From Heterostelium album PN500 (Eukaryota > Evosea > Eumycetozoa > Acytosteliales > Acytosteliaceae), in assembly GCF_000004825.1 (NCBI RefSeq), contig NW_008805072.1, forward strand, positions 936,435 through 1,000,434: a stretch of 64,000 nucleotides of DNA, read 5' to 3'. The notes under the pieces are model-generated. The model was given only the letters and a program-made list of their open reading frames with translations. It was not told the origin of the DNA and did no database searches. The position numbers and the translations under genes are program-made. This document shows, one piece after another, positions 1-64,000 of the stretch (position 1 is the first letter of the stretch; each line of letters begins with the position of its first letter).

Positions 1-350
1 CTTGATTGTCTGGTTTCTGAAGATGGTGGAAACTATTCAGTTGGTCAAAGACAACTGAATGTGTTTGGCAAAGAGCATTGATCAGAAAATCAAAGATCAT
101 TGCATTGGATGAAAGCACAGCAGCGGTCGATCTTGAAACCGATGCAGTCATTCAAAAGAACATCAGAGAGGAATTCAAAGATTCAACAGTGATCACGATT
201 GCACATCGTCTCAACACAATTATTGATTATGACAAGATCGTTTTGATGAGTGAAGGAAGAGTCAAACAAGTGGGTAAACCATCTGAACTCATCGAATTGG
301 TCGAGAATTCTTCAGTTAAGCTAAATACAGATCAACAAGATCTGCTATAA
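1..350 (+). pseudogene. 3' end of an upstream ABCC (MRP-type) transporter copy
   Basis: This is the C-terminal half of a second nucleotide-binding domain (NBD2), cut by the window edge. It holds the remnant signature (SVGQRQL), Walker B (IIALDEST) and the H-loop (TIAHRLNT), and stops at 348-350. It is almost identical at the nucleotide level to the 3' end of the next gene (about 4467-4760), so the two are tandem duplicates or have been homogenised by gene conversion; the last ~20 residues differ. Compared with the neighbour there is one extra A near position 58 and one near 71, shifting the frame through the signature motif and creating a stop at 79-81. Walker B also reads DEST instead of DEAT. 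Either the copy is decaying or these are base-call errors; all four indels in this locus are single-base gains. Confidence 0.75.
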
Positions 351-723
351 TTCTCTAAATAAATATAAAAATCTATGATTTGAATATTATCTTTTATAAA
401 TTAAATTCCTAAAATATTATCTTTATTAATATTAAATAAATATAAATTAAATGATTTCTTAATACTAAATTAAATTCCTAAAAGAAACAAACGCAATTTA
501 AGATTTTTTTTAAACAAATCAAAAAAGTCGAAAACTAAAAGCTTCTATTTTACTTTTTTTTTCTCATTCTCTGAAATTCAAAAACGTTATCTTATCTTTT
601 TATCATATGATTACAAAGATGATTTCATGTTATATTCTCTTTCTAAATTGATCTGGTATTCAAAAAAGGTTTAAATAGGAAACGAAGATCTTTCAAACCA
701 AAATCAAATTCATTCTAATCAAA
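351..723. other. Spacer between tandem ABCC copies
   Basis: AT-rich DNA with no supported gene. It must carry the 3' signals of the first copy and the promoter of the second. T-runs and a slightly less AT-rich stretch at about 660-715 lie just before the start at 724. Confidence 0.6.
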
Positions 724-3700
724 ATGAGTGATACTCATAAAAAAATAAAAGATGAGAGTACCATTTCAAAAAATAAATACAAATCTAAAGTATGTCTATA
801 GTTTCCAAGATATAATTATTCACAATATTAATTTCTATTTATTTTAGTTTTTAGTGAACCCTGAAGAGAATGCAAGTAATTTTTCAATACTTACTTATAG
901 TTTTATGACACCATTATTGGCTATTGGTGTTAAGAAACCATTAGACTTTGAAGATATCTATCCACTCAAGGATAAGAGCAAGTCGGACTACTTGTTGGAG
1001 AATTTTGAAAACGTTTGGAATTCCAGAAAGAATGTCGGTTTCTTTCAAACAAAATTTTTGTTAAATACTTTAATAGCTTTGTTTGGAAGATCATTCTTTT
1101 GGGCCTTACTTTTTAAACTCTTTGGTGACCTGACATCATTTGTTTATCCATTAATGATTTACAAAATGGTAATTATAAAAAGTTAAATGAAAAAGATAAA
1201 ATTTCTAAATAGATTTTTTTTAGACAAACTATGTAATGGATCCTTCTGAATCGATATGGAATGGTCTATTTTATTCTACTATAATGATGATTTCTTACAT
1301 TTTCAATACAATTTGTAAAACTCATTGTGAATACCTTACTTTTATTGCCGGTAAAAGGATTGAATCTACTTTAACAAATGCAGTATATAAGAAATCTGTA
1401 AGTAATATATTTTTATTTCTTTATTAATATATTAATGTTTTTTATCTAGCTTTTAATTTCTCATACTGGTCAAAAAGATAAGGGAAGAGGAAATACTTTA
1501 AATCTGATATCAATGGATGTTGATTCCGCTGAAGGTGTATTCCAAAGCTTCCAGAATATCATATCAATGCCAATACAAACAATTATTTCACTCGTACTTT
1601 TATTCAATTTGTTATCATGGAGCGCTTTTGTTGGATTTGGTTCCCTACTGGTGTTTGTTCCACTAAATTTCTACACAACCAAGAAACAATATGCGATCGA
1701 TGATGAAGTAATGAACAAGAACGATAAAAGAATATCAAAGGTCTCTGAAGCTATCAATAGTATTAGAGTTTTAAAATTCTATGGTTGGATCAATATGATG
1801 TATGATAACATCATGCAACTCCGAATGGAAGAAGTGAAAGAGAAGAAAAAACAGAGTGCACTTTCAGCAGTTTTGTTTCTTTTTTGGAATTTGATTCCAG
1901 ATTTCGTTACTGTCTCAACTTTTTGTGCATATGCATTATTAGGAAATTCTTTAGATATGCCAACAATTTTAGCTGCCTTGTCTATATTTTTTAATTTAAG
2001 ATATCCTTTATCGTAAGTATCTAGTATATATCCTATTTGAAAACTATATATTAATCAAATCAAATTATAGAATGTTACCTCATTTATTTTCAAACATGTC
2101 AATGACAATGGTTTCAATAAAAAGATTAGAAACATTCTTAATGAACGAAGAGCTTGAAAAACCAAAGACAAATCTTTCTGGATCAACTGTTTATGGAGAT
2201 TCTGACCCTGATTTCGAATCAAAGAATCTAGCTGTTTCTATCCAAGAAGCAACTTTCCAATGGAGTTGTGTTAAAGTTGAAGATGAAGAAAATGAGAAAC
2301 AAGAAAAGAGTTCCTTTAAAAACTCAGAAGAAGATACTGAATCAACTCAGGAATCTACTGAAGAAGATCTTTTCGTGTTGAAGGATATCAATTTGGATGT
2401 CAGCATCGGAGAGTTGGCAGTGGTGATCGGACCAGTTGGAAGTGGAAAGAGCAGTTTACTTTCATCTCTGCTTGGTGATTTGAAATTGATCAGTGGGTGG
2501 TTGTGCACTCCAAGGAAACATTGCATATGTCAGTCAGTTGCCATGGATCATGAATGGTACACTTCGTGACAATATCTTGTTTGGAAAAGAATACGATCAA
2601 CAAAAGTATCAGAACATATTGGAAATATGTGAGTTAGTTCCTGATCTTAACACTCTCCCCAAAGGTGATCTTAGTGGCATTGGAGAGAAAGGAATCAATC
2701 TTTCAGGTGGTCAAAAACAAAGAGTGTGTATTGCTCGTGCATTGTATCATGATGCAGATATCTACCTTCTCGATGATCCATTGGCAGCACTGGATATTCA
2801 TGTGTGCACAAAAGATATTCAAGAATGCAATTCTCCCAATGATCCCAAAGAAGACAGTAATCTTGGTTTCTCATCAAATGTATCCATTGGAATTCTCAGA
2901 CAAGATTGTCACAATGAACAATGGTGTCATTGAAAACATTTGCAAATATGAAGAGATGTCAAGAGAAACATGGGAAGTTTATCAATTCCAAAACCAAAAT
3001 GCCAAGAATGATGAGGAAGAGGCTGAAGAGGACGACGAAGAAGATGAAGATGAAAGTGATGATGAAAGTGAAGAAGTATTTTTCCAAGATGAGAGAAACA
3101 TTGGAAAAGTATCATATAAACTCTATCTAGACTACTTTAAGCAAGTTGGTTTTGGATATTTAGCTCTCTCAACATTATTGGGAATACTATCTCCTTTTAT
3201 GTCAACCTATGGAAACTACTGGCTAACAAAATGGTCTGAAGAATGGCAACAAGAAGACCATTCTTCTCTCTTTTACTATTTGGGAATATATTTTCTTTTG
3301 TGCATCCTAATGTCAGCTTGTGTATTTGGTGTTTCTCTGGTCAACTCATTCTGTGGTTTAAATGCAAGTGAGAAATACCATACCAGAGCTTTGACAAAAG
3401 TATTGAATTCACCTATTCAATTCTTTGACCAAAATCTCTCTGGTCGTATTATCAACCGTTTCAGTAAGGATGTATCCAGCATGGACTCTTCCATTGCTAG
3501 CAATCTTGGAGATGCCAGGGATTCTCTCTTTAATTCATTATCTGTGATTATAGTGATAGCTATTGCATCACCGATTGTATTAGTTTTACTTATACCAATT
3601 GGAATTGCATTCCGTTATCTCTATAAATGGTTCTTAAACAATGCTCGTGAAATAGAAAGATTAAGATCTTTGGCACTCTCACCAGTATTGACACATTATT

Positions 3701-4788
3701 CAGAAACACTTACAGGTCAGAATATTATCAGAGCTTTCGGAGCACAGAAAAGATTCTTGGGAATGATGCAACAAAGAAAGGATCTTCATTCCTCATGTAG
3801 TCTGGCAGATGTTTTCATCTCTAATTGGGCATACTTTAGACTGGAAATGATATGTGTTCTTTTCATTGTTGGGGCAACACTCTCAGCAACATTCCTCAGA
3901 GGTCATGTCTCAGATGTGTTGATTGGACTGGCACTCAGCTACTCTATTTCATTGTCAAGCGATTTGAATTGGGCTTTCCTTCAACTAAGCTTTGTGGAGA
4001 CTGAGATGAACAGTGTCGAAAGATTACAACATTATTGCAACTTGAAAACTGAAAAAATTGAAGGTAAAAAGATGTCACCAAGTTGGCCAGAGAATGGAAG
4101 AATCAGATTCAAGAACTTCTCAATGAGATACAGACCAGAGCTGCCACCATCATTGAACGATATCAATCTTGAAATTGAAGCAGGTTCAAAAGTTGGAATC
4201 TGTGGAAGAACTGGTGCTGGAAAGAGTTCACTTCTCTTGGCATTGTTCAGATTGGTCGAAGCTGATTCTGGTCATATCGAAATTGACAATGAGAATATCG
4301 ATCAAGTTGCACTTCAAGATTTGAGAAGTAAGATGTCAATCATTCCACAAGATCCTGTTCTTTTTGCTGGAACTCTCAGATACAATTTGGATCCATTCGA
4401 TACCGCCACCGATGAAGAGCTGTGGGAAGTCATTGAACGTGTACATTTAAGTGATAAGATCAAATCACTTGATTGTCACGTCTCTGAAGATGGTGTAAAT
4501 TTCTCAGTTGGTCAAAGACAACTGATGTGTTTGGCAAGAGCATTGATCAGAAAATCAAAGATCATTGCATTGGATGAAGCAACAGCAGCGGTCGATCTTG
4601 AAACCGATGCAGTCATTCAAAAGACAATCAGAGAGGAATTCAAAGATTCAACAGTGATCACGATTGCACATCGTCTCAACACAATCATTGATTATGACAA
4701 GATCGTCTTGATGAGTGAAGGAAGAGTCAAACAAGTTGGTAAACCATCTGAACTCATCGAATTGGTAGAAGAAAAGTCTGAAATCTAA
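724..4788 (+). CDS. ABC transporter, subfamily C (MRP-like), with two frameshifts
   Basis: Full transporter of about 1,280 residues, expected to export conjugated organic anions across a membrane using ATP. Exons by splice signals: 724-789, 848-1168, 1224-1397, 1450-2012, 2071-4788. Order: N-terminal TMD1, NBD1 with Walker [12 protein letters not shown], signature LSGGQKQR and Walker [13 protein letters not shown], an acidic linker, TMD2, NBD2 with Walker [12 protein letters not shown], signature FSVGQRQL, Walker B IIALDEAT and H-loop TIAHRLNT. Start chosen because the first exon is in phase with the second. The last exon is broken twice: an extra G in the GGG run near 2494-2497 and an extra A in the AAAA run near 2809-2812. 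Both sit inside NBD1, whose protein motifs continue cleanly on either side, so consensus errors are as likely as real decay. It follows a partial tandem copy and converges with the RasGAP gene. Confidence 0.85.
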
Positions 4789-5091
4789 TAAATAATAAAA
4801 AGATAATTTTTAATTAATAATGAATTTTATTATAAATACATGTTAGGATGATAAATAATATTAAATATACTTATATAAGTTGAATTAAATATCTTTACAA
4901 ACTTATATAAGTTGGAAAAATGTATAAGTAAAATGAATGCCAAGTTGAATTAGACAGTCTATTCATTTACTTTTGACTGGTGTTGTAAAGTTGTTTTAGA
5001 GATTTAGATACAGGAAAGAATATGCATTGGATCTATCGTCATAGATCTATGATGATTGTAGACTAATGTTGTTGTTGTGTTGGTGTTTAGT
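4789..5091. other. Convergent 3' spacer
   Basis: AT-rich 303-bp gap between the 3' ends of the ABCC gene and the RasGAP gene. It holds a repeated ACTTATATAAGTTG-type motif (about 4869-4882 and 4901-4914), which contains the palindrome ACTTATATAAGT. I see no gene. Confidence 0.5.
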
Positions 5092-8015
5092 TTAGAGGTA
5101 ACCACTTTCTTCGGCAGCGAGTTTAAGATCACCTTCTTGGATATCGATGAGTTTCTGATACTTGTGAATTGCTTCGGTGAGCACTTCAAACAGTTGTTTA
5201 CCTTCGCCATCTCTACAAATGATTTTTCTCTTGTGTGGCTCAGACTTGTATTTCATCCAGACGATATCTTGATTCTCGAAATCCAAAGCTACTTCTTCGA
5301 TACCAGCAAAACTGTTTTCACTCTTGATCCTCTGTTGATCGAGATTGAGTAGTGAATCGATTGTCAACTTAAATATACGTTCTTGATGCTTGCCAGCGTT
5401 GTTCACTTTGATCACGCGATACTCTGTTGGAAGTGGTCCGCTGTGTCCAAACGACGACGGTTGGCTATTTGGGTATTTGGCCAAACCAACTTTGAATCCA
5501 GCCTCGAAAATATCCTGAATGATATGGTCACGCTCCAACTCGTGGTTACAAACATAACGTCTGACACCGTCCGACGAATTTCCTCCGGATTTTAGTGATA
5601 GGAATCCAATTGGTCCACGTGGCTTGTGGCTTTGTTGGGCAGGCGATGCAACTGAGCTGGTGCTGCTGGCGTTGTTAGTGGCGCCAGTGGTCATTCCACT
5701 TCCACCTCCACTTTTGAATTTCATGGAAATCTCAATGGAACCGAGTGCAGAAGCAATCTCTTCAATCTCATCGATACGCTTCTCATTCTGCACTCGCTTT
5801 GTCTTTGGATCGATGTTCAACAACGAATTGCTGGTGAACTTGATCAGTCGCTCCTGTCGTTTTCCCTTTGAGTTGACTTTGACAACACGATAACTCTTTG
5901 TAATGTAATCTTTACTTGTCTCTGGCAATGCTATATTCTCAGTGTCTATATAAGTGGTCAGCTGTTTCCAATTGTAAACTTCATGAATCTTTCTCTTTAG
6001 CTTTCTACTGGTGAATGCTCTCATAAAGTAAATTACAGCACGAGTATATGCAGATGGATGTACAATAAATAATTTATCAATATTCTTTTTATATCTAGAA
6101 GTAATTACAAATAAGTATATGAATCGAGATATAAAACTATAAAACCACATGTTTGTTGTTACTTACTTTCTTGAGAAAACTTCAGCTAATTTTGGAAGAT
6201 GAGTAAAAATGGCACGTTTCATTTCCGAGGAGATGTGACACCATGACATATCGACGATGAGGGTATACGATGATAGATTGACACATGAATCCATAACCTT
6301 GAAGATGTGTGCTATCAATGGATTAATGTTGTCAAACACCTCTGGCTTGACACGATTGACAATGAGGTAGAATACAGGTTTATCGTGCTTGTCGTTCGGT
6401 CCTTGGAAGAGGAATCTAGCACGTTCCAACATGAATGTAAAGTCATCGAAACCGGAATTCAAATTGCCGCTTGGCTGTTGATCGTATTCCTCTGTTTCTT
6501 TTTTCTTCTTTTCGATTTTCGTCTTTGGCGAAGGACCGAGATCCTTTAGGAGTTCGAGAATCCTCAGAGTGGCACGACACGAAACCGCCATCTTGATAGC
6601 AACCTTCTCACGGTAGAGATCCAATATACGGTGGAGATCAAAGAGATCGTGTATCTCGACGTGTCTGATGTATCCATCCCATGGAGTGGGTGCCTGTTGT
6701 AGCTGTGTAGCTGCGCCGCTTCCGTTGCTATTTGTCAGTTTTACAGTGGCTGCGGATTTATTGTTACCGCCATTTTGAATCGGTGAGAATGTAGAGGGTG
6801 TTGTAACCATCCACTTGGAGGTGGCAGCCGGTTGCTTTCCACCGGCACCAGTTGGTTTACACACAACAAATCCTTGTTGCATCGAGATTCCTTCGAGATC
6901 TGCCCATTTCTGAGTTGGACTGGTCGGATCCTTACAAATCATCTGGAAATACTTTGACATTTTCGGTTTATTATCTGTAACAATACTATTCATACATGTC
7001 ATAAACTCTTCTTTTCCACCAAATTCAACTCCATTCGATACATTCTATAAATAAATAATAACAAATAATTTATGAACCAATTAATATACTTGGGTGTTTA
7101 AACATAAATAAATTGTTAACAACTAACTTACTTGTAAAACCTTTGCCAATAAAACTAAATTTCTCTTTGCTCTTCTTGATGGTACAATATCGGATGCAAT
7201 CAATTTCGAATATTCGGGTGTTACGATTGCAGGTGAGAAGAAACGGAGCATGATAAAACCACCGACGAGCGGTGCAAGTGACTCTGGTGCATACTTGAGT
7301 GCCGACTCGGCGGTGTAGTCGGCGACTGCACGAATTTCACGTGGCATCTCCTCTACGACCTGAGGATCTGTGATACGGTCGATAAACATCTGTGACATCT
7401 CCAACAATGCCTGTCGGTTCTGCTGTAACTGTAGCTCAGGGTTGGTGATGGCCTGCTCGTAGCCGCTGTCTTCTTCGTTGTAGGTGGCCAGCTTTCTCGG
7501 GTCGATCTCCAATCGCAAATCCTTATCCTGAACGACACGAGTCACCAAATCGGAGAGCACATAACGCAGATAGTTGGCACCGATCAATCTTACGTATGCA
7601 CCCTCGATCTTATTGACGATGTTGTTTCCACGCAGAATCGAGCCTTCGCCCTCCGCCATCACCTTCGAAGTGAATTCATTGTAGATCAAATATTTTATCA
7701 ATGGCAATGTCTTGTTGGCTGCACTGAACAGATTGACTATTGTTTTTGCAAATGCATCGACCTCTGAAGAATCCAAAAGATTCGCCAAACCACATGTAAA
7801 TCTAAAAAACAACAAAAACACACCACGAATCAGTATCATCTATACTATTCATAGATTCGGTTTCGTGATGAATTCGAATCGATTTCAACTACTACTACTA
7901 CTTACTGTGTATCTTTTACCATTAGATCTACCAATTCACCATAGAGTGCCGTTGAATTGTTCCATGCAGTTCTTCTCCATACCAAAACTCTACCTTCACT
8001 GTTTCCACTATCCAT
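5092..8015 (-). CDS. nfaA: RasGAP with CRAL-TRIO and two PH-like repeats (neurofibromin-like)
   Basis: About 886 residues from four exons: 7906-8015, 7132-7801, 6167-7044, 5092-6094, all in phase. Residues ~40-290 are a RasGAP domain, ending in the conserved stretch around SPAIVTPE and the GKEEFM segment; this should accelerate GTP hydrolysis by Ras. Residues ~430-560 form a CRAL-TRIO/Sec14-like lipid-binding domain containing YLIVNR and LFIVHPSAY. The C-terminal third holds two related units of about 90 residues (YRVVKVNSKGKRQERLIKF and YRVIKVNNAGKHQERIFKL), probably PH-like. RasGAP plus Sec14 is the neurofibromin pattern; the short length fits dictyostelid NfaA, not the giant NF1/AxeB, so the symbol is a family-level assignment. 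Ser/Gly/Ala-rich linkers separate the domains. I expect action at the plasma membrane in macropinocytosis and chemotaxis, from knowledge of the family. Confidence 0.85.
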
Positions 8016-8911
8016 TATGTAATATATGTAACTTGTGAAATCAGATGTCTGATTGGATTTATATATAAACTATTTAAAAATAATTTTATTGAAAAACAAT
8101 CTTTTATGATCTTATCTTATCTTATCTTATTTGATTGTTCCTAAATCAAGTAAGTTGATTGAAATTTCAAATGTTGAAGTTTTTTTTTTTTTTTGAATAT
8201 AAACAAATAAAGAGGATTTATAAACAATTAAATATGTAAAGCATATCTCTTTATTTATAAAACAACACTAAATTTGAAATCTTTATAATAAAAAGAGAGA
8301 TGGAGCTGCCCTTTCCTTTCATCCAAAAAATGATCATTTTTTTGACAAAAAAATTTTTTGAAAAAAAAAAAAAATGATGATGTATACAATTTTGTCCCAA
8401 TTTTTGGATTTTTTTAGATCTAGATTATTCATTATTTTTAATTGAAAAGATGATGGTTCCTACAAAAAAATTAAAAAAAATTGTGATATTTATTTATCAA
8501 TTGAAACGGGTTTTTTGATGTTATTGCCTTTGCGTCAATTGCAAACATGTATTTTTTAAAATGTGTTATCTAAATTTTATTTGTTCTTTAAAGAAAGAGT
8601 ACTATTTTCATTTTCATTCTTTCACTTGTGGTTGTACATGTTTTACTTTTGGCTTTTTCTACATACTTTTATATTTGCTATTTTATTTGAAGTGTGAGAA
8701 AACTGCTTGTTGTTGTCATTGTTTTGTTTTTTTTTATGTACATCCCGATTTTATCCCAAAATGCAAACATTATTTTTTTACACTTTATAATAATCAATGT
8801 TTAAAGTTCCGACTCTTATTATTATTACATTTTTTAATATTTTAGTTTATTGGTTTTTTTTTATTTTAGTTTCAAAAAAATAAATAGATCGTCAACGTTG
8901 GTTTTTACAAC
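8016..8911. other. RasGAP promoter region and Rab 3' flank
   Basis: Almost 900 bp with no supported gene. It contains (CTTAT) repeats near 8108-8130, several A and T homopolymers, a perfect 14-bp palindrome AAAATGATCATTTT at 8327-8340 and a Phe/Cys/Leu-rich reading frame at 8561-8845 on the plus strand. I do not believe that frame is a gene: its composition is just what T-rich DNA gives. Confidence 0.5.
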
Positions 8912-9789
8912 TTAGCTACCACAACATGGTTTTCTTTGTTGTCCCTCACCACCGAGATTATCTATAGTGTTTTGGGTTGGTGTACTATTTATAATTCTAA
9001 ATATATAAAAAGAGTTTTTAATTGGTTAATTATATAATTTTATTGATTCTTTTTTTTTTTTTTTTTTTTGTTTTTACATACATATTTTGAATATCTTGAA
9101 CGATTGTATCAAATACAGCATTAACACCAACATTATCTTTTGCACTTGTCTCTAAAAATTTAATTCCCAATTCATCAGCCAAAGCCTATATTAAATTTAG
9201 TAGGTTTAATATAAAGTTATAAAAAGGTATTAATATCACGGAATATATTTAAAAGATGATTGATTCGTTCGTTCGTTCGTTCGTTCATACCTTTCCTTGT
9301 TCGTATGTAACTTTTCTTGATGGTAAATCAGATTTATTACCAACGAGAATCATGATCATTCCACCCATGGAGTAGTTATTGATGTCTTCGATCCAGTTTC
9401 TGCAACGATCGAATGATTTCGAATCGGTGATGTCGTAGACCACGATGACACCATGTGATCCACGATAGAATGTCTGTGTGATCGACTTGAATCTCTCTTG
9501 ACCTGCAGTGTCCCAGAGTTGCAGTTTGACAGTTTGTCCTGTCTCTTTGTTTCTGATTGTCTTTACATTGAAATCTACACCAAGAGTTGGTGCAAAGTGT
9601 GGTGTAAATGTATTATCTGTAAAACGAACTAAAATCGAACTCTTTCCTACAGCTGTCTCACCAACCAAAATAATTTTATATAATGTTTCTTCTCTAAATT
9701 TTATAATAATATCATTAACAAATAGTTAATAACCTTTTTTTTCTTTATTAATAAATAATAATAATATAATATAATACTTACTCTGACAT
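8912..9789 (-). CDS. Rab-family small GTPase
   Basis: About 199 residues from four exons: 9782-9789, 9291-9693, 9082-9185 and 8912-8996. All nucleotide-binding motifs are present: GETAVGKS (P-loop), switch I around FAPTLGVDF, WDTAGQE (switch II), NKSD and ETSAK. The protein ends in Cys-Cys-Gly-Ser, suited to double geranylgeranylation. Sequence around the effector region is Rab1/Rab8-like, so a role in vesicle traffic is expected, but I cannot name the subfamily. The first exon encodes only Met-Ser plus two bases, a common arrangement for dictyostelid Rab genes. Intron 2 (9186-9290) carries five TTCG units near 9264-9286. Confidence 0.9.
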
Positions 9790-10479
9790 ATTTTAGTTAT
9801 ATATATATATATATATATTTATAATATTTATATATTTAGCTAGCTTTTGTTTAGACTAATAATGATTAAAATAGTACAATGAAATAATATTGTATTGTAA
9901 AAAGTAAGCAAATAATATAATAAATAGATTGTATTGTATTAATTTGTTTTGTTTTTTAATCTATTATATAAAAAAATTCAAAAAAAAAAAAAATGTTTTG
10001 AGATTGATTTTAAAAATTTAAATTTAAATTTAAATAAAATATTATTATAAATAGATAAATAATAATGAGTGAATAAATTGTATAAATATGTGTTTTGTTT
10101 TGTTTTTAATTAATTATTGATAAATTTTTCGATTATATAAATAAATAGTGTGTTTTTAGTGTGTAAACAATTTTTTTCTTTTTTTTTTTTTTTGAACAAG
10201 AATCATTGATTTTGAATTGATAAGAAAAATTCAAATTTTCACCCCATATCCCCACATTCCAAGAGGTGCAAAATCAACCAGAGAAAATCAACCCTTTGTC
10301 GACCTGGGTTTAATATTCAACTAAATGTATTCGTTGACATCTTTATTGATTTCTTTTGAGCGGAAAATAAGAAAGAATTTAAATTTTTAAATTTAAAATG
10401 ATCATTTTTTTGTTAAATTACTTGTAAACGAAAGCAAGATAGAGAAATTGATTATCACGAGCTGATCTGTTTGTCTGAT
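9790..10479. other. Rab promoter region with a less AT-rich island
   Basis: Very AT-rich 690 bp. Around 10240-10345 the composition is clearly richer in G and C than its flanks. A palindrome AAAATGATCATTTT lies at 10395-10408. No reading frame of note. Confidence 0.5.
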
Positions 10480-12069
10480 CTATCCTTTTTTAACAATTGC
10501 TGAAGGTCTCTTCCAAATAAAGAATATCAAGAACATACCAACAGATAAAACTACAGTAACAATCTAAATAGATAAATAGATAGATTAAAACAAAACATAA
10601 TGATTAGTACTAATCATAGAGTGGTGGTATGAACAAATATAACAATCTAAAAGTAAACTTACTAAAGCAATTGGCCCGATTGGATCATAGAAAGGACCTC
10701 TTGTTTTTGTTAAGATGGCATGTCTTCTTCTTCGGAACATAAGGTATGAGTATATGAGGAATCCGAGGGCAATCACCCACAGTGAGACACCGGTGAACAG
10801 TGTAATGTTTTCAGTGCCAAAGAAAGTGATGATCGATGTACCGATCGCACCGAGTGAGAAAGTAAGTCCGACCCAACTCATCCATGTACGCTCGTTTGAG
10901 AAGAGTTTCGAATCGTCTTTCAACACCTTTCTCCATACTGGAACTTTGTTTCCATTTTTGCCGGCACCGCCACCATTCTTAAAGCCAATGGAGTGTTGCA
11001 GCTGTTGCAGTATCGGTTGTGTGCTATTGGGACTTTCCATCTCGAGAAACTCCTTTGGTATCTTGCCAATGCCATCTACACCACCGCCAGCAGCACTCGA
11101 TCGTATGACACCACCGGGTGGCAGTTGTCTCTTTTTAACATTTCCTTCTTTATCTTTATTTTTATTCTTCTTTGATAATTGAATGACAGAAGGTGGTTTT
11201 GGTAATAACAAATTATTATTATTGTTATTGTTGTTATTATTATTATTATCTAAATCACTTAAACCACCACCACCACCGGAATCACTTCCGGTAGTTTGTT
11301 GTTGTTCCTTTCTCTCTTCTTTTAGTTGTCTTTTCAATTCTTTCTTTAACTTTTTCTTTTCCTTCTTTTTCTTTTTCTTCTTCTTTTTCTCAGGATCATC
11401 AGCATTATCGTCATTATCATTGTCATCGTCATCATCACCATCACTTTGATTGTTATCTGAATCTTCAAGATCGCCTTTTGTATTGTTGTCGGTATCTGCA
11501 TCCCTTTCCTTTTCCTTTTTTTTCTTTTTCTTCTTTTCTTTTTCTTTTTCTTTTTCTATTTCACCTCCACTTCCACCCACTACCAAATCATTGTCCGATT
11601 CATCCATTATTCTGGCTTTAGGCGGAGAGATAACTTTATCAAGTGGAGGACTCGGTGATGTATAGTTGCTTGGTGTGAAGAGATTTGGTGAAGTCGGCTT
11701 CGATAGTTCCATGTTTGGATTGGTCACAGCAGGCGCAGATATAGAAGGAGAAGGTGTTTTATTGGGATTGACTGTTGGTGATGTGTCAATTGGCGACAGA
11801 GTCTTTTGAGGAGTTACACCAGTTACCGGTGAGACATACTGAGAGCTACCAGGTGATCGATATACACCACTTGTCAAAGGAGGTGGTGAAATATTATAAT
11901 GACCAACTGTTGGGGAATTACTACTACTACCTAAATTCTGAGGTGAATAGGTAGTTGGTGGTAATGGTGGTGTTTGTCTAAATTGTTGTTGTTGTTGTTG
12001 TTGTTGTGGTTGCTGCTGCTTATCATTATTATTGTTATTATTATTATTATTGTTATTATTATTATCCAT
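10480..12069 (-). CDS. VTC1-like DUF202 membrane protein with long disordered N-terminus
   Basis: About 496 residues from two exons (10663-12069, 10480-10563). Start taken at the Met before the Asn run; an upstream in-frame Met at 12123 would add a hydrophobic AT-derived stretch and looks wrong. Residues 1-~380 are low complexity: Asn and Gln runs, Pro/Ser/Thr-rich segments with repeated SP/TP motifs, then Lys/Glu/Asp-rich blocks. Residues ~385-496 are a compact DUF202 domain like yeast Vtc1: the SNERTWMSW segment followed by three predicted membrane helices, the last encoded by exon 2. In yeast Vtc1 belongs to the vacuolar polyphosphate polymerase complex. No SPX or catalytic TTM domain is visible, so a partner subunit would be needed if it acts the same way; polyphosphate handling in acidocalcisomes is inference. 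Confidence 0.8.
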
Positions 12070-12806
12070 AATTTTTGTTTTTTTTGTTTTTTTTAAAATA
12101 AAATAAAATAATAATATAAACAATCTATAGTCCTATAAATAAATATATCATAGATAAATAGTTTTAGATTTTCTATTATATATAATAAATTAATAATTGA
12201 AGTAAGTAAATATGAGTAAAAGATAGTTATTTGTTTAGTTTAATTAAAAAAAAATTAATGAAAAGTAAACAAATGACATTAATAATGAAAGCAACAACAA
12301 CAACACTAAAAGTAAATTGATTCAAACAATTTCACACAATTACACATAATTTAAATAATTGTTACCATAAATGTGGTATGAGTGGTTTAATTTAATTTAA
12401 ATTCAAGAAAAAGTTGTGTGTGTATTTTGTTTTTTTTTTTTTGTTTTTGAGATTACACTATAACCAGATTCTAACTCTCATTGAAGAGCTCTTCATTCGT
12501 ATTCACATGTCGAAAATTGTAAACAGAAACACTTTTGTTTGATTATTTAATGAAAAAAATAATAAATAAATAAAATAAATAAAATATGAATAAATTATTA
12601 TCTAATAACCAATGATTGTAAAAAATAAATATCTTTGAATTTGAATACAGTCAATTCAATTAAATTTTATCGCATGTCTAAAAGCAGCCGAACTTCGAAA
12701 AAGCTCAAAAACATGTTTTTTAATAAAAAAAATACATAAACGAACGACTAATTTTTTAACACTAAATCATTATCACTTTTCTTATTTATTTATCTATTAA
12801 TTAAGA
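12070..12806. other. Divergent promoter region
   Basis: 737 bp between two divergently transcribed starts. AT-rich with many TAAA repeats; a 14-bp perfect palindrome AAAAACATGTTTTT is at 12707-12720, about 87 bp before the start at 12807. I see no gene. Confidence 0.5.
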
Positions 12807-14442
12807 ATGGATATTAAAAAGAAGACTCCTACAAAGAATAACACTCCAAAGAAGGAGAACAATACTCCAAAGAAAGAGAATAATACTACTCCAAAGAAGG
12901 ATAAAGTAGTCAACTCTGCAAAGAAACCAAATAAGAACTATGGTGCTGCCAAATCTGTTGACAAAGACAATAAACTAGTAACTACACCAACAACAACAAC
13001 AAATACTTCTACTACACCACCACCAGCTACTAAAGAAACAACACCAAATAAAAAAACAACAAAGAGAAAAGATATGGAGAAAGAGTCAACTACTGAAGCA
13101 CCAAAAAACAAACAAACAGAAACAACAAAAGCAACTACAACTACTACCACAACATCAACTTCTACAAAACCAACAAACAAAAAACAAAAAGTAAATAATA
13201 ATAAAAAAGAAGAGAAGAAAGAAAAAGTTAGTAGAGAAAAAGAAACAAAGATTGTTGAAAATAGTAATAATAATAATAATGATAATAGTGAAAATGTAAA
13301 TGTTGTTAGTAGTATTTTTGGAGGTAGTAATGTTAGTGGATTATCTATTTTTGAAGCATTGAAGAAGCAATCAGAGTCAAAGGATGATGCTGTTAATCAA
13401 GAGGTTATGGATTCGTTTGCCACTTCCAACGCATTCGAGGCACCAAAGGAAGAACAAGAACCAGAGGTCAAAGAGCAAATCGATTCACTCTTACAAGCAA
13501 AACCACAATTGAATTCCGTCGGTAAACCAATGATCTCTGAGGAGGAAAGAGAAATCAGAAAGAAGAAAGATCTCGAAATCAGAGAGTCAGAGGATCCAAT
13601 GACTATCTTTATTTCAAATATAGATTTAAAGACAACTAAAAATGTAATTATTATAAATTTATTATTAGTTAATTATTTTTATAATCAATTAAATAGAGAC
13701 TAATCAATTTAAATTTGATAATAGGAATTGAAAGCATTCTTTGGTAGATTTGGAACAATAAAGACAGCTAGATTTAGATCATTACCAGTGTCAAAGGAAG
13801 GTGCAAACAGAAAAGCAACATACATTAACAAGGAATTCCATGAGAAGAGAGAGACATGCAATGCTTACGTTGTCTATTCAAAGGAGGAAGAAGCTCAGAA
13901 AGCTGCTGACGAAACAAACGGTACTTTGTTCAAGGAAAGACATATTCGTGTTGATTTGGCCTCGAATAAACATGTAAGAATAACAATTCATTGACAGATA
14001 GATATTAAATACAGTTTATATTAACTAAAATAATAATTTAATTATTTTCTATTTATAAAAATAGAATAAGGGAAAAGATGAGAATACGGTATTTGTTGGT
14101 GGAATTCCATATGAATTGGAAAATGAAGATCTCTTCAAGTTGTTCGAAGACAATATCGGTGATGTTATGAGTGTTCGTATAGTAAGAGATAAGTTGACTG
14201 GTCTCGGTAAAGGATTTGCTTACGTGGAGTTCAAGAAGCTGATCAACGCAAGAAGAGCCATCCAAGCTAAGCAACTTAGCATTGGTGAACGTACAATCAG
14301 AGTTTTCCCAAATAAACAGAATCCAAAAGGAAAGAACGTTAAATCAGCAAAGGAGAAGAAAAAGATTGGTGACAGAGTACCAAGAAACAGAAAAGGAAAC
14401 AAGAAAAACAAAAAGTCAGAAGAAACTTCAACATCTGATTAA
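12807..14442 (+). CDS. RBM34/Nop12-type nucleolar RNA-binding protein
   Basis: About 487 residues from three exons (12807-13643, 13725-13973, 14065-14442). The first ~200 residues are Lys/Thr/Asn/Pro-rich, with a repeated NTPKKEN unit at the start. Two RRMs follow: the first (about 265-365) has the RBM34/Nop12 hallmark of RFRSLP after the first helix and a long insert before AYVVYSKEEEA; the second (about 372-450) has VFVGGIPY (RNP2) and GKGFAYVEF (RNP1). The tail is Lys/Arg-rich, suiting nucleolar localisation. Yeast Nop12 is needed for pre-25S rRNA maturation, so a role in large-subunit biogenesis is expected. Confidence 0.87.
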
Positions 14443-14791
14443 AATAAAATCTGATTTTATTTTTTTTTTTGCTTTAATTTAAATCAATTGCGAGTTTTTT
14501 TTGCTGAGGCAAAAAATCAGAGGCTATGATTTCACGCAAACTTTGAAAATGATTGATTTTGATTTGTTGTGCGGTTAACATCATCTAAAAATGCAGATTT
14601 AGTTTGTTCAAAAGAGGTTTAAAAAGTTTCAGGGTATAAGTTCACTGAGCGACAATTAACCTTTCGCAAACATGTTTTTTGATTTTATTTATTTTTTTTT
14701 ACTCAGTGACACTTTTAACTTGATCAATCATATGAGTGTTTATCAAATGATTTCATTAAGTTTAAATCTCCTCTTTCATTAACAAATAACA
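14443..14791. other. Spacer with inverted repeat upstream of the dehydrogenase
   Basis: No gene seen. It contains CACTGAG at 14643-14649 and its complement CTCAGTG at 14702-14708, plus the palindrome AAACATGTTT at 14668-14677 between them. These could be promoter elements of the gene starting at 14792. Confidence 0.45.
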
Positions 14792-15939
14792 ATGGAACCA
14801 ATCTCTGGAAATTCTAGTCAAGTATATATTGTCACTGGTATTGTATTAAACAAATTCAATAATAGTTACACCTTGATCAAATACTAATAAAAATATTTTA
14901 AAACAGGTGCAACATCAGGTTTTGGATGGATTTTAGTATACAAGTTGTTGACTGCTGGACACTCTGTTGTAGCAACTACCAGAAACAAGGTCAAGTTGGA
15001 TCAAAAGGTAGCTGATTATTTCAAGAATGATGAGAATGTCTTAAAGCGTTATTTGGGTTGCCAGGTTGATCTTGCTGATCGTCAATCAATTGAATTGTGT
15101 GTCAAACAGACCGTACAAAAGTTTGGAAGAATTGACATTCTGATCAACAATGCCGGATACTACCTCTATGGTCACGTCGAAGATATGTCCGACAAGGAGT
15201 TGAGAGATAATTTTGATGGTAATATATATTAGATTTGATTATTTGAAAAAAGAGATACTAATATAAAAATTAAAGTCAACTATTTCGGTCCAGTAAACTT
15301 TGTCAAGTTAGCTTTACCATTCCTCAGAGAGTCAGCCAAGACCAACACTACTGGTTCTCGTGTTCTCAACATTGCTTCTATGGCTGGAGTTTCTGGTAAT
15401 GAATTCATGGGGTAACTATTAAATATATATTTTCTTATCAATTTCAATCAACAAAAATATATTATAAATCGATTCAATGTTAACATTTTTATCTATTTAT
15501 ATCAAATAATTTTAGAATGTCAAGTTATGTATCTACCAAGTTTGCTCTTGAAGGATTTTCCGATGTTCTCTATTCAGAGTTGAAGCCACTTAACATTCAT
15601 GTTACTAGTGTAAAGCCTGGTGGATTTAAGACTGAGATCTTGACTGAGCCATCACCATGCTCTGCTCACTACCCATCTGCCAACTACCCACATGTCAGTG
15701 TTGCCAATTGGGATCAACAAAAGGTTGGTTTGCTTAACGGTGATCCAGTCAAGTTGGTCGATTTATTGATCAAGGTATGCACCAATCCAAACCCACCACA
15801 ACATTTAGTTATTGGTCCAGATGCCTATGGACTTGTCAATGGTAAATACAAGAGAGTTCAAGACGACATGGCTCTACTCCAAGCTGAGTGCACCGCCACA
15901 AACTTTGATGGTATCCCAGCCGCCGCCACCACCAACTAA
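14792..15939 (+). CDS. Short-chain dehydrogenase/reductase
   Basis: About 305 residues from four exons (14792-14837, 14907-15218, 15276-15411, 15516-15939). It is a classical SDR: nucleotide-binding TGATSGFG spans the first splice junction, LINNAG follows, then the catalytic Ser in the IASMAG segment and YVSTK as the catalytic Tyr/Lys pair. The KPGGFKTE segment after it is also typical. It should use NAD(P)H to interconvert an alcohol and a carbonyl; the substrate cannot be read from sequence. No signal peptide or membrane anchor is evident. The tail is Ala/Thr-rich. Confidence 0.9.
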
Positions 15940-15984
15940 ATAAAAAAAACTAATTCGTTCAATTTAAATTCTAAATAAAAACTT

Positions 15985-16128
15985 CTATGCGAGAGATTTA
16001 TTTAATGGGTGTTTTTGTAGTGAATCGGTACTAGCATTCATTGGTTGAAAGCGCATATTATTATTGAGGTAATCTATATTCAAAGTATCTGATGATCCAT
16101 TCATTGCCTTTTGATAACATAATTTCAT
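15985..16128 (-). other. Small open frame, possible stray 3' exon
   Basis: A 47-codon Met-to-stop frame, preceded directly by a good intron acceptor (TTTTAG at about 16136-16141). Its composition (Asn, Ser, Met-rich, ending Lys-Ser-Leu-Ala) looks like protein rather than spacer. It lies downstream of the acyl-CoA-synthetase-like gene on the same strand, but no in-phase donor joins it to that gene. I cannot assign it. Confidence 0.2.
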
Positions 16129-16173
16129 ATTAGACCTAAAATTTAGTTTTAATTTAAATAATAGGTTAAATAT

Positions 16174-17151
16174 CTAATTAGTTTTGATCAATTCTGAATA
16201 ACAATTGAATTTCTCTTTAAATTCATACTTTGTTGGGTTAAACTGTGGGTGAAGCATAATATTTTGGTAACCTGAAATGGTAGAGTTGAGTATTGTACAC
16301 TTTTCATCTTGCAGAACTTTGAGTGTATTAGGGGCATAAGAGATTTCACCTGGGAAGACCATTGCACATCCAACATGAATACAAGATATAACTGAACATA
16401 TATTTCCAGAGATGTTAAACAGAGGAACATCCACGCAAAAGATATCGCTTCTACTCATAGATTTCTCTTTGGCAAAAGAGATTCCTTTGTTTACTATCAT
16501 CTCTTGAGATAGTTGAGCACCTGTCTTTCTCTCTTCATCCGATCCTTTGAATACAATTGAAACGGTGTCTTTCATCGATACAGCCTTTTCCAGAGCTTGA
16601 ATGTCCAGTCCTTTCTTGAGAGCCATGATTCCCATTGAAAGAACACTGATGAATCTTATCATACCAGGACAATCTTTAGGAGTTAGAGATACTACCACTC
16701 TGAGATTTGGTAGATATCTGGAGCGTAGGTGTCCCAGTTTAGATGTCTCTAACTCTGGGATTATACTATTGAGATATTGAAAGTAGTATGGTGAATGTGT
16801 TGGTTGAATGAATAATGCTTTACAAGAATATATATTTAACACCATTTCAAACTCCACTAGACTTAGATGATCATTCAGGAAAACCAAAATGATACCCAAT
16901 CTAGTAGATGCCAACTGAGTTAACAACATCTCTACTCTATTTCTACTCCAAATAGCAACTCTATCTCCTTTTGATAAACCTAAATTGAACATTCCAGCTG
17001 CCAAATGATCTACTTGTTCAACCATCTGTTTCCAAGTTAAACTGATATTCTGTTCTTTAAATAAAACAGCAACATCATTTGGATATTGTTTTGAATTTTC
17101 TACCAACATTTCAAAAATAGTTGGGATATCATTATTATTTTTACTTGTCAT
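16174..17151 (-). CDS. Truncated acyl-CoA synthetase-like (AMP-binding) protein
   Basis: Single exon of 325 residues resembling the N-terminal part of medium/long-chain acyl-CoA synthetases: a TWKQM..VDHLAAG start region, LSKGDRVAIWSRNR, and an SMSRSDIFCVDVPLFNISG segment like the family's conserved DxxxxxxPLFH. Working members have about 540-600 residues. This one ends soon after that segment, so it lacks the adenylate-forming core motifs (YGxTE, the TGD region) and the C-terminal lid. The phosphate-binding loop, normally TSGTTGxPKG, here reads KGSDEERKTG, so ATP binding is doubtful. The frame is otherwise clean and 978 nt long, so it may be a conserved pseudo-enzyme or a recently broken gene. 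Confidence 0.7.
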   Translation of the reverse strand: MTSKNNNDIPTIFEMLVENSKQYPNDVAVLFKEQNISLTWKQMVEQVDHLAAGMFNLGLSKGDRVAIWSRNRVEMLLTQLASTRLGIILVFLNDHLSLVEFEMVLNIYSCKALFIQPTHSPYYFQYLNSIIPELETSKLGHLRSRYLPNLRVVVSLTPKDCPGMIRFISVLSMGIMALKKGLDIQALEKAVSMKDTVSIVFKGSDEERKTGAQLSQEMIVNKGISFAKEKSMSRSDIFCVDVPLFNISGNICSVISCIHVGCAMVFPGEISYAPNTLKVLQDEKCTILNSTISGYQNIMLHPQFNPTKYEFKEKFNCYSELIKTN

Positions 17152-17807
17152 TATTATTCTTTATTATTTATTTACAAAAAAATGAAATTAAATTAAAAAT
17201 TTGTTTTAAAACAAATATTTATCTTTTATTAATATTATTATTATTAAAAATTTCTAAATAAATATTAAAATTATTATATATATAGTAAAATAAATATTTT
17301 TTTTTATTTTTTATTTTATTACAAATAGAGAACAATTGGTAAACTTTTAGAACCAACCAAAATCTAGAATACAATAAAAAGAATTATTTAATCCTGGGTA
17401 CACACTTCTTTAAAGAACCAAATATTTATAATGTGTCACCTTTCCAAAAAGGAATAAAGTTGAAGATGAAATCTATTGGTTTGATTTTGATTTTTCATAT
17501 TAAATTAAAAAAAATTTTGTTTTTCCTTAAAAAAATAAAATAAAAAGGGTGTTGCAATATTAAACCCAATAAATTAATTGGTTTTTAAAAATGAGGTGCG
17601 GAAGGGTTAATATGAACAAAAATGTATGTTTCGTCCAAACATGTTTAAATATTACGCGTTTTAATTTGAAGTGAAAAAAATCCAAATATATATAAAATCT
17701 ATGATTATCAGAGTATGAATAAAACCGATGTTTTTTTTACACTTGAATTTTTTAATTTTATTAAAATAAATTAATTGGAAAGGTTAGATCGATGAAACGA
17801 TCTAATT
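17152..17807. other. AT-rich spacer
   Basis: 656 bp without a supported gene. Contains the palindrome AAACATGTTT at 17637-17646 and A/T homopolymers. It carries the promoter of the acyl-CoA-synthetase-like gene and the 3' flank of the secreted-protein gene. Confidence 0.5.
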
Positions 17808-18398
17808 TTAACACGATGCGATGAAGTTATACATAATGAGTCCTGGATTATTAAAACAACTTCCAACGTTGTATTTAATTGGACATTTACCATTGCCAAT
17901 GTTACAGTTGTTCTCGATGACTGGGCCGGATTGTAGGCAATAGAAAGAGTAACCCAAGTAGATATCGAAATAATTATTTTGAATGAATAGGTATGACAAT
18001 GGGGTACCTGAACAATCGGAATCGTAGTAGTAGGTGATGGTCATACTATCGCTGATAGAGTTCAAATAGTTTCCTTGGCTAACCTTGAAATTGAAAGCAA
18101 TACCACTCTTGGCCAAGTGGAAATCTTCACCATTTGTAATCTTGGTTTCGTTGATGATATTGGTCATGCAAGAGGTGGCGTATTGATGAGTGAAGATTAA
18201 AAATTCGTCTTCGGAAGCACCTTGGTTGAAACTATATGAGACACCGTTGTCAAAGTCCTTAATACATCCTCCAATGGCTGGTGCAGCATATCCATAAAGT
18301 TGGTAATATGGAACCAAATTTACAAAACTATCAGTATATTGTCCATATGCCAAAGCTGAAAATGCGAAAATTGTGAAAAGAATAATAATATTTTTCAT
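17808..18398 (-). CDS. Secreted Cys-containing protein of unknown function
   Basis: Single exon of 196 residues. Residues 1-19 form a clear signal peptide with a Leu/Ile/Phe core and cleavage likely after AYG. The mature part has ten cysteines spread over its length, suggesting several disulphides, and is rich in Tyr, Asn, Ser and Phe, with one or two Asn-X-Ser/Thr sites. No known domain is recognised. Short secreted proteins with this look are common in dictyostelids as extracellular or lysosomal proteins, but nothing here defines a function. Confidence 0.75.
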   Translation of the reverse strand: MKNIIILFTIFAFSALAYGQYTDSFVNLVPYYQLYGYAAPAIGGCIKDFDNGVSYSFNQGASEDEFLIFTHQYATSCMTNIINETKITNGEDFHLAKSGIAFNFKVSQGNYLNSISDSMTITYYYDSDCSGTPLSYLFIQNNYFDIYLGYSFYCLQSGPVIENNCNIGNGKCPIKYNVGSCFNNPGLIMYNFIASC

Positions 18399-18716
18399 TT
18401 TTTTATCGGATATATATATATTTATATTTGTTTAATGTTTTTTTAAATAAATATTGTTTTTCGTTGTTTTACAACTTTTTCAGCAATGACATTTATAAAA
18501 ATTAATCAAAAAAAATCTGATAAAAATGTCGCTAATTTTCCATTTTTGAAATCAAAAAAAGTAGAAAAAAAAGTTAGAAACTGTTTTTTTTGCAACCAAA
18601 GATTCGGAGAAAAGATATTTGTGCGAAGAATCTTGATAATCTTGAATCTTTATTATTGTTTGGTAAAAAGGTCATTAAATGGAATCACTGGAATACCATT
18701 CCACTTAATAATTTCT
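18399..18716. other. Spacer
   Basis: 318 bp of A/T-rich DNA between the secreted-protein start and the CLEC16A stop. A reading frame at 18486-18749 overlaps the CLEC16A 3' end and is not believed to be a gene. Confidence 0.5.
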
Positions 18717-21700
18717 TTAAATATTGCTATGGTTGTTGTCGTCATTTAAATCTATATTTTCCATTACACTTTGAATTTCATTTGTATTATTATTATTGTA
18801 GTGTGTCTCATTATTATTATTATCTGATGTTTCTATATTACTATCAACATTATTATTGTTATTGTTATTGATTTCTTCTTCTTTTTGATTTTCTTTGTAA
18901 CTTTCTTTACTGTCGTGATTTGAAACTAAAACTATGGGTTCAATATTATCTGTAGTTTCTTGTGTGATATTATTATTAATGGAAGGTGATTGCTGACCTT
19001 CACTTTCTGTACAAACTATATTACCACTTTGCTGAGGAATATCCGATTGAACAATCTCTTCTTCATTCAATTTGCTCTCAGCATCCTCTCCTTCTAAACT
19101 ATTATTATTATTATTTTGATTATTATTTTCTTCTAAACTTTCATCTGGTATACTTTGATTTTCATTTTCATTCGTAGTATTTACACTGTCACCTGAACTA
19201 TTTATATTTAAACTGTTGTTGTTATTTTCGTTGTTTGGTTGCTCTTGTTGTTGATCATCTGTTTTCTTTGAATCTTGTGATTGTTGTGGTTTACTCTTGG
19301 GTTTGAAAGCTGAAAATAAACTTGAAGTATCTTCTAGAGTAGTCGTCGTGCTTTTGGTGGCGGCTTCTGAAAGTAAATTTGACTCCTTGTAGTTTTGTAG
19401 AAAATTGTCGTCTGTATCATTTAAAAACGAGGAAAATATGCTCTCCTTTCCAATCGATAGTCTCTTGTTGCCGGTGCTATCGTCTTTGAGAAGGCTGTGT
19501 ATGTTTCCTGTGGAGACTGATAGGTTACTATTTGCCAGCTGTTTATTTTTCGATGATACTTTCTGAGCTGGTTTGACCTCTTCACCGCTGAACGCCAAAG
19601 GATGTGAATTCGAGGCATCGATAGGTACGATAACACTTCGAAGTGGCGGCGTTGAAGATGATGAAATATTTGATGGATCATCGTCATCGGGATCACGCTC
19701 ACCCAGCAACGAATAGATCTGACGCATCTTGCTGGAACGCACATCGTCTCTGGCTCTCTCGAGCAGTTGCTTTGCCTGTTGACACTTTGATTCCTCGTCG
19801 AATCCCATGTCGACATTCCAGGTGGTTGGATGACTGAAAACACGTAGAATACTTGAGTCGAGATGTGACTGTTCGATCTCGAGACGCTGCAGTGGTGCAA
19901 TGTGAGTGATAGTACCATAGATACCGCCGGCACTCTTATTGGTACCTTGTTGAGTTGTTGGAACTGTGTTGGGATCGACATTCAACAACAGATTGTGGAA
20001 CAAAACACCACAGTGTCTTGTTTTCTTTTTGGTCTGTGGCTGTCCAGCTTGTTGAGGAGTGACCTGGTAGTAGTAGATAATATCATAGTTGTCGGTGTCG
20101 AGATTGAACAAATCCTTCTCGCGAACCAAAGGAATGTTTGGCTGCTTCAGAGGCAACATTGTATCCTTTCGACGCAACAATGTGAATTTGAGTTCTCGCA
20201 GTACGAAAAACTGTTGAATTGCTTTCTGTACCTTTTCAACTTCACCCGATGGCAAACGACGGGACAACGCCAAACGCGATATCGGTGTCTCTGGCACCGG
20301 AAGAATTAAAGCGACATCCTTAACCAGTGACTCAAAGTTGATTTGTTTGTATGAACGCAATTCCTCTTCAAACAACTCCAAAAAGAATGGCGCAATATTG
20401 CCATTGATACACTCGCGCAGGTTGGCAGTTACCACCGAATATGCCTCCTCCAACAACGATAGCTGTGTCTCTGTCATTTTCGATGGCGACTCTGGTGTGT
20501 AGATCAACTCTTTCAGTACGAGCAGTGTCATCTGTAGCGTGACCAAACGGAACTGGTTACTGTTAACCATAATCAAAAACAATCTGTCAATCAAAGTCCT
20601 CGTGAATAGCGTTTGACTGGAGTCTGGAACTGGAACAAACTCTTGTTCATCATCCTCTTTGAATCCTCCAGGTTTTATAATCCTCAAGATTGGTGTTGGA
20701 TCGATAGCTGATGACTGTTGCTCTTGTTGCTGTTGTTTTTTGAAAGCTTTTGAGAGTGCAGATGTTGATGGATCGGGTTTACCAGAGAAAAGCTCAAACT
20801 GGTCGTCGACGACCTCACTGAAGAGATCGCGCTTACCCACCGAGTTGGAGAGGTTTGGTGACAAACGTGCATGTGACTCTGACTTGGAGCGATAGTGCGA
20901 AGAGATATTTGGCATTGACGAAGACATCACTGGCGATCTTGTCTCAGGTGAGAGCAGACCTTCCAGCAACTTTTTGGCCTTCGCCAGCCGGTATGGTAAC
21001 ATTCCACCGTTCTCCAAGATCTTCTTATCGATAATAGTATTCTTCAAAAATGAATAGAGCATGCAGACAACACCGAATGTCTCACGATCGCTACGAATCA
21101 ACTGGATCAACGCTTCTTTGAAATCGTTTTTACTGTACTTTTTGGCGGAACGACTGCCACCACTCTTTTCCAAAACAAAATTAGAGTCACCCGACATGTT
21201 GGTCGATCCACTATCGATAGAACTGGAGAGCTCTGATTTCTGTACTCGATGATGTATCTCATGACCCTTTCCAAGTAAAATATCACCACTTGGCGATGAC
21301 ATATTAGAAGTAGATTCAACCTCTGCCATATCTTCACCATCACTAAAAGTTTGATTATTATTATTATTGTTATTGTTGGAAGTTGACAAAGTAGATGATA
21401 CAGCAACATCCTTATTTTCTTTATCTTTTTCTTTTTCTTTTGTTTGTTGACTTGGTGTTGGTGAATTGTTTGTACTTGTCCTCAGTGAACCCTTCTTCTT
21501 TCTAGGTGATATGGGTGATCCGTTGCTGCTACCACCGTTGCTGCTGTTTTCGAGTTGTTCCAAGTTGGGGAACGATGAGAATCTTCTGAAACTGTTGTAG
21601 TGTTTGCGCTGGCTGCTTAGGGTAGTGAGAGGTGGCGGTGCCGACACCGACGTCGAAAGCATCAGACTCTGCGATGGCGTGGTCGATGCAATGGCAGACG

Positions 21701-23016
21701 CCACCGTGTCAAGCAGTGGCTTAAAAGTGAAAATATGAAATACCTGTGAAAGCAAGAAGAGCGCCAGCGTAGGTGACAGTCGATCTTCGAGAGTGTCGCC
21801 TGCGGTGCCATTCCTGTTGTTATCCAGTAGACTGCCGATGAGCAGCGGGAATATCAGATACTGAATAAACTGTTCGGCCAACACCAAATTCATTGAATCG
21901 AAGCCCAGATTGAATATATCGTGTAGGTAATAGAATTGATCGGTCAACTCCTCCACATAGTAATTCAACTGACTGATATTATCGTGATTCGACTTCTCCA
22001 GAATCTTATGGAGTTGCGCACACTCCTGTCTGATAAACCAAACGATATTCGAAAAATATGGAACTGCTGTTGAATTTATAATATAAGCACGCATTGCTTC
22101 GTCTTCGACTATAAGGCAGAGCAAAGTAAATAGTAGTAGTAGTAGTAGTAAGTAAGTAAGTAAGTAAATGATAATCTATCTATCTATCCAACTTATTGAC
22201 ATAAGCTTTGCTTGTCAGTTTAAAAAAGTTACCTACCTTTGAATACATTTAAAGTAAGAGTTCGAACGGCAATCCTAACCATGGTCTCTTTGTGATTGAT
22301 AAACTTGATGGCTTCTGTATACAATGGAAAATCCTTCTCCTGCCCATTGAAGAAGAAGTTTACGGTGCTCTTGTCGAGCTTAAGCGATAACGCTTTTAGA
22401 AATGATATATAATAGTCGAGTACCTCTTCATTGGAAAAGTCATACTTGTGTATAATAATTTCATTAATGAAATTATTTGATAAAAGATAATCTATTATTT
22501 GATTTGTTGATTTGATTGATTAATTATTATTATAACCATATGACATAACTACTAACTAACTAACTATTACTTACAAATTGATAATTCTTTCCTCAGATTC
22601 TCAACTAGAATACTAAGTGTCTGAAGAAGTTGAATGATGACGTCGGACGATGTCTTTTGCTCGAGAATAGATACAAAGAAACCCAGTAGATTCTTCTCGA
22701 GAAAGAATTCAAAGAGTGTCGGATTGTTTTGATCACCCCAAATCAGTACCTCTGCCATCTGTCTCAGTGTCTCTACCATGACACTCGAGTTTTGCGGTGT
22801 AATCACTGGATTCTTTAATAGTATACTATATAGATACCTTTTTGTTTGTATTATTAAAAGATAGGATAGTTGTGGTAGTAGGTAGTAAATTCATTGTTAA
22901 TATAAACGAAATTAAATGAATCTATCCGATAATAATAAATATTAAAAAACAACATACTTTAAATTATCCAATGAATATTTATTCTTTGGTTTCATCAAAG
23001 ACGAAAAGATATTCAT
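18717..23016 (-). CDS. CLEC16A/Ema orthologue (FPL domain, endosome-autophagy regulator)
   Basis: About 1,322 residues from four exons: 22958-23016, 22575-22837, 22237-22491, 18717-22108, all phases consistent. The N-terminus is a textbook FPL domain: [54 protein letters not shown] and a segment ending in [14 protein letters not shown]. Homologues (human CLEC16A, Drosophila Ema, C. elegans GOP-1) act in endosomal maturation, mitophagy and autophagy. The middle keeps conserved helical blocks, e.g. the one starting [20 protein letters not shown] (about residues 690-990), separated by Ser/Asn-rich linkers. The last ~250 residues are low complexity (Asn, Gln, Ser, Glu). Intron 3 (22109-22236) holds AGT and AAGT microsatellites near its acceptor. 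Confidence 0.92.
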
Positions 23017-24792
23017 TGTTGTTGTTGTTGCTGTTGCTGATGTTATATATAAAATTTAAAATATTAAAGTATTGGTACTGTGTGGGTCGTAATAGTAGTG
23101 GTGGTTGTTGATCAACCTATCTTCTTCTTCTTCTCCTTAACAACTAAATTTCCTTTATAGAATCAATATCAATGACAACATCTATAGAATTTCCTAATCT
23201 TATATTTTATTATATATAAATATACTATATATTTGCTGGTGTGTGTGTTGATATTACTCTACTTAAAGCTGTAGTTGTTGTTGATTTTTAAACAAAAAAA
23301 AACCAATAAATCTATCAAACTATCAAAAAAATACCTTATAAATTGTATGTTTGCTTATGAAAATGAACACACAAACAAAAAATAAATCTAAAAATTAAAA
23401 TAAAAAAAACAACAACAACACAAACAAATTAAATGATTATTATCGGATATATATATTGAATAAAAATTTTTGGTTGTATCAATTATTGATGTTTTTATTG
23501 TTTTTGATTATTATTTGTTGGATTTGATATTCTATCTATGATTTGATTGATTATTATTTATTTAAATTTGATTGATCTACTACTGCTCTATCAAAATCTA
23601 AAAAACTATTTAAAATAAAAATATATGTGTATATTCTATTCTATTCTTATAAGATGTAGTGAAAGCAGATGATGATGAACAAAAAAAAATAATAAACAGA
23701 TGAATGTTAATTATTAATTTTTTTATTTTGGAATAATAGTAGAGCAGAAAGTGCAAAAGGTATGAAGGAGAAAATGAAGGGGATTGTTTTGTCAAACATC
23801 TGTTTGATGAGCAACTCCTGACATACCACCACCATAAGAGAGGTGCGGGTGGTGGGACTTGAACAAAAAAAAATCGTACTCTAAATTTCAATTTTATTAG
23901 TTTTAAATGAAGTTGCAACCTATAATAAAAACACGGTGCTGTTGACTCATATGGTGTCAAAATTATAAAAAAAATAAAAAAAGTTTAAAAAAATTAAAAT
24001 AGATATTTTTGACCATATCAAGAAAAAACGAGTATTGTTAACTGATCAAAGAATATCATGAAAAAGCAAAACATGGCTCCAATTAAAGTTGACAAATAAA
24101 AAAAAATATACAAAAAAAAAAATCATTTTTATATTATTTGTTTGCTTAGGTCTATTGAGAAATAACAATTAAATCAATGATTATATCATACAAACTATTC
24201 CTTTTCTTCAATCAAATACTTTGTTCAAAATTATTAGTATATTATTAAGTGATTTTTATTTTCATATTTTTCTTGTTCTGTTTCTTAATTGGTTTTAAAT
24301 TTGATAGATAATATTCCTAGTCATACTTTATATGTTAGTCAATCAAAAAAAAAAAAATGATATCGTTCTTAATAAAATAATAACTTTGGGAATGATATTC
24401 TTATTCTTTTTATTCTTTTTTTTATTCAACTTTATTTTATAAAGTTAGAAATAAACGTTTATTATAAACTATATGTTGTTTATTATATTTATTGTTTATA
24501 TTATATTATATCCGATTTTAATTAAATGTGATGAATATAATTATGTTTTTTTCCTTTGGCTCTGATCAATTATTTTGCTCACTATCAAAAAATTCTGTAG
24601 TTCAGGTGATTTCAATAATTTCACATTTTTTCATTTTATTTTTATTTTATTTTAATTTTTTTGAGTGGGTGTCTGGAGTGAGACTCTGTGGTGTGTGGGT
24701 CTCGCACGATTCCTGCTCTGATTCCCTCTCGCTCATAAGATAACAAAGTGGATTTTTGAACCTCCTTTTAGCTTTATCTCTCTGTGTAAACC
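23017..24792. other. Long divergent intergenic region (CLEC16A / rps9)
   Basis: 1.78 kb of AT-rich DNA between two divergent genes. No gene is supported; the longest frame (minus, 23610-23960) is Phe/Tyr/Ser-rich and starts and ends in low-complexity DNA. Around 24660-24790 composition changes to a G/T/C-rich block followed by a pyrimidine-rich stretch up to the rps9 start, the likely core promoter and 5' leader. Confidence 0.5.
24660..24792 (+). promoter_or_regulatory. Probable rps9 core promoter and leader
   Basis: A block much richer in G and C than its surroundings directly upstream of the ribosomal protein gene. It contains GAGTGAGACTC (a short inverted repeat) near 24673, several GTGG/GTGT motifs, and then a CT-rich stretch (CTCTCTGTG) just before the start, as often seen at transcription starts of translation genes. 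Exact start site cannot be seen. Confidence 0.4.
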
Positions 24793-25642
24793 ATGTCCAG
24801 AAACTGTGAGTTTATATTATATATTACTCTATCCCTTTCTATCATCTATCTATCACAGGTTTAGGATTGGATTGATGAATTGTAGAGGTGCAGAAATGAT
24901 GTTAAGAAGCATTTGGTTGACTAGAAGATGATGATAGATGATAGTTGATAAGAGGTGAAACAGGAACACGAAACTAACATTGGTTATTATATATTACGAT
25001 ATAATTAGACAGTAGAACAAACTCTACCCCACGTCGTCCATTCGAGAAGGAGCGTCTCGACAACGAACTTAAGATTGTTGGTGAGTACGGTTTGAAGAAC
25101 AAGAGTGAGGTATGGAGAGTACAACTCGCCCTTGCCAAGATCCGTAAGTCTGCTAGAGAGCTTCTCGTTCTTGACGAAAAGGATTCAAGACGTATGTTCG
25201 AGGGTGCTTCACTCCTCCGTCGTCTCCACAAATTGGGTGTCTTGGAAGAGTCAAAGAACAAGCTCGATTATATTCTCAATCTTAAGGTCCAAGATTTCAT
25301 GGAACGTCGTCTCCAAACTATGGTTTTCAAGCAAGGTTTGGCCAAGTCCATCCATCATGCTCGTTGTCTCATCAAGGGTAGACACATCCGGTATGTAGTA
25401 ACAACCAACAATAGAGCATTGCATTAAATATAATAGTACTAACAATAGCACCTCATCTATCATCAAAATAATATAGTGTTGGTAAGCAATTAGTCAACGT
25501 TGCCTCATTTTTGGTCCGTGTTGATTCCCAAAAGCACATCGGTTACCATCCAAACTCACCATTCGCTGGAGGTAAGCCAGGTCGTCGTGCCAGAAAGGTT
25601 GCCAAGTCAAAGAATGCTTCCAACGAAGAGGAAGAGAACTAA
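24793..25642 (+). CDS. rps9: 40S ribosomal protein S9 (uS4)
   Basis: 186 residues from three exons: 24793-24805, 25009-25390, 25477-25642. The sequence is unmistakable uS4 family, with [10 protein letters not shown], an S4 RNA-binding domain around [18 protein letters not shown], and [20 protein letters not shown] across the last splice site; the acidic EEEEN end is usual for amoebozoa. It binds 18S rRNA early in small-subunit assembly and lies near the mRNA entry site. The first exon codes four residues plus one base. Intron 1 (24806-25008) is 203 nt, long for this window. The 3' end converges with ALG8. Confidence 0.97.
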
Positions 25643-25852
25643 ACGATCTTCTGTTGTCCTAAATAATAAAGAAGCAATGGTTTACACTTATTAAAACAAA
25701 ACTAAAATCACATACAATCAACAACCTTTCTCTATCTCGATCTTCTCTTTGTTGACAGTTAATATTAATTTAGTTTTTTTTTTTTTTTCAAATGACAACA
25801 AACATATATATATATCTTAAGTTTAGTTTTATAATAATAATATTATTGTTGT

Positions 25853-27930
25853 TTATTTAGTTTTAAAGATTTGTATCATTATTTGAATATAACAATAGAG
25901 TACACCTACTGAACAATAGATGGAAGTCAACATCAACGATAGGAAAGGTAGTCTTGCCGCTAGATAAACGGGATGAATGAAAATATTAAAGATCTCGAGT
26001 GGAATGATACCGATGACATATAACAATTCCAATCGTGTTAAACTGAATCTCTTTGATTGATCGTTGTTGTCTAACTTTGATTGCAATGCCAAATACAATG
26101 CAAGTGTATATGTAAGCAATATTGCGATTCTAATTGGTATTTCCGTACTTTGGAATAGTAGTGGGAATAATGAGTAATGACCAATAGTAGATAATACAAA
26201 GTAGATTCTAGCCAATTCAATTGAATCTAATGCTAATAATCTATAGGGAGTTATAATATAATAATGTTAGTGATCTAAATGTATTAATAGCTTAGTCGTA
26301 ATCAATTTGTCAAAAGTTAAACAACATACCCAAGTGGAATGGTTACCATGATGATTGCTTTCTCATGAACATGCCATCCAAACATAAAGAATGAGAAACA
26401 GCATTGTGTAACACCCAATATGAATACTCTAAGTTTATTAGACTTTATAATACCATAAAGTGATGGCTATATATATATATATAAAAAACATAAGTTAGTT
26501 ATGTTGTTTATCAAAATATTATTATAACAATTTAAGAATGATTAATAATAACTTACCAATAATGAAATGATAGTGATTAATAATGTTATTAATGGTGTGA
26601 TTGCAGGTAGAATTACATGTGCTTGTGTATCACTGTCTACTAAACCAGAGGTGAGCATACCCGCCTCGGCAGACATATCGATTCCAAAGTATTTAGATTT
26701 CACCATGATTGCAACTCTGTCAACGAAATTGTAGAATGCCCAAAAGTTTGGTGCCCAGTAGGCATGTGTTAGACCTCTGCCAAATGGGAACAGTCTAGAT
26801 AGAAGCTGTGGAATCTGTCCGTAGTAAATGAATGGTCCCAATGAAACACTAAAAACGACCAACACAGTTACACCCAATCCAATAAACTTCATAAAATTGA
26901 TACCTTTAAAGTTTAATTTATCATCTAGTGGCCAGTGAACAAAAATAAAGAATGTTAACATTTAGTTTAAGATTTAAGAACAGTTATGATTGCAATATAG
27001 TCTAAACATACCTCTTGCAATACAATAGTATAGCAGTAAGTAGGTGAAATAAGCGGGTGCCAAATACATATAGATATGTTTAAAGTTCAAGAGAATTGCA
27101 AATACCAATCCACCTAGCAATGGTCTATTGGTTGACATAAAGTAGATCGATAATAACATTATACCCTTTAGGAATCCATTATATTGGAAGTGAATATCTA
27201 GTTTATAAATATTAGCATCAAATTTGATATATAAACCAAAAAAATAAAATAAAATAAATTTACTTACGATCTACCATTAACAATCCTGGATTACAAATTA
27301 AAATTGCAAATACAATAAACTTGGAATCTTTATAGAATGATGTTGATTCTTGTTGATTGTTGTTATTACTGTTATTGTTGGTGTTGTTATTAGATGAGAA
27401 TAATGATTGAGATAATAGATATGATGAAATGTAGAATAGTAGATCTGTAATGATAACAGAGAGTCTCTGGAATATTAAAGTTCTCTCTGATATATAGTTT
27501 AGATTGCTAACTACTAGCATTTTCTCATCGAACAATCTAGCAAACAATGATAATGTATATTCGAACCACGCAAAGAAAGGTGGATAATCCAATGTCCATA
27601 TTGATGTCGCTTCAATATACCATTTCGAAACTGGTAATGATGATGTTATTGCTAACCAATTACGATGAACTTCAAAATCTGTACTTGTACTATATTTATA
27701 CAAAAAATATCATATCATATTATTTATTGTTAATAATAATGATCTTTATTTAATAAAATGTTAATTAAAATGTATATAATTATTACATACTATGTTGGAA
27801 TAAGCAATAGTTTCAATGCTGTACATAAAACAGCTAGATTCAAATATCTAAAGTAATGATCATAGTTTGTTGTTGTTGTTGTTGATGACTTTGTTTGTTT
27901 TACACCTTTATTTGGTGATTTAGATGTCAT
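25853..27930 (-). CDS. alg8: ALG8, dolichyl-P-Glc:Glc1Man9GlcNAc2-PP-dolichol alpha-1,3-glucosyltransferase
   Basis: About 546 residues from six in-phase exons: 27791-27930, 27268-27689, 27012-27197, 26557-26924, 26330-26466, 25853-26240. It adds the second glucose to the lipid-linked oligosaccharide in the ER lumen, before transfer to protein. Family motifs: [20 protein letters not shown] (acidic loop residue), [34 protein letters not shown], and [10 protein letters not shown] near the C-terminus; at least ten hydrophobic helices. The [10 protein letters not shown] motif distinguishes ALG8/ALG6 from other GT-C enzymes and spans a splice site. An Asn-rich insert lies near residue 165. All key motifs are intact. 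Confidence 0.95.
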
Positions 27931-28126
27931 ATTCAATATATATTAATGAATAGCTGACACAATAATAAATTAATCAATCATTTAATCAGTCAATGAGTCA
28001 TTGCTGCCAACAAGTTGAAAAAGTTTTTTTTCACTTGAAGTTCAAACCTTTGGTATTAATTAATAAATCTTTATAAAAAAAAATGATCATCTAGAATTAA
28101 ATTCATTTATTTATTTATTTATTTAT

Positions 28127-28870
28127 TTATTGTTCAAACTGTACAGATGCTTTAATGAGATCATTCACTGATTTCACTTTAGAATTAAGATTGTTAATAG
28201 TACTTGACTTTTCATTCTCTAACTGATTGGATTGTTTCGAAAGTTTTTCATTATCTTCTAATAACTATTATTAATTAAAATGATATCATTAATAAGTTTG
28301 TAATTAAGATTGTTGTTATTGTTCGAGCAGCTTACATTCTGATAAATAGCATTAAGTCGATCGTATTCATTCTGTTTCAATTGTGATACGTTTGTTAAAA
28401 TCAAATCGGATGGATCATCTAAACTAAAGAGTGGACATCTCTTGCCATTGTCCAACAAAGGTTGTTCTCTGATGAGTTGATCTATCTGTGAAAGTATTGC
28501 CGCAATCTGTCTTTCTTTACATATCTCTAGAAACTCTTTCTATATATATAATATGGTAATAATTAGTTAGTTCGTAAGTAAACTACTGTCTTTTTTAATT
28601 AAATAAAAGACAATCACATCATACATTTATATTATCTGTTAAAGTCTGACAAACGGTTCTATGTATAATTACAAGTATTGATTTAATTGATTTGGTATCG
28701 AGATCACTGAAACACTCTTCGAATCTCTGTATTGTGAATTCATTGATCGAGTTCTCTATCAACAATTCAAAGAACATTCTAAGTTTTGTCATTCTGATAC
28801 CGTCATCTTCACCCAATATCCTCAGGACATGATCATGATCATCTTTACTGAAATTAAAAGATCTATCCAT
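28127..28870 (-). CDS. Small coiled-coil protein, possibly Nnf1/PMF1-like kinetochore subunit
   Basis: 195 residues from three in-phase exons (28625-28870, 28336-28539, 28127-28264). The order is an N-terminal helical region (RMTKLRMFFELLIENSI then RFEECFSDL), a central helix (KERQIAAILSQIDQLIREQ), a short loop, and a C-terminal coiled coil (LLEDNEKLSKQSNQLENEK). This layout and the phrase pattern around RFEECF resemble Nnf1/PMF1, a subunit of the Mis12/MIND kinetochore complex, which evolves quickly. The match is by general pattern only; another short coiled-coil subunit is possible. No catalytic motif, signal peptide or membrane helix is visible. Confidence 0.5.
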
Positions 28871-29070
28871 ATTAATCTAACTCTCACTTCTTTCTTTCTC
28901 TTTCTTTATCTATCTAATTGATTGATCAGTTTCTAAAAAATATTAATAAGTTTTAAATTTGAATTTAAATTTCATCAAAAATGTTTCCCGCCTTTTTTTT
29001 TTCATCATAATCAACACTAATAATATTCATATGAATGTTTGTTGTTTTAAACAATATAGTTTGATTGTTT

Positions 29071-30364
29071 TTATTCTGAAATAGTTGCTAATTGAGGTGG
29101 TAATGTTTTCTTTACTTTGACTGATTCCGTTTTCAATTGACCACATGCAGCGAGAATATCTTGACCTCTGCTCTGTCTTATGGTCACTTTAAGTCCGGCG
29201 TTGGCAATGATCGATGCAAATTCCTTGATCTTCTCTGGTTTGCTACATTGATAGGGTGCACCCGGCCACTTGTTGAATGGGATCAGGTTTACGAGTGATG
29301 GAAACTGCTTGATGAGTCGCACCAATTCCAGTGCATCTTCGGCACTGTCGTTGACACCATCCAACATCACATACTCAATGGTGATCTTATTGGTGTTGAG
29401 CTTTGAGAATTCTATGCATGTCTTGATCAGCTCTTCGATTGGCCACTGTTGATTGATCGGCACGATCTCTGAACGTGTCTTGTTGTTCGATGCGTGCAGA
29501 CTGATTGCCAATCCGATGCCAGGGAACTCCTTGCCGAGTCTTTCAATGAGAGGCACCACACCCGATGTCGAAACTGTAATTCTGCTCTTGCTCAGACTCA
29601 GACCGTTCGGATCTGTCATAATCCTCAGTGCCGCACTCGCCGCTCTATAATTCATCAATGGTTCACCCATACCCATAAATACTACATTGGAAATCAATCT
29701 CTTCTCTGTTGTATGTCCGAAATCATTCATCAAAGATCTTGCCATCATGAATTGTCCCAACTATATAAATAAAATATTAATAAATAACATTATAACACAA
29801 TATATATATGTATATATATATAATTGATATTCTTACAATTTCAGAAACATTTAAATTACGAACTAATCTTTGTGTACCGGTGAAACAGAATTTACATCCA
29901 AAAGTGCAACCGACTTGCGACGAAACACAGAGAGTACCACGTCTTGCTTCGGGAATGAAAACAGTCTCTACTTGATCACCAGAGAATCCGACCAGTATCT
30001 TACGAGTACCATCTTTCGAGAGTTGATCAGAGTCTAGTGTTCCATAGTCTATATGATAGTATTCTTTCAACAATGATTTCTGTACATTTGAAAGATTCGA
30101 AAAGTTATCGATATTCTTCTGACCCTTATTGTAAATCCACGACCAAATCTGATCGATTCTATAACTTTGAAAATCACCCAACTCTGTCAATTGTTTAGTA
30201 AGATCTTCCTTTGATATACCAATCAGATTTTTGGTTTTCTTTGGTGTAGCGACCACTGGTGAAGCAACACCAATATTTATATTATTTAATGTATTTATAG
30301 TGTTACTTGAACATCCACCACCACATCCACTACCTGTTAATAATTTATAACATCTTCTAAACAT
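29071..30364 (-). CDS. RlmN-family radical SAM rRNA methyltransferase
   Basis: 405 residues from two exons (29837-30364, 29071-29760). The family makes 2-methyladenosine in 23S-type rRNA and some tRNAs using two SAM molecules. Visible: the radical-SAM cluster motif CTFGCKFC (C-X3-C-X2-C), the upstream catalytic Cys in TLCVSSQVGC, GMGEPLMN (SAM contact), SLHASN, and the second catalytic Cys in AACGQL. A ~50-residue N-terminal extension rich in Arg, Cys, Gly and Asn precedes the domain and may be a mitochondrial targeting sequence. RlmN is bacterial; in eukaryotes it is found mainly in algae, plants and some protists, so endosymbiotic or lateral origin is likely. Confidence 0.92.
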
Positions 30365-30812
30365 TATGAGAGATTCATATAAAATAAATATATAAAACTA
30401 TTAATTAATTTTGTAATTCATTATTCGTTTATTTGTTTTTTTTAAAAAAAAAAAACCGAATGATCTAGTTTTTTTTTTTTTCGCTGTCAAAAGTATAGTA
30501 TTTAATTGAAATAACTTAAATAAATTGAGGAGTATCTTTATTAACTATTCAATATGATATCATCATTGTCTCTGAGTAGTTTAATTATGATTATTATCTA
30601 ACTAAAAAAAAAGAAAAGAAATTGATGTTTGTTAAAAAGATATATTCATCTTGGAAGTTGAAAAAATCTGATTGAAAGATATTTTATTTTTCGAATATCA
30701 GATTCTTATTTAAAAAATATAATGATCAATGGCTGTTTACAAAATATCTTTGACATTTCTTAATAATTTTTTTTTAATACTTAGAAAGTAATAATAATAA
30801 TAGTTAACTAAA
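30365..30812. other. Divergent promoter between RlmN and AnmK genes
   Basis: 448 bp AT-rich, with A-runs and T-runs. A shared or paired promoter for the two divergent bacterial-type genes. No other feature seen. Confidence 0.45.
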
Positions 30813-31979
30813 ATGAATAAGAAATCATTGTATATTGGTGTTATGTCAGGAACATCATTGGATGGAGTAGATACAGTCTTGGTTGATTTCAAAAATGGAA
30901 TAACAAGTGATATAGAAGTGTTATGTAGTTACTCAGTTGAGATGCCATTAGATATAAAACAAATGATTCTATCAATGTGTCAAGGACAATCAATAACATT
31001 ACAGACTTTAGGAACATTGGATCATAGACTGGGTTTATTATATTCTGATGCTATCAATGCATTGATTGCAAAGTCAGGTGTCGCTAGAGAAGATGTTATA
31101 GCAGTTGGTTGTCACGGTCAAACGGTTTGGCATCAACCAAGTGGAGAGCACAGATTTTCAATGCAAATCGGTGATTGCAATCTGATTGCAGAAAGGACCA
31201 ATATCACTGTGGTTGGAGACTTTCGAAGAAGAGATATGGCGTGTGGAGGTCAGGGTGCACCACTTGTCCCAATATTTCATCAGTATCTATTTGCAAGTAA
31301 ATCATCTCTAGAGAATATCGCAGTTTTGAACGTTGGTGGAATATCAAATATAACAGTTCTTCCAGCTGGTTGCAACGATGGTGAAGCCGGTTCACTTTTA
31401 ATCAGAGGATACGATACCGGACCAGGAAATATCTTGATGGATTCATGGATTTCAAAATGTAAAGGTGAAGCTTATGATAAAGATGGCCGATTTGCAGAGA
31501 GTGGTACAACTTCAACGGAACTGTTGGATACCTTTTTGTCAAATGAATTCTTTAGTAGACAACCACCCAAGAGTACAGGAAGAGAGTTATTCAATATCGA
31601 ATGGTTAAATAACCAATTGGACTGTTTGACTAAACAGAGAAATGGCAATAAAATTAGCAACCAAGATGTACAGGCAACACTTTTAGATTTAACAGTTGAA
31701 TCAATTTCAAGAGAGATTGAAAAGATAGGCTGTCAAAAACTGATAGTTTGTGGTGGTGGAGCAAAGAATTTGTATTTCATGAAAAAACTATCTGGTAGAC
31801 TTCCACAAGTTAAAGTAGCTAAATCCATTGAATATGGAGTGGATGGTGATTTAATTGAATGTTTAGCATTTGCTTACCTTGCAGAGTGTACGATCAATGG
31901 TAAACCATCTAATGTTCCAAGTGTAAGTGGTGCTTCTAAACCATCTATCCTAGGTGCAATTTACATGAAACAAAAATAA
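30813..31979 (+). CDS. anmK: Anhydro-N-acetylmuramic acid kinase
   Basis: Intronless, 388 residues, close to the bacterial length (~370-390). AnmK opens the 1,6-anhydro ring of anhMurNAc and phosphorylates it, giving MurNAc-6-P in peptidoglycan recycling. Motifs: GVMSGTSLDGVD at the N-terminus (nucleotide binding), VGCHGQTVWHQP, GDFRRRDMACGGQGAPLVP, GYDTGPGN, and VCGGGAKN near the C-terminus; the catalytic Asp of GDFRRRDMA is present. The host has no peptidoglycan of its own, so prey cell wall is the plausible substrate source (inference). The codon use looks like that of neighbouring genes, so an ancient transfer is more likely than contamination; flanking genes are plainly dictyostelid. Confidence 0.95.
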   Translation: MNKKSLYIGVMSGTSLDGVDTVLVDFKNGITSDIEVLCSYSVEMPLDIKQMILSMCQGQSITLQTLGTLDHRLGLLYSDAINALIAKSGVAREDVIAVGCHGQTVWHQPSGEHRFSMQIGDCNLIAERTNITVVGDFRRRDMACGGQGAPLVPIFHQYLFASKSSLENIAVLNVGGISNITVLPAGCNDGEAGSLLIRGYDTGPGNILMDSWISKCKGEAYDKDGRFAESGTTSTELLDTFLSNEFFSRQPPKSTGRELFNIEWLNNQLDCLTKQRNGNKISNQDVQATLLDLTVESISREIEKIGCQKLIVCGGGAKNLYFMKKLSGRLPQVKVAKSIEYGVDGDLIECLAFAYLAECTINGKPSNVPSVSGASKPSILGAIYMKQK

Positions 31980-32047
31980 TAAATCTTAAATAAATAATGT
32001 ATAAAAGAATCAACTTACAAATATATTTTTAAAAAAAAAAGATTTAT

Positions 32048-33209
32048 TTAATGTTGTTGGGGATTTAGTATAAATTTCTTAACAAAATGTGTTGTGAAAC
32101 CATATTGTCCAATAATGGGTACATCTTGTTCTATAAAGAAATATAGTTGATTATAATCAATTACCAAGTTTTGTGGTATTATTACATCTTGACGTGGTAG
32201 GCTGTCATTGTTGACAAAATGTTCTTTTTCTTCTTTTTCAGGATTGAATAGTTTGAGAATATTTTTAGATCTATATTGATTGGGTGTTGAAATTGGTACA
32301 ATCCTATACAATAGTTTGGTATCTATTGGAGTTGATATAGGAACAACAATGTTTGGGTTGGAAGTATATTGAAGATGTACAGCTTGATTTTCTAAAGTAC
32401 CTGGAGGAATTACTATAACTTCTTGTTCTTGTGTTGGAAGTCTTATAAGTTGAATTGCCATTGGTAGTTTCATTGTTCTTAGTAAATACAAATCTCTAAT
32501 TAAATTTAACATAAAATTGAAGAAAGATAAACCTGTAGCAACTAGACATGCATTAAAGCCAACTAATAATTTAACAGATTAATAAATAAAAAGATAAAAA
32601 AAGTAAAAAATATTTTATATCTTACGTTCTGTTCCCCATTCTCCACTTAAATTTTTTCCGGAAAATCCATTACAATTCAATAAAATACATAGATTATAAC
32701 CCTGAACTCTATCTTTAATATTGATGAATGTGAATAATGACACCAAATGGAAAGCATAAAGTAGGAGAGAAGATATTAAATTTTGTTGAACCCAATATCT
32801 AGATCGTTTTTGAATAATTGTTCCAAAGAGGCAGACAACACTGAAAATAAATGATATTAAAGCTAAATATTGTAAAATAGCAATTACAACCATTAAACGT
32901 GAAGAACTATCGGGTCCAAAATCATCTTTATAATATAAAATGAATGATTTATCTTCCTATAAATACATATAAATTAATAATTATTTTTTTGGTTTTGATA
33001 TTTTAATATTTATTTACATTATAAAGTTTATAAAGATCAAAGTTTAAAGATTGACCATTATAAGATATTTGATACCATTTAAAAAAAAGACAACAAAAGG
33101 TAATAGAGCATATTGCGATATTGAATGTTAAAATTAACGACAACATACAATTTCTCTTTACTTCATTATTCATAAAGCTATTAAGAATATTTAGTTTTCT
33201 TTTATTCAT
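32048..33209 (-). CDS. Four-helix membrane protein of unknown function
   Basis: About 345 residues from three exons (33018-33209, 32626-32956, 32048-32562). Four hydrophobic helices: residues ~19-42, ~85-112, ~120-140 and ~175-200, with a ~45-residue loop after the first and a ~30-residue Cys-containing loop before the last. This is the topology of claudin/Sur7-like tetraspan proteins, but I see no diagnostic motif. The ~150-residue C-terminal tail should be cytosolic and contains a repeated phrase (VPISTPIDTK and VPISTPNQYR). The 3' end is only 68 bp from the convergent anmK end. Confidence 0.7.
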
Positions 33210-33522
33210 TTTATTTCCATATATTAATATAATATAAATGAGAGAATAGAATTAAAGTTTATTACCAATGTCAAGTAACATTTTTTATATGTTCAAAAAA
33301 AAAAGTAGATTGGTATTAACCTAGTGGTAACACTTGATTCAAGATGATTTTATGACACTTTCACTCAATATGTGTATGATCAAATATCAATATCGGAATA
33401 TTAATTTTTACTATTTTTGGGGGGAGGTAAACAAATAACAAATAATAAATAGCAAATAAAAAATAAATATATTTATTATTTACATGATACAATTTATTGA
33501 GATGTATTACAATGATTTGTTG
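33210..33522. other. Spacer
   Basis: 313 bp between the membrane protein start and the kinase stop, AT-rich apart from a G-run (GGGGGGAGG) near 33419. No gene seen. Confidence 0.45.
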
Positions 33523-34947
33523 TTAAAAATATTTTTGTAAGAGAATTGAGGCAGATGGTCGACCAAGTTTTGGAGCAATCATTCTATTGATTATTTCACA
33601 TTGATTTGGGAATAGGTTCAAGAGAATTGGATCGTCGATTTCGTGGTCCTTTAAAGCTAGTAGTTTAGGATTGAGTGTATTGGCGGAATCTCCGTATACC
33701 ATTCTCCAAAGCATTTCATAGAAGATGACACCAACACTAAAGACATCGGTAAGCTCGTCTACACCATAGCGACCCTCGTTTTGCTCAGGACTGCAGTAGA
33801 TTTCGGTACCAAACTTTTTGCAACTCTTTACCAATAGATTTGAATGGCTGGATATTCCGAAATCACAGAGCTTTACAATTGGATTGCTGCTTCCATCTCC
33901 GTCGAATTTAATGAGCGTATTCGAGGGTTTAATATCGCAGTGGACGGTATGTTTGGAATGTAGGTACTCTAGAGCCTTTAACAATTGCATAATGATCTTT
34001 GTGGCCACGGAAACATCGATCAAACGAATGTTGGACTCCATCCATTTTTGGAGAGTCGTTTGACACCACTCCATCTGGATATACAAAACAAATTGATTTT
34101 CATAATCTAAATCCAAATTATTATTTTGTGATTCTTGTTTTTCCGAATAGCAATTAAAACTATTATTATTACAATTATTATTATCAATATTATTGTTATT
34201 ACTAATACTATTATTGCTATAGTTGGAACAATTACTATCACTATCATCGCACACACTTAATGTTCCATCGGTTTCAAAATTGTATTTAGGTTCGGTGTTG
34301 GACTTCTCTCCGGAGGCAACAGCATCCGGACAATGTGATTGCATTTCTACCCAGGAGCTATAAAGTCTGACAATGTTAGGATGGTCGAACAATGCATGTA
34401 GCTGTAATTCATTGATGGAATCCTTGGTGAAGGCAACACGCTTAACGGCATAGAAAGCGTTCTCCAATTGCTTATAGCACTTGAAGACCTTTCCATAGGC
34501 ACCTCTTCCAATCGGTTCCTCTGTTGTAGTGAAATCGGATTGGAAACGAGAGAAAGTTGAAGTTTGTGATTGCTTAATAGTAGTGGCAAGTGTACTTAAT
34601 CTCTCTCTATTCTCATCGTCCTCCTTATTAACTACATCTTTGTTGAATTCGATGGCATCGATTAGTGTGATGGTCGGTAACGACGATTTGTTGGATCTTG
34701 AGACTTCATGACTTCCCGATGATGAGTTGCTCTCAGAGGAGATATCTTCTGTGGTGAATGGTAGTTGGAGAGCTCTACAGTTTGGTGTAGTTCTAAAAAA
34801 TGGTTTTATATAGAATCTATTTGTTGTAGTATTTTTAGAAAGTAAAAAATACAATGAAATTCCTTCTACCTTAAAATTTAGATAGGAAGGAGTCTTTTCA
34901 CTACGTCTTGTCAAAGACCTGAAATAGGTTTTATGTGCACCCAACAT
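33523..34947 (-). CDS. Protein kinase, PEK/GCN2 (eIF2-alpha kinase)-like
   Basis: 474 residues as a single open frame. The first ~140 residues have no known domain. The kinase domain has GRGAYGKVFK (Gly loop), AVKRV (catalytic Lys), a long Asn/Ser-rich insert of ~90 residues between the N-lobe beta strands (typical of eIF2-alpha kinases), MEWCQTTLQKWM, HCDIKPSN, LCDFGIS, and FGTEIYCSPEQ, whose GTxxYxSPEQ form is also typical of the PEK/GCN2 group. It has His-Cys-Asp where most kinases have His-Arg-Asp. No HisRS-like or RWD domain is present, unlike GCN2. The beginning is uncertain: acceptor-like sequences at 34794-34800 and 34920-34925 leave room for an upstream exon. Confidence 0.8.
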   Translation of the reverse strand: MLGAHKTYFRSLTRRSEKTPSYLNFKVEGISLYFLLSKNTTTNRFYIKPFFRTTPNCRALQLPFTTEDISSESNSSSGSHEVSRSNKSSLPTITLIDAIEFNKDVVNKEDDENRERLSTLATTIKQSQTSTFSRFQSDFTTTEEPIGRGAYGKVFKCYKQLENAFYAVKRVAFTKDSINELQLHALFDHPNIVRLYSSWVEMQSHCPDAVASGEKSNTEPKYNFETDGTLSVCDDSDSNCSNYSNNSISNNNNIDNNNCNNNSFNCYSEKQESQNNNLDLDYENQFVLYIQMEWCQTTLQKWMESNIRLIDVSVATKIIMQLLKALEYLHSKHTVHCDIKPSNTLIKFDGDGSSNPIVKLCDFGISSHSNLLVKSCKKFGTEIYCSPEQNEGRYGVDELTDVFSVGVIFYEMLWRMVYGDSANTLNPKLLALKDHEIDDPILLNLFPNQCEIINRMIAPKLGRPSASILLQKYF

Positions 34948-35149
34948 CTCTTTTTCATAATATGATGTTGGGTGTAAACATAAAAAAAATATTTTATAAA
35001 TACAACTAACTATTTATATTTATATATTATTTTCTTAATAAGGGTTTTTTAATGTAAGTGCACTAAATTTGATCATCAACTTTGCTAAATTTTTTGAAAT
35101 TAAATTTTTTCATTTTATTTTTATTTTAATTTATTTTATTTTTTATTTT

Positions 35150-36071
35150 TTATGCAATTTGCATATAATTATCTTCATTATTCTGATGAATTTCTTTTGT
35201 TGGGTATAAAATTGACCATGCTACCAAAATGATGATGATAAGCAAAGTGTCGAAAATATAGAATGTCAAATGATGAAATCTCTTGAAATAATGTATGATT
35301 CTGTAGATTGATCTGATGGTCAGAAGTGTGATAGCTAGGAAGAGACCAAAGAATATCAATCGCCAAATGGTTGGTAAGTTTTCCATTTTCATTTTATATT
35401 CTTGTCTCAAAAGCGAATATACTCGACAGCAACAAATAAAACAAATGATATAGACGATTGTTGTCATGAAAAGACCCACAATAACAATGGCTCTTCCTGC
35501 TATCCGAGTGTCTGCCTTTGAATACATATAGGAACCGATGATCTGTACTATTGAAGATGATATCAATCCAAGTCTAACCTTTCCTTTTGATAGATTTACA
35601 TTGTAATAATGTTCTTTTACACTTTTATATATATAAGATGTTAATATATCATATAGTTTCTTTTTTTTTTTAAACTTACACTTTAGCAACAATATTATAC
35701 CAACCAAATGTTATTAGATTTGGTGGTATTAATATTAATACTTGTTGTACTACATATAGTACAAAGGAGTCAGTATGATATACTGCAGCGAATCTAACGA
35801 AATATCCTATAGATTCAGCTATTTGTTTTATTTAGTTTCAGAAATCTATTGATTAATAAAATTTTTAAATCTTACAAACAGAACCAATTAAAACATAATT
35901 AATTGAAGATTTTGGGTATTTGTATTTTTCTATTAAAATGACAATGGTAATTACTGTATAAACTACTGCCGATGCCAAAGTAAGAATTCTATTTAAATCT
36001 CCACTAAAATATTCATGATTATTTCCATTATGATATGATCTATCAACAGTATTATTAAGTATATTATACAT
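35150..36071 (-). CDS. RTA1-like multi-pass membrane protein
   Basis: About 268 residues from three exons (35876-36071, 35680-35818, 35150-35621). Seven hydrophobic helices. The SESIGYFVRF segment, the QQVLILIPPNLIT helix, and RSIYRIIHYFKR followed by a FYIFDTLL helix match the RTA1/RTM1 family (fungal lipid-exporter-like and 7-aminocholesterol-resistance proteins). The intron 2 acceptor chosen (exon start 35621) is the only one keeping the phase open. The family is best known in fungi; the substrate is unknown and transporter versus receptor-like function is unsettled. Confidence 0.75.
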
Positions 36072-36303
36072 TTATTCAATTTTATAGTTTGTAAAAGAAT
36101 AAATAAAGAATCATCTTTTAATATATGTAATATTATTATTTTTATTAAACTCATTCATTATTGATGACACTTATTTTTATTATTTTATCATGTACTAGGA
36201 TTGGTCATTTAATAAAAAAAGAAAAACACAGGTGTCAATAAAAGGTAATCAATTATATATATTATAGTATCAGTTTTATTTTATTTTTTATTATTATAAT
36301 GTT

Positions 36304-38656
36304 TCAAGAGAATTTATTCAAAACCCATTGTTTACATTGTTCTTCATTTGAATTTGGATTCTCCAATTGCCATTCGAATACCTCTTGCAAAACTGGTGCT
36401 AACCAAGCACCTGGTTTTTTCTTTAATAATTCCATTACTTGTTTACCCTGTTGTTTGTAAATTTATAATTATTATTAACATTTTTAACATCAGTATTAGT
36501 TATTTTAATTACAAAATACATACATCTAATAATTTCTTTGTATTCCAAATTCCAACTAAATTATGTGATGCAACACTTGCACAAAAGTTGTCATATTTCG
36601 ATACTATCTTCTTTGCATCTTCACATACTAAATATGATTGTTGTTGTTGTTGTTGTTGTTGTTAGTTGATATAAATACAGTGATTAGTTAAAATCCTATG
36701 TTTTGTTTCGTTTTAAGAATAACTTACAAGGTGGATGGTGTACATGTGGATTGTGTGAGTGAAGATGGAAGTCGTGCATTGGTGATCTTGGTACTGGTGA
36801 ACCATCTGGATTCTCAAGTCTTTGGAATGGATAGACAATAGATCTGTTGTATTTGGGTAGTTCTGAAATCAAAGCATTGGCAAGTGCAACTCTCCAGAGA
36901 GGTCCTGCTTTGTATACGATCAAACCAACATCCTTTCTCGAAAAACTACCATTATCATTTAATTTCTGAACCTCTGGCTTGAATCTATCTGCACATTCCA
37001 ATACATTCAACACATCATCATAATCTTTATTAGAAAACTAAATATAAATGTTATCATCATTATTAATATTTAATAAATATTGTTTTTAATTATTTATCAT
37101 ATTGTTTTAGTGTTAATAAATATTACCTTTAAGAATTCAACGATTGTATATTGAATAGCTGGAATAGTTCTATTCTTTTTTGTTGTAAAAGTATAGTTGT
37201 GGAATACCTGTAGCAAAGAAGAGAGTAATCTAATCTTTCTGGTTGGTAGTTCCTCGGTGGTCGAACCCCAACTGATAAATCTCATCATATTCAATATATT
37301 CTCTGCAGCAATGTATTGATAATTCTTTTCTTTAATTGCTATTAATTATTAATATTCTAATTAGTATTACTTATATTATATATAAATATATTTATATTGT
37401 TATTATTAATATGATACATTACTAACACCTTCAGGTAAACTAAAGATATGATCGAATAGACCGAAATGATTGATCAAGTGAATAGCGAGATCAGGTCTTG
37501 GACCGGATAGCATTCCGTCGAGTTCGATTCCGACACGTTCGTGTGATACCTTTGAAGCGAGTGCATCTTTTACGGTGGAAGATGATGCTGCCTCTACTAA
37601 CTTGTGGTCGATAGCATAGTACAATCTAGTAGCAAATCTAATAGATCGCAATACACGCAATGGATCATCGAGAAAAGTGGTCTGTGGTGGCAGTGGTGTT
37701 CTTACGATTCCACATTTCAAATCATCGACACCATTACCTGTGAAATCTTCAATCTTATTCTCATTGATATTGTAAAACAATGAATTAATAGTTAGATCTC
37801 TTCTGTATGCATCTTGTTCAGGTGTTCCAATTGTCTATTATTATTATTATTATTATTAAAAAAATTTCAATTATTAGTTTATCTAAAAACTCTTCTCTCC
37901 TGTTTGTTTAATGATTAATTTAGATAATATATATAGATATATATTCTTACAATTTCAGGTATACGTGAATGATCTGAATAAGTCTCTGATCTAAGATTTA
38001 CGAAATCGATCCACATATCATAGATTCTAACGGTGGCAGTCTCCAAGTGTTTCGATTGTGCAGGATTCGATTGAATGACACCGATTCTGTGTGTTTCTTG
38101 TTTGTGATCTTTCAAGTATTGATTTACCAACGATGCAAATGCTTCTCCCATCATATTATCCAATGCAATATCAATGTCACTTGAATGATCACCTCTTAAC
38201 TATTAAGTATGTAATTAAATTGAAAAACAATTGGTTAGCATTATATTTCTTTCTTTTTCATTCTTTTTTATCTAAAATCATATATTCTTGTAAACATACT
38301 TTATCTCTAACCCAACCACCAGCAACTCTTAAAACAGTACCACATTTAGTTTGTTCAACGACTTGCAGTAATGTTTGAAACAATTGTTGTTCTACTTTAG
38401 TTATATTCAATGGAACTGTCTCTCCAGATTCACCAATTGCAGTATATACAATATTGTTTTCATCTAAATTGTCATCTGAAGTTGTAGTTGTAGTAGTAAT
38501 AGTAGTAGAAGTAGTGTTATTGGTAGTTGCATCAGATTGATGTGGTTTCTTATGAAAGAATTGATTGTCATGTTTGTTTGAACTTGAAATCAATGTTATT
38601 GGAATATGTTTAGTTTTCATTCTTTTTTCATTATGTTGTTGATCTTCTTCACTCAT
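36304..38656 (-). CDS. tRNA nucleotidyltransferase (CCA-adding enzyme)
   Basis: About 593 residues from seven in-phase exons: 38300-38656, 37951-38199, 37429-37834, 37127-37338, 36728-37037, 36524-36627, 36304-36447. The class II nucleotidyltransferase head has LRVAGGWVRDK, then SSDIDIALD (metal-binding DxD), RRDLTINSLFYN, and DPLRVLRSIRFATR for base selection. It adds CCA to tRNA 3' ends in cytosol and mitochondria. The N-terminal ~80 residues are Thr/Ser/Asn-rich. The C-terminal half, with a His-rich stretch near PMHDFHLHSHNP, is all-helical and less conserved. A complete catalytic set is visible. Confidence 0.93.
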
Positions 38657-38903
38657 CTCTCTATATATATATATATATATATAAATATATAAATCTATTC
38701 TCTAAAGTAATCAAATCTAAATTATAATGCAAATGATCGAAGGTGTGTGTTAATTATTCTGTTTTGAAGTTAAGAAAAAAATAGGAATTTCCAAATTAAG
38801 ATCTTATAATTTTCTTTTAAAAAAATAAATATAAAAAGTTGTTGTTGTTGTTTTTTTTTTTTAATTAAAGATTTTATTTCATTTCGATAATCTACTTTCT
38901 TTC

Positions 38904-40115
38904 TCAAACCCATGTGAATTTCTCAATGTTTACCATTTGAGATTGATTGGTTGTGTCTGAGGTGGTAACTCCACCGGTGGTGTGGTCTGGATTGATGAAT
39001 GATACAACCATTGGAACGGAACCATTTCTCGATTGAAGTGGTTGGTTGATGTACTCGACGTACTCTTTGGTCAAAACACTGGATTCACTCCACCAGATCT
39101 TGACCTTCTTGAGGTTGAATCTCTGAGCTTCTTCGTAGGCCAAGTCGACCAACAACTTGAACTTCTCCTTGGTCTCGGCGGCCAAACAGAGAATATTCAG
39201 TTCGAGATCTCTCAGATCCTGTGACCATAGAATCACCGACTGATCTACGAAAGCACCGTACACCGAGGGCTTAACCTCCAACTTTAAAAACGAAGAGTAA
39301 ACATGGATCTGCTTGATGTGCCATGCGATTCTCTCATCGGTAATCACCTTTCCCATGATATACTTTGGAACGTTGCTAGCGTTTTTCTTATATAGCTGAT
39401 GATATTGGTTGTACTTTTCGAGGTAGTGGGTATCGGTGTGTTTCAGTTGGATTTGGTGGGCAACGCGGAAGTTTGATTCCGTTACCATTTGGACGGAGGA
39501 ACGCTCGCTCTCTGTCAGCGATGTGCTATAGGAGTTGTCGGTGGTGTCAATGATGATAGAGGTATCCGGCTGTTTGTGCCATCCACACTTCTCATAGACA
39601 ATCGGGTCGATATCACTGTAGAGATCGACAAAGATAGCACCTTCCTTGTGACAACGCTCTCTCAGCATTCTCATCATCTTTGTCGCATATCCTTTGTTTC
39701 TGTACTTGATGGCAACGAAAACACTAGCCACCGATTCAGATCTACCTCTCAACAACTTGTATTCATCATTCTCAACGTAGCAATAGGCAGAGTTTTCACC
39801 ATAAGTTTCACAAGATGCTACAGTAACACCTACAAATATAAAAATAAAAATGAAAAATCAGTATTAATCATTTTTTTGTTTTTCATATGCAAATATTTCT
39901 TGATTCTTTTTCCACTTCCTAAAAGTTGAATGAAACGTACCGTTATATAAAAAACACCATGGTCTATGATTGGAAACTACATCTTTGGAATCAACTTCTC
40001 TTTGCCAGTAGGCATCGATATTAAGAGGATGTCCCCACTCTACAAAGTTATCGATCGTATTTTGATGAAATTCTTCCCATGTAGCTTCACGTAGTTCATA
40101 AGTATCGGAATCCAT
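38904..40115 (-). CDS. GNAT acetyltransferase, LYC1-like
   Basis: 366 residues from two exons (39941-40115, 38904-39829). A GNAT domain occupies the N-terminal half; the acetyl-CoA loop is YRNKGYATKMM (R-x-x-G-x-A type). The segments around CETYG and ASVFVA before it and the long C-terminal domain resemble fungal LYC1, an N6-lysine acetyltransferase of lysine catabolism. That identity is by overall pattern, so a different small-molecule or protein substrate is possible. No targeting signal is visible. Confidence 0.75.
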
Positions 40116-40467
40116 ATTTTTTTAATCTATTTATATATTTGCAATCTTAATGTTTAAAAAAATAAGATGAAACGAAAATGATTACTAAATTGATTTAAAA
40201 AAAACTCAAATTTTTAAACCAAAATTTTTTTTTAATTTAAAATTAAAATTTTTTTCGCATTAGTTTAAACCACCTTATAACCTCCACTTTCTGATTCATC
40301 TTGATATTTTTGAAAATAATCTACTAATATATCTGATACTTTTAACAGATTCATTTTAAAATATCATATTTAAAATAAAATAAATTAATTAATAAAAATA
40401 TCTTTTGATCAAGACAATTGGTATAGTACACAATAGTAGGTATAGTACATAATCACACACCAGTCCT
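40116..40467. other. Spacer
   Basis: 352 bp AT-rich. Around 40266-40360 a short minus-strand coding-like stretch (Lys/Asn/Glu/Ser-rich) can be read but has no start, domain or length to support a gene. Confidence 0.35.
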
Positions 40468-41742
40468 TTAATTAATTAAAAAGGTAGATTTCTTTGCATA
40501 TAAAAACATTTGATTTGCATAGTTTGATTCAAAATGAAGTGCACTTTGATTATTGAAATCTTTGATGTTGTAGAATTTCTTGGCATATCTAGTGTCGGTA
40601 AAGGTGTTTGCGTTTCGTTTAATTTTGACTAATACATATCCTGTAGGTTTCTTGTCGGTAGCTTCATAATCTTTGTCGTTGCTAAATGGGTCTCTTTTAT
40701 AGAGAAGTTTCTTGATGGTAGAGCAATATTTTGAAATCCTATAGGTACTAGAGAATATCGATTTCAAGTCTAGAGTTTCAATCGATTCATTATTTGACAG
40801 TAGCTTTTTCACCCATTTCGAAGCTTTGTCAACAGTTAGATGTTGAATCCTACAGTCTTGAGAGCACAATAGACACTCATAGAGTTCAGCGATTTCAATT
40901 TCATCTATACGTGGGTGTAAAAATGAAATACTTGTTAGGTTATTGAACTTGCCAATGATTAACTCTAACACTCTTTTATCAAACGATCCAAGACCGATCG
41001 ATGTCAAGTGATTCAACTGCAACAGCTCTTTGGAGTAATTAAAGTAAGAATCGGATTGAGGTAGCTTCAACTTTCGGATGGAAATCGAAATGAGATGAGC
41101 ATTGAATTCAAACTTTGCGAATTTGGAATATCTAAAGTTCAGAGATGTCAGGCTTTTCATTTCATTCAATGTTTCCAGCACTTTGGAGTTGTCAATCACA
41201 ATCGATTCCAGTGAAAGTGATTCAAGATTCACCATGTATTGAACTATAGCTTGAGAGTACTGAAGTTGGAAATGCTGGTTATGTTTGTTTAGTATCTTTA
41301 GCTTTAGAAGTTCGTTAAAAATCAATGACAGCTCCACTGCGCTACAATTTGCTATGTTTATGAATTCCTTAAAGATCTTCAAGTCTATTGTGAAATGGTT
41401 GATTGTCTTTAGTACAGAGTGAGGTGAAATCACAACGTTCTTGAATTGTTTTACACTTTGAATCACTTTTTTTGTCTCTGTACATATGATTCTATTGAAT
41501 AGAGAACTAGTCAGTTTGAAAAACTCTTTTGAAATCAAAGAGAGTGAGAGTAGCCATCGATAGTTTAACAATTGTTTCTTAGCTTCCAAGTGGTGAATAC
41601 TTTCATAGTACCACAGATTTTCGATGACTCTGAAGATAATCAAAGTTGGTAAAGCATACTGAAAATCAGTTCCAACATGATAATTATAGATGGTGGTAAA
41701 CTCCTCTAAATCTTTTTCTCGATTTATAAATAAACTTGTCAT
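40468..41742 (-). CDS. F-box/LRR-like dictyostelid family protein, copy 1
   Basis: Single exon of 424 residues, paralogous to the gene at 44177-45619. An F-box-like N-terminus (ALPTLIIFRVIENL then LLSLSLISKEFFKL) is followed by leucine-rich repeats of irregular length (NLESLSLESI, SLTSLNFRYS, HLTSIGLGSF, NLTSISF, SIETLDL). Such proteins usually act as substrate adaptors of SCF ubiquitin ligases, but the F-box here is degenerate, so that is inference. Compared with the paralogue it lacks about 50 N-terminal residues that carry a SAP-like motif. The C-terminal block (TGYVLVK, YAKKFYNI) is shared by both copies and matches nothing I know. Confidence 0.72.
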   Translation of the reverse strand: MTSLFINREKDLEEFTTIYNYHVGTDFQYALPTLIIFRVIENLWYYESIHHLEAKKQLLNYRWLLSLSLISKEFFKLTSSLFNRIICTETKKVIQSVKQFKNVVISPHSVLKTINHFTIDLKIFKEFINIANCSAVELSLIFNELLKLKILNKHNQHFQLQYSQAIVQYMVNLESLSLESIVIDNSKVLETLNEMKSLTSLNFRYSKFAKFEFNAHLISISIRKLKLPQSDSYFNYSKELLQLNHLTSIGLGSFDKRVLELIIGKFNNLTSISFLHPRIDEIEIAELYECLLCSQDCRIQHLTVDKASKWVKKLLSNNESIETLDLKSIFSSTYRISKYCSTIKKLLYKRDPFSNDKDYEATDKKPTGYVLVKIKRNANTFTDTRYAKKFYNIKDFNNQSALHFESNYANQMFLYAKKSTFLIN

Positions 41743-42246
41743 TTTTATAATAATATTTGTACTTAAATGATTTTAAAATAAAAATAAGAAAAGCTCAGAG
41801 TAAAAAAAATGTTTTGAATAGCTTTAAAAAAAAATTGTAAAAAAGAAGTTTGTTTTCTCATCAGTAGGAAAACACTTATGTTTTCTTTTAGACTAGTTTT
41901 TATTTGATGACTTTTATTTCAAATTTAGTTGAATATCTATAATTATATAGATATATATTCTATTGGGGGACAATATAGAAATCTTGATAGTTTGATACGA
42001 TAGCATTATTGTGAAGTTTGCAATTGTTGTTAATGCAAAAAAAAAAAAAGATCTGAATGTTTTTTTCACCAGGTGTCTCAAAAAAGTGAGGCAAATATTT
42101 AGAAAAATAGTGGGGTTGAAGTGGGTGAAAAAAAAAATATTTTTTTAATTTTTTTTTATTTATTTGCTTTTTTTTTGTATTTGTTTCAAAGCTTTGTTAG
42201 TTGTATATCGATTAGTACACTACTCCTTTTTTAAGCATTGTGAACA
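41743..42246. other. Divergent promoter region
   Basis: 504 bp, with many A/T runs and a G/C-richer island near 42068-42125. No gene seen. Confidence 0.4.
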
Positions 42247-43291
42247 ATGAACGAATATAGATGTCCTAGCAGAGAAGACTGGGTTACACTTGCAAATATA
42301 TTTAGTTTAGAGTATGAGAGTTGTAGTATTAATGAAAACAAGGATTATAAAAAGTTAATGCATAAGTTTTCAGAAGATTCTCCTGCTATTAGATATTCAA
42401 AACAGTTTAGTATCGATCCAAACAATATTATTAAATGTCTTAAACTACCTAAAACTCGATCATTATTAATGCTAGTTGTAAGTATGCCTTTTAATCTATA
42501 TCTATTATATTTTTATTAAAATTTTTTTTTTTAAAAAAAAAGAAAAAGCCTAATGATCAAATCAACATATTACAACTAAACAATCTTTATGAAGAGTTAA
42601 ACACCAGTCTTTCAAATCCACATCCAAAAAGAAAAAGCAAGCAGGAACTAATAAATGCTAAAAGGAAACATAGGCATACAATAACAGAACTACAACAACA
42701 ACAACTAAATAATAAAGATCATACAATAACGGAACTACAACAACAACTAAACAATAAAGATCATGCAATGGCAGAGCTAAAGCAACAATTAAATAATAAA
42801 GATCAACAAATAGAATCATTAAATAATAAAGTGCATACAGTAACCGAACAACAACAACAATTAAATATTAAAGATCAACAAATAGAATCATTAAATATAG
42901 AATTAAACAATTTAAGACAAAAGTATCAAGAGTTGAGTCAGCATTTTGAAGATTTCCGAGATTCTGTTGAAGGGTATATCGCTCGAGATATCGATATGAA
43001 ATTCAGCAACAACCCAGGCAAAGTTAAAGCAGTTGTAGTTGGTAAGTAAACTATATAGTTATATTTTATTTGAATAAAACTAATCATATTTTTTTAGAAC
43101 CAACAAAGGAGAGAGATGAACTCGTTGTAAAGATTGAAACCCTTCTAAAGAAAAGCCCTGGTCTCAAGGATACTATTTTCTATTCTCTGCTGTCTGATCA
43201 GATTGATACCTTAATCAGTAAAAGAGGTACGTGGTCTGTCAACACTTCTATTTGCACAGACGCTGAAGCATCATGGAAAGAAGCTAATTAA
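42247..43291 (+). CDS. Gln/Asn-rich coiled-coil protein, 3' end broken
   Basis: Exons 42247-42477, 42543-43041, then 43098 up to a stop at 43289-43291. The first ~77 residues are an unknown conserved-looking domain. Residues ~105-200 are a heptad-rich coiled coil built of about five degenerate repeats of the type LQQQLNNKDHxITE, whose DNA is a minisatellite with units of about 36-48 bp. A shared short domain follows (REDELVVKIETLLKKSPG-like). After the codon for residue ~290 the frame hits a stop, while clear coding signal goes on in the +1 frame at ~43263-43394 and returns to the first frame at 43397-43612. I therefore think the 3' end is frameshifted or the assembly has an indel here. Confidence 0.55.
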
Positions 43292-43396
43292 GCTGTTGAG
43301 TGGTGAAAAGAAATCCAACTATAATTATGGAGGCATTCCATTCCTTCTCTTTCGACAATCCTTCGTTTCTCTGACGCAAGAAACAAAAAGTGCAAG

Positions 43397-43612
43397 ATGA
43401 TTCATTGGATAACCATATCAAGAAGTACAGTTCCAGTTCTGACTGAACTGTGTGCGAAACTTAATATTTGTATTCCAAAGAAAACTTTGAAACAAGATGT
43501 CATCTTTTTGGTGCTGGATTACATCAACTCCCAACCTGAAGACCAGCTAGGATCAACTTTACATACTGTTTTTTCTCAACTCGATAACATTAAAGAACTC
43601 AGCAAAAAATAA
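43397..43612 (+). pseudogene. Detached 3' part of the coiled-coil gene (SAP-like)
   Basis: A 71-codon frame continuing the theme of the upstream gene. The stretch LTELCAKLNICIPKKTLKQD followed by VIFLVLDYI has the length and hydrophobic pattern of a SAP DNA-binding motif, as does the N-terminus of the F-box-like gene next door. It lies beyond the broken region and has no independent promoter or exon start, so I treat it as the original C-terminus of the gene at 42247. Confidence 0.4.
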
Positions 43613-44176
43613 AAAAAAATAATATCAAATATTTATTTAAATTTTATTAAATTATGTCTTTAGCTTTGATTATTATTAGTTGTTGTATACACAAAAGGCA
43701 ACCAGCATATGATCAACAACAAATCCTTTTTTCCATCACCACTTACTTGTTTTATCTGATCCAATTACACCTGGCTATATATTAAGTAGTAACAAATATT
43801 ATTATTGACAACTGTCATACAAACATTGTCGATACCTTCACAGCAGACAAGAGAAGTGATAGCGGTGAGTTAAAAGCAAGAATCTCTGTTATTCTGGCGT
43901 TATGTGGTCGGATTATTATAGTAACAACAGTAACGGCAATGCTGCTGATGGCAGTGACCACAGAGATGACAACAACCACCATATCAATATTCATTGTTCA
44001 TATTGTCAGAGAGTGGGAGCCAGTTTTGTTTTGATTTTAAAAAAATGTGAAAAAATAAAAATATTAATATGAACGCAGTGTTTTTTTTATTTTATTTAAT
44101 TTAGAGTTACAGGTAAGAGATAGTTTTGTGGATTTCCTCCACAAAAAATTTTATTTTTTCTATTTTCTTTTTATTT
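43613..44176. other. Unexplained region with coding-like composition
   Basis: Between 43680 and 44035 the DNA is much richer in G and C than typical spacer and allows open stretches of ~80 codons in more than one plus frame, including one ending in a His-Cys-x-x-Cys cluster. There is no complete gene. It may be a degraded gene or a remnant of a mobile element; I cannot tell. Confidence 0.35.
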
Positions 44177-45619
44177 CTATTTTTGATTTGAAATATCTAT
44201 ATTAATTATTATATAAGTTAAATGATGTATTGCAGGACAATATAAAAATCTAAGATTTGGATAATGAGACTCGAAAGACAATGCTCTCTCATTGCCCAAC
44301 TCGTCTATATTGTAGAATTTCTTGGCATAGCTTCTCGAACCCTCCTTTATCACTAAACGTTTGGATTTGACTAATATATAACCAGTATGCTGATTCTTAG
44401 AATCACAGAGAATGTTAGGAAGGGAATTTACCACTGTGGTAAAGAGAAATTTCTTGATGGTCGAAGAAGATTTAGAGATATAATAGGTTTGTGAGAATGC
44501 TTCATGCAGGTCGAGGGTTTCAATCGATTGGTTCATAGAGAGTGCTTTCTCTATCCATTTATTTGGTTTGATAACGGTCAAGTGTCGAATCTTACAGTCT
44601 TTGGAAGACAACAATCTCTCATAGATTTCAGCTGTTTCGTTATCGCTTTTAACTGGACATTCAAATGATAGTTTGGTGATGTTGTTGAACTGACCAATAA
44701 TTGAAGCAAGCATGACACGGTCTAGCGATCCAAAACCAATCGAAGTAAATTGGTCGAATGAAAAATTTTTGGAATTCAATACAAAACGGTAATGAGGTAG
44801 CTTCAGTTTTCGAATGGAAGCTTGAATAAGATTGGAGTTGAGTGCAAACCCACAGAAATAAGAATGTGAAAAGTCGAGTGAAGTCAAACTATTCATTTGC
44901 TTAAAAACTTTCATCATCTTGACGCTATAAATAAAAATTGAATAAAGATAGAGCGATTCGAGATTGACCATATATCGTGCAATTGTTTTACAGTCCATTT
45001 TGTGTAAAGGAGCCTTATTGCTATTGAACAACTCTAATTTCCGCAGATTTCTAAAGATCAATGATAATTCCACTGAATTACATTCATATTTGTAAATGAT
45101 ATCTCGAAAAATCGACAATTCCATTGAGAGATGATTAATTGTCTTTAGTACAGAGTGAGGTGAGATCACACTGTGCTTGGCTTGGTTTTCGGGAAAAGAA
45201 TAACGTTTATAGTTGTCAGAGATACTATAACGTATCCTACTGAATAGAGAACTGATAAGTTTGAAAAACTCTTTTGAAATCAAAGAGAGTGAAAGTAGCC
45301 ATTGATAGTTTTTCCTCAAGTAATGATTCTCCAAAAAGTTCACAGTGTCTCGATCCCATCGAATTTTGATGATTCTGTAGATGATCAATGTTGGCAATGC
45401 ATATGAAACTGTTCCACGATGATATTTTTCCATTGAATTATCAGTGACCAACTTTGACTTGATTTCTTGATATTTCAATATTGTATCGATCATATCATTC
45501 TTTTTCAAACTAGAATGTACTTTTAATTGATACTTTTTCAGAACTTCAGCTAAATCATTCTTTTTCATTTTAATGAGTTCAGCATTAATGTATTGTTTAT
45601 TATCAAATATATTTGTCAT
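44177..45619 (-). CDS. F-box/LRR-like dictyostelid family protein with SAP-like N-terminus, copy 2
   Basis: Single exon of 480 residues, paralogous to the 424-residue protein at 40468-41742 (shared: LLSLSLISKEFFKL, VISPHSVLKTINH, NLESLYL, SIETLDL, TGYILVK, YAKKFYNI). Its extra N-terminus (LIKMKKNDLAEVLKKY and LKKNDMIDTILKY) has the Leu/Lys pattern of a SAP motif, which would bind nucleic acid or act as a small helical adaptor. The LRR-like middle has a comparable number of repeats. The two copies point toward each other's 3'/5' ends with the coiled-coil gene between them. Confidence 0.72.
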   Translation of the reverse strand: MTNIFDNKQYINAELIKMKKNDLAEVLKKYQLKVHSSLKKNDMIDTILKYQEIKSKLVTDNSMEKYHRGTVSYALPTLIIYRIIKIRWDRDTVNFLENHYLRKNYQWLLSLSLISKEFFKLISSLFSRIRYSISDNYKRYSFPENQAKHSVISPHSVLKTINHLSMELSIFRDIIYKYECNSVELSLIFRNLRKLELFNSNKAPLHKMDCKTIARYMVNLESLYLYSIFIYSVKMMKVFKQMNSLTSLDFSHSYFCGFALNSNLIQASIRKLKLPHYRFVLNSKNFSFDQFTSIGFGSLDRVMLASIIGQFNNITKLSFECPVKSDNETAEIYERLLSSKDCKIRHLTVIKPNKWIEKALSMNQSIETLDLHEAFSQTYYISKSSSTIKKFLFTTVVNSLPNILCDSKNQHTGYILVKSKRLVIKEGSRSYAKKFYNIDELGNERALSFESHYPNLRFLYCPAIHHLTYIIINIDISNQK

Positions 45620-45798
45620 GATTGGTTATTGATTGATAATTAAATAATGTTTTATTTATGATTATTATATTATTATATTAACTGATAAGTTTGAAAAATT
45701 ATTAAATAGAGTTAAAAAAAAAAAAAAAGAAAATTATGCAAATTTTTTTTAATAAACGAATTAAATTGAAAATCCAATTGGAATTATTATTATTGTTT

Positions 45799-46476
45799 TT
45801 AAAAAAGTGGATTGGCTGGTCTCTTTGATTGATAAGTTGATATGGATGGAATTGATTCAAACTTTGACTTAAAGAGAGTCAGATTAGGATATCTATCGAC
45901 AACATTTTTGTAGTTGAATGCATAAAGCATCTCCAGTGTACAGTAAGCACTGACATCAGCAGCACTCAGCTTAGAGCCAACGAAATACTTTCCACCATTG
46001 TCAACTAATATCTTATCCCATGCCGAGAGGAAACGAGGAAGTGTTTCATTCTTGTATTTGAGCTTCTTCTCGTCGGTATCGTTTGTAAAGAGTGGTGTTC
46101 TGATATCGAGCACTGAACTGGCGATAGATAGTACTCTTGCTTTTTCAAAGATATTGTCACCTGCCAAATTGTATTTGCTAGCAATGTAGTTTTCTATTGC
46201 CTGTGCTTGTGCAATTTCGAAATCACCATCGACATAATATGGTAGCTGTTTATAGGTTGCCTTTTGTTTGATTTCATTATCATCTGTGAATGGAAGTGGA
46301 TGTCTAATATCATTGAATTCTACACCTGCCAAAGTCAACAATAATCTTGTTGCTTCACCTCTTCCACGTCCATTAAACTATTAAAAAATAATGTTAATTC
46401 AAATACTTTAACTTTTTTAGGTATTTTTTAAACTTACATAATGCAAAGTTGGAATATTATTTGAAATTGATGACAT
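45799..46476 (-). CDS. Glutathione S-transferase (sigma-like)
   Basis: 205 residues from two exons (46438-46476, 45799-46377). Catalytic Tyr sits in LHYFNGRGRGE across the splice site, followed by the GRGEATRLLL helix typical of sigma-class GSTs. The glutathione-binding TYKQLPYYVDGDFEIAQAQAIENYIA segment and the C-terminal helical domain with KLSAADVSAYCTLEML (N-capping Asp) are intact. It conjugates glutathione to electrophiles or acts as a prostaglandin-D-synthase-like isomerase. No signal peptide, so cytosolic. Usual length. Confidence 0.93.
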
Positions 46477-46903
46477 TTTAAGTTAACTAGTTTGGTTTAA
46501 TTAATATTTTATTTTATATCTTTTTTAGTATGATTTTTAAAATGATAATAAAAACAACTACAACACTTTTTTATTTATCGTGTTATTATTAAAATATATA
46601 TTATTTATACTATCCATTTTTATTTATTCTTTTTAGAATTCTATAGAAATAGAATACCACTCATTATATTCTAATATCTTCGATCCATTTTATTTATTCT
46701 ATTTTGAATTCTTTAGCACCACCCAATTTTGTGAATAACATACAAATAATATGATTGGATATTAATTATGTGGTGGGTAAAAAAAAATCTAATCTTATTT
46801 GGAAATTAATATGAACTGAAATTTTTGGCTTCAAACTTGCTAACACTTGTGAACAAACTTAAGTTTTGATGTAAATTTCAAATAGATTATTATACACTTT
46901 ACT
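46477..46903. other. Divergent promoter region
   Basis: 427 bp AT-rich between the GST and orphan gene starts. A near-duplicated phrase (TATTTATTCTxTTTxGAATTCT) occurs at about 46620-46641 and 46690-46711. No gene seen. Confidence 0.4.
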
Positions 46904-47887
46904 ATGAATTATACTTATTTAATAAGGTCTATTGAAGATATCGATAGAATCGATAGTATTAATAATTTATCGATAGAAGAGATTGAAAGACGTTCGAAAA
47001 AGATCGATGATAATACCACCGATGCACAGACATGGCGTGTTCGATCGTTTGAAGGCTATCTCGGTGTGAATGAATCATTCAAAGATCGATTAAGAAAGGA
47101 TTGGCAACTTGTTGAGCAGTGGAATCAACTGTTCAGTTCACATCCAATCACACACACAAAGATTGCTAGCATACTCAAAGATATCATTGCGATATGTGAG
47201 TTAAATAGACAACACTCTGGTCTGGGACCGATGACACCGATTGAAATCGACTACTGCACACCTCACGAACTACTCTTACTTCCTCATCAACAAGTTATAC
47301 AACAAAAACTTAGAATTACCAAACAATTATATAATGGTTTTCAATATTCTTTATTTTACAATGATAAGAAGAATAACGATAATAATAATAATGGTTTTTT
47401 TAAGAGATTGTTTTCATTATTTGGAAACCATAATAATAGTAGTAATGATCATTATAGTTACGATATAGATTGGAATAAAAAATGGAATTATGAATATATT
47501 ATTGAGAATCTATCGATTAGAGATGATCAGGATAAGAGATTTAAAGATTTAAAGATAAAGATTGCTGGTGGTGTCAATGAAGGAATCATACAGTTTATAG
47601 AGGTTATGGGATTCTATGAAGGTGATGAAACCAATGAATATAGAGTCGATCCAATTCTATTGCTTTCATTCCTTAATGCATTCTATTTCTACAATGTAAA
47701 CGACAATGATAATAGACGTCAAGATCAAATACAACAAACTCTAAAAGAATATCAAGAACGTCAAAGACAATATATCTATTCAATACCAACTTTTAATAAA
47801 GAACAACAATTACAATATAATCAATTAGTTGATAATCAATTTAATTTAAAATATAACAATAACAATAATAATAATAATAATAACTAA
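46904..47887 (+). CDS. Orphan protein with Asn-rich tail
   Basis: Single exon of 327 residues. The N-terminal ~150 residues are charged and helical; then an Asn/His-rich insert (KKNNDNNNNG, NHNNSSNDHY); then a Trp/Tyr/Asp-rich part and a long Gln-rich helix ending in a run of Asn. No signal peptide, membrane helix or recognised domain. The long clean frame with protein-like composition argues for a real gene. It converges with the TatD gene 94 bp away. Confidence 0.65.
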   Translation: MNYTYLIRSIEDIDRIDSINNLSIEEIERRSKKIDDNTTDAQTWRVRSFEGYLGVNESFKDRLRKDWQLVEQWNQLFSSHPITHTKIASILKDIIAICELNRQHSGLGPMTPIEIDYCTPHELLLLPHQQVIQQKLRITKQLYNGFQYSLFYNDKKNNDNNNNGFFKRLFSLFGNHNNSSNDHYSYDIDWNKKWNYEYIIENLSIRDDQDKRFKDLKIKIAGGVNEGIIQFIEVMGFYEGDETNEYRVDPILLLSFLNAFYFYNVNDNDNRRQDQIQQTLKEYQERQRQYIYSIPTFNKEQQLQYNQLVDNQFNLKYNNNNNNNNNN

Positions 47888-47981
47888 TAATAAATAATAA
47901 CTACTATTTTTTTTAGCTAATAAATAAAAATTTATACTTTTGTATTCATTACTTTTATTTTTAACTTATTATATATTATTA

Positions 47982-49109
47982 TTATATGTTAAAGAATTCT
48001 TTTGTTGTATTTAAAGTATGTTGAGCAGCTTCTTCAAGTGAGATACCATAGCAGGTGGCAATGGTTGCTAATACGTAGGTGAGATAGGCTGGCTCGTTAC
48101 GTTGATGATGTTGCTTACCACCGTGTGTGCTGTGTTGTGGTTGTTTCTGACGATCCTCTTCATTCATATCGTGTGGAGTCATGTAGGGTGCGTCGGTTTC
48201 AATCATCAATCGATTCAGCGGGATGATCTTGGCAGAGAGAATGTCCCTCAGAGTTTGTCCACGTTTCTGTTGGGTGATGACACCGGTCAAACCAATGTAG
48301 AATCCCATCTTCAAGTAGAGTTCAACCTCGTCTCTTGTTCCTGTGAAGCAATGAACCACTGACTTTGGCATCGTTCCGGCATTGCAATACTTTGAGACGA
48401 TCTCTACAAACTTTCGGTGTGCTGCACGCTCGTGGATGAACAACGGCATCTTCAATTCGATGGCCAGCTGTATCTGCTTCTCAAACATGTCGCACTGTGA
48501 CTGTGGTGTCGAGAAGTTACGGTCAAAGTCGAGACCGCACTCACCTAGCGACACTACAACACCTGGATTCTTCAATGCCATCGATCTGAGGTCGTCAATC
48601 GAATTGGGATGAGCTCTCTCTGCTTCGTGTGGATGTACTCCAGCAGTGCAATAGAGTTTGACACCACCTGGAACATTGTCCTTATACTTTCCAATGATTT
48701 CCAATGCTTTTTGAGTAGATCTAATTGATGTACCTGTTATTATAACATGATTGACACCTCTCTAAAAAAATTGATATAATTTAAAAAGTTTGATTAATAA
48801 GATATATATACTATTTTAATATTATATACAATTACATACATTTCCACTTTTAATTAAAACAGCATTTAAATCACGCTCAAAAGAACGATCTGCTAGATTT
48901 GCACCTATATCTGCAATTGAAACGATTGCTTTATTTTGTTGTAGTGGTGCTACTACTGGTGGTTGTGGCTGTTGTTGTTGTTGTTGGACAAATGGTTGCT
49001 TTGGTTGTTGTTGTGGTTTCTGATTGTTTCCAACGATAACAGGTTTATTATTTTTATTTGGTGCTCTCTTTGATTCCTTAGAACCTAATACTGGAAAGTC
49101 ATCACTCAT
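47982..49109 (-). CDS. TatD-family metal-dependent DNase
   Basis: 349 residues from two exons (48840-49109, 47982-48761). The first ~65 residues are Gln/Pro/Lys-rich and absent from bacterial TatD. The TIM-barrel domain follows: IADIGANL, TAGVHPHEA, SLGECGLDFDR, PLFIHERAAHRKF, SVVHCFTG, and IETDAPYMTP, which give the His/Glu/Asp metal ligands. TatD enzymes are 3'-5' exonucleases tied to apoptosis-like DNA degradation and repair. The family's first His-x-His motif is NL-type here, a known variation in eukaryotic members. A His-rich insert (QHSTHGGKQHHQ) precedes the last helices. Confidence 0.9.
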
Positions 49110-49494
49110 TTTTATTTGAATACTTTTATAATTGGTATTATTATTTGTAAATCTGTTTTAAATGATTGTCGATTCATTCTTATAGTTAATATTAATTCCT
49201 TTATTTTTCCTCTTTTTAATCAAAAAAATTCAGTCCAAAATTAAAATTTTTGTGAACCACTGCGATAGTGACTGATAGGTAAGTCGTTAGTATTTTAATA
49301 TACAAAAATTTTTTAAATTTGGACTGAATTTTTGGAGAGAGGGTGACAGATAGATGTTAAGTGTTACAATAAATAATAGAAATCAAGATATCTCCTTTTA
49401 CTCAGCAGGTAATTTGTAACATTAAGTGTAGAAATTTTTTACTGTTGAACAGTGTTTTTAAATGAGTTTGTTGAAAAGGAAGCAAATCAATATC
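49110..49494. other. Spacer upstream of the tRNA locus
   Basis: 385 bp with no gene. It contains the inverted-repeat element listed separately and, just before the tRNA-half array, a sequence (about 49474-49494) resembling the 3' part of the 61-bp repeat unit. Confidence 0.45.
49225..49333. repeat. 109-bp inverted repeat (hairpin or MITE-like element)
   Basis: The arms are 49225-49253 and 49302-49333. The outer 16 bp (49225-49240 against 49318-49333) pair perfectly, then an inner 11 bp (49243-49253 against 49302-49312) pair perfectly with a few unpaired bases between. The 48-bp middle contains a smaller inverted repeat CACT..AGTG (49258-49270). This could be a miniature inverted-repeat transposon, or the template for a structured RNA. 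Target duplications are not obvious. Confidence 0.6.
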
Positions 49495-49738
49495 GTGTCT
49501 TTGCCCGAGTGGTTTAAGGGGCTAGTTTTAGGTAAAATAAAAGAAGATCAATATCGTGTCTTTGCCCGAGTGGTTTAAGGGGCTAGTTTTAGGTAAAATA
49601 AAAGAAGATCAATATCGTGTCTTTGCCCGAGCGGTTTAAGGGGCTAGTTTTAGGTAAAATAAAAGAAGATCAATATCGTGTCTTTGCCCGAGCGGTTTAA
49701 GGGGCTAGTTTTAGGTAAAATAAAAGAAGATCAATATC
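49495..49738 (+). repeat. Four tandem 61-bp repeats each carrying a tRNA-Leu 5' half
   Basis: Units begin at 49495, 49556, 49617 and 49678. Each has the 38-nt 5' half of the tRNA-Leu(UAG) that follows (acceptor strand, D arm with A box, 5' side of the anticodon stem and loop through base 37), then a 23-nt AT-rich linker containing AAGATCAATATC. The halves match the true tRNA exactly except that the first two units have GTGG and the last two GCGG in the D loop. Copies lack the 3' half and the B box. See the findings for why the break point matters. Confidence 0.9.
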
Positions 49739-49820
49739 GTGTCTTTGCCCGAGCGGTTTAAGGGGCTAGTTTTAGGCACTAGTGTAGTAATACGCGTGGG
49801 TTCGAACCCCACAAGACACA
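49739..49820 (+). tRNA. tRNA-Leu (anticodon UAG)
   Basis: 82 nt including discriminator A. Acceptor stem GTGTCTT/AAGACAC, D arm CCCGAGCGG...GGG, anticodon stem CTAGT/ACTAG with loop TTTAGGC (anticodon TAG, codon CUA), a variable arm GTA-GTAA-TAC, and T arm GTGGG-TTCGAAC-CCCAC, all fully paired. It is the only copy in the array with both halves. It has no intron. There is no run of four or more T on the sense strand for about 400 nt downstream, so the usual Pol III terminator is missing or far away; the anticodon loop itself contains TTTT. Confidence 0.95.
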
Positions 49821-49829
49821 ATAACATTC

Positions 49830-50745
49830 AAAAAATGTTGGACCGCATGCGGCAGAGGATGTCAACAAGATCAAATCTGCTAGCACTGATGGTCAGTTCC
49901 AATTAAACCAATTCTGATTGATGGTCTACCACCCACTCTAAAGCAAATCTACGACCACCTATTGTTCGTCAAACATGGCATTCCACCACTAACTGATGGT
50001 CAGTTCCAACTATCGCTACCACCAACCAAATTCGACTACACATCTTACGACTGTATCTTCACCTATATTTCGCTCATCAAACACCAACGTGGACGAAACA
50101 CTGTCTTCCGGTTCTTCTCTCGTTCACTTCCTGGATTAGCTTACAACAAAAACAAAGAATGTGAACTGTGCTTCACATACTGCTCTGACCCATATTTCCA
50201 TACATTCTTTAATTGTCGAGCAGTTATGCACAGATTCAACCTTAACACCATTTTTGACTCCTTACAGCTTTCAGGTGGTCAACGATTCGATTGGACTATG
50301 GAAGACGCGTATCAGTTGGTTAGAAGAAAGGACAACATCACTACTCTCGCTTCACTTGTCTTTCATCAAATCTGGAAATTCTATTGTAAATCCTATTTTG
50401 GAGGTACTCCTCTCCACGATAACAACCTACTATCTAATGAATCTATCATTAACGAATATATACAGCACTTATCAGTAATGAAATTAATTATAAATAACAG
50501 TATCAGTAACTTACAATCCAAACTTAAATAACCAATAACCAATCAAATGTCAGCCAACTATTATTTCCTCTTCTTCATTTCTTCATTTTCAAATTAACCA
50601 ATTCAATCATCAGTATTCTCATCAGCTTAACAATCTATTAATATCAATAACTTAAATAATTATAATAATAATCAAAATAGCAATCAATTGCAGAATTATG
50701 AAAAAGTAAAAACTGTAAAAAGCAAAAAAAAAAAAAAAAAAAAGA
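49830..50745 (+). mobile_element. 5'-truncated non-LTR retrotransposon (TRE-like) downstream of the tRNA
   Basis: Starts about 10 bp after the tRNA and ends in an A-tail (about 50724-50743). The open frame 49962-50531 (about 190 codons, readable somewhat upstream too) has the C-terminal Cys/His motif of LINE ORF2 proteins: ECELCFTYC followed by HTFFNC. The endonuclease and reverse transcriptase regions are missing, so it is a truncated copy. Dictyostelid TRE elements integrate beside tRNA genes, and the position just downstream fits the TRE3 type. The phrase ACTGATGGTCAGTTCCAA occurs at about 49884 and again at about 49992, perhaps from template switching at the 5' end. Composition is richer in C than neighbouring DNA. 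Confidence 0.65.
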
Positions 50746-51120
50746 AAAATTCGATGGTTTACACCATCCCAATATATTACTTAATAAATCAATTTTTACT
50801 TCTTAAAAAAACAAAAAAAAAATAAACAAAAAAAAAAAATAATAAACATAATCAAAAAAAAAAAAAAAAATTGTTTAATTATGTTCATGTGTATTAATTA
50901 ACCAGTCACTAGCTAGAAATATATTTTTCAAATAAATTGTTAATAGACACTGTAGTATTACTTGGTTTTATTCTTTTTTATTTTATTAATACAAACAAGT
51001 ACCACCAATTAATTTTTTTAATCAAATTGTGCTATGAACTCTCGAAACAAATCCACAGTCAATCTTTGGTGGAGAAGCATATACATTGCTATCATTGTCA
51101 ATGGTTAATAACACTTACCA
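50532..51120. other. A-rich region after the retroelement
   Basis: Contains the A-tail, a perfect GATGGT-TTAC-ACCATC hairpin at 50753-50768, and more A-runs up to ~50870 that could belong to a second nested or older tail. No gene seen. Confidence 0.45.
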
Positions 51121-51867
51121 CTATCTTGTTTTTTGCTTTTCTGGGTAATACACATCATTGATCATCGATTTCACATGTTCAATGTATTCTGCTGAACATG
51201 ATTTGATCAAATCTTCACAAGAGATGATAGGGTAATACCAAGAACGTGTAAATAAAATAGATAAACCATGGATTAATACTTTTGCTACATCATCATATGG
51301 CAGATCGCATACAGAGACTGGTCCATTTTGGTAGCATTCCACATGGTTATCAAAGAAATTCTTTGTTACATATGTACAATTGAATTGTCCGGGTTGTCGT
51401 TGATCGACCAACAAGAGATCTCTAGCCAATGTTTGCTGTAGACATTTGCGAACGTAGCCAGACCAAACTTGTCCCTTTGGTGAAAACGTGGGTTCTACTC
51501 TGAGATACTCTTGACATTTGTCATACATGATGTCTTTAACGACACTACATGAAGGCTGTACATATTTTTGCAAGCAAGAAGTATACCAATCGCAAGTGAA
51601 ACCAGTTGGATTCGCACATCTATGAGAAATGCAATTACCAAGCATTCCTTCCAATTGGCACTGACCAGTAACTCTGTCACATCCATCGATACACCCAATT
51701 GGACAACTATGTTGGCAATCTGTTCCCCACCAACCATATATACACCTATTACAGTATTCTGATGTATAGTTACATTGAGAAATCATACAATTTAAACAGT
51801 CTGCTCCAAAGGTGAAATCTGATAACAATATTAAAATAAAACAATGAATTATATATCTTTTATACAT
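51121..51867 (-). CDS. Secreted EGF-like Cys-rich protein, short copy
   Basis: Single exon of 248 residues. Signal peptide of ~21 residues (cleavage likely after FTFG). Then EGF/laminin-like Cys units (ADCLNCMISQCNYTSEYCNRC, YGWWGTDCQHSCPIGC), a conserved middle (FTCDWYTSCLQKY, MYDKCQEYLRVEP), and an all-Cys C-terminal half with FNCTYV and FFDNHVECY. It is a tandem paralogue of the 362-residue gene at 52340-53428 but has one fewer EGF-like unit and ends ~85 residues earlier. It has N-glycosylation sites. Function unknown; likely secreted or surface matrix. Confidence 0.78.
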   Translation of the reverse strand: MYKRYIIHCFILILLSDFTFGADCLNCMISQCNYTSEYCNRCIYGWWGTDCQHSCPIGCIDGCDRVTGQCQLEGMLGNCISHRCANPTGFTCDWYTSCLQKYVQPSCSVVKDIMYDKCQEYLRVEPTFSPKGQVWSGYVRKCLQQTLARDLLLVDQRQPGQFNCTYVTKNFFDNHVECYQNGPVSVCDLPYDDVAKVLIHGLSILFTRSWYYPIISCEDLIKSCSAEYIEHVKSMINDVYYPEKQKTR

Positions 51868-52339
51868 TATTATTATTTAATTGTATTATTAATAAATATT
51901 ATTAGAACTAAAATATCAAAAGAAAATAGCATTTAATAATACTTTTTTATTATTGTCGACGATACAGATAAAAATAGTTTTGGTGGTGAGATTTTAAACA
52001 TTTAATTAAAAGAATAGTAAAGTAATGTAACAAGCAACAACAACAATATCAACAATAAAATAAATACCAACGTGCAAAATTCTATCTTTAAAGATTAACA
52101 TTTTTTTAAATTTTTACTGATATTTATCATGAAGTGCGCAGTGTGTAAAGTGATAATTATTAATTAATTAATTGTTGTCATAATCACTGTTGTAGTATGT
52201 CACTAAAACTTATTTGAGATTAAAAAATAAAAAGAAGAGATAATATAATTTCGAACCTGAACTGTTATTTTTTAATTAAACACTTTTTTTTAAAAATTGA
52301 TCACATGTGACCAAATAAAAAAATAGAATTATAATTTAT
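51868..52339. other. Spacer between EGF-like paralogues
   Basis: 472 bp AT-rich, with TAAT repeats near 52158-52175. Holds the promoter of the short copy. No gene seen. Confidence 0.4.
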
Positions 52340-53428
52340 TTATTTTCCTTCAATAACACCATTAAAAGTGACTTGATATGTTGGATTCTCTTTTATCCAA
52401 CTACTTATGGTTGAATCAATTAGTTTTTGTGCTAAATCAGGCTGTATCGGTTCCATGGTTGTAGTATTGGATAAAACCAAGAGTGATGTAGCGTTGTTTA
52501 CTGTATTACTAGAATATGGTAAAAAGGTCAACATCATTTGATATTCTAGTAGTGTTTTATTCAATGCTGTTCCAATTGATGTTTCTGGATCATCGGTAAT
52601 TGAATATCGACCGTCTTCTAATTTCAACATTTCTAATTCCGCAAATTCTACAAAACATGCTCTGCTTAATTCTAATAAAGTCTTGAAAGGTTCATAATAG
52701 TACTTGCTAAATAGAATAGAGGCACCATCCTTCACAATAGATCCCATATCAAGATAGGGCAGGTTACAGAACGAGACTGGTCCAGATAGGTAGCAATCTA
52801 CATGATTATCAAAGAATACATCGGTTGCAAATGAGCAGTTGACTTGTCCAGATGGTGCAGGTACTAGAACCTGTTGCGCCAGTATATTCTGAATACATCT
52901 ACGTACGTGCTGTGACCACCTTTGTCCTTGTAGAGAGAGCGATGGTTCTAGATTTAGATACTCTTGACACTTGTCATACATTACGTCATCTATAACGGGA
53001 CACGAAGATGTTGTATACTTTTGCAAGCAGGAATTATACCAATCACAAGTGAAACCATCAGGCGATGCACAGGATAAAGGAATTGAACAAGTACAGTTTC
53101 CAACCATTCCGAATTGACATTTATCACAACAACCAGTTACTTTATCACATCCATTGGCGCAACCACTTGGACATAGTTTCTGACAGTCTGGTCCATACCA
53201 ACCTTGGTTACATTGAGCACAACTTCCATTGATCCTCTCACAAAAAGTGAAACAATTCCTACTACATTGGTTTTCACAATTTGGACCCCACCAACCATAT
53301 ACACACTTGTTACAGTAACCTGTTGTATAATTACATTGGAAAATCATACAATTTTCACAATCTGTACTTAAAATACAATTTGAAATAAATATTAAAAAGA
53401 AACAAATAACTATATATCTTATATTCAT
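52340..53428 (-). CDS. Secreted EGF-like Cys-rich protein, long copy
   Basis: Single exon of 362 residues with a signal peptide (about residues 1-20). Three EGF/laminin-like units of ~25-30 residues follow: one with CNKCVYGWWGPNCENQC, one with CAQCNQGWYGPDCQKLC, and one with CDKCQFGMVGNCTC. The middle and C-terminal parts (FTCDWYNSCLQKY, MYDKCQEYLNLEP, FFDNHVDCYLSGPVSFCNLP) match the neighbour at 51121. The extra C-terminus contains several Asn-X-Thr/Ser sites. No membrane anchor seen. Probably an extracellular matrix or lysosomal secretory protein. Confidence 0.8.
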   Translation of the reverse strand: MNIRYIVICFFLIFISNCILSTDCENCMIFQCNYTTGYCNKCVYGWWGPNCENQCSRNCFTFCERINGSCAQCNQGWYGPDCQKLCPSGCANGCDKVTGCCDKCQFGMVGNCTCSIPLSCASPDGFTCDWYNSCLQKYTTSSCPVIDDVMYDKCQEYLNLEPSLSLQGQRWSQHVRRCIQNILAQQVLVPAPSGQVNCSFATDVFFDNHVDCYLSGPVSFCNLPYLDMGSIVKDGASILFSKYYYEPFKTLLELSRACFVEFAELEMLKLEDGRYSITDDPETSIGTALNKTLLEYQMMLTFLPYSSNTVNNATSLLVLSNTTTMEPIQPDLAQKLIDSTISSWIKENPTYQVTFNGVIEGK

Positions 53429-53564
53429 TATTTAAATGTCTTGTAGTAAATGATTAATCTTTAAACATCGATAAAATTGGTTTTTTAAATCCTTTTTTTT
53501 GAGTGAGTCCAAACTTAAATATTCAAGTAAAAATAAAAAATGTGACATATGTATAAATTTATTC

Positions 53565-54386
53565 TTATTTAAACTTAAACATTGTAGAAAGAAGCTCTTG
53601 TCTCTTCTCTGGTGTAATAGATTCTTTTACTTTTTCACCGTTTGGTTTTGTAATTGTAAGTGTATCGCCTGTCATTGTTGCTTGACCTTGACTTGGCTCT
53701 AATAGAATGGCAGTTAGTGGTATAGCGTTGAATGTCTTTAGTTCATCTATATGAATGATTTCTTGGGCTTTGTTTATTGATTCAACACCGACTTGATCCA
53801 GTGTAAAGGTATATGCCAGATGGAAATCTTCGTCGGGATTCGGTCGTAATTCTAGACTGTGAGTACCATACTCTGTTGGTTTGGCAAGCCATCTGTATTC
53901 ACCGGTACGTGATGATATGATCGATTGGAAAGGAATCGGTGCCAATGCCAAAAACAATCCGAATCCAACATCAATTAGATATTCTGAATTGTTGTGTGTG
54001 AGTAGGGTGATGCAATGTCCAAACGGTGCTGCCCAACGATCTTTGGTAATTTGATTCCAAACTGTACCGATCATCTGCTTCACTTGGAATCCACAATCGG
54101 TCAGGAAGAAGTACATCAGTGTATTCAAATGATAACACAAACCACCTTGACTCTTAACCAACACCTTTTCGATGAGATAGTCTTTGGTGATACCTGAAGG
54201 TTCCAGACCGATAACATCAGAGTTTTCAAATGGAATGTTACTGGCAAACATTCTCATTACCTGAGGCAAGTCATAAAACTCAATCTTTTTGTTCTCATCA
54301 ATGTTTATTCTTCGAAGAAATTGTTTTTGAAAATCTGTATTATTATTATTTGAAACGGAAGCGGCAGCAGCGTCTATTTGTGTCAT
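53565..54386 (-). CDS. Arylamine N-acetyltransferase, copy 1
   Basis: Single exon of 273 residues, the usual NAT size. The catalytic triad is visible: Cys in GGLCYHLN, His in FGHC, Asp in LIDVGFG. NATs transfer acetyl from acetyl-CoA to aromatic amines and hydrazines. The RRINIDENK start and IPFEN segments are also family typical. It is tandem with a closely related copy at 54913-55749. No intron and no signal peptide; cytosolic. Confidence 0.95.
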   Translation of the reverse strand: MTQIDAAAASVSNNNNTDFQKQFLRRINIDENKKIEFYDLPQVMRMFASNIPFENSDVIGLEPSGITKDYLIEKVLVKSQGGLCYHLNTLMYFFLTDCGFQVKQMIGTVWNQITKDRWAAPFGHCITLLTHNNSEYLIDVGFGLFLALAPIPFQSIISSRTGEYRWLAKPTEYGTHSLELRPNPDEDFHLAYTFTLDQVGVESINKAQEIIHIDELKTFNAIPLTAILLEPSQGQATMTGDTLTITKPNGEKVKESITPEKRQELLSTMFKFK

Positions 54387-54912
54387 GATTGAAAATTGTT
54401 TGAATTGATGTAGAAATATATATTTATAAATCTAATAAATAAAATGTTTACATATAACTAGGATATTGTTAAATTAAGTAATTATATAAATAAATGATGG
54501 TAGTAGTAATACAAAAGTGATAAATATATGTATTTATAAAAAAATGATCAAGTGTTAAAAAAAAAAATAGATATGTTTATTTTTAAAGTAATCTAGAATG
54601 TTCTTTGACAACCTATGCATTATGTTTCTACTAAAATATCATTTTGTTGACATTTTTAAAACGAATATTCTATACTTTAAAGATAATGTTGTCAAAATGA
54701 ATTAACACAGATTTGTGCGTCGTTTGACAAAAACACCAGGAAAAAAAAATTAAATCACACAGGTGGTTACATCAAAAAAAATTATAAAAGGGTTTTTTAT
54801 TAAAAAATTTTGTTTACAATTAAATATTGCCTCAAAAAAAAAAATATCTGATAAAATTATAAACATATTTGTTACTCTAAAATAAATGATAATCAGATTG
54901 ATTATGAATTAT
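54387..54912. other. Spacer between NAT paralogues
   Basis: 526 bp AT-rich with no gene. It contains the promoter of copy 1 and the 3' flank of copy 2. A slightly G/C-richer patch lies at 54705-54745. Confidence 0.4.
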
Positions 54913-55749
54913 TTATTTTTTCTTAAATTTAAATATTGTTTCAAGTAGTTCTTGTCTTTTCTCGTTTGAGATCAATTCCTTTACTTTTTCACCATTTGGT
55001 TTTGTGATTGTAAAGGAGTTGCCAGAGATGGTTGCTTGACCCTGACTTGGCTCTAATAAGATTGTTGACAAGGGAATGGAATTGAATTCTTTATGAGTGT
55101 CACCATGAATAAGTCTTTGGATGTTATCGATTGATTTTCCATCGATTGGATCCATTGTAAAGCTATAGCCAAGTCGAAAATCTTCATCTGGTGACGGTCT
55201 CCATTCAAGACTGTGTGTTCCATACTCTGTTGGTCTAGGAATCCATCGATATTCACCTGTTCTCGAAAAGACCACCGTTTTGAAAGGTATGGGTGCCAGT
55301 GCCAGAAACAATCCGAATCCAACATCCACAAGATAGTCGTTGCCGTCGTAGGTGATCATAGCAATGCAATGTCCATTGGGTGTAGCCCAACTTTTATTAG
55401 TAACAGGATTCCAAACAGTTGCTACCAATTGTCTAACATGGAATCCACACTCCACCAGGAAGAAATACATTAATCTGTTTAAATGATAACACAGCCCACC
55501 TTGATTCTTCACCAATACCTTTTCTATTAAATACTGTTTGGTAATACCACAAGGCTCTTGGCCTATAACATCAGAGTTTTCAAAAGGAATGTTCAAACCA
55601 AACTGTCTCATGACCTCTGGCAAATCTTCAAACTCTATCCTTTTATTCTCATCGATATTTATTCTTCTTAGGAATAGTTTTTGAAACTCTGTATTACTAT
55701 TGTTGTTATTATTGTTATTGTCGTTTTTTGAAATACTAAGGATTGCCAT
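54913..55749 (-). CDS. Arylamine N-acetyltransferase, copy 2
   Basis: Single exon of 278 residues with the full triad: Cys in GGLCYHLN, His in NGHC, Asp in LVDVGFG. It matches copy 1 (53565-54386) along its whole length, and both end in a Lys-rich FKF(K) tail. The N-terminus has an Asn-rich run (SKNDNNNNNN). The conserved residue before the active His differs (Phe in copy 1, Asn here), which may shift substrate preference. Tandem duplication of a bacterial-type xenobiotic enzyme. Confidence 0.95.
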   Translation of the reverse strand: MAILSISKNDNNNNNNNSNTEFQKLFLRRINIDENKRIEFEDLPEVMRQFGLNIPFENSDVIGQEPCGITKQYLIEKVLVKNQGGLCYHLNRLMYFFLVECGFHVRQLVATVWNPVTNKSWATPNGHCIAMITYDGNDYLVDVGFGLFLALAPIPFKTVVFSRTGEYRWIPRPTEYGTHSLEWRPSPDEDFRLGYSFTMDPIDGKSIDNIQRLIHGDTHKEFNSIPLSTILLEPSQGQATISGNSFTITKPNGEKVKELISNEKRQELLETIFKFKKK

Positions 55750-56979
55750 GATGATAATAATCTCTATAGATATAATTATTAAATATATACATTTAAAGAA
55801 AAAGAAATTTCTAAATGATGAATAGATTCACAAACATTGCAATATTTATAAGTTAATAATCAGAATTTTTAACCAATATTTTCATTTGAGAGTCTTCATG
55901 GTGGTTACTTTAATTACCAAAAAAGGAAGATCCTTGTAAAAACAATTTATTAAAATTTTTATTTTTTTGCCCAGGACAACAATTATTAATATTATTATTT
56001 TTTATTTTTGCTAAAACTAAAAGTTTATTTTATATTTAAGTTATGAACGTCTAAATATTTAAATATCTAACAAAGTTAACAAATATGTGTCAATATATAT
56101 TAAAATAAATTAATAAAATAAAAGAATAGAATATTCTTTTTTGATTTAGAATACTGAATGATATCACAATGAAAAAAAACGACGTTTAATATTTTTTTAA
56201 ATTTTAAAGTTAAATTTCTGAGAGGGTGCGGGTCTGTGCAAAAAACCAATAAATCATTTTATTAATTCAAATAAATTCAAGATATTAGGTGTCGTATTCG
56301 ATATTTGTTTTTTAATAAAACCCCTATTTTTTTACTATTCAACATCACATATTATTCGTAAAGTAATACAACTTTATGACCAATCACTATAGTTATCATT
56401 GAATTTAAATTGTAGTGTTTTCTATTTCTATTTAAAATCAATCATATTAGATAATTTATACCAACCACAAAACAAAAACACCAAGAATCAATCAATCAAA
56501 AAATAAACAGTGTGGTAATAATCGCAAGATAGTTGATTGATTTGACTATTTATACATTATTCATTATATAATAATAATAATTTCACAATATCAAAAAATA
56601 GCGATTACAACATTGTTGTTGTTTAATATTACTTTATTTAATACATTTATTTTAATTTATTTATTTTTATAATAATAAATTAAAAAAAAGAAATAATCAA
56701 ATAATTTCTATTGCAATATCTCTATATTTTTATCTAATCTAAAACAAATCAATCATCATTGTTATTATAATTATAATTATTATCATTATCAATATTATCA
56801 CAAATCAGATTTATTTTTACATAATTAAAATTTAATATTATTTTTATATGTTTGCATGCATTCTCCATTTTCATTAATAAATAAATATATATAACCTAAA
56901 CAATTAGTATTATATAGATATATATATATATATATAAACATCAAACTATAACTAAATAGATAGGATAGGATAGGATAGG
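55750..56979. other. Long divergent intergenic region
   Basis: 1.23 kb AT-rich between NAT copy 2 and the MFS gene. A/T homopolymers and ATAT runs dominate. GATAG occurs five times in tandem just before the MFS start (about 56959-56978). A G-richer patch (GAGAGGGTGCGGGTCTGTG) is at about 56219-56237. No gene supported. Confidence 0.45.
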
Positions 56980-59900
56980 ATGATGACAATTCTCACCAAT
57001 ATTGAGGAGGATAGAGGTGGAGGTGTTACTCCTCCGAACGATTATGCTCTGGATGACATTATCGATGACAATGACAATGACAACTCTCAACTACTGCTAT
57101 TGAACAAGTCGAATGACAACTATGACACCAACATAATCAATAATAGTAAATTTGTAAATAATAGTAGCAGTAATAACAATATTAAATATATAAAATTAGA
57201 ACAAGATAACGTTTATATAGATCTAAATGAAAACGATAATAATAATAGTAATAATAAAGATGTTGAAGTAATAAATGAAAATCATAATCATTCTCAAGAT
57301 ATAAAAATTGAAGTAAGAGAAGCAAAAGAAGATGAAAAAGAGAAAGTTGAAGAAGTTGAAGAAGAAGATCAATTCTATCATAGACCTTTCAACTCTGAGC
57401 TGTTAATCAATGATCAATCTATAACCAACAGAATAAAGAGTGTCGAAAGAGGAATGAATCATATCTCTTCATATAGAGACATTGGAAGTCTGAACAATCT
57501 CTCAAGATCAATGGAGTTGCAGCAGAATATTGTACTGGCATCTTGTTCACCGGCAGCAGCAACAACAACAACAACACTACCTGGTATTATCAATCACGAC
57601 AACAGTATCGATAGTTGCAGGGACAACATTCAATTGCTAAACAGCAGCTTCAACAGTGAGAATGGTGGCAATGAACAAGAGGAAGATGAGGAATTCGAGG
57701 ATATCCTACTGGAGCGTGACAACACCGACGATCTCTCCGCCGAGAAATCCAAAAAGCTACCACCAGTGTCGCCATTCAAACAACTCCTGGCAATGAAGTT
57801 AAAGTCGATCTCCTCACACATCGAAACCATTTCCTCAGGAGTTGACGTTGTGCCAGTGCACAGAGAGAAATACCTCACCTATCCATCCTCCTCAGCATCA
57901 TCTTCATCGTTATCGAGCCAACTCATGTCGACAATGGCCGCTAATGGAAAGATGCTACCCAATAACAACAATAACAACAACTTTAGTAACTTTCAAACAT
58001 TATCGACATCACCATCGTCATCCTCGTCAGTTTCAACGTTCACTCCTCCTACTTTATCAACCTCACCCAACTCACTATCATCTTCACCATTCAAAATTGT
58101 AAAGCCAAAATATCCATCCTCATCAACATCATCGTCATCATCAGCAACAACAACAACTTCAGATAACCTAACAAACCTAAATCAAAATTTCACCTCGATG
58201 CCAAACCTACTGTATAATCAAAATAATAATCATCGAACTTCTTCACATACCACAGCAGACTCTTTTGTTGGGTCATCACAAACACAATTGGCATCTTCCA
58301 ACACTTCTACTTCGACTTCTTCATCGGTCACCTCCACCTCATCGACATCATCCATATCGACATCATCCATTTCACCAAATATTCATTCCAATAGCATTAT
58401 CAATATCAATAATAATAACAATATATCTAGTTTAAATTATAATTTTATACAATCGAATATACAACATCAACAACCGTCATATATAATCAATTCACAACCA
58501 CCACCAACCAGAAAGATTACTCCTTTCATTTCACTGTCACATTCAGAGTCGGGACATTCAACATCAAATATCACCAGGCCGGTGCTCTCATCGGAAACCA
58601 ACAAGATCGGATCGAAGCTTATATTTCTACTGGCATGCTCTGTGTTTTTCAGTGTTTCCAATCTCTACTATATACAACCACTTCTCAATCTAATTGGCGA
58701 GGAATTCAGTCAGGGACCGACAGTGATGTCACTCGTCACCATGGCGGTGCAAGCCGGCTATGCTGTGGGACTGCTCTTCATCTCGACACTCGGCGATATC
58801 ATCTCAAAGAAGAAGCTGATCCTCATTCTCTCGGCACTGACATGCATCAGTCTGATAGGTGTTGCGCTCTCCTATCACATTGCCCAGATGATCGTATTCC
58901 AATTCATTGTGGGTTGCTCCACGATCATCCCTCACATCGCCATACCACTGGCAATCGAACTGTCCACCCCAACCGAACGACGTTCCATCATCGGAATTCT
59001 CATGTCCTCTCTGTTCGTCGGACTACTCGGTGCCAGAGTCCTAAGTGGAATTGCAGCTGAATTTATTGGCTGGCGTAGTGTCTACTATTTCGCATCTGCA
59101 ATTATGTTTATCATTTCATTCTTTCTTTTCTTATCCTTACCATATACACCAAGTAAGTGTTTTCTCAAGTTAGAACTAAAACTACTCAATCAATCTTTAT
59201 TCTGACAATTTATATCATTTCTAAACTATCTATCTATCTATCAATCAATTAGGGAGTCAAAATCCAATTCCATATAATCAATTATTAAGATCGATATTCA
59301 ATCTATTCAAGTTGGAACCACATTTGAAACAAACTTGCTTTGTTGGAAGTATGGTGTTTGCCACGTTTAGTATACTGTGGACAACACTGTCGTTCCAACT
59401 AAATGAGGAACCTTTTGATTTTAGTAGTGGATTCATTGGTTTGTTTGGTTTGATTGGTATGGCCGGTGCCATTGCTTCGCCAATCGCCAGTAAACTGCAC
59501 GGTCGACTCTCAATCAATATTCTAATGATTGCTTCGTTGAGCATCTGTTGCATCGGCTATATAATACTGTTCTTCTCTGAAATACATCTACCGGGTATCA
59601 TTGCCGGTATCTTTATTTTGGATCTTGGTGTGCAGGCCTGTCATATCACCAATCAATCGAGAAACCACATCATCACACAGATACGCGAGGAACTCGATGG
59701 ATTCGCATCCAACGCCAGCTCCTATATCAACGCTGCCTACATGGCATCGTACTTTGTCGGTGGTGCATTCGGCAGTGGAATCAGTGGAGTCGTATTCGAT
59801 TTGTTCGGCTGGCAAGGTTCGTCCATCGTTGCACTGGTGCTACTTGGCGTGGCACTATCTGCACATCTCACACTCTACAAAACACCAAGAGAATCTGAAG

Positions 59901-60055
59901 AGAACAACAACAACTATTATCATCAACAACAAAATGACGATAACAACAACAACAACAACAACAATCAATACGGCGATAATGATAATCAACACCACCAAAA
60001 TGATGTTGTTCAAAATCAAGACTATCACGAACTTCAAGAGATGGATGTATCGTGA
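56980..60055 (+). CDS. MFS transporter with long disordered N-terminus
   Basis: About 991 residues from two exons (56980-59152, 59253-60055). Residues 1-~540 are low complexity: Asp/Asn/Glu-rich, then Ser/Thr/Pro-rich with a Ser-homopolymer region. Residues ~545-930 form a 12-helix major facilitator domain of the bacterial drug/sugar-efflux type (GDIISKKKLILI loop between helices 2 and 3, an ELSTPTERRSIIGILMSS segment, and GWRSVYYFASA). The intron falls between the two six-helix halves. The C-terminal ~60 residues are Asn/Gln/His-rich. Substrate unknown. The start has two adjacent Met codons. Confidence 0.87.
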
Positions 60056-61711
60056 TAAATAAAAAATGAAAACAAAAATTTTGAAGAAAAAAAAATGGTT
60101 GCAAAAATCTTAGGTTCTTTGAACCGACGTGTGTGATACACATAAAACTGATCTCAATGATTTACCAAATTTTAATGAGTGTGTAACGTTCACTAGTTGC
60201 GAAATTTTTTTGAAAAAAAAAAAAAAAAAACTAAAGTTTTTTAATTGATATTATCAGCGTCGAATTCACTCATTTTCAATTCATTTTAATTCAAATAATT
60301 AATATTATTGTATTTATTCGTAACAAAAAAAAAATAATATATTTTAAATTCTTTGTCTATTAATTCACTACACTTCTTTTCACTATTGAATTAATTAACT
60401 TAAAATTTCCTCTATATTTATTTATTTTAATAAATTCACGAAAATCATTTACACAACACAAATCATAAGAAATAATTATAAAATCAAAAAATACATAACA
60501 AACATAAACAATTATTTTTTAATTTTCAATTGTTTATAAAGATAGGATTTCAAATAAAAATAACAAATTCACCTAATTTATTTCATCAACCACAGCTTAA
60601 TGACATAAACACCACCAAATTGAATAAATTAAAAAATTAAAAAAAAAAATAAGAATAAATTGAATTATTTAAGAAAAAATAAAAAAAATAAATAAAAAAC
60701 CAAAAAACAAACAACAAAGACAAAACATAAATATTGAATTGCAAACAAAACAATTTACATCAAAACTAAACAGCCAAAAAAAATAGTTTTAAATAATTTA
60801 GAAACATTTAAAATTCAATTACTTTATTTAAGATCTTAAATTTAATTAGATAGATAGAAGAATAATAATAATAAAAACAAAAACAAAACAAACAACAAAG
60901 AAAACATTTTCTTTTAAATTACATTCTAATAATTATATATTAGTTGGAGTTTAATTAAACCTCACATCAACCAAACAATCATTAATGTTGTTGTCAAGCA
61001 GAAACGGAATCTCAAGACCAAAAATAAAACCGTTTAATTCCTATATTGCTATATCTATTATGTCGTCTTTCACTTTAACAACTTAATTATATATGTATAT
61101 TGTGTGTTCTAATGTTATTCAACAACCATAATCATATTAATAATCGAAACATCAGTCTTCATCCTTCAACCATAATTTGTGCCTTCATTCTTTCTTCTCA
61201 TTGTCACGTTGCTTCTTTCTCTTTATAACAAACAAAACAAAACAAAATACTTTAAAGTAATCACCAAAAATTAACGCAATCTTTATTTTCTTTCTTTCTT
61301 CCTTTATTACTTTTTAATATTTAATATATTCTTCATAAAAAAATAAAATAAAAAATAAAATAAAAATACAGGTCAACAACAATCATACTTACAACAACAA
61401 CAAAAACAAACAACAACAACAACATTCAATTAATAATACAGTAATCAGTTAAAACAATACAATTACAAATATTATTAGTTTTTATTAGATTATTATAACA
61501 ATTAAGGAAGATCATCTACCATATATTGTTATCCAATAATCAATAGGAGTATTACACCCAATCATTTTAGTAGAAACTATCAACAAAAGAGTTCTTTTCC
61601 TTCAAAGTTTTATGCTCACGAGGAACCACATCAATTCCAACCAACCAGTTTTGTATATAAAGAAACCAACAAAACATCAACCACCAATCGTTACAAACAT
61701 ACATAGTAATC
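60056..61711. other. Long A-rich region upstream of eIF5
   Basis: 1.66 kb without a supported gene. Its plus strand is strikingly rich in A and CAA/AAC, unlike the balanced A/T of other spacers, so much of it may be a long 5' leader and promoter. A CT-rich stretch (TTTCTTTCTTCCTTTATT) lies near 61293, and an acceptor-like TACAG at 61367-61371 could end a leader intron. Confidence 0.4.
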
Positions 61712-62911
61712 ATGGCGCAAGTTAATATCCCACGTACTGTTACCGATCCATTCTATCGCTACAAAATGCAAGTACTTCAAACCAAAGTTGAAGGAAAAGG
61801 CAATGGTATTAAAACTGTTATATTGAATCTCACAACTATCGCAAGAGATCTCGATAGAACTCCAGAATGTAAGTAATGATGCTAATTATAATATTTATTA
61901 TTCTTTATTAATATATCATTAACAAAATATTCTATAGATATCTTGAAGTTCTTTGAGATTGAACTTGGATCACAAACAAATATTGAATCGGAAAGATACA
62001 GTGTCAACGGTTCGCATACTGTCGATGCTTTGGCAAAGGTTTTGGATTCTTTCATTGCAAGATATGTTCTATGTGGAAGCTGCAAGAATCCAGAGACCAA
62101 GTTCATTATTAAATCAAAGACCATGGATCTCAAGTGTGCCGCTTGTGGAAACAAGACCCCATTGGATATCAAGCCAAAGATGGCTGCTTACATCATGAAG
62201 AATCCACCCAAGGCAACCTCTGGTTCAAAGTCAAGAACCACAGCCGACGAAGCTCCAAGCAAACCATCGTCAAAGGATCTCAAGAAGAAGAAGGACAGCG
62301 ACGAAGAAGAGGATGACGACGTCGTCTGGTACACCGATACCTCTGAGAAATCCGTTGAGGAGAGAAAGAAGAAGGCCATCGGTGGTTCTACCGCTGTTGT
62401 CATGGCAATGATGGATCTCGGTATCAACGAGATCACCGACCCAGTCGAGTATTTGGTCATGGCTTTGGTGCGTTCCGACGACGATTTCTACAAGGAACTC
62501 GATAATGTCAAAGAGAAGTTTGCACTCGCCCGTAGCTACGATGTTGCTCGTGTTGCCGTCGAAGCACTCGCCAACAAGTCTGCTCAAAACATGTTGGATG
62601 CCGCCACCAAGAAGAAGTCACTGCTCGTCAAGATCTCAAAGAAGAAGGATGGTCAATACGGTATCCTCATGGGTTTGGAGAACGTCTGTGCTGCCGATCC
62701 AGAGTTGTTGAAATCGGTCGTCAGAATTTTCAAGAGTCTCTATGATGATGACATTGTTACCGAGGAAGTCTTTATCAAGTGGGCTACCAAGTCAAAGGCT
62801 AAAGAAGTAAAGAAGGTTGTTGCTCCATTCATCGAATGGTTGGAAACTGCTGAAGAAGATGAAGAAGATGAAGATGAAGAAGAAGAGGATGAAGAGGAAG
62901 AAGATGAGTAA
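61712..62911 (+). CDS. eif5: Translation initiation factor eIF5
   Basis: 376 residues from two exons (61712-61868, 61938-62911). eIF5 is the GTPase-activating protein for eIF2 in the 43S complex. The N-terminus has DPFYRYKM with the essential Arg (residue 16), and [15 protein letters not shown]. The zinc ribbon is [11 protein letters not shown]...CAACG. A Lys/Glu/Asp-rich linker leads to the C-terminal W2/MIF4G-like HEAT domain (about 215-355), ending in [10 protein letters not shown] and [12 protein letters not shown]. The acidic tail is mostly Glu and Asp, somewhat longer than in yeast. Confidence 0.97.
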
Positions 62912-63124
62912 ACAAGTAGTTGATCTCCATCATAATACATCAACACTTCTATCCTTGATAATCATCAACCAACACCACCCATTTAAATAATTTTTTTTTT
63001 TTAACCGGTAGTTCAATATTGAATTGAACTAATCTTATTATTATTTTAAAATAAACTTAATATATTTTTTTGTTTTACAAAAAAGATTCAGTAATTTTTC
63101 ATTTTAAACTATTTGCATTCGACA

Positions 63125-63983
<859 letters not shown>

Positions 63984-64000
63984 GTATGTATTTTTTGCGA

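Follow-up and report, generated by a model that had tools for sequence, protein, structure and literature searches.

A tandem array of tRNA-Leu(UAG) 5' halves, each ending after position 37, ahead of one complete gene in Heterostelium album PN500

Recombination, slippage and the pausing of replication forks have been associated with tRNA genes (PMC2888827; PMC2652664). Among the Amoebozoa, the tRNA arrays of Entamoeba are described as carrying tandem repeats beside the tRNA genes, which are attributed to slippage, unequal exchange also being possible (PMC2652664). Here we describe a locus of Heterostelium album PN500 that resembles those arrays in having tandem repeats next to a tRNA gene. Unlike the Entamoeba repeats, which are presented as short, intergenic and microsatellite-like (PMC2652664), its repeated unit holds a precise tRNA 5' half. 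The halves are broken at the same place, between positions 37 and 38, as intron-containing eukaryotic tRNA-Leu(UAG) genes, whereas the only complete gene of the locus is intronless. None of the top matches of our literature search was recognised as describing a tandem array of tRNA 5' halves, although this does not prove that none has been reported.

The locus lies in a window of 64 kb (the whole stretch of DNA analysed, 64,000 nucleotides) with an A+T content of 68.0% (GC 0.3199). TRF delimits a repeat at 49486-49776 with a period of 61 bp, 4.8 copies, 99% matches and 0 indels, one of two tandem-repeat regions in the window that score at least 100. These head-to-tail, near-identical units, falling within the 10-100 bp of minisatellites, place the array in that class. 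It is not a chance occurrence. Five 5' halves of tRNA-Leu, each of 38 nt (G1 to G37), follow one another (Table 1); the fifth continues straight into a 3' half to give a complete gene, and the other four are each followed by a linker of 23 nt, identical in all four cases and composed of TAAAATAAAAGAAG (14 nt) and ATCAATATC (9 nt), the latter being common to the 5' flank of the first unit. The anticodon loop, read off the sequence as T32 T33 T34 A35 G36 G37 C38, gives the anticodon UAG and places the end of all four truncated units right after G37, exactly at the 37/38 position. The sole difference among the five halves is one D-loop base, T in units 1 and 2 and C in units 3 to 5. The initial annotation had already read the stretch as four 61-bp repeats of the tRNA-Leu(UAG) 5' half, each stopping after base 37, with linkers ending in a common 5' flank and a D-loop base that sets the first two units apart, and the TRF result and the loop numbering bear out this description. 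As the annotation states, there is a single 3' half at the end of the array; it forms one uninterrupted, intronless piece with the fifth 5' half. An ungapped scan of both strands of the window, allowing up to 12 mismatches for the 5' half and up to 14 for the 3' half, found no further copies of either, and exact patterns from the 5' half had 0 matches in viral contigs (26-base pattern) and 0 in prokaryotic genome contigs (30-base pattern).

Table 1. Features of the tRNA-Leu(UAG) array and of the sequence downstream of it (window coordinates)
Feature	Position	Strand	Details
Leader, 9 nt	49486-49494	+	ATCAATATC, ahead of unit 1; every linker ends in the same 9 nt, which may be a target-site duplication
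Unit 1	49495-49532	+	tRNA-Leu(UAG) 5' half, nt 1-37 (38 nt); D-loop T
Linker 1	49533-49555	+	23 nt, TAAAATAAAAGAAG + ATCAATATC
Unit 2	49556-49593	+	5' half; D-loop T
Linker 2	49594-49616	+	same sequence as linker 1
Unit 3	49617-49654	+	5' half; D-loop C; identical to the 5' half of the complete gene
Linker 3	49655-49677	+	same sequence as linker 1
Unit 4	49678-49715	+	5' half; D-loop C
Linker 4	49716-49738	+	doubles as leader of the complete gene
Complete tRNA-Leu(UAG) gene	49739-49820	+	intronless, discriminator A included; ARAGORN; Rfam RF00005, 54.1 bits; stems written out
B box	49799-49809	+	GGTTCGAACCC; sole B box of the array
Open frame, 213 aa	49890-50531	+	contains a C-x2-C...H-x4-C motif; probably from the C-terminal part of a TRE3-like non-LTR retrotransposon truncated at its 5' end
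Run of 20 A	50724-50743	+	probable poly(A) end of the TRE3-like element

Several other features of the window were recorded in passing. The second tandem-repeat region (42675-42911) combines overlapping periods of 42, 72 and 114 bp in three overlapping rows. Upstream of the array, 49224-49333 contains inverted-repeat arms of 31 nt, 87% complementary and 48 nt apart, possibly the remnant of a small MITE-like DNA transposon. A microRNA precursor was considered at 49209-49342 and rejected, all Rfam matches there being far below the gathering scores and best taken as fortuitous hits on an inverted repeat rich in A+T. Between this inverted repeat and the array, TTAAGTGT occurs as a direct repeat at 49357 and 49422, and the region 49357-49429 holds an 8-nt inverted repeat, TGTTACAA (49362-49369) and TTGTAACA (49414-49421), seen by eye and possibly forming a small RNA-like stem. 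Asparagine-rich proteins, also noticed by eye, are encoded in the window, as are two neighbouring arylamine N-acetyltransferase genes on the minus strand (53565-55827; Pfam Acetyltransf_2), which likely derive from a local gene duplication. A published table gives A+T contents of 77.6, 68.0 and 66.2% (PMC4334915), which we assign, going by the sequence of its references, to D. discoideum, P. pallidum and D. fasciculatum respectively; with the asparagine-rich proteins, the 68.0% of the window is suggestive of a dictyostelid close to P. pallidum.

The complete copy is the one tRNA that both ARAGORN and Rfam find in the window. It presents the features of a functional gene, namely a cloverleaf with paired stems and a Leu-type variable arm, the UAG anticodon and both an A and a B box, and it lacks the contiguous order of 5' half, 37/38 intron and 3' half of an intron-containing gene, its 3' half following directly after G37. 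A scan for promoter elements agreed with the annotation in finding five A boxes and one B box. In all five units the A box stands at +8 after a +1 G, a position typical of Dictyostelium discoideum tRNA genes (PMC5391098), and the units are the same apart from the one D-loop base; all five A boxes, that of the complete gene included, are one base off the stringent D. discoideum motif and fit the permissive motif. The distances from the start of the A box to the start of the B box are 298, 237, 176, 115 and 54 bp for units 1 to 5. A distance of 30-60 bp is reported to be critical for efficient transcription, and D. discoideum genes to have 32-57 bp, by a measure that may differ by about 10 bp from the start-to-start one used here (PMC5391098); for yeast TFIIIC, whose binding requires the B box, 31-93 bp between the boxes are given (PMC11724288). 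Since the upstream A boxes are 115-298 bp away from the only B box, only the last unit is at a normal distance, and we infer that it alone fits the promoter spacing. On balance, the upstream units probably represent A-box-bearing debris that supports, at most, weak upstream Pol III starts.

The sequence downstream of the complete gene contains an open frame of 213 aa that bears a C-x2-C...H-x4-C motif, which we take to be typical of the C-termini of non-LTR retrotransposons, separated by untranslated sequence from a run of 20 A. The frame had 0 matches in Pfam (E <=0.001 and <=10) and 0 in PDB (E <=1), and a search for relatives in viral contigs returned 10 pattern-matching stretches, of which 0 were confirmed. 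The open frame begins 70 bp 3' of the tRNA gene. Across dictyostelids, TRE3 elements are reported to lie 14-450 bp 3' of tRNA genes, including 26-138 and 57-151 bp in P. pallidum (PMC5006619). Judging the family from its position, its orientation in the same direction as the tRNA gene and its poly(A) end, the element at 49890-50743 is probably a 5'-truncated TRE3-like one. Within it, two copies of a 21-nt piece, 95% identical and 107 bp apart, stand in different frames, so that the 5' part of the element looks rearranged. No run of four or more T, and thus no Pol III terminator close 3' of the gene, was found in 49821-50250, the first such run being TTTTT at 50251; 8.7% of random window positions have to wait as long as these ~430 bp for one. 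The terminator of the complete gene therefore seems to be missing or displaced by the downstream element, and the gene may produce long trailers. Of the transcripts mapped from A/B-box loci in Dictyostelium, two have their 3' ends behind a run of T5 or T6, whereas a third lacks a neighbouring run of T; the authors do not claim to have proved them Pol III products (PMC5391098). We consider it rather probable that the last copy, which alone has both halves and the B box, is the only working gene that can be predicted in the array.

The explanation that we favour, with some though not strong confidence, is a local duplication of the leader and 5' half in which 14 nt of filler were added, followed by slippage or unequal crossing-over, with the last copy as the only one that works. 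The array would have started when an ordinary tRNA-Leu(UAG) gene without an intron suffered a break or a fork collapse, the repair of which would have duplicated a 47-bp piece (the 9-nt leader plus nt 1-37) together with the filler. The resulting 61-bp unit would then have been amplified to four extra copies, presumably by replication slippage or unequal sister exchange, and a single D-loop change arising during this amplification would have split units 1-2 from units 3-5, leaving a small satellite derived from a tRNA gene. The perfect 61-bp register, the four identical linkers and the intronless complete gene that ends the array argue for such a duplication, and, given that the copies are nearly identical, the array looks recent or homogenised. 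Plain unequal crossing-over, kept as a simpler fallback in the initial annotation, falls within this explanation. The order of events is deduced from the sequence of a single genome, and the tandem duplication is most likely neutral. Against it stands the break exactly at the canonical intron site, which a duplication treats as chance; under uniform breakpoints over the gene this position is expected about once in 81, a coincidence noticed post hoc. The filler opens as the reverse complement of the bases before the break, forming a 5-bp stem (TTTTA-GG-TAAAA). A stem of that length is given by 2.1% of 872 local 14-mers, a figure also obtained post hoc in a search space of our own choosing, and its location across the break hints at fold-back templated synthesis of the filler. 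We also considered whether the linker descends from the upstream flank by divergence and set this aside, as the 8 of 14 positions that agree are equalled by 13.8% of local 14-mers.

Two other origins, a fossil intron and a retroposed half, would account for the precise position of the break at 37/38. The first, which we regard as unlikely, supposes that the ancestral gene had a 37/38 intron of which the 14-nt A-rich linker is a remnant, that recombination between this intron and the 5' flank made the units, and that the last copy lost its intron later, perhaps when an intronless paralogue converted it. Besides the exact break in four of four truncated units, it can draw on the prevalence of introns in the tRNA-Leu(UAG) genes of Saccharomycetaceae, most of which are described as intron-containing, and on the known conversion between like tRNA genes (PMC4090602); the former agrees with the statement of the initial annotation that these genes carry 37/38 introns in some eukaryotes, yeast included. 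Taken as an intron, the linker also offers three consecutive anticodon-intron pairs (U32-A, U33-G and U34-A), but the fourth (A35-A) fails, and 17.8% of local intergenic 14-mers reach three pairs too, which makes this pairing weak evidence of an intron. The intronless complete copy moreover demands an additional precise intron loss in just that copy, and we recognised no evidence of dictyostelid introns of this kind in the literature searched, as judged by titles and the beginnings of abstracts. Retroposition appears slightly less likely still. Mature nt 1-37 with an A-rich tail would have been reverse-transcribed upstream of the gene by tRNA-targeting non-LTR machinery and then amplified; TAAAATAAAAGAAG would then be the tail and ATCAATATC the duplicated target site. 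The layout of flank, ATCAATATC, nt 1-37 plus 14-nt tail, ATCAATATC and gene fits this, TRE5-A insertions are reported to bear duplications of 10-16 bp (PMC9012585), the D. purpureum element Dp_NLTR-A to sit 2-6 bp upstream of tRNA genes (PMC5006619), and mammalian retropseudogenes of 3'-truncated tRNAs typically to end in loops (PMC5322556). Yet the insert would have to match by chance the very isoacceptor beside which it landed, and the duplication measures 9 bp (10 counting G1). The A-richness of the filler (10 of 14) leans slightly toward a tail and away from a simple duplication, at least 10 A occurring in 2.5% of the 14-mers of the whole window, but in the local set, which is raised by including the poly(A) end of the downstream element, the figure is 10.1%; as evidence of a poly(A) tail it is weak. 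The 9-10 bp repeat and the 14-nt A-rich stretch can equally be read as a 47-bp duplication with filler.

To a functional array, whose upstream units would give transcripts that are joined by splicing at 37/38 to the common 3' half or that yield free 38-nt 5' halves, we give very little credence. The A box and the +1 G spacing preserved in the five units speak for it, as does the 32:-3 pair, which is kept when the 61-nt stretch is read as a 37/38 intron, although two of the next three pairs of the four-pair anticodon-intron helix described for a human TSEN substrate and complex fail (PMC10539383). Modelled transcripts starting at units 1 to 4 point both ways. In unconstrained ensembles their 3' acceptor strand pairs with their own first unit (0.907-0.947), and when a cloverleaf is forced, the first unit beats the last by 1.1-1.9 kcal/mol in all four transcripts (ensembles of -82.7 vs -80.9, -69.1 vs -67.2, -55.0 vs -53.8 and -40.0 vs -38.9 kcal/mol), so that cloverleaves with upstream first units are no less stable than with the last, a point against the duplication that we prefer. 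By contrast, the anticodon stem in the unconstrained ensembles forms with the last unit (0.21-0.51) far more than with the first (0.002-0.021), the favoured ensemble being a hybrid, and the forced cloverleaves lie 6.6-6.8 kcal/mol above the unconstrained ensemble, compared with 4.5 for the cloverleaf of the normal gene above its own. Upstream-start transcripts are thus predicted to fold mainly into hybrids rather than into tRNA, in a model that ignores tertiary contacts, modifications and co-transcriptional order. Because even the normal gene by itself is predicted to have a fold of lower energy than the cloverleaf, the folding evidence is weak either way, and it decides nothing between the explanations. 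A single B box, with upstream A-B distances of at least 115 bp, argues against transcription of the upstream units, and because the halves differ by one base, joining alternative ones would give nearly the same tRNA and almost no variety. Nothing in the sequence indicates that the extra halves yield usable tRNA. The elaborate version of this idea, with interchangeable 5' exons, Pol III starting at any upstream A box, and an endonuclease removing 61, 122, 183 or 244 nt at 37/38 or freeing regulatory 38-nt halves, so that array length would tune the output of tRNA-Leu(UAG) or of 5' halves, deserves hardly any credence. The initial annotation had suggested that the array may have arisen from an intron-containing gene and that its upstream halves could be spliced to the 3' half; this is weakly supported in view of the intronless complete copy, the one-base difference, the 115-298 bp between A and B boxes and the two failed pairs of the anticodon-intron helix. 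An assembly artefact, through inflated copy number or misjoined units, is likewise highly unlikely: short units that are almost identical are well known to mislead assembly, but the array is shorter than 300 bp and the T/C difference falls in two blocks, unlike the plain stutter of one unit.

If its origin is ordinary, the locus offers a clean record of a tRNA gene seeding a small satellite and gathering spare A boxes. If, on the other hand, the 37/38 break is not due to chance, the locus would preserve the trace of a lost tRNA intron or of the retroposition of a tRNA half, events that are difficult to observe as they happen. Beyond the amoebozoan arrays, the presence of several 5' parts and one 3' part recalls the split tRNAs of Nanoarchaeum equitans and the tri-split tRNAs of Caldivirga. 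Those are described as separate, trans-spliced transcripts that provide different anticodons (PMC4390854; PMC4090602), whereas in this array the 3' half is already joined to a 5' half and all the 5' halves are copies of the same one. A fragment identical to the 5' half of tRNA-Thr in Caldiarchaeum provides a parallel as a lone 5' half left by rearrangement, although, in contrast with the array described here, it is not tandem (PMC3293823). Retropseudogenes of 3'-truncated tRNAs share with the present units a 5' part that ends in a loop and a possible flanking duplication; in mammals they are reported as numerous and tailless (PMC5322556), whereas the copy in this array sits beside its own parent type and has been tandemly amplified.
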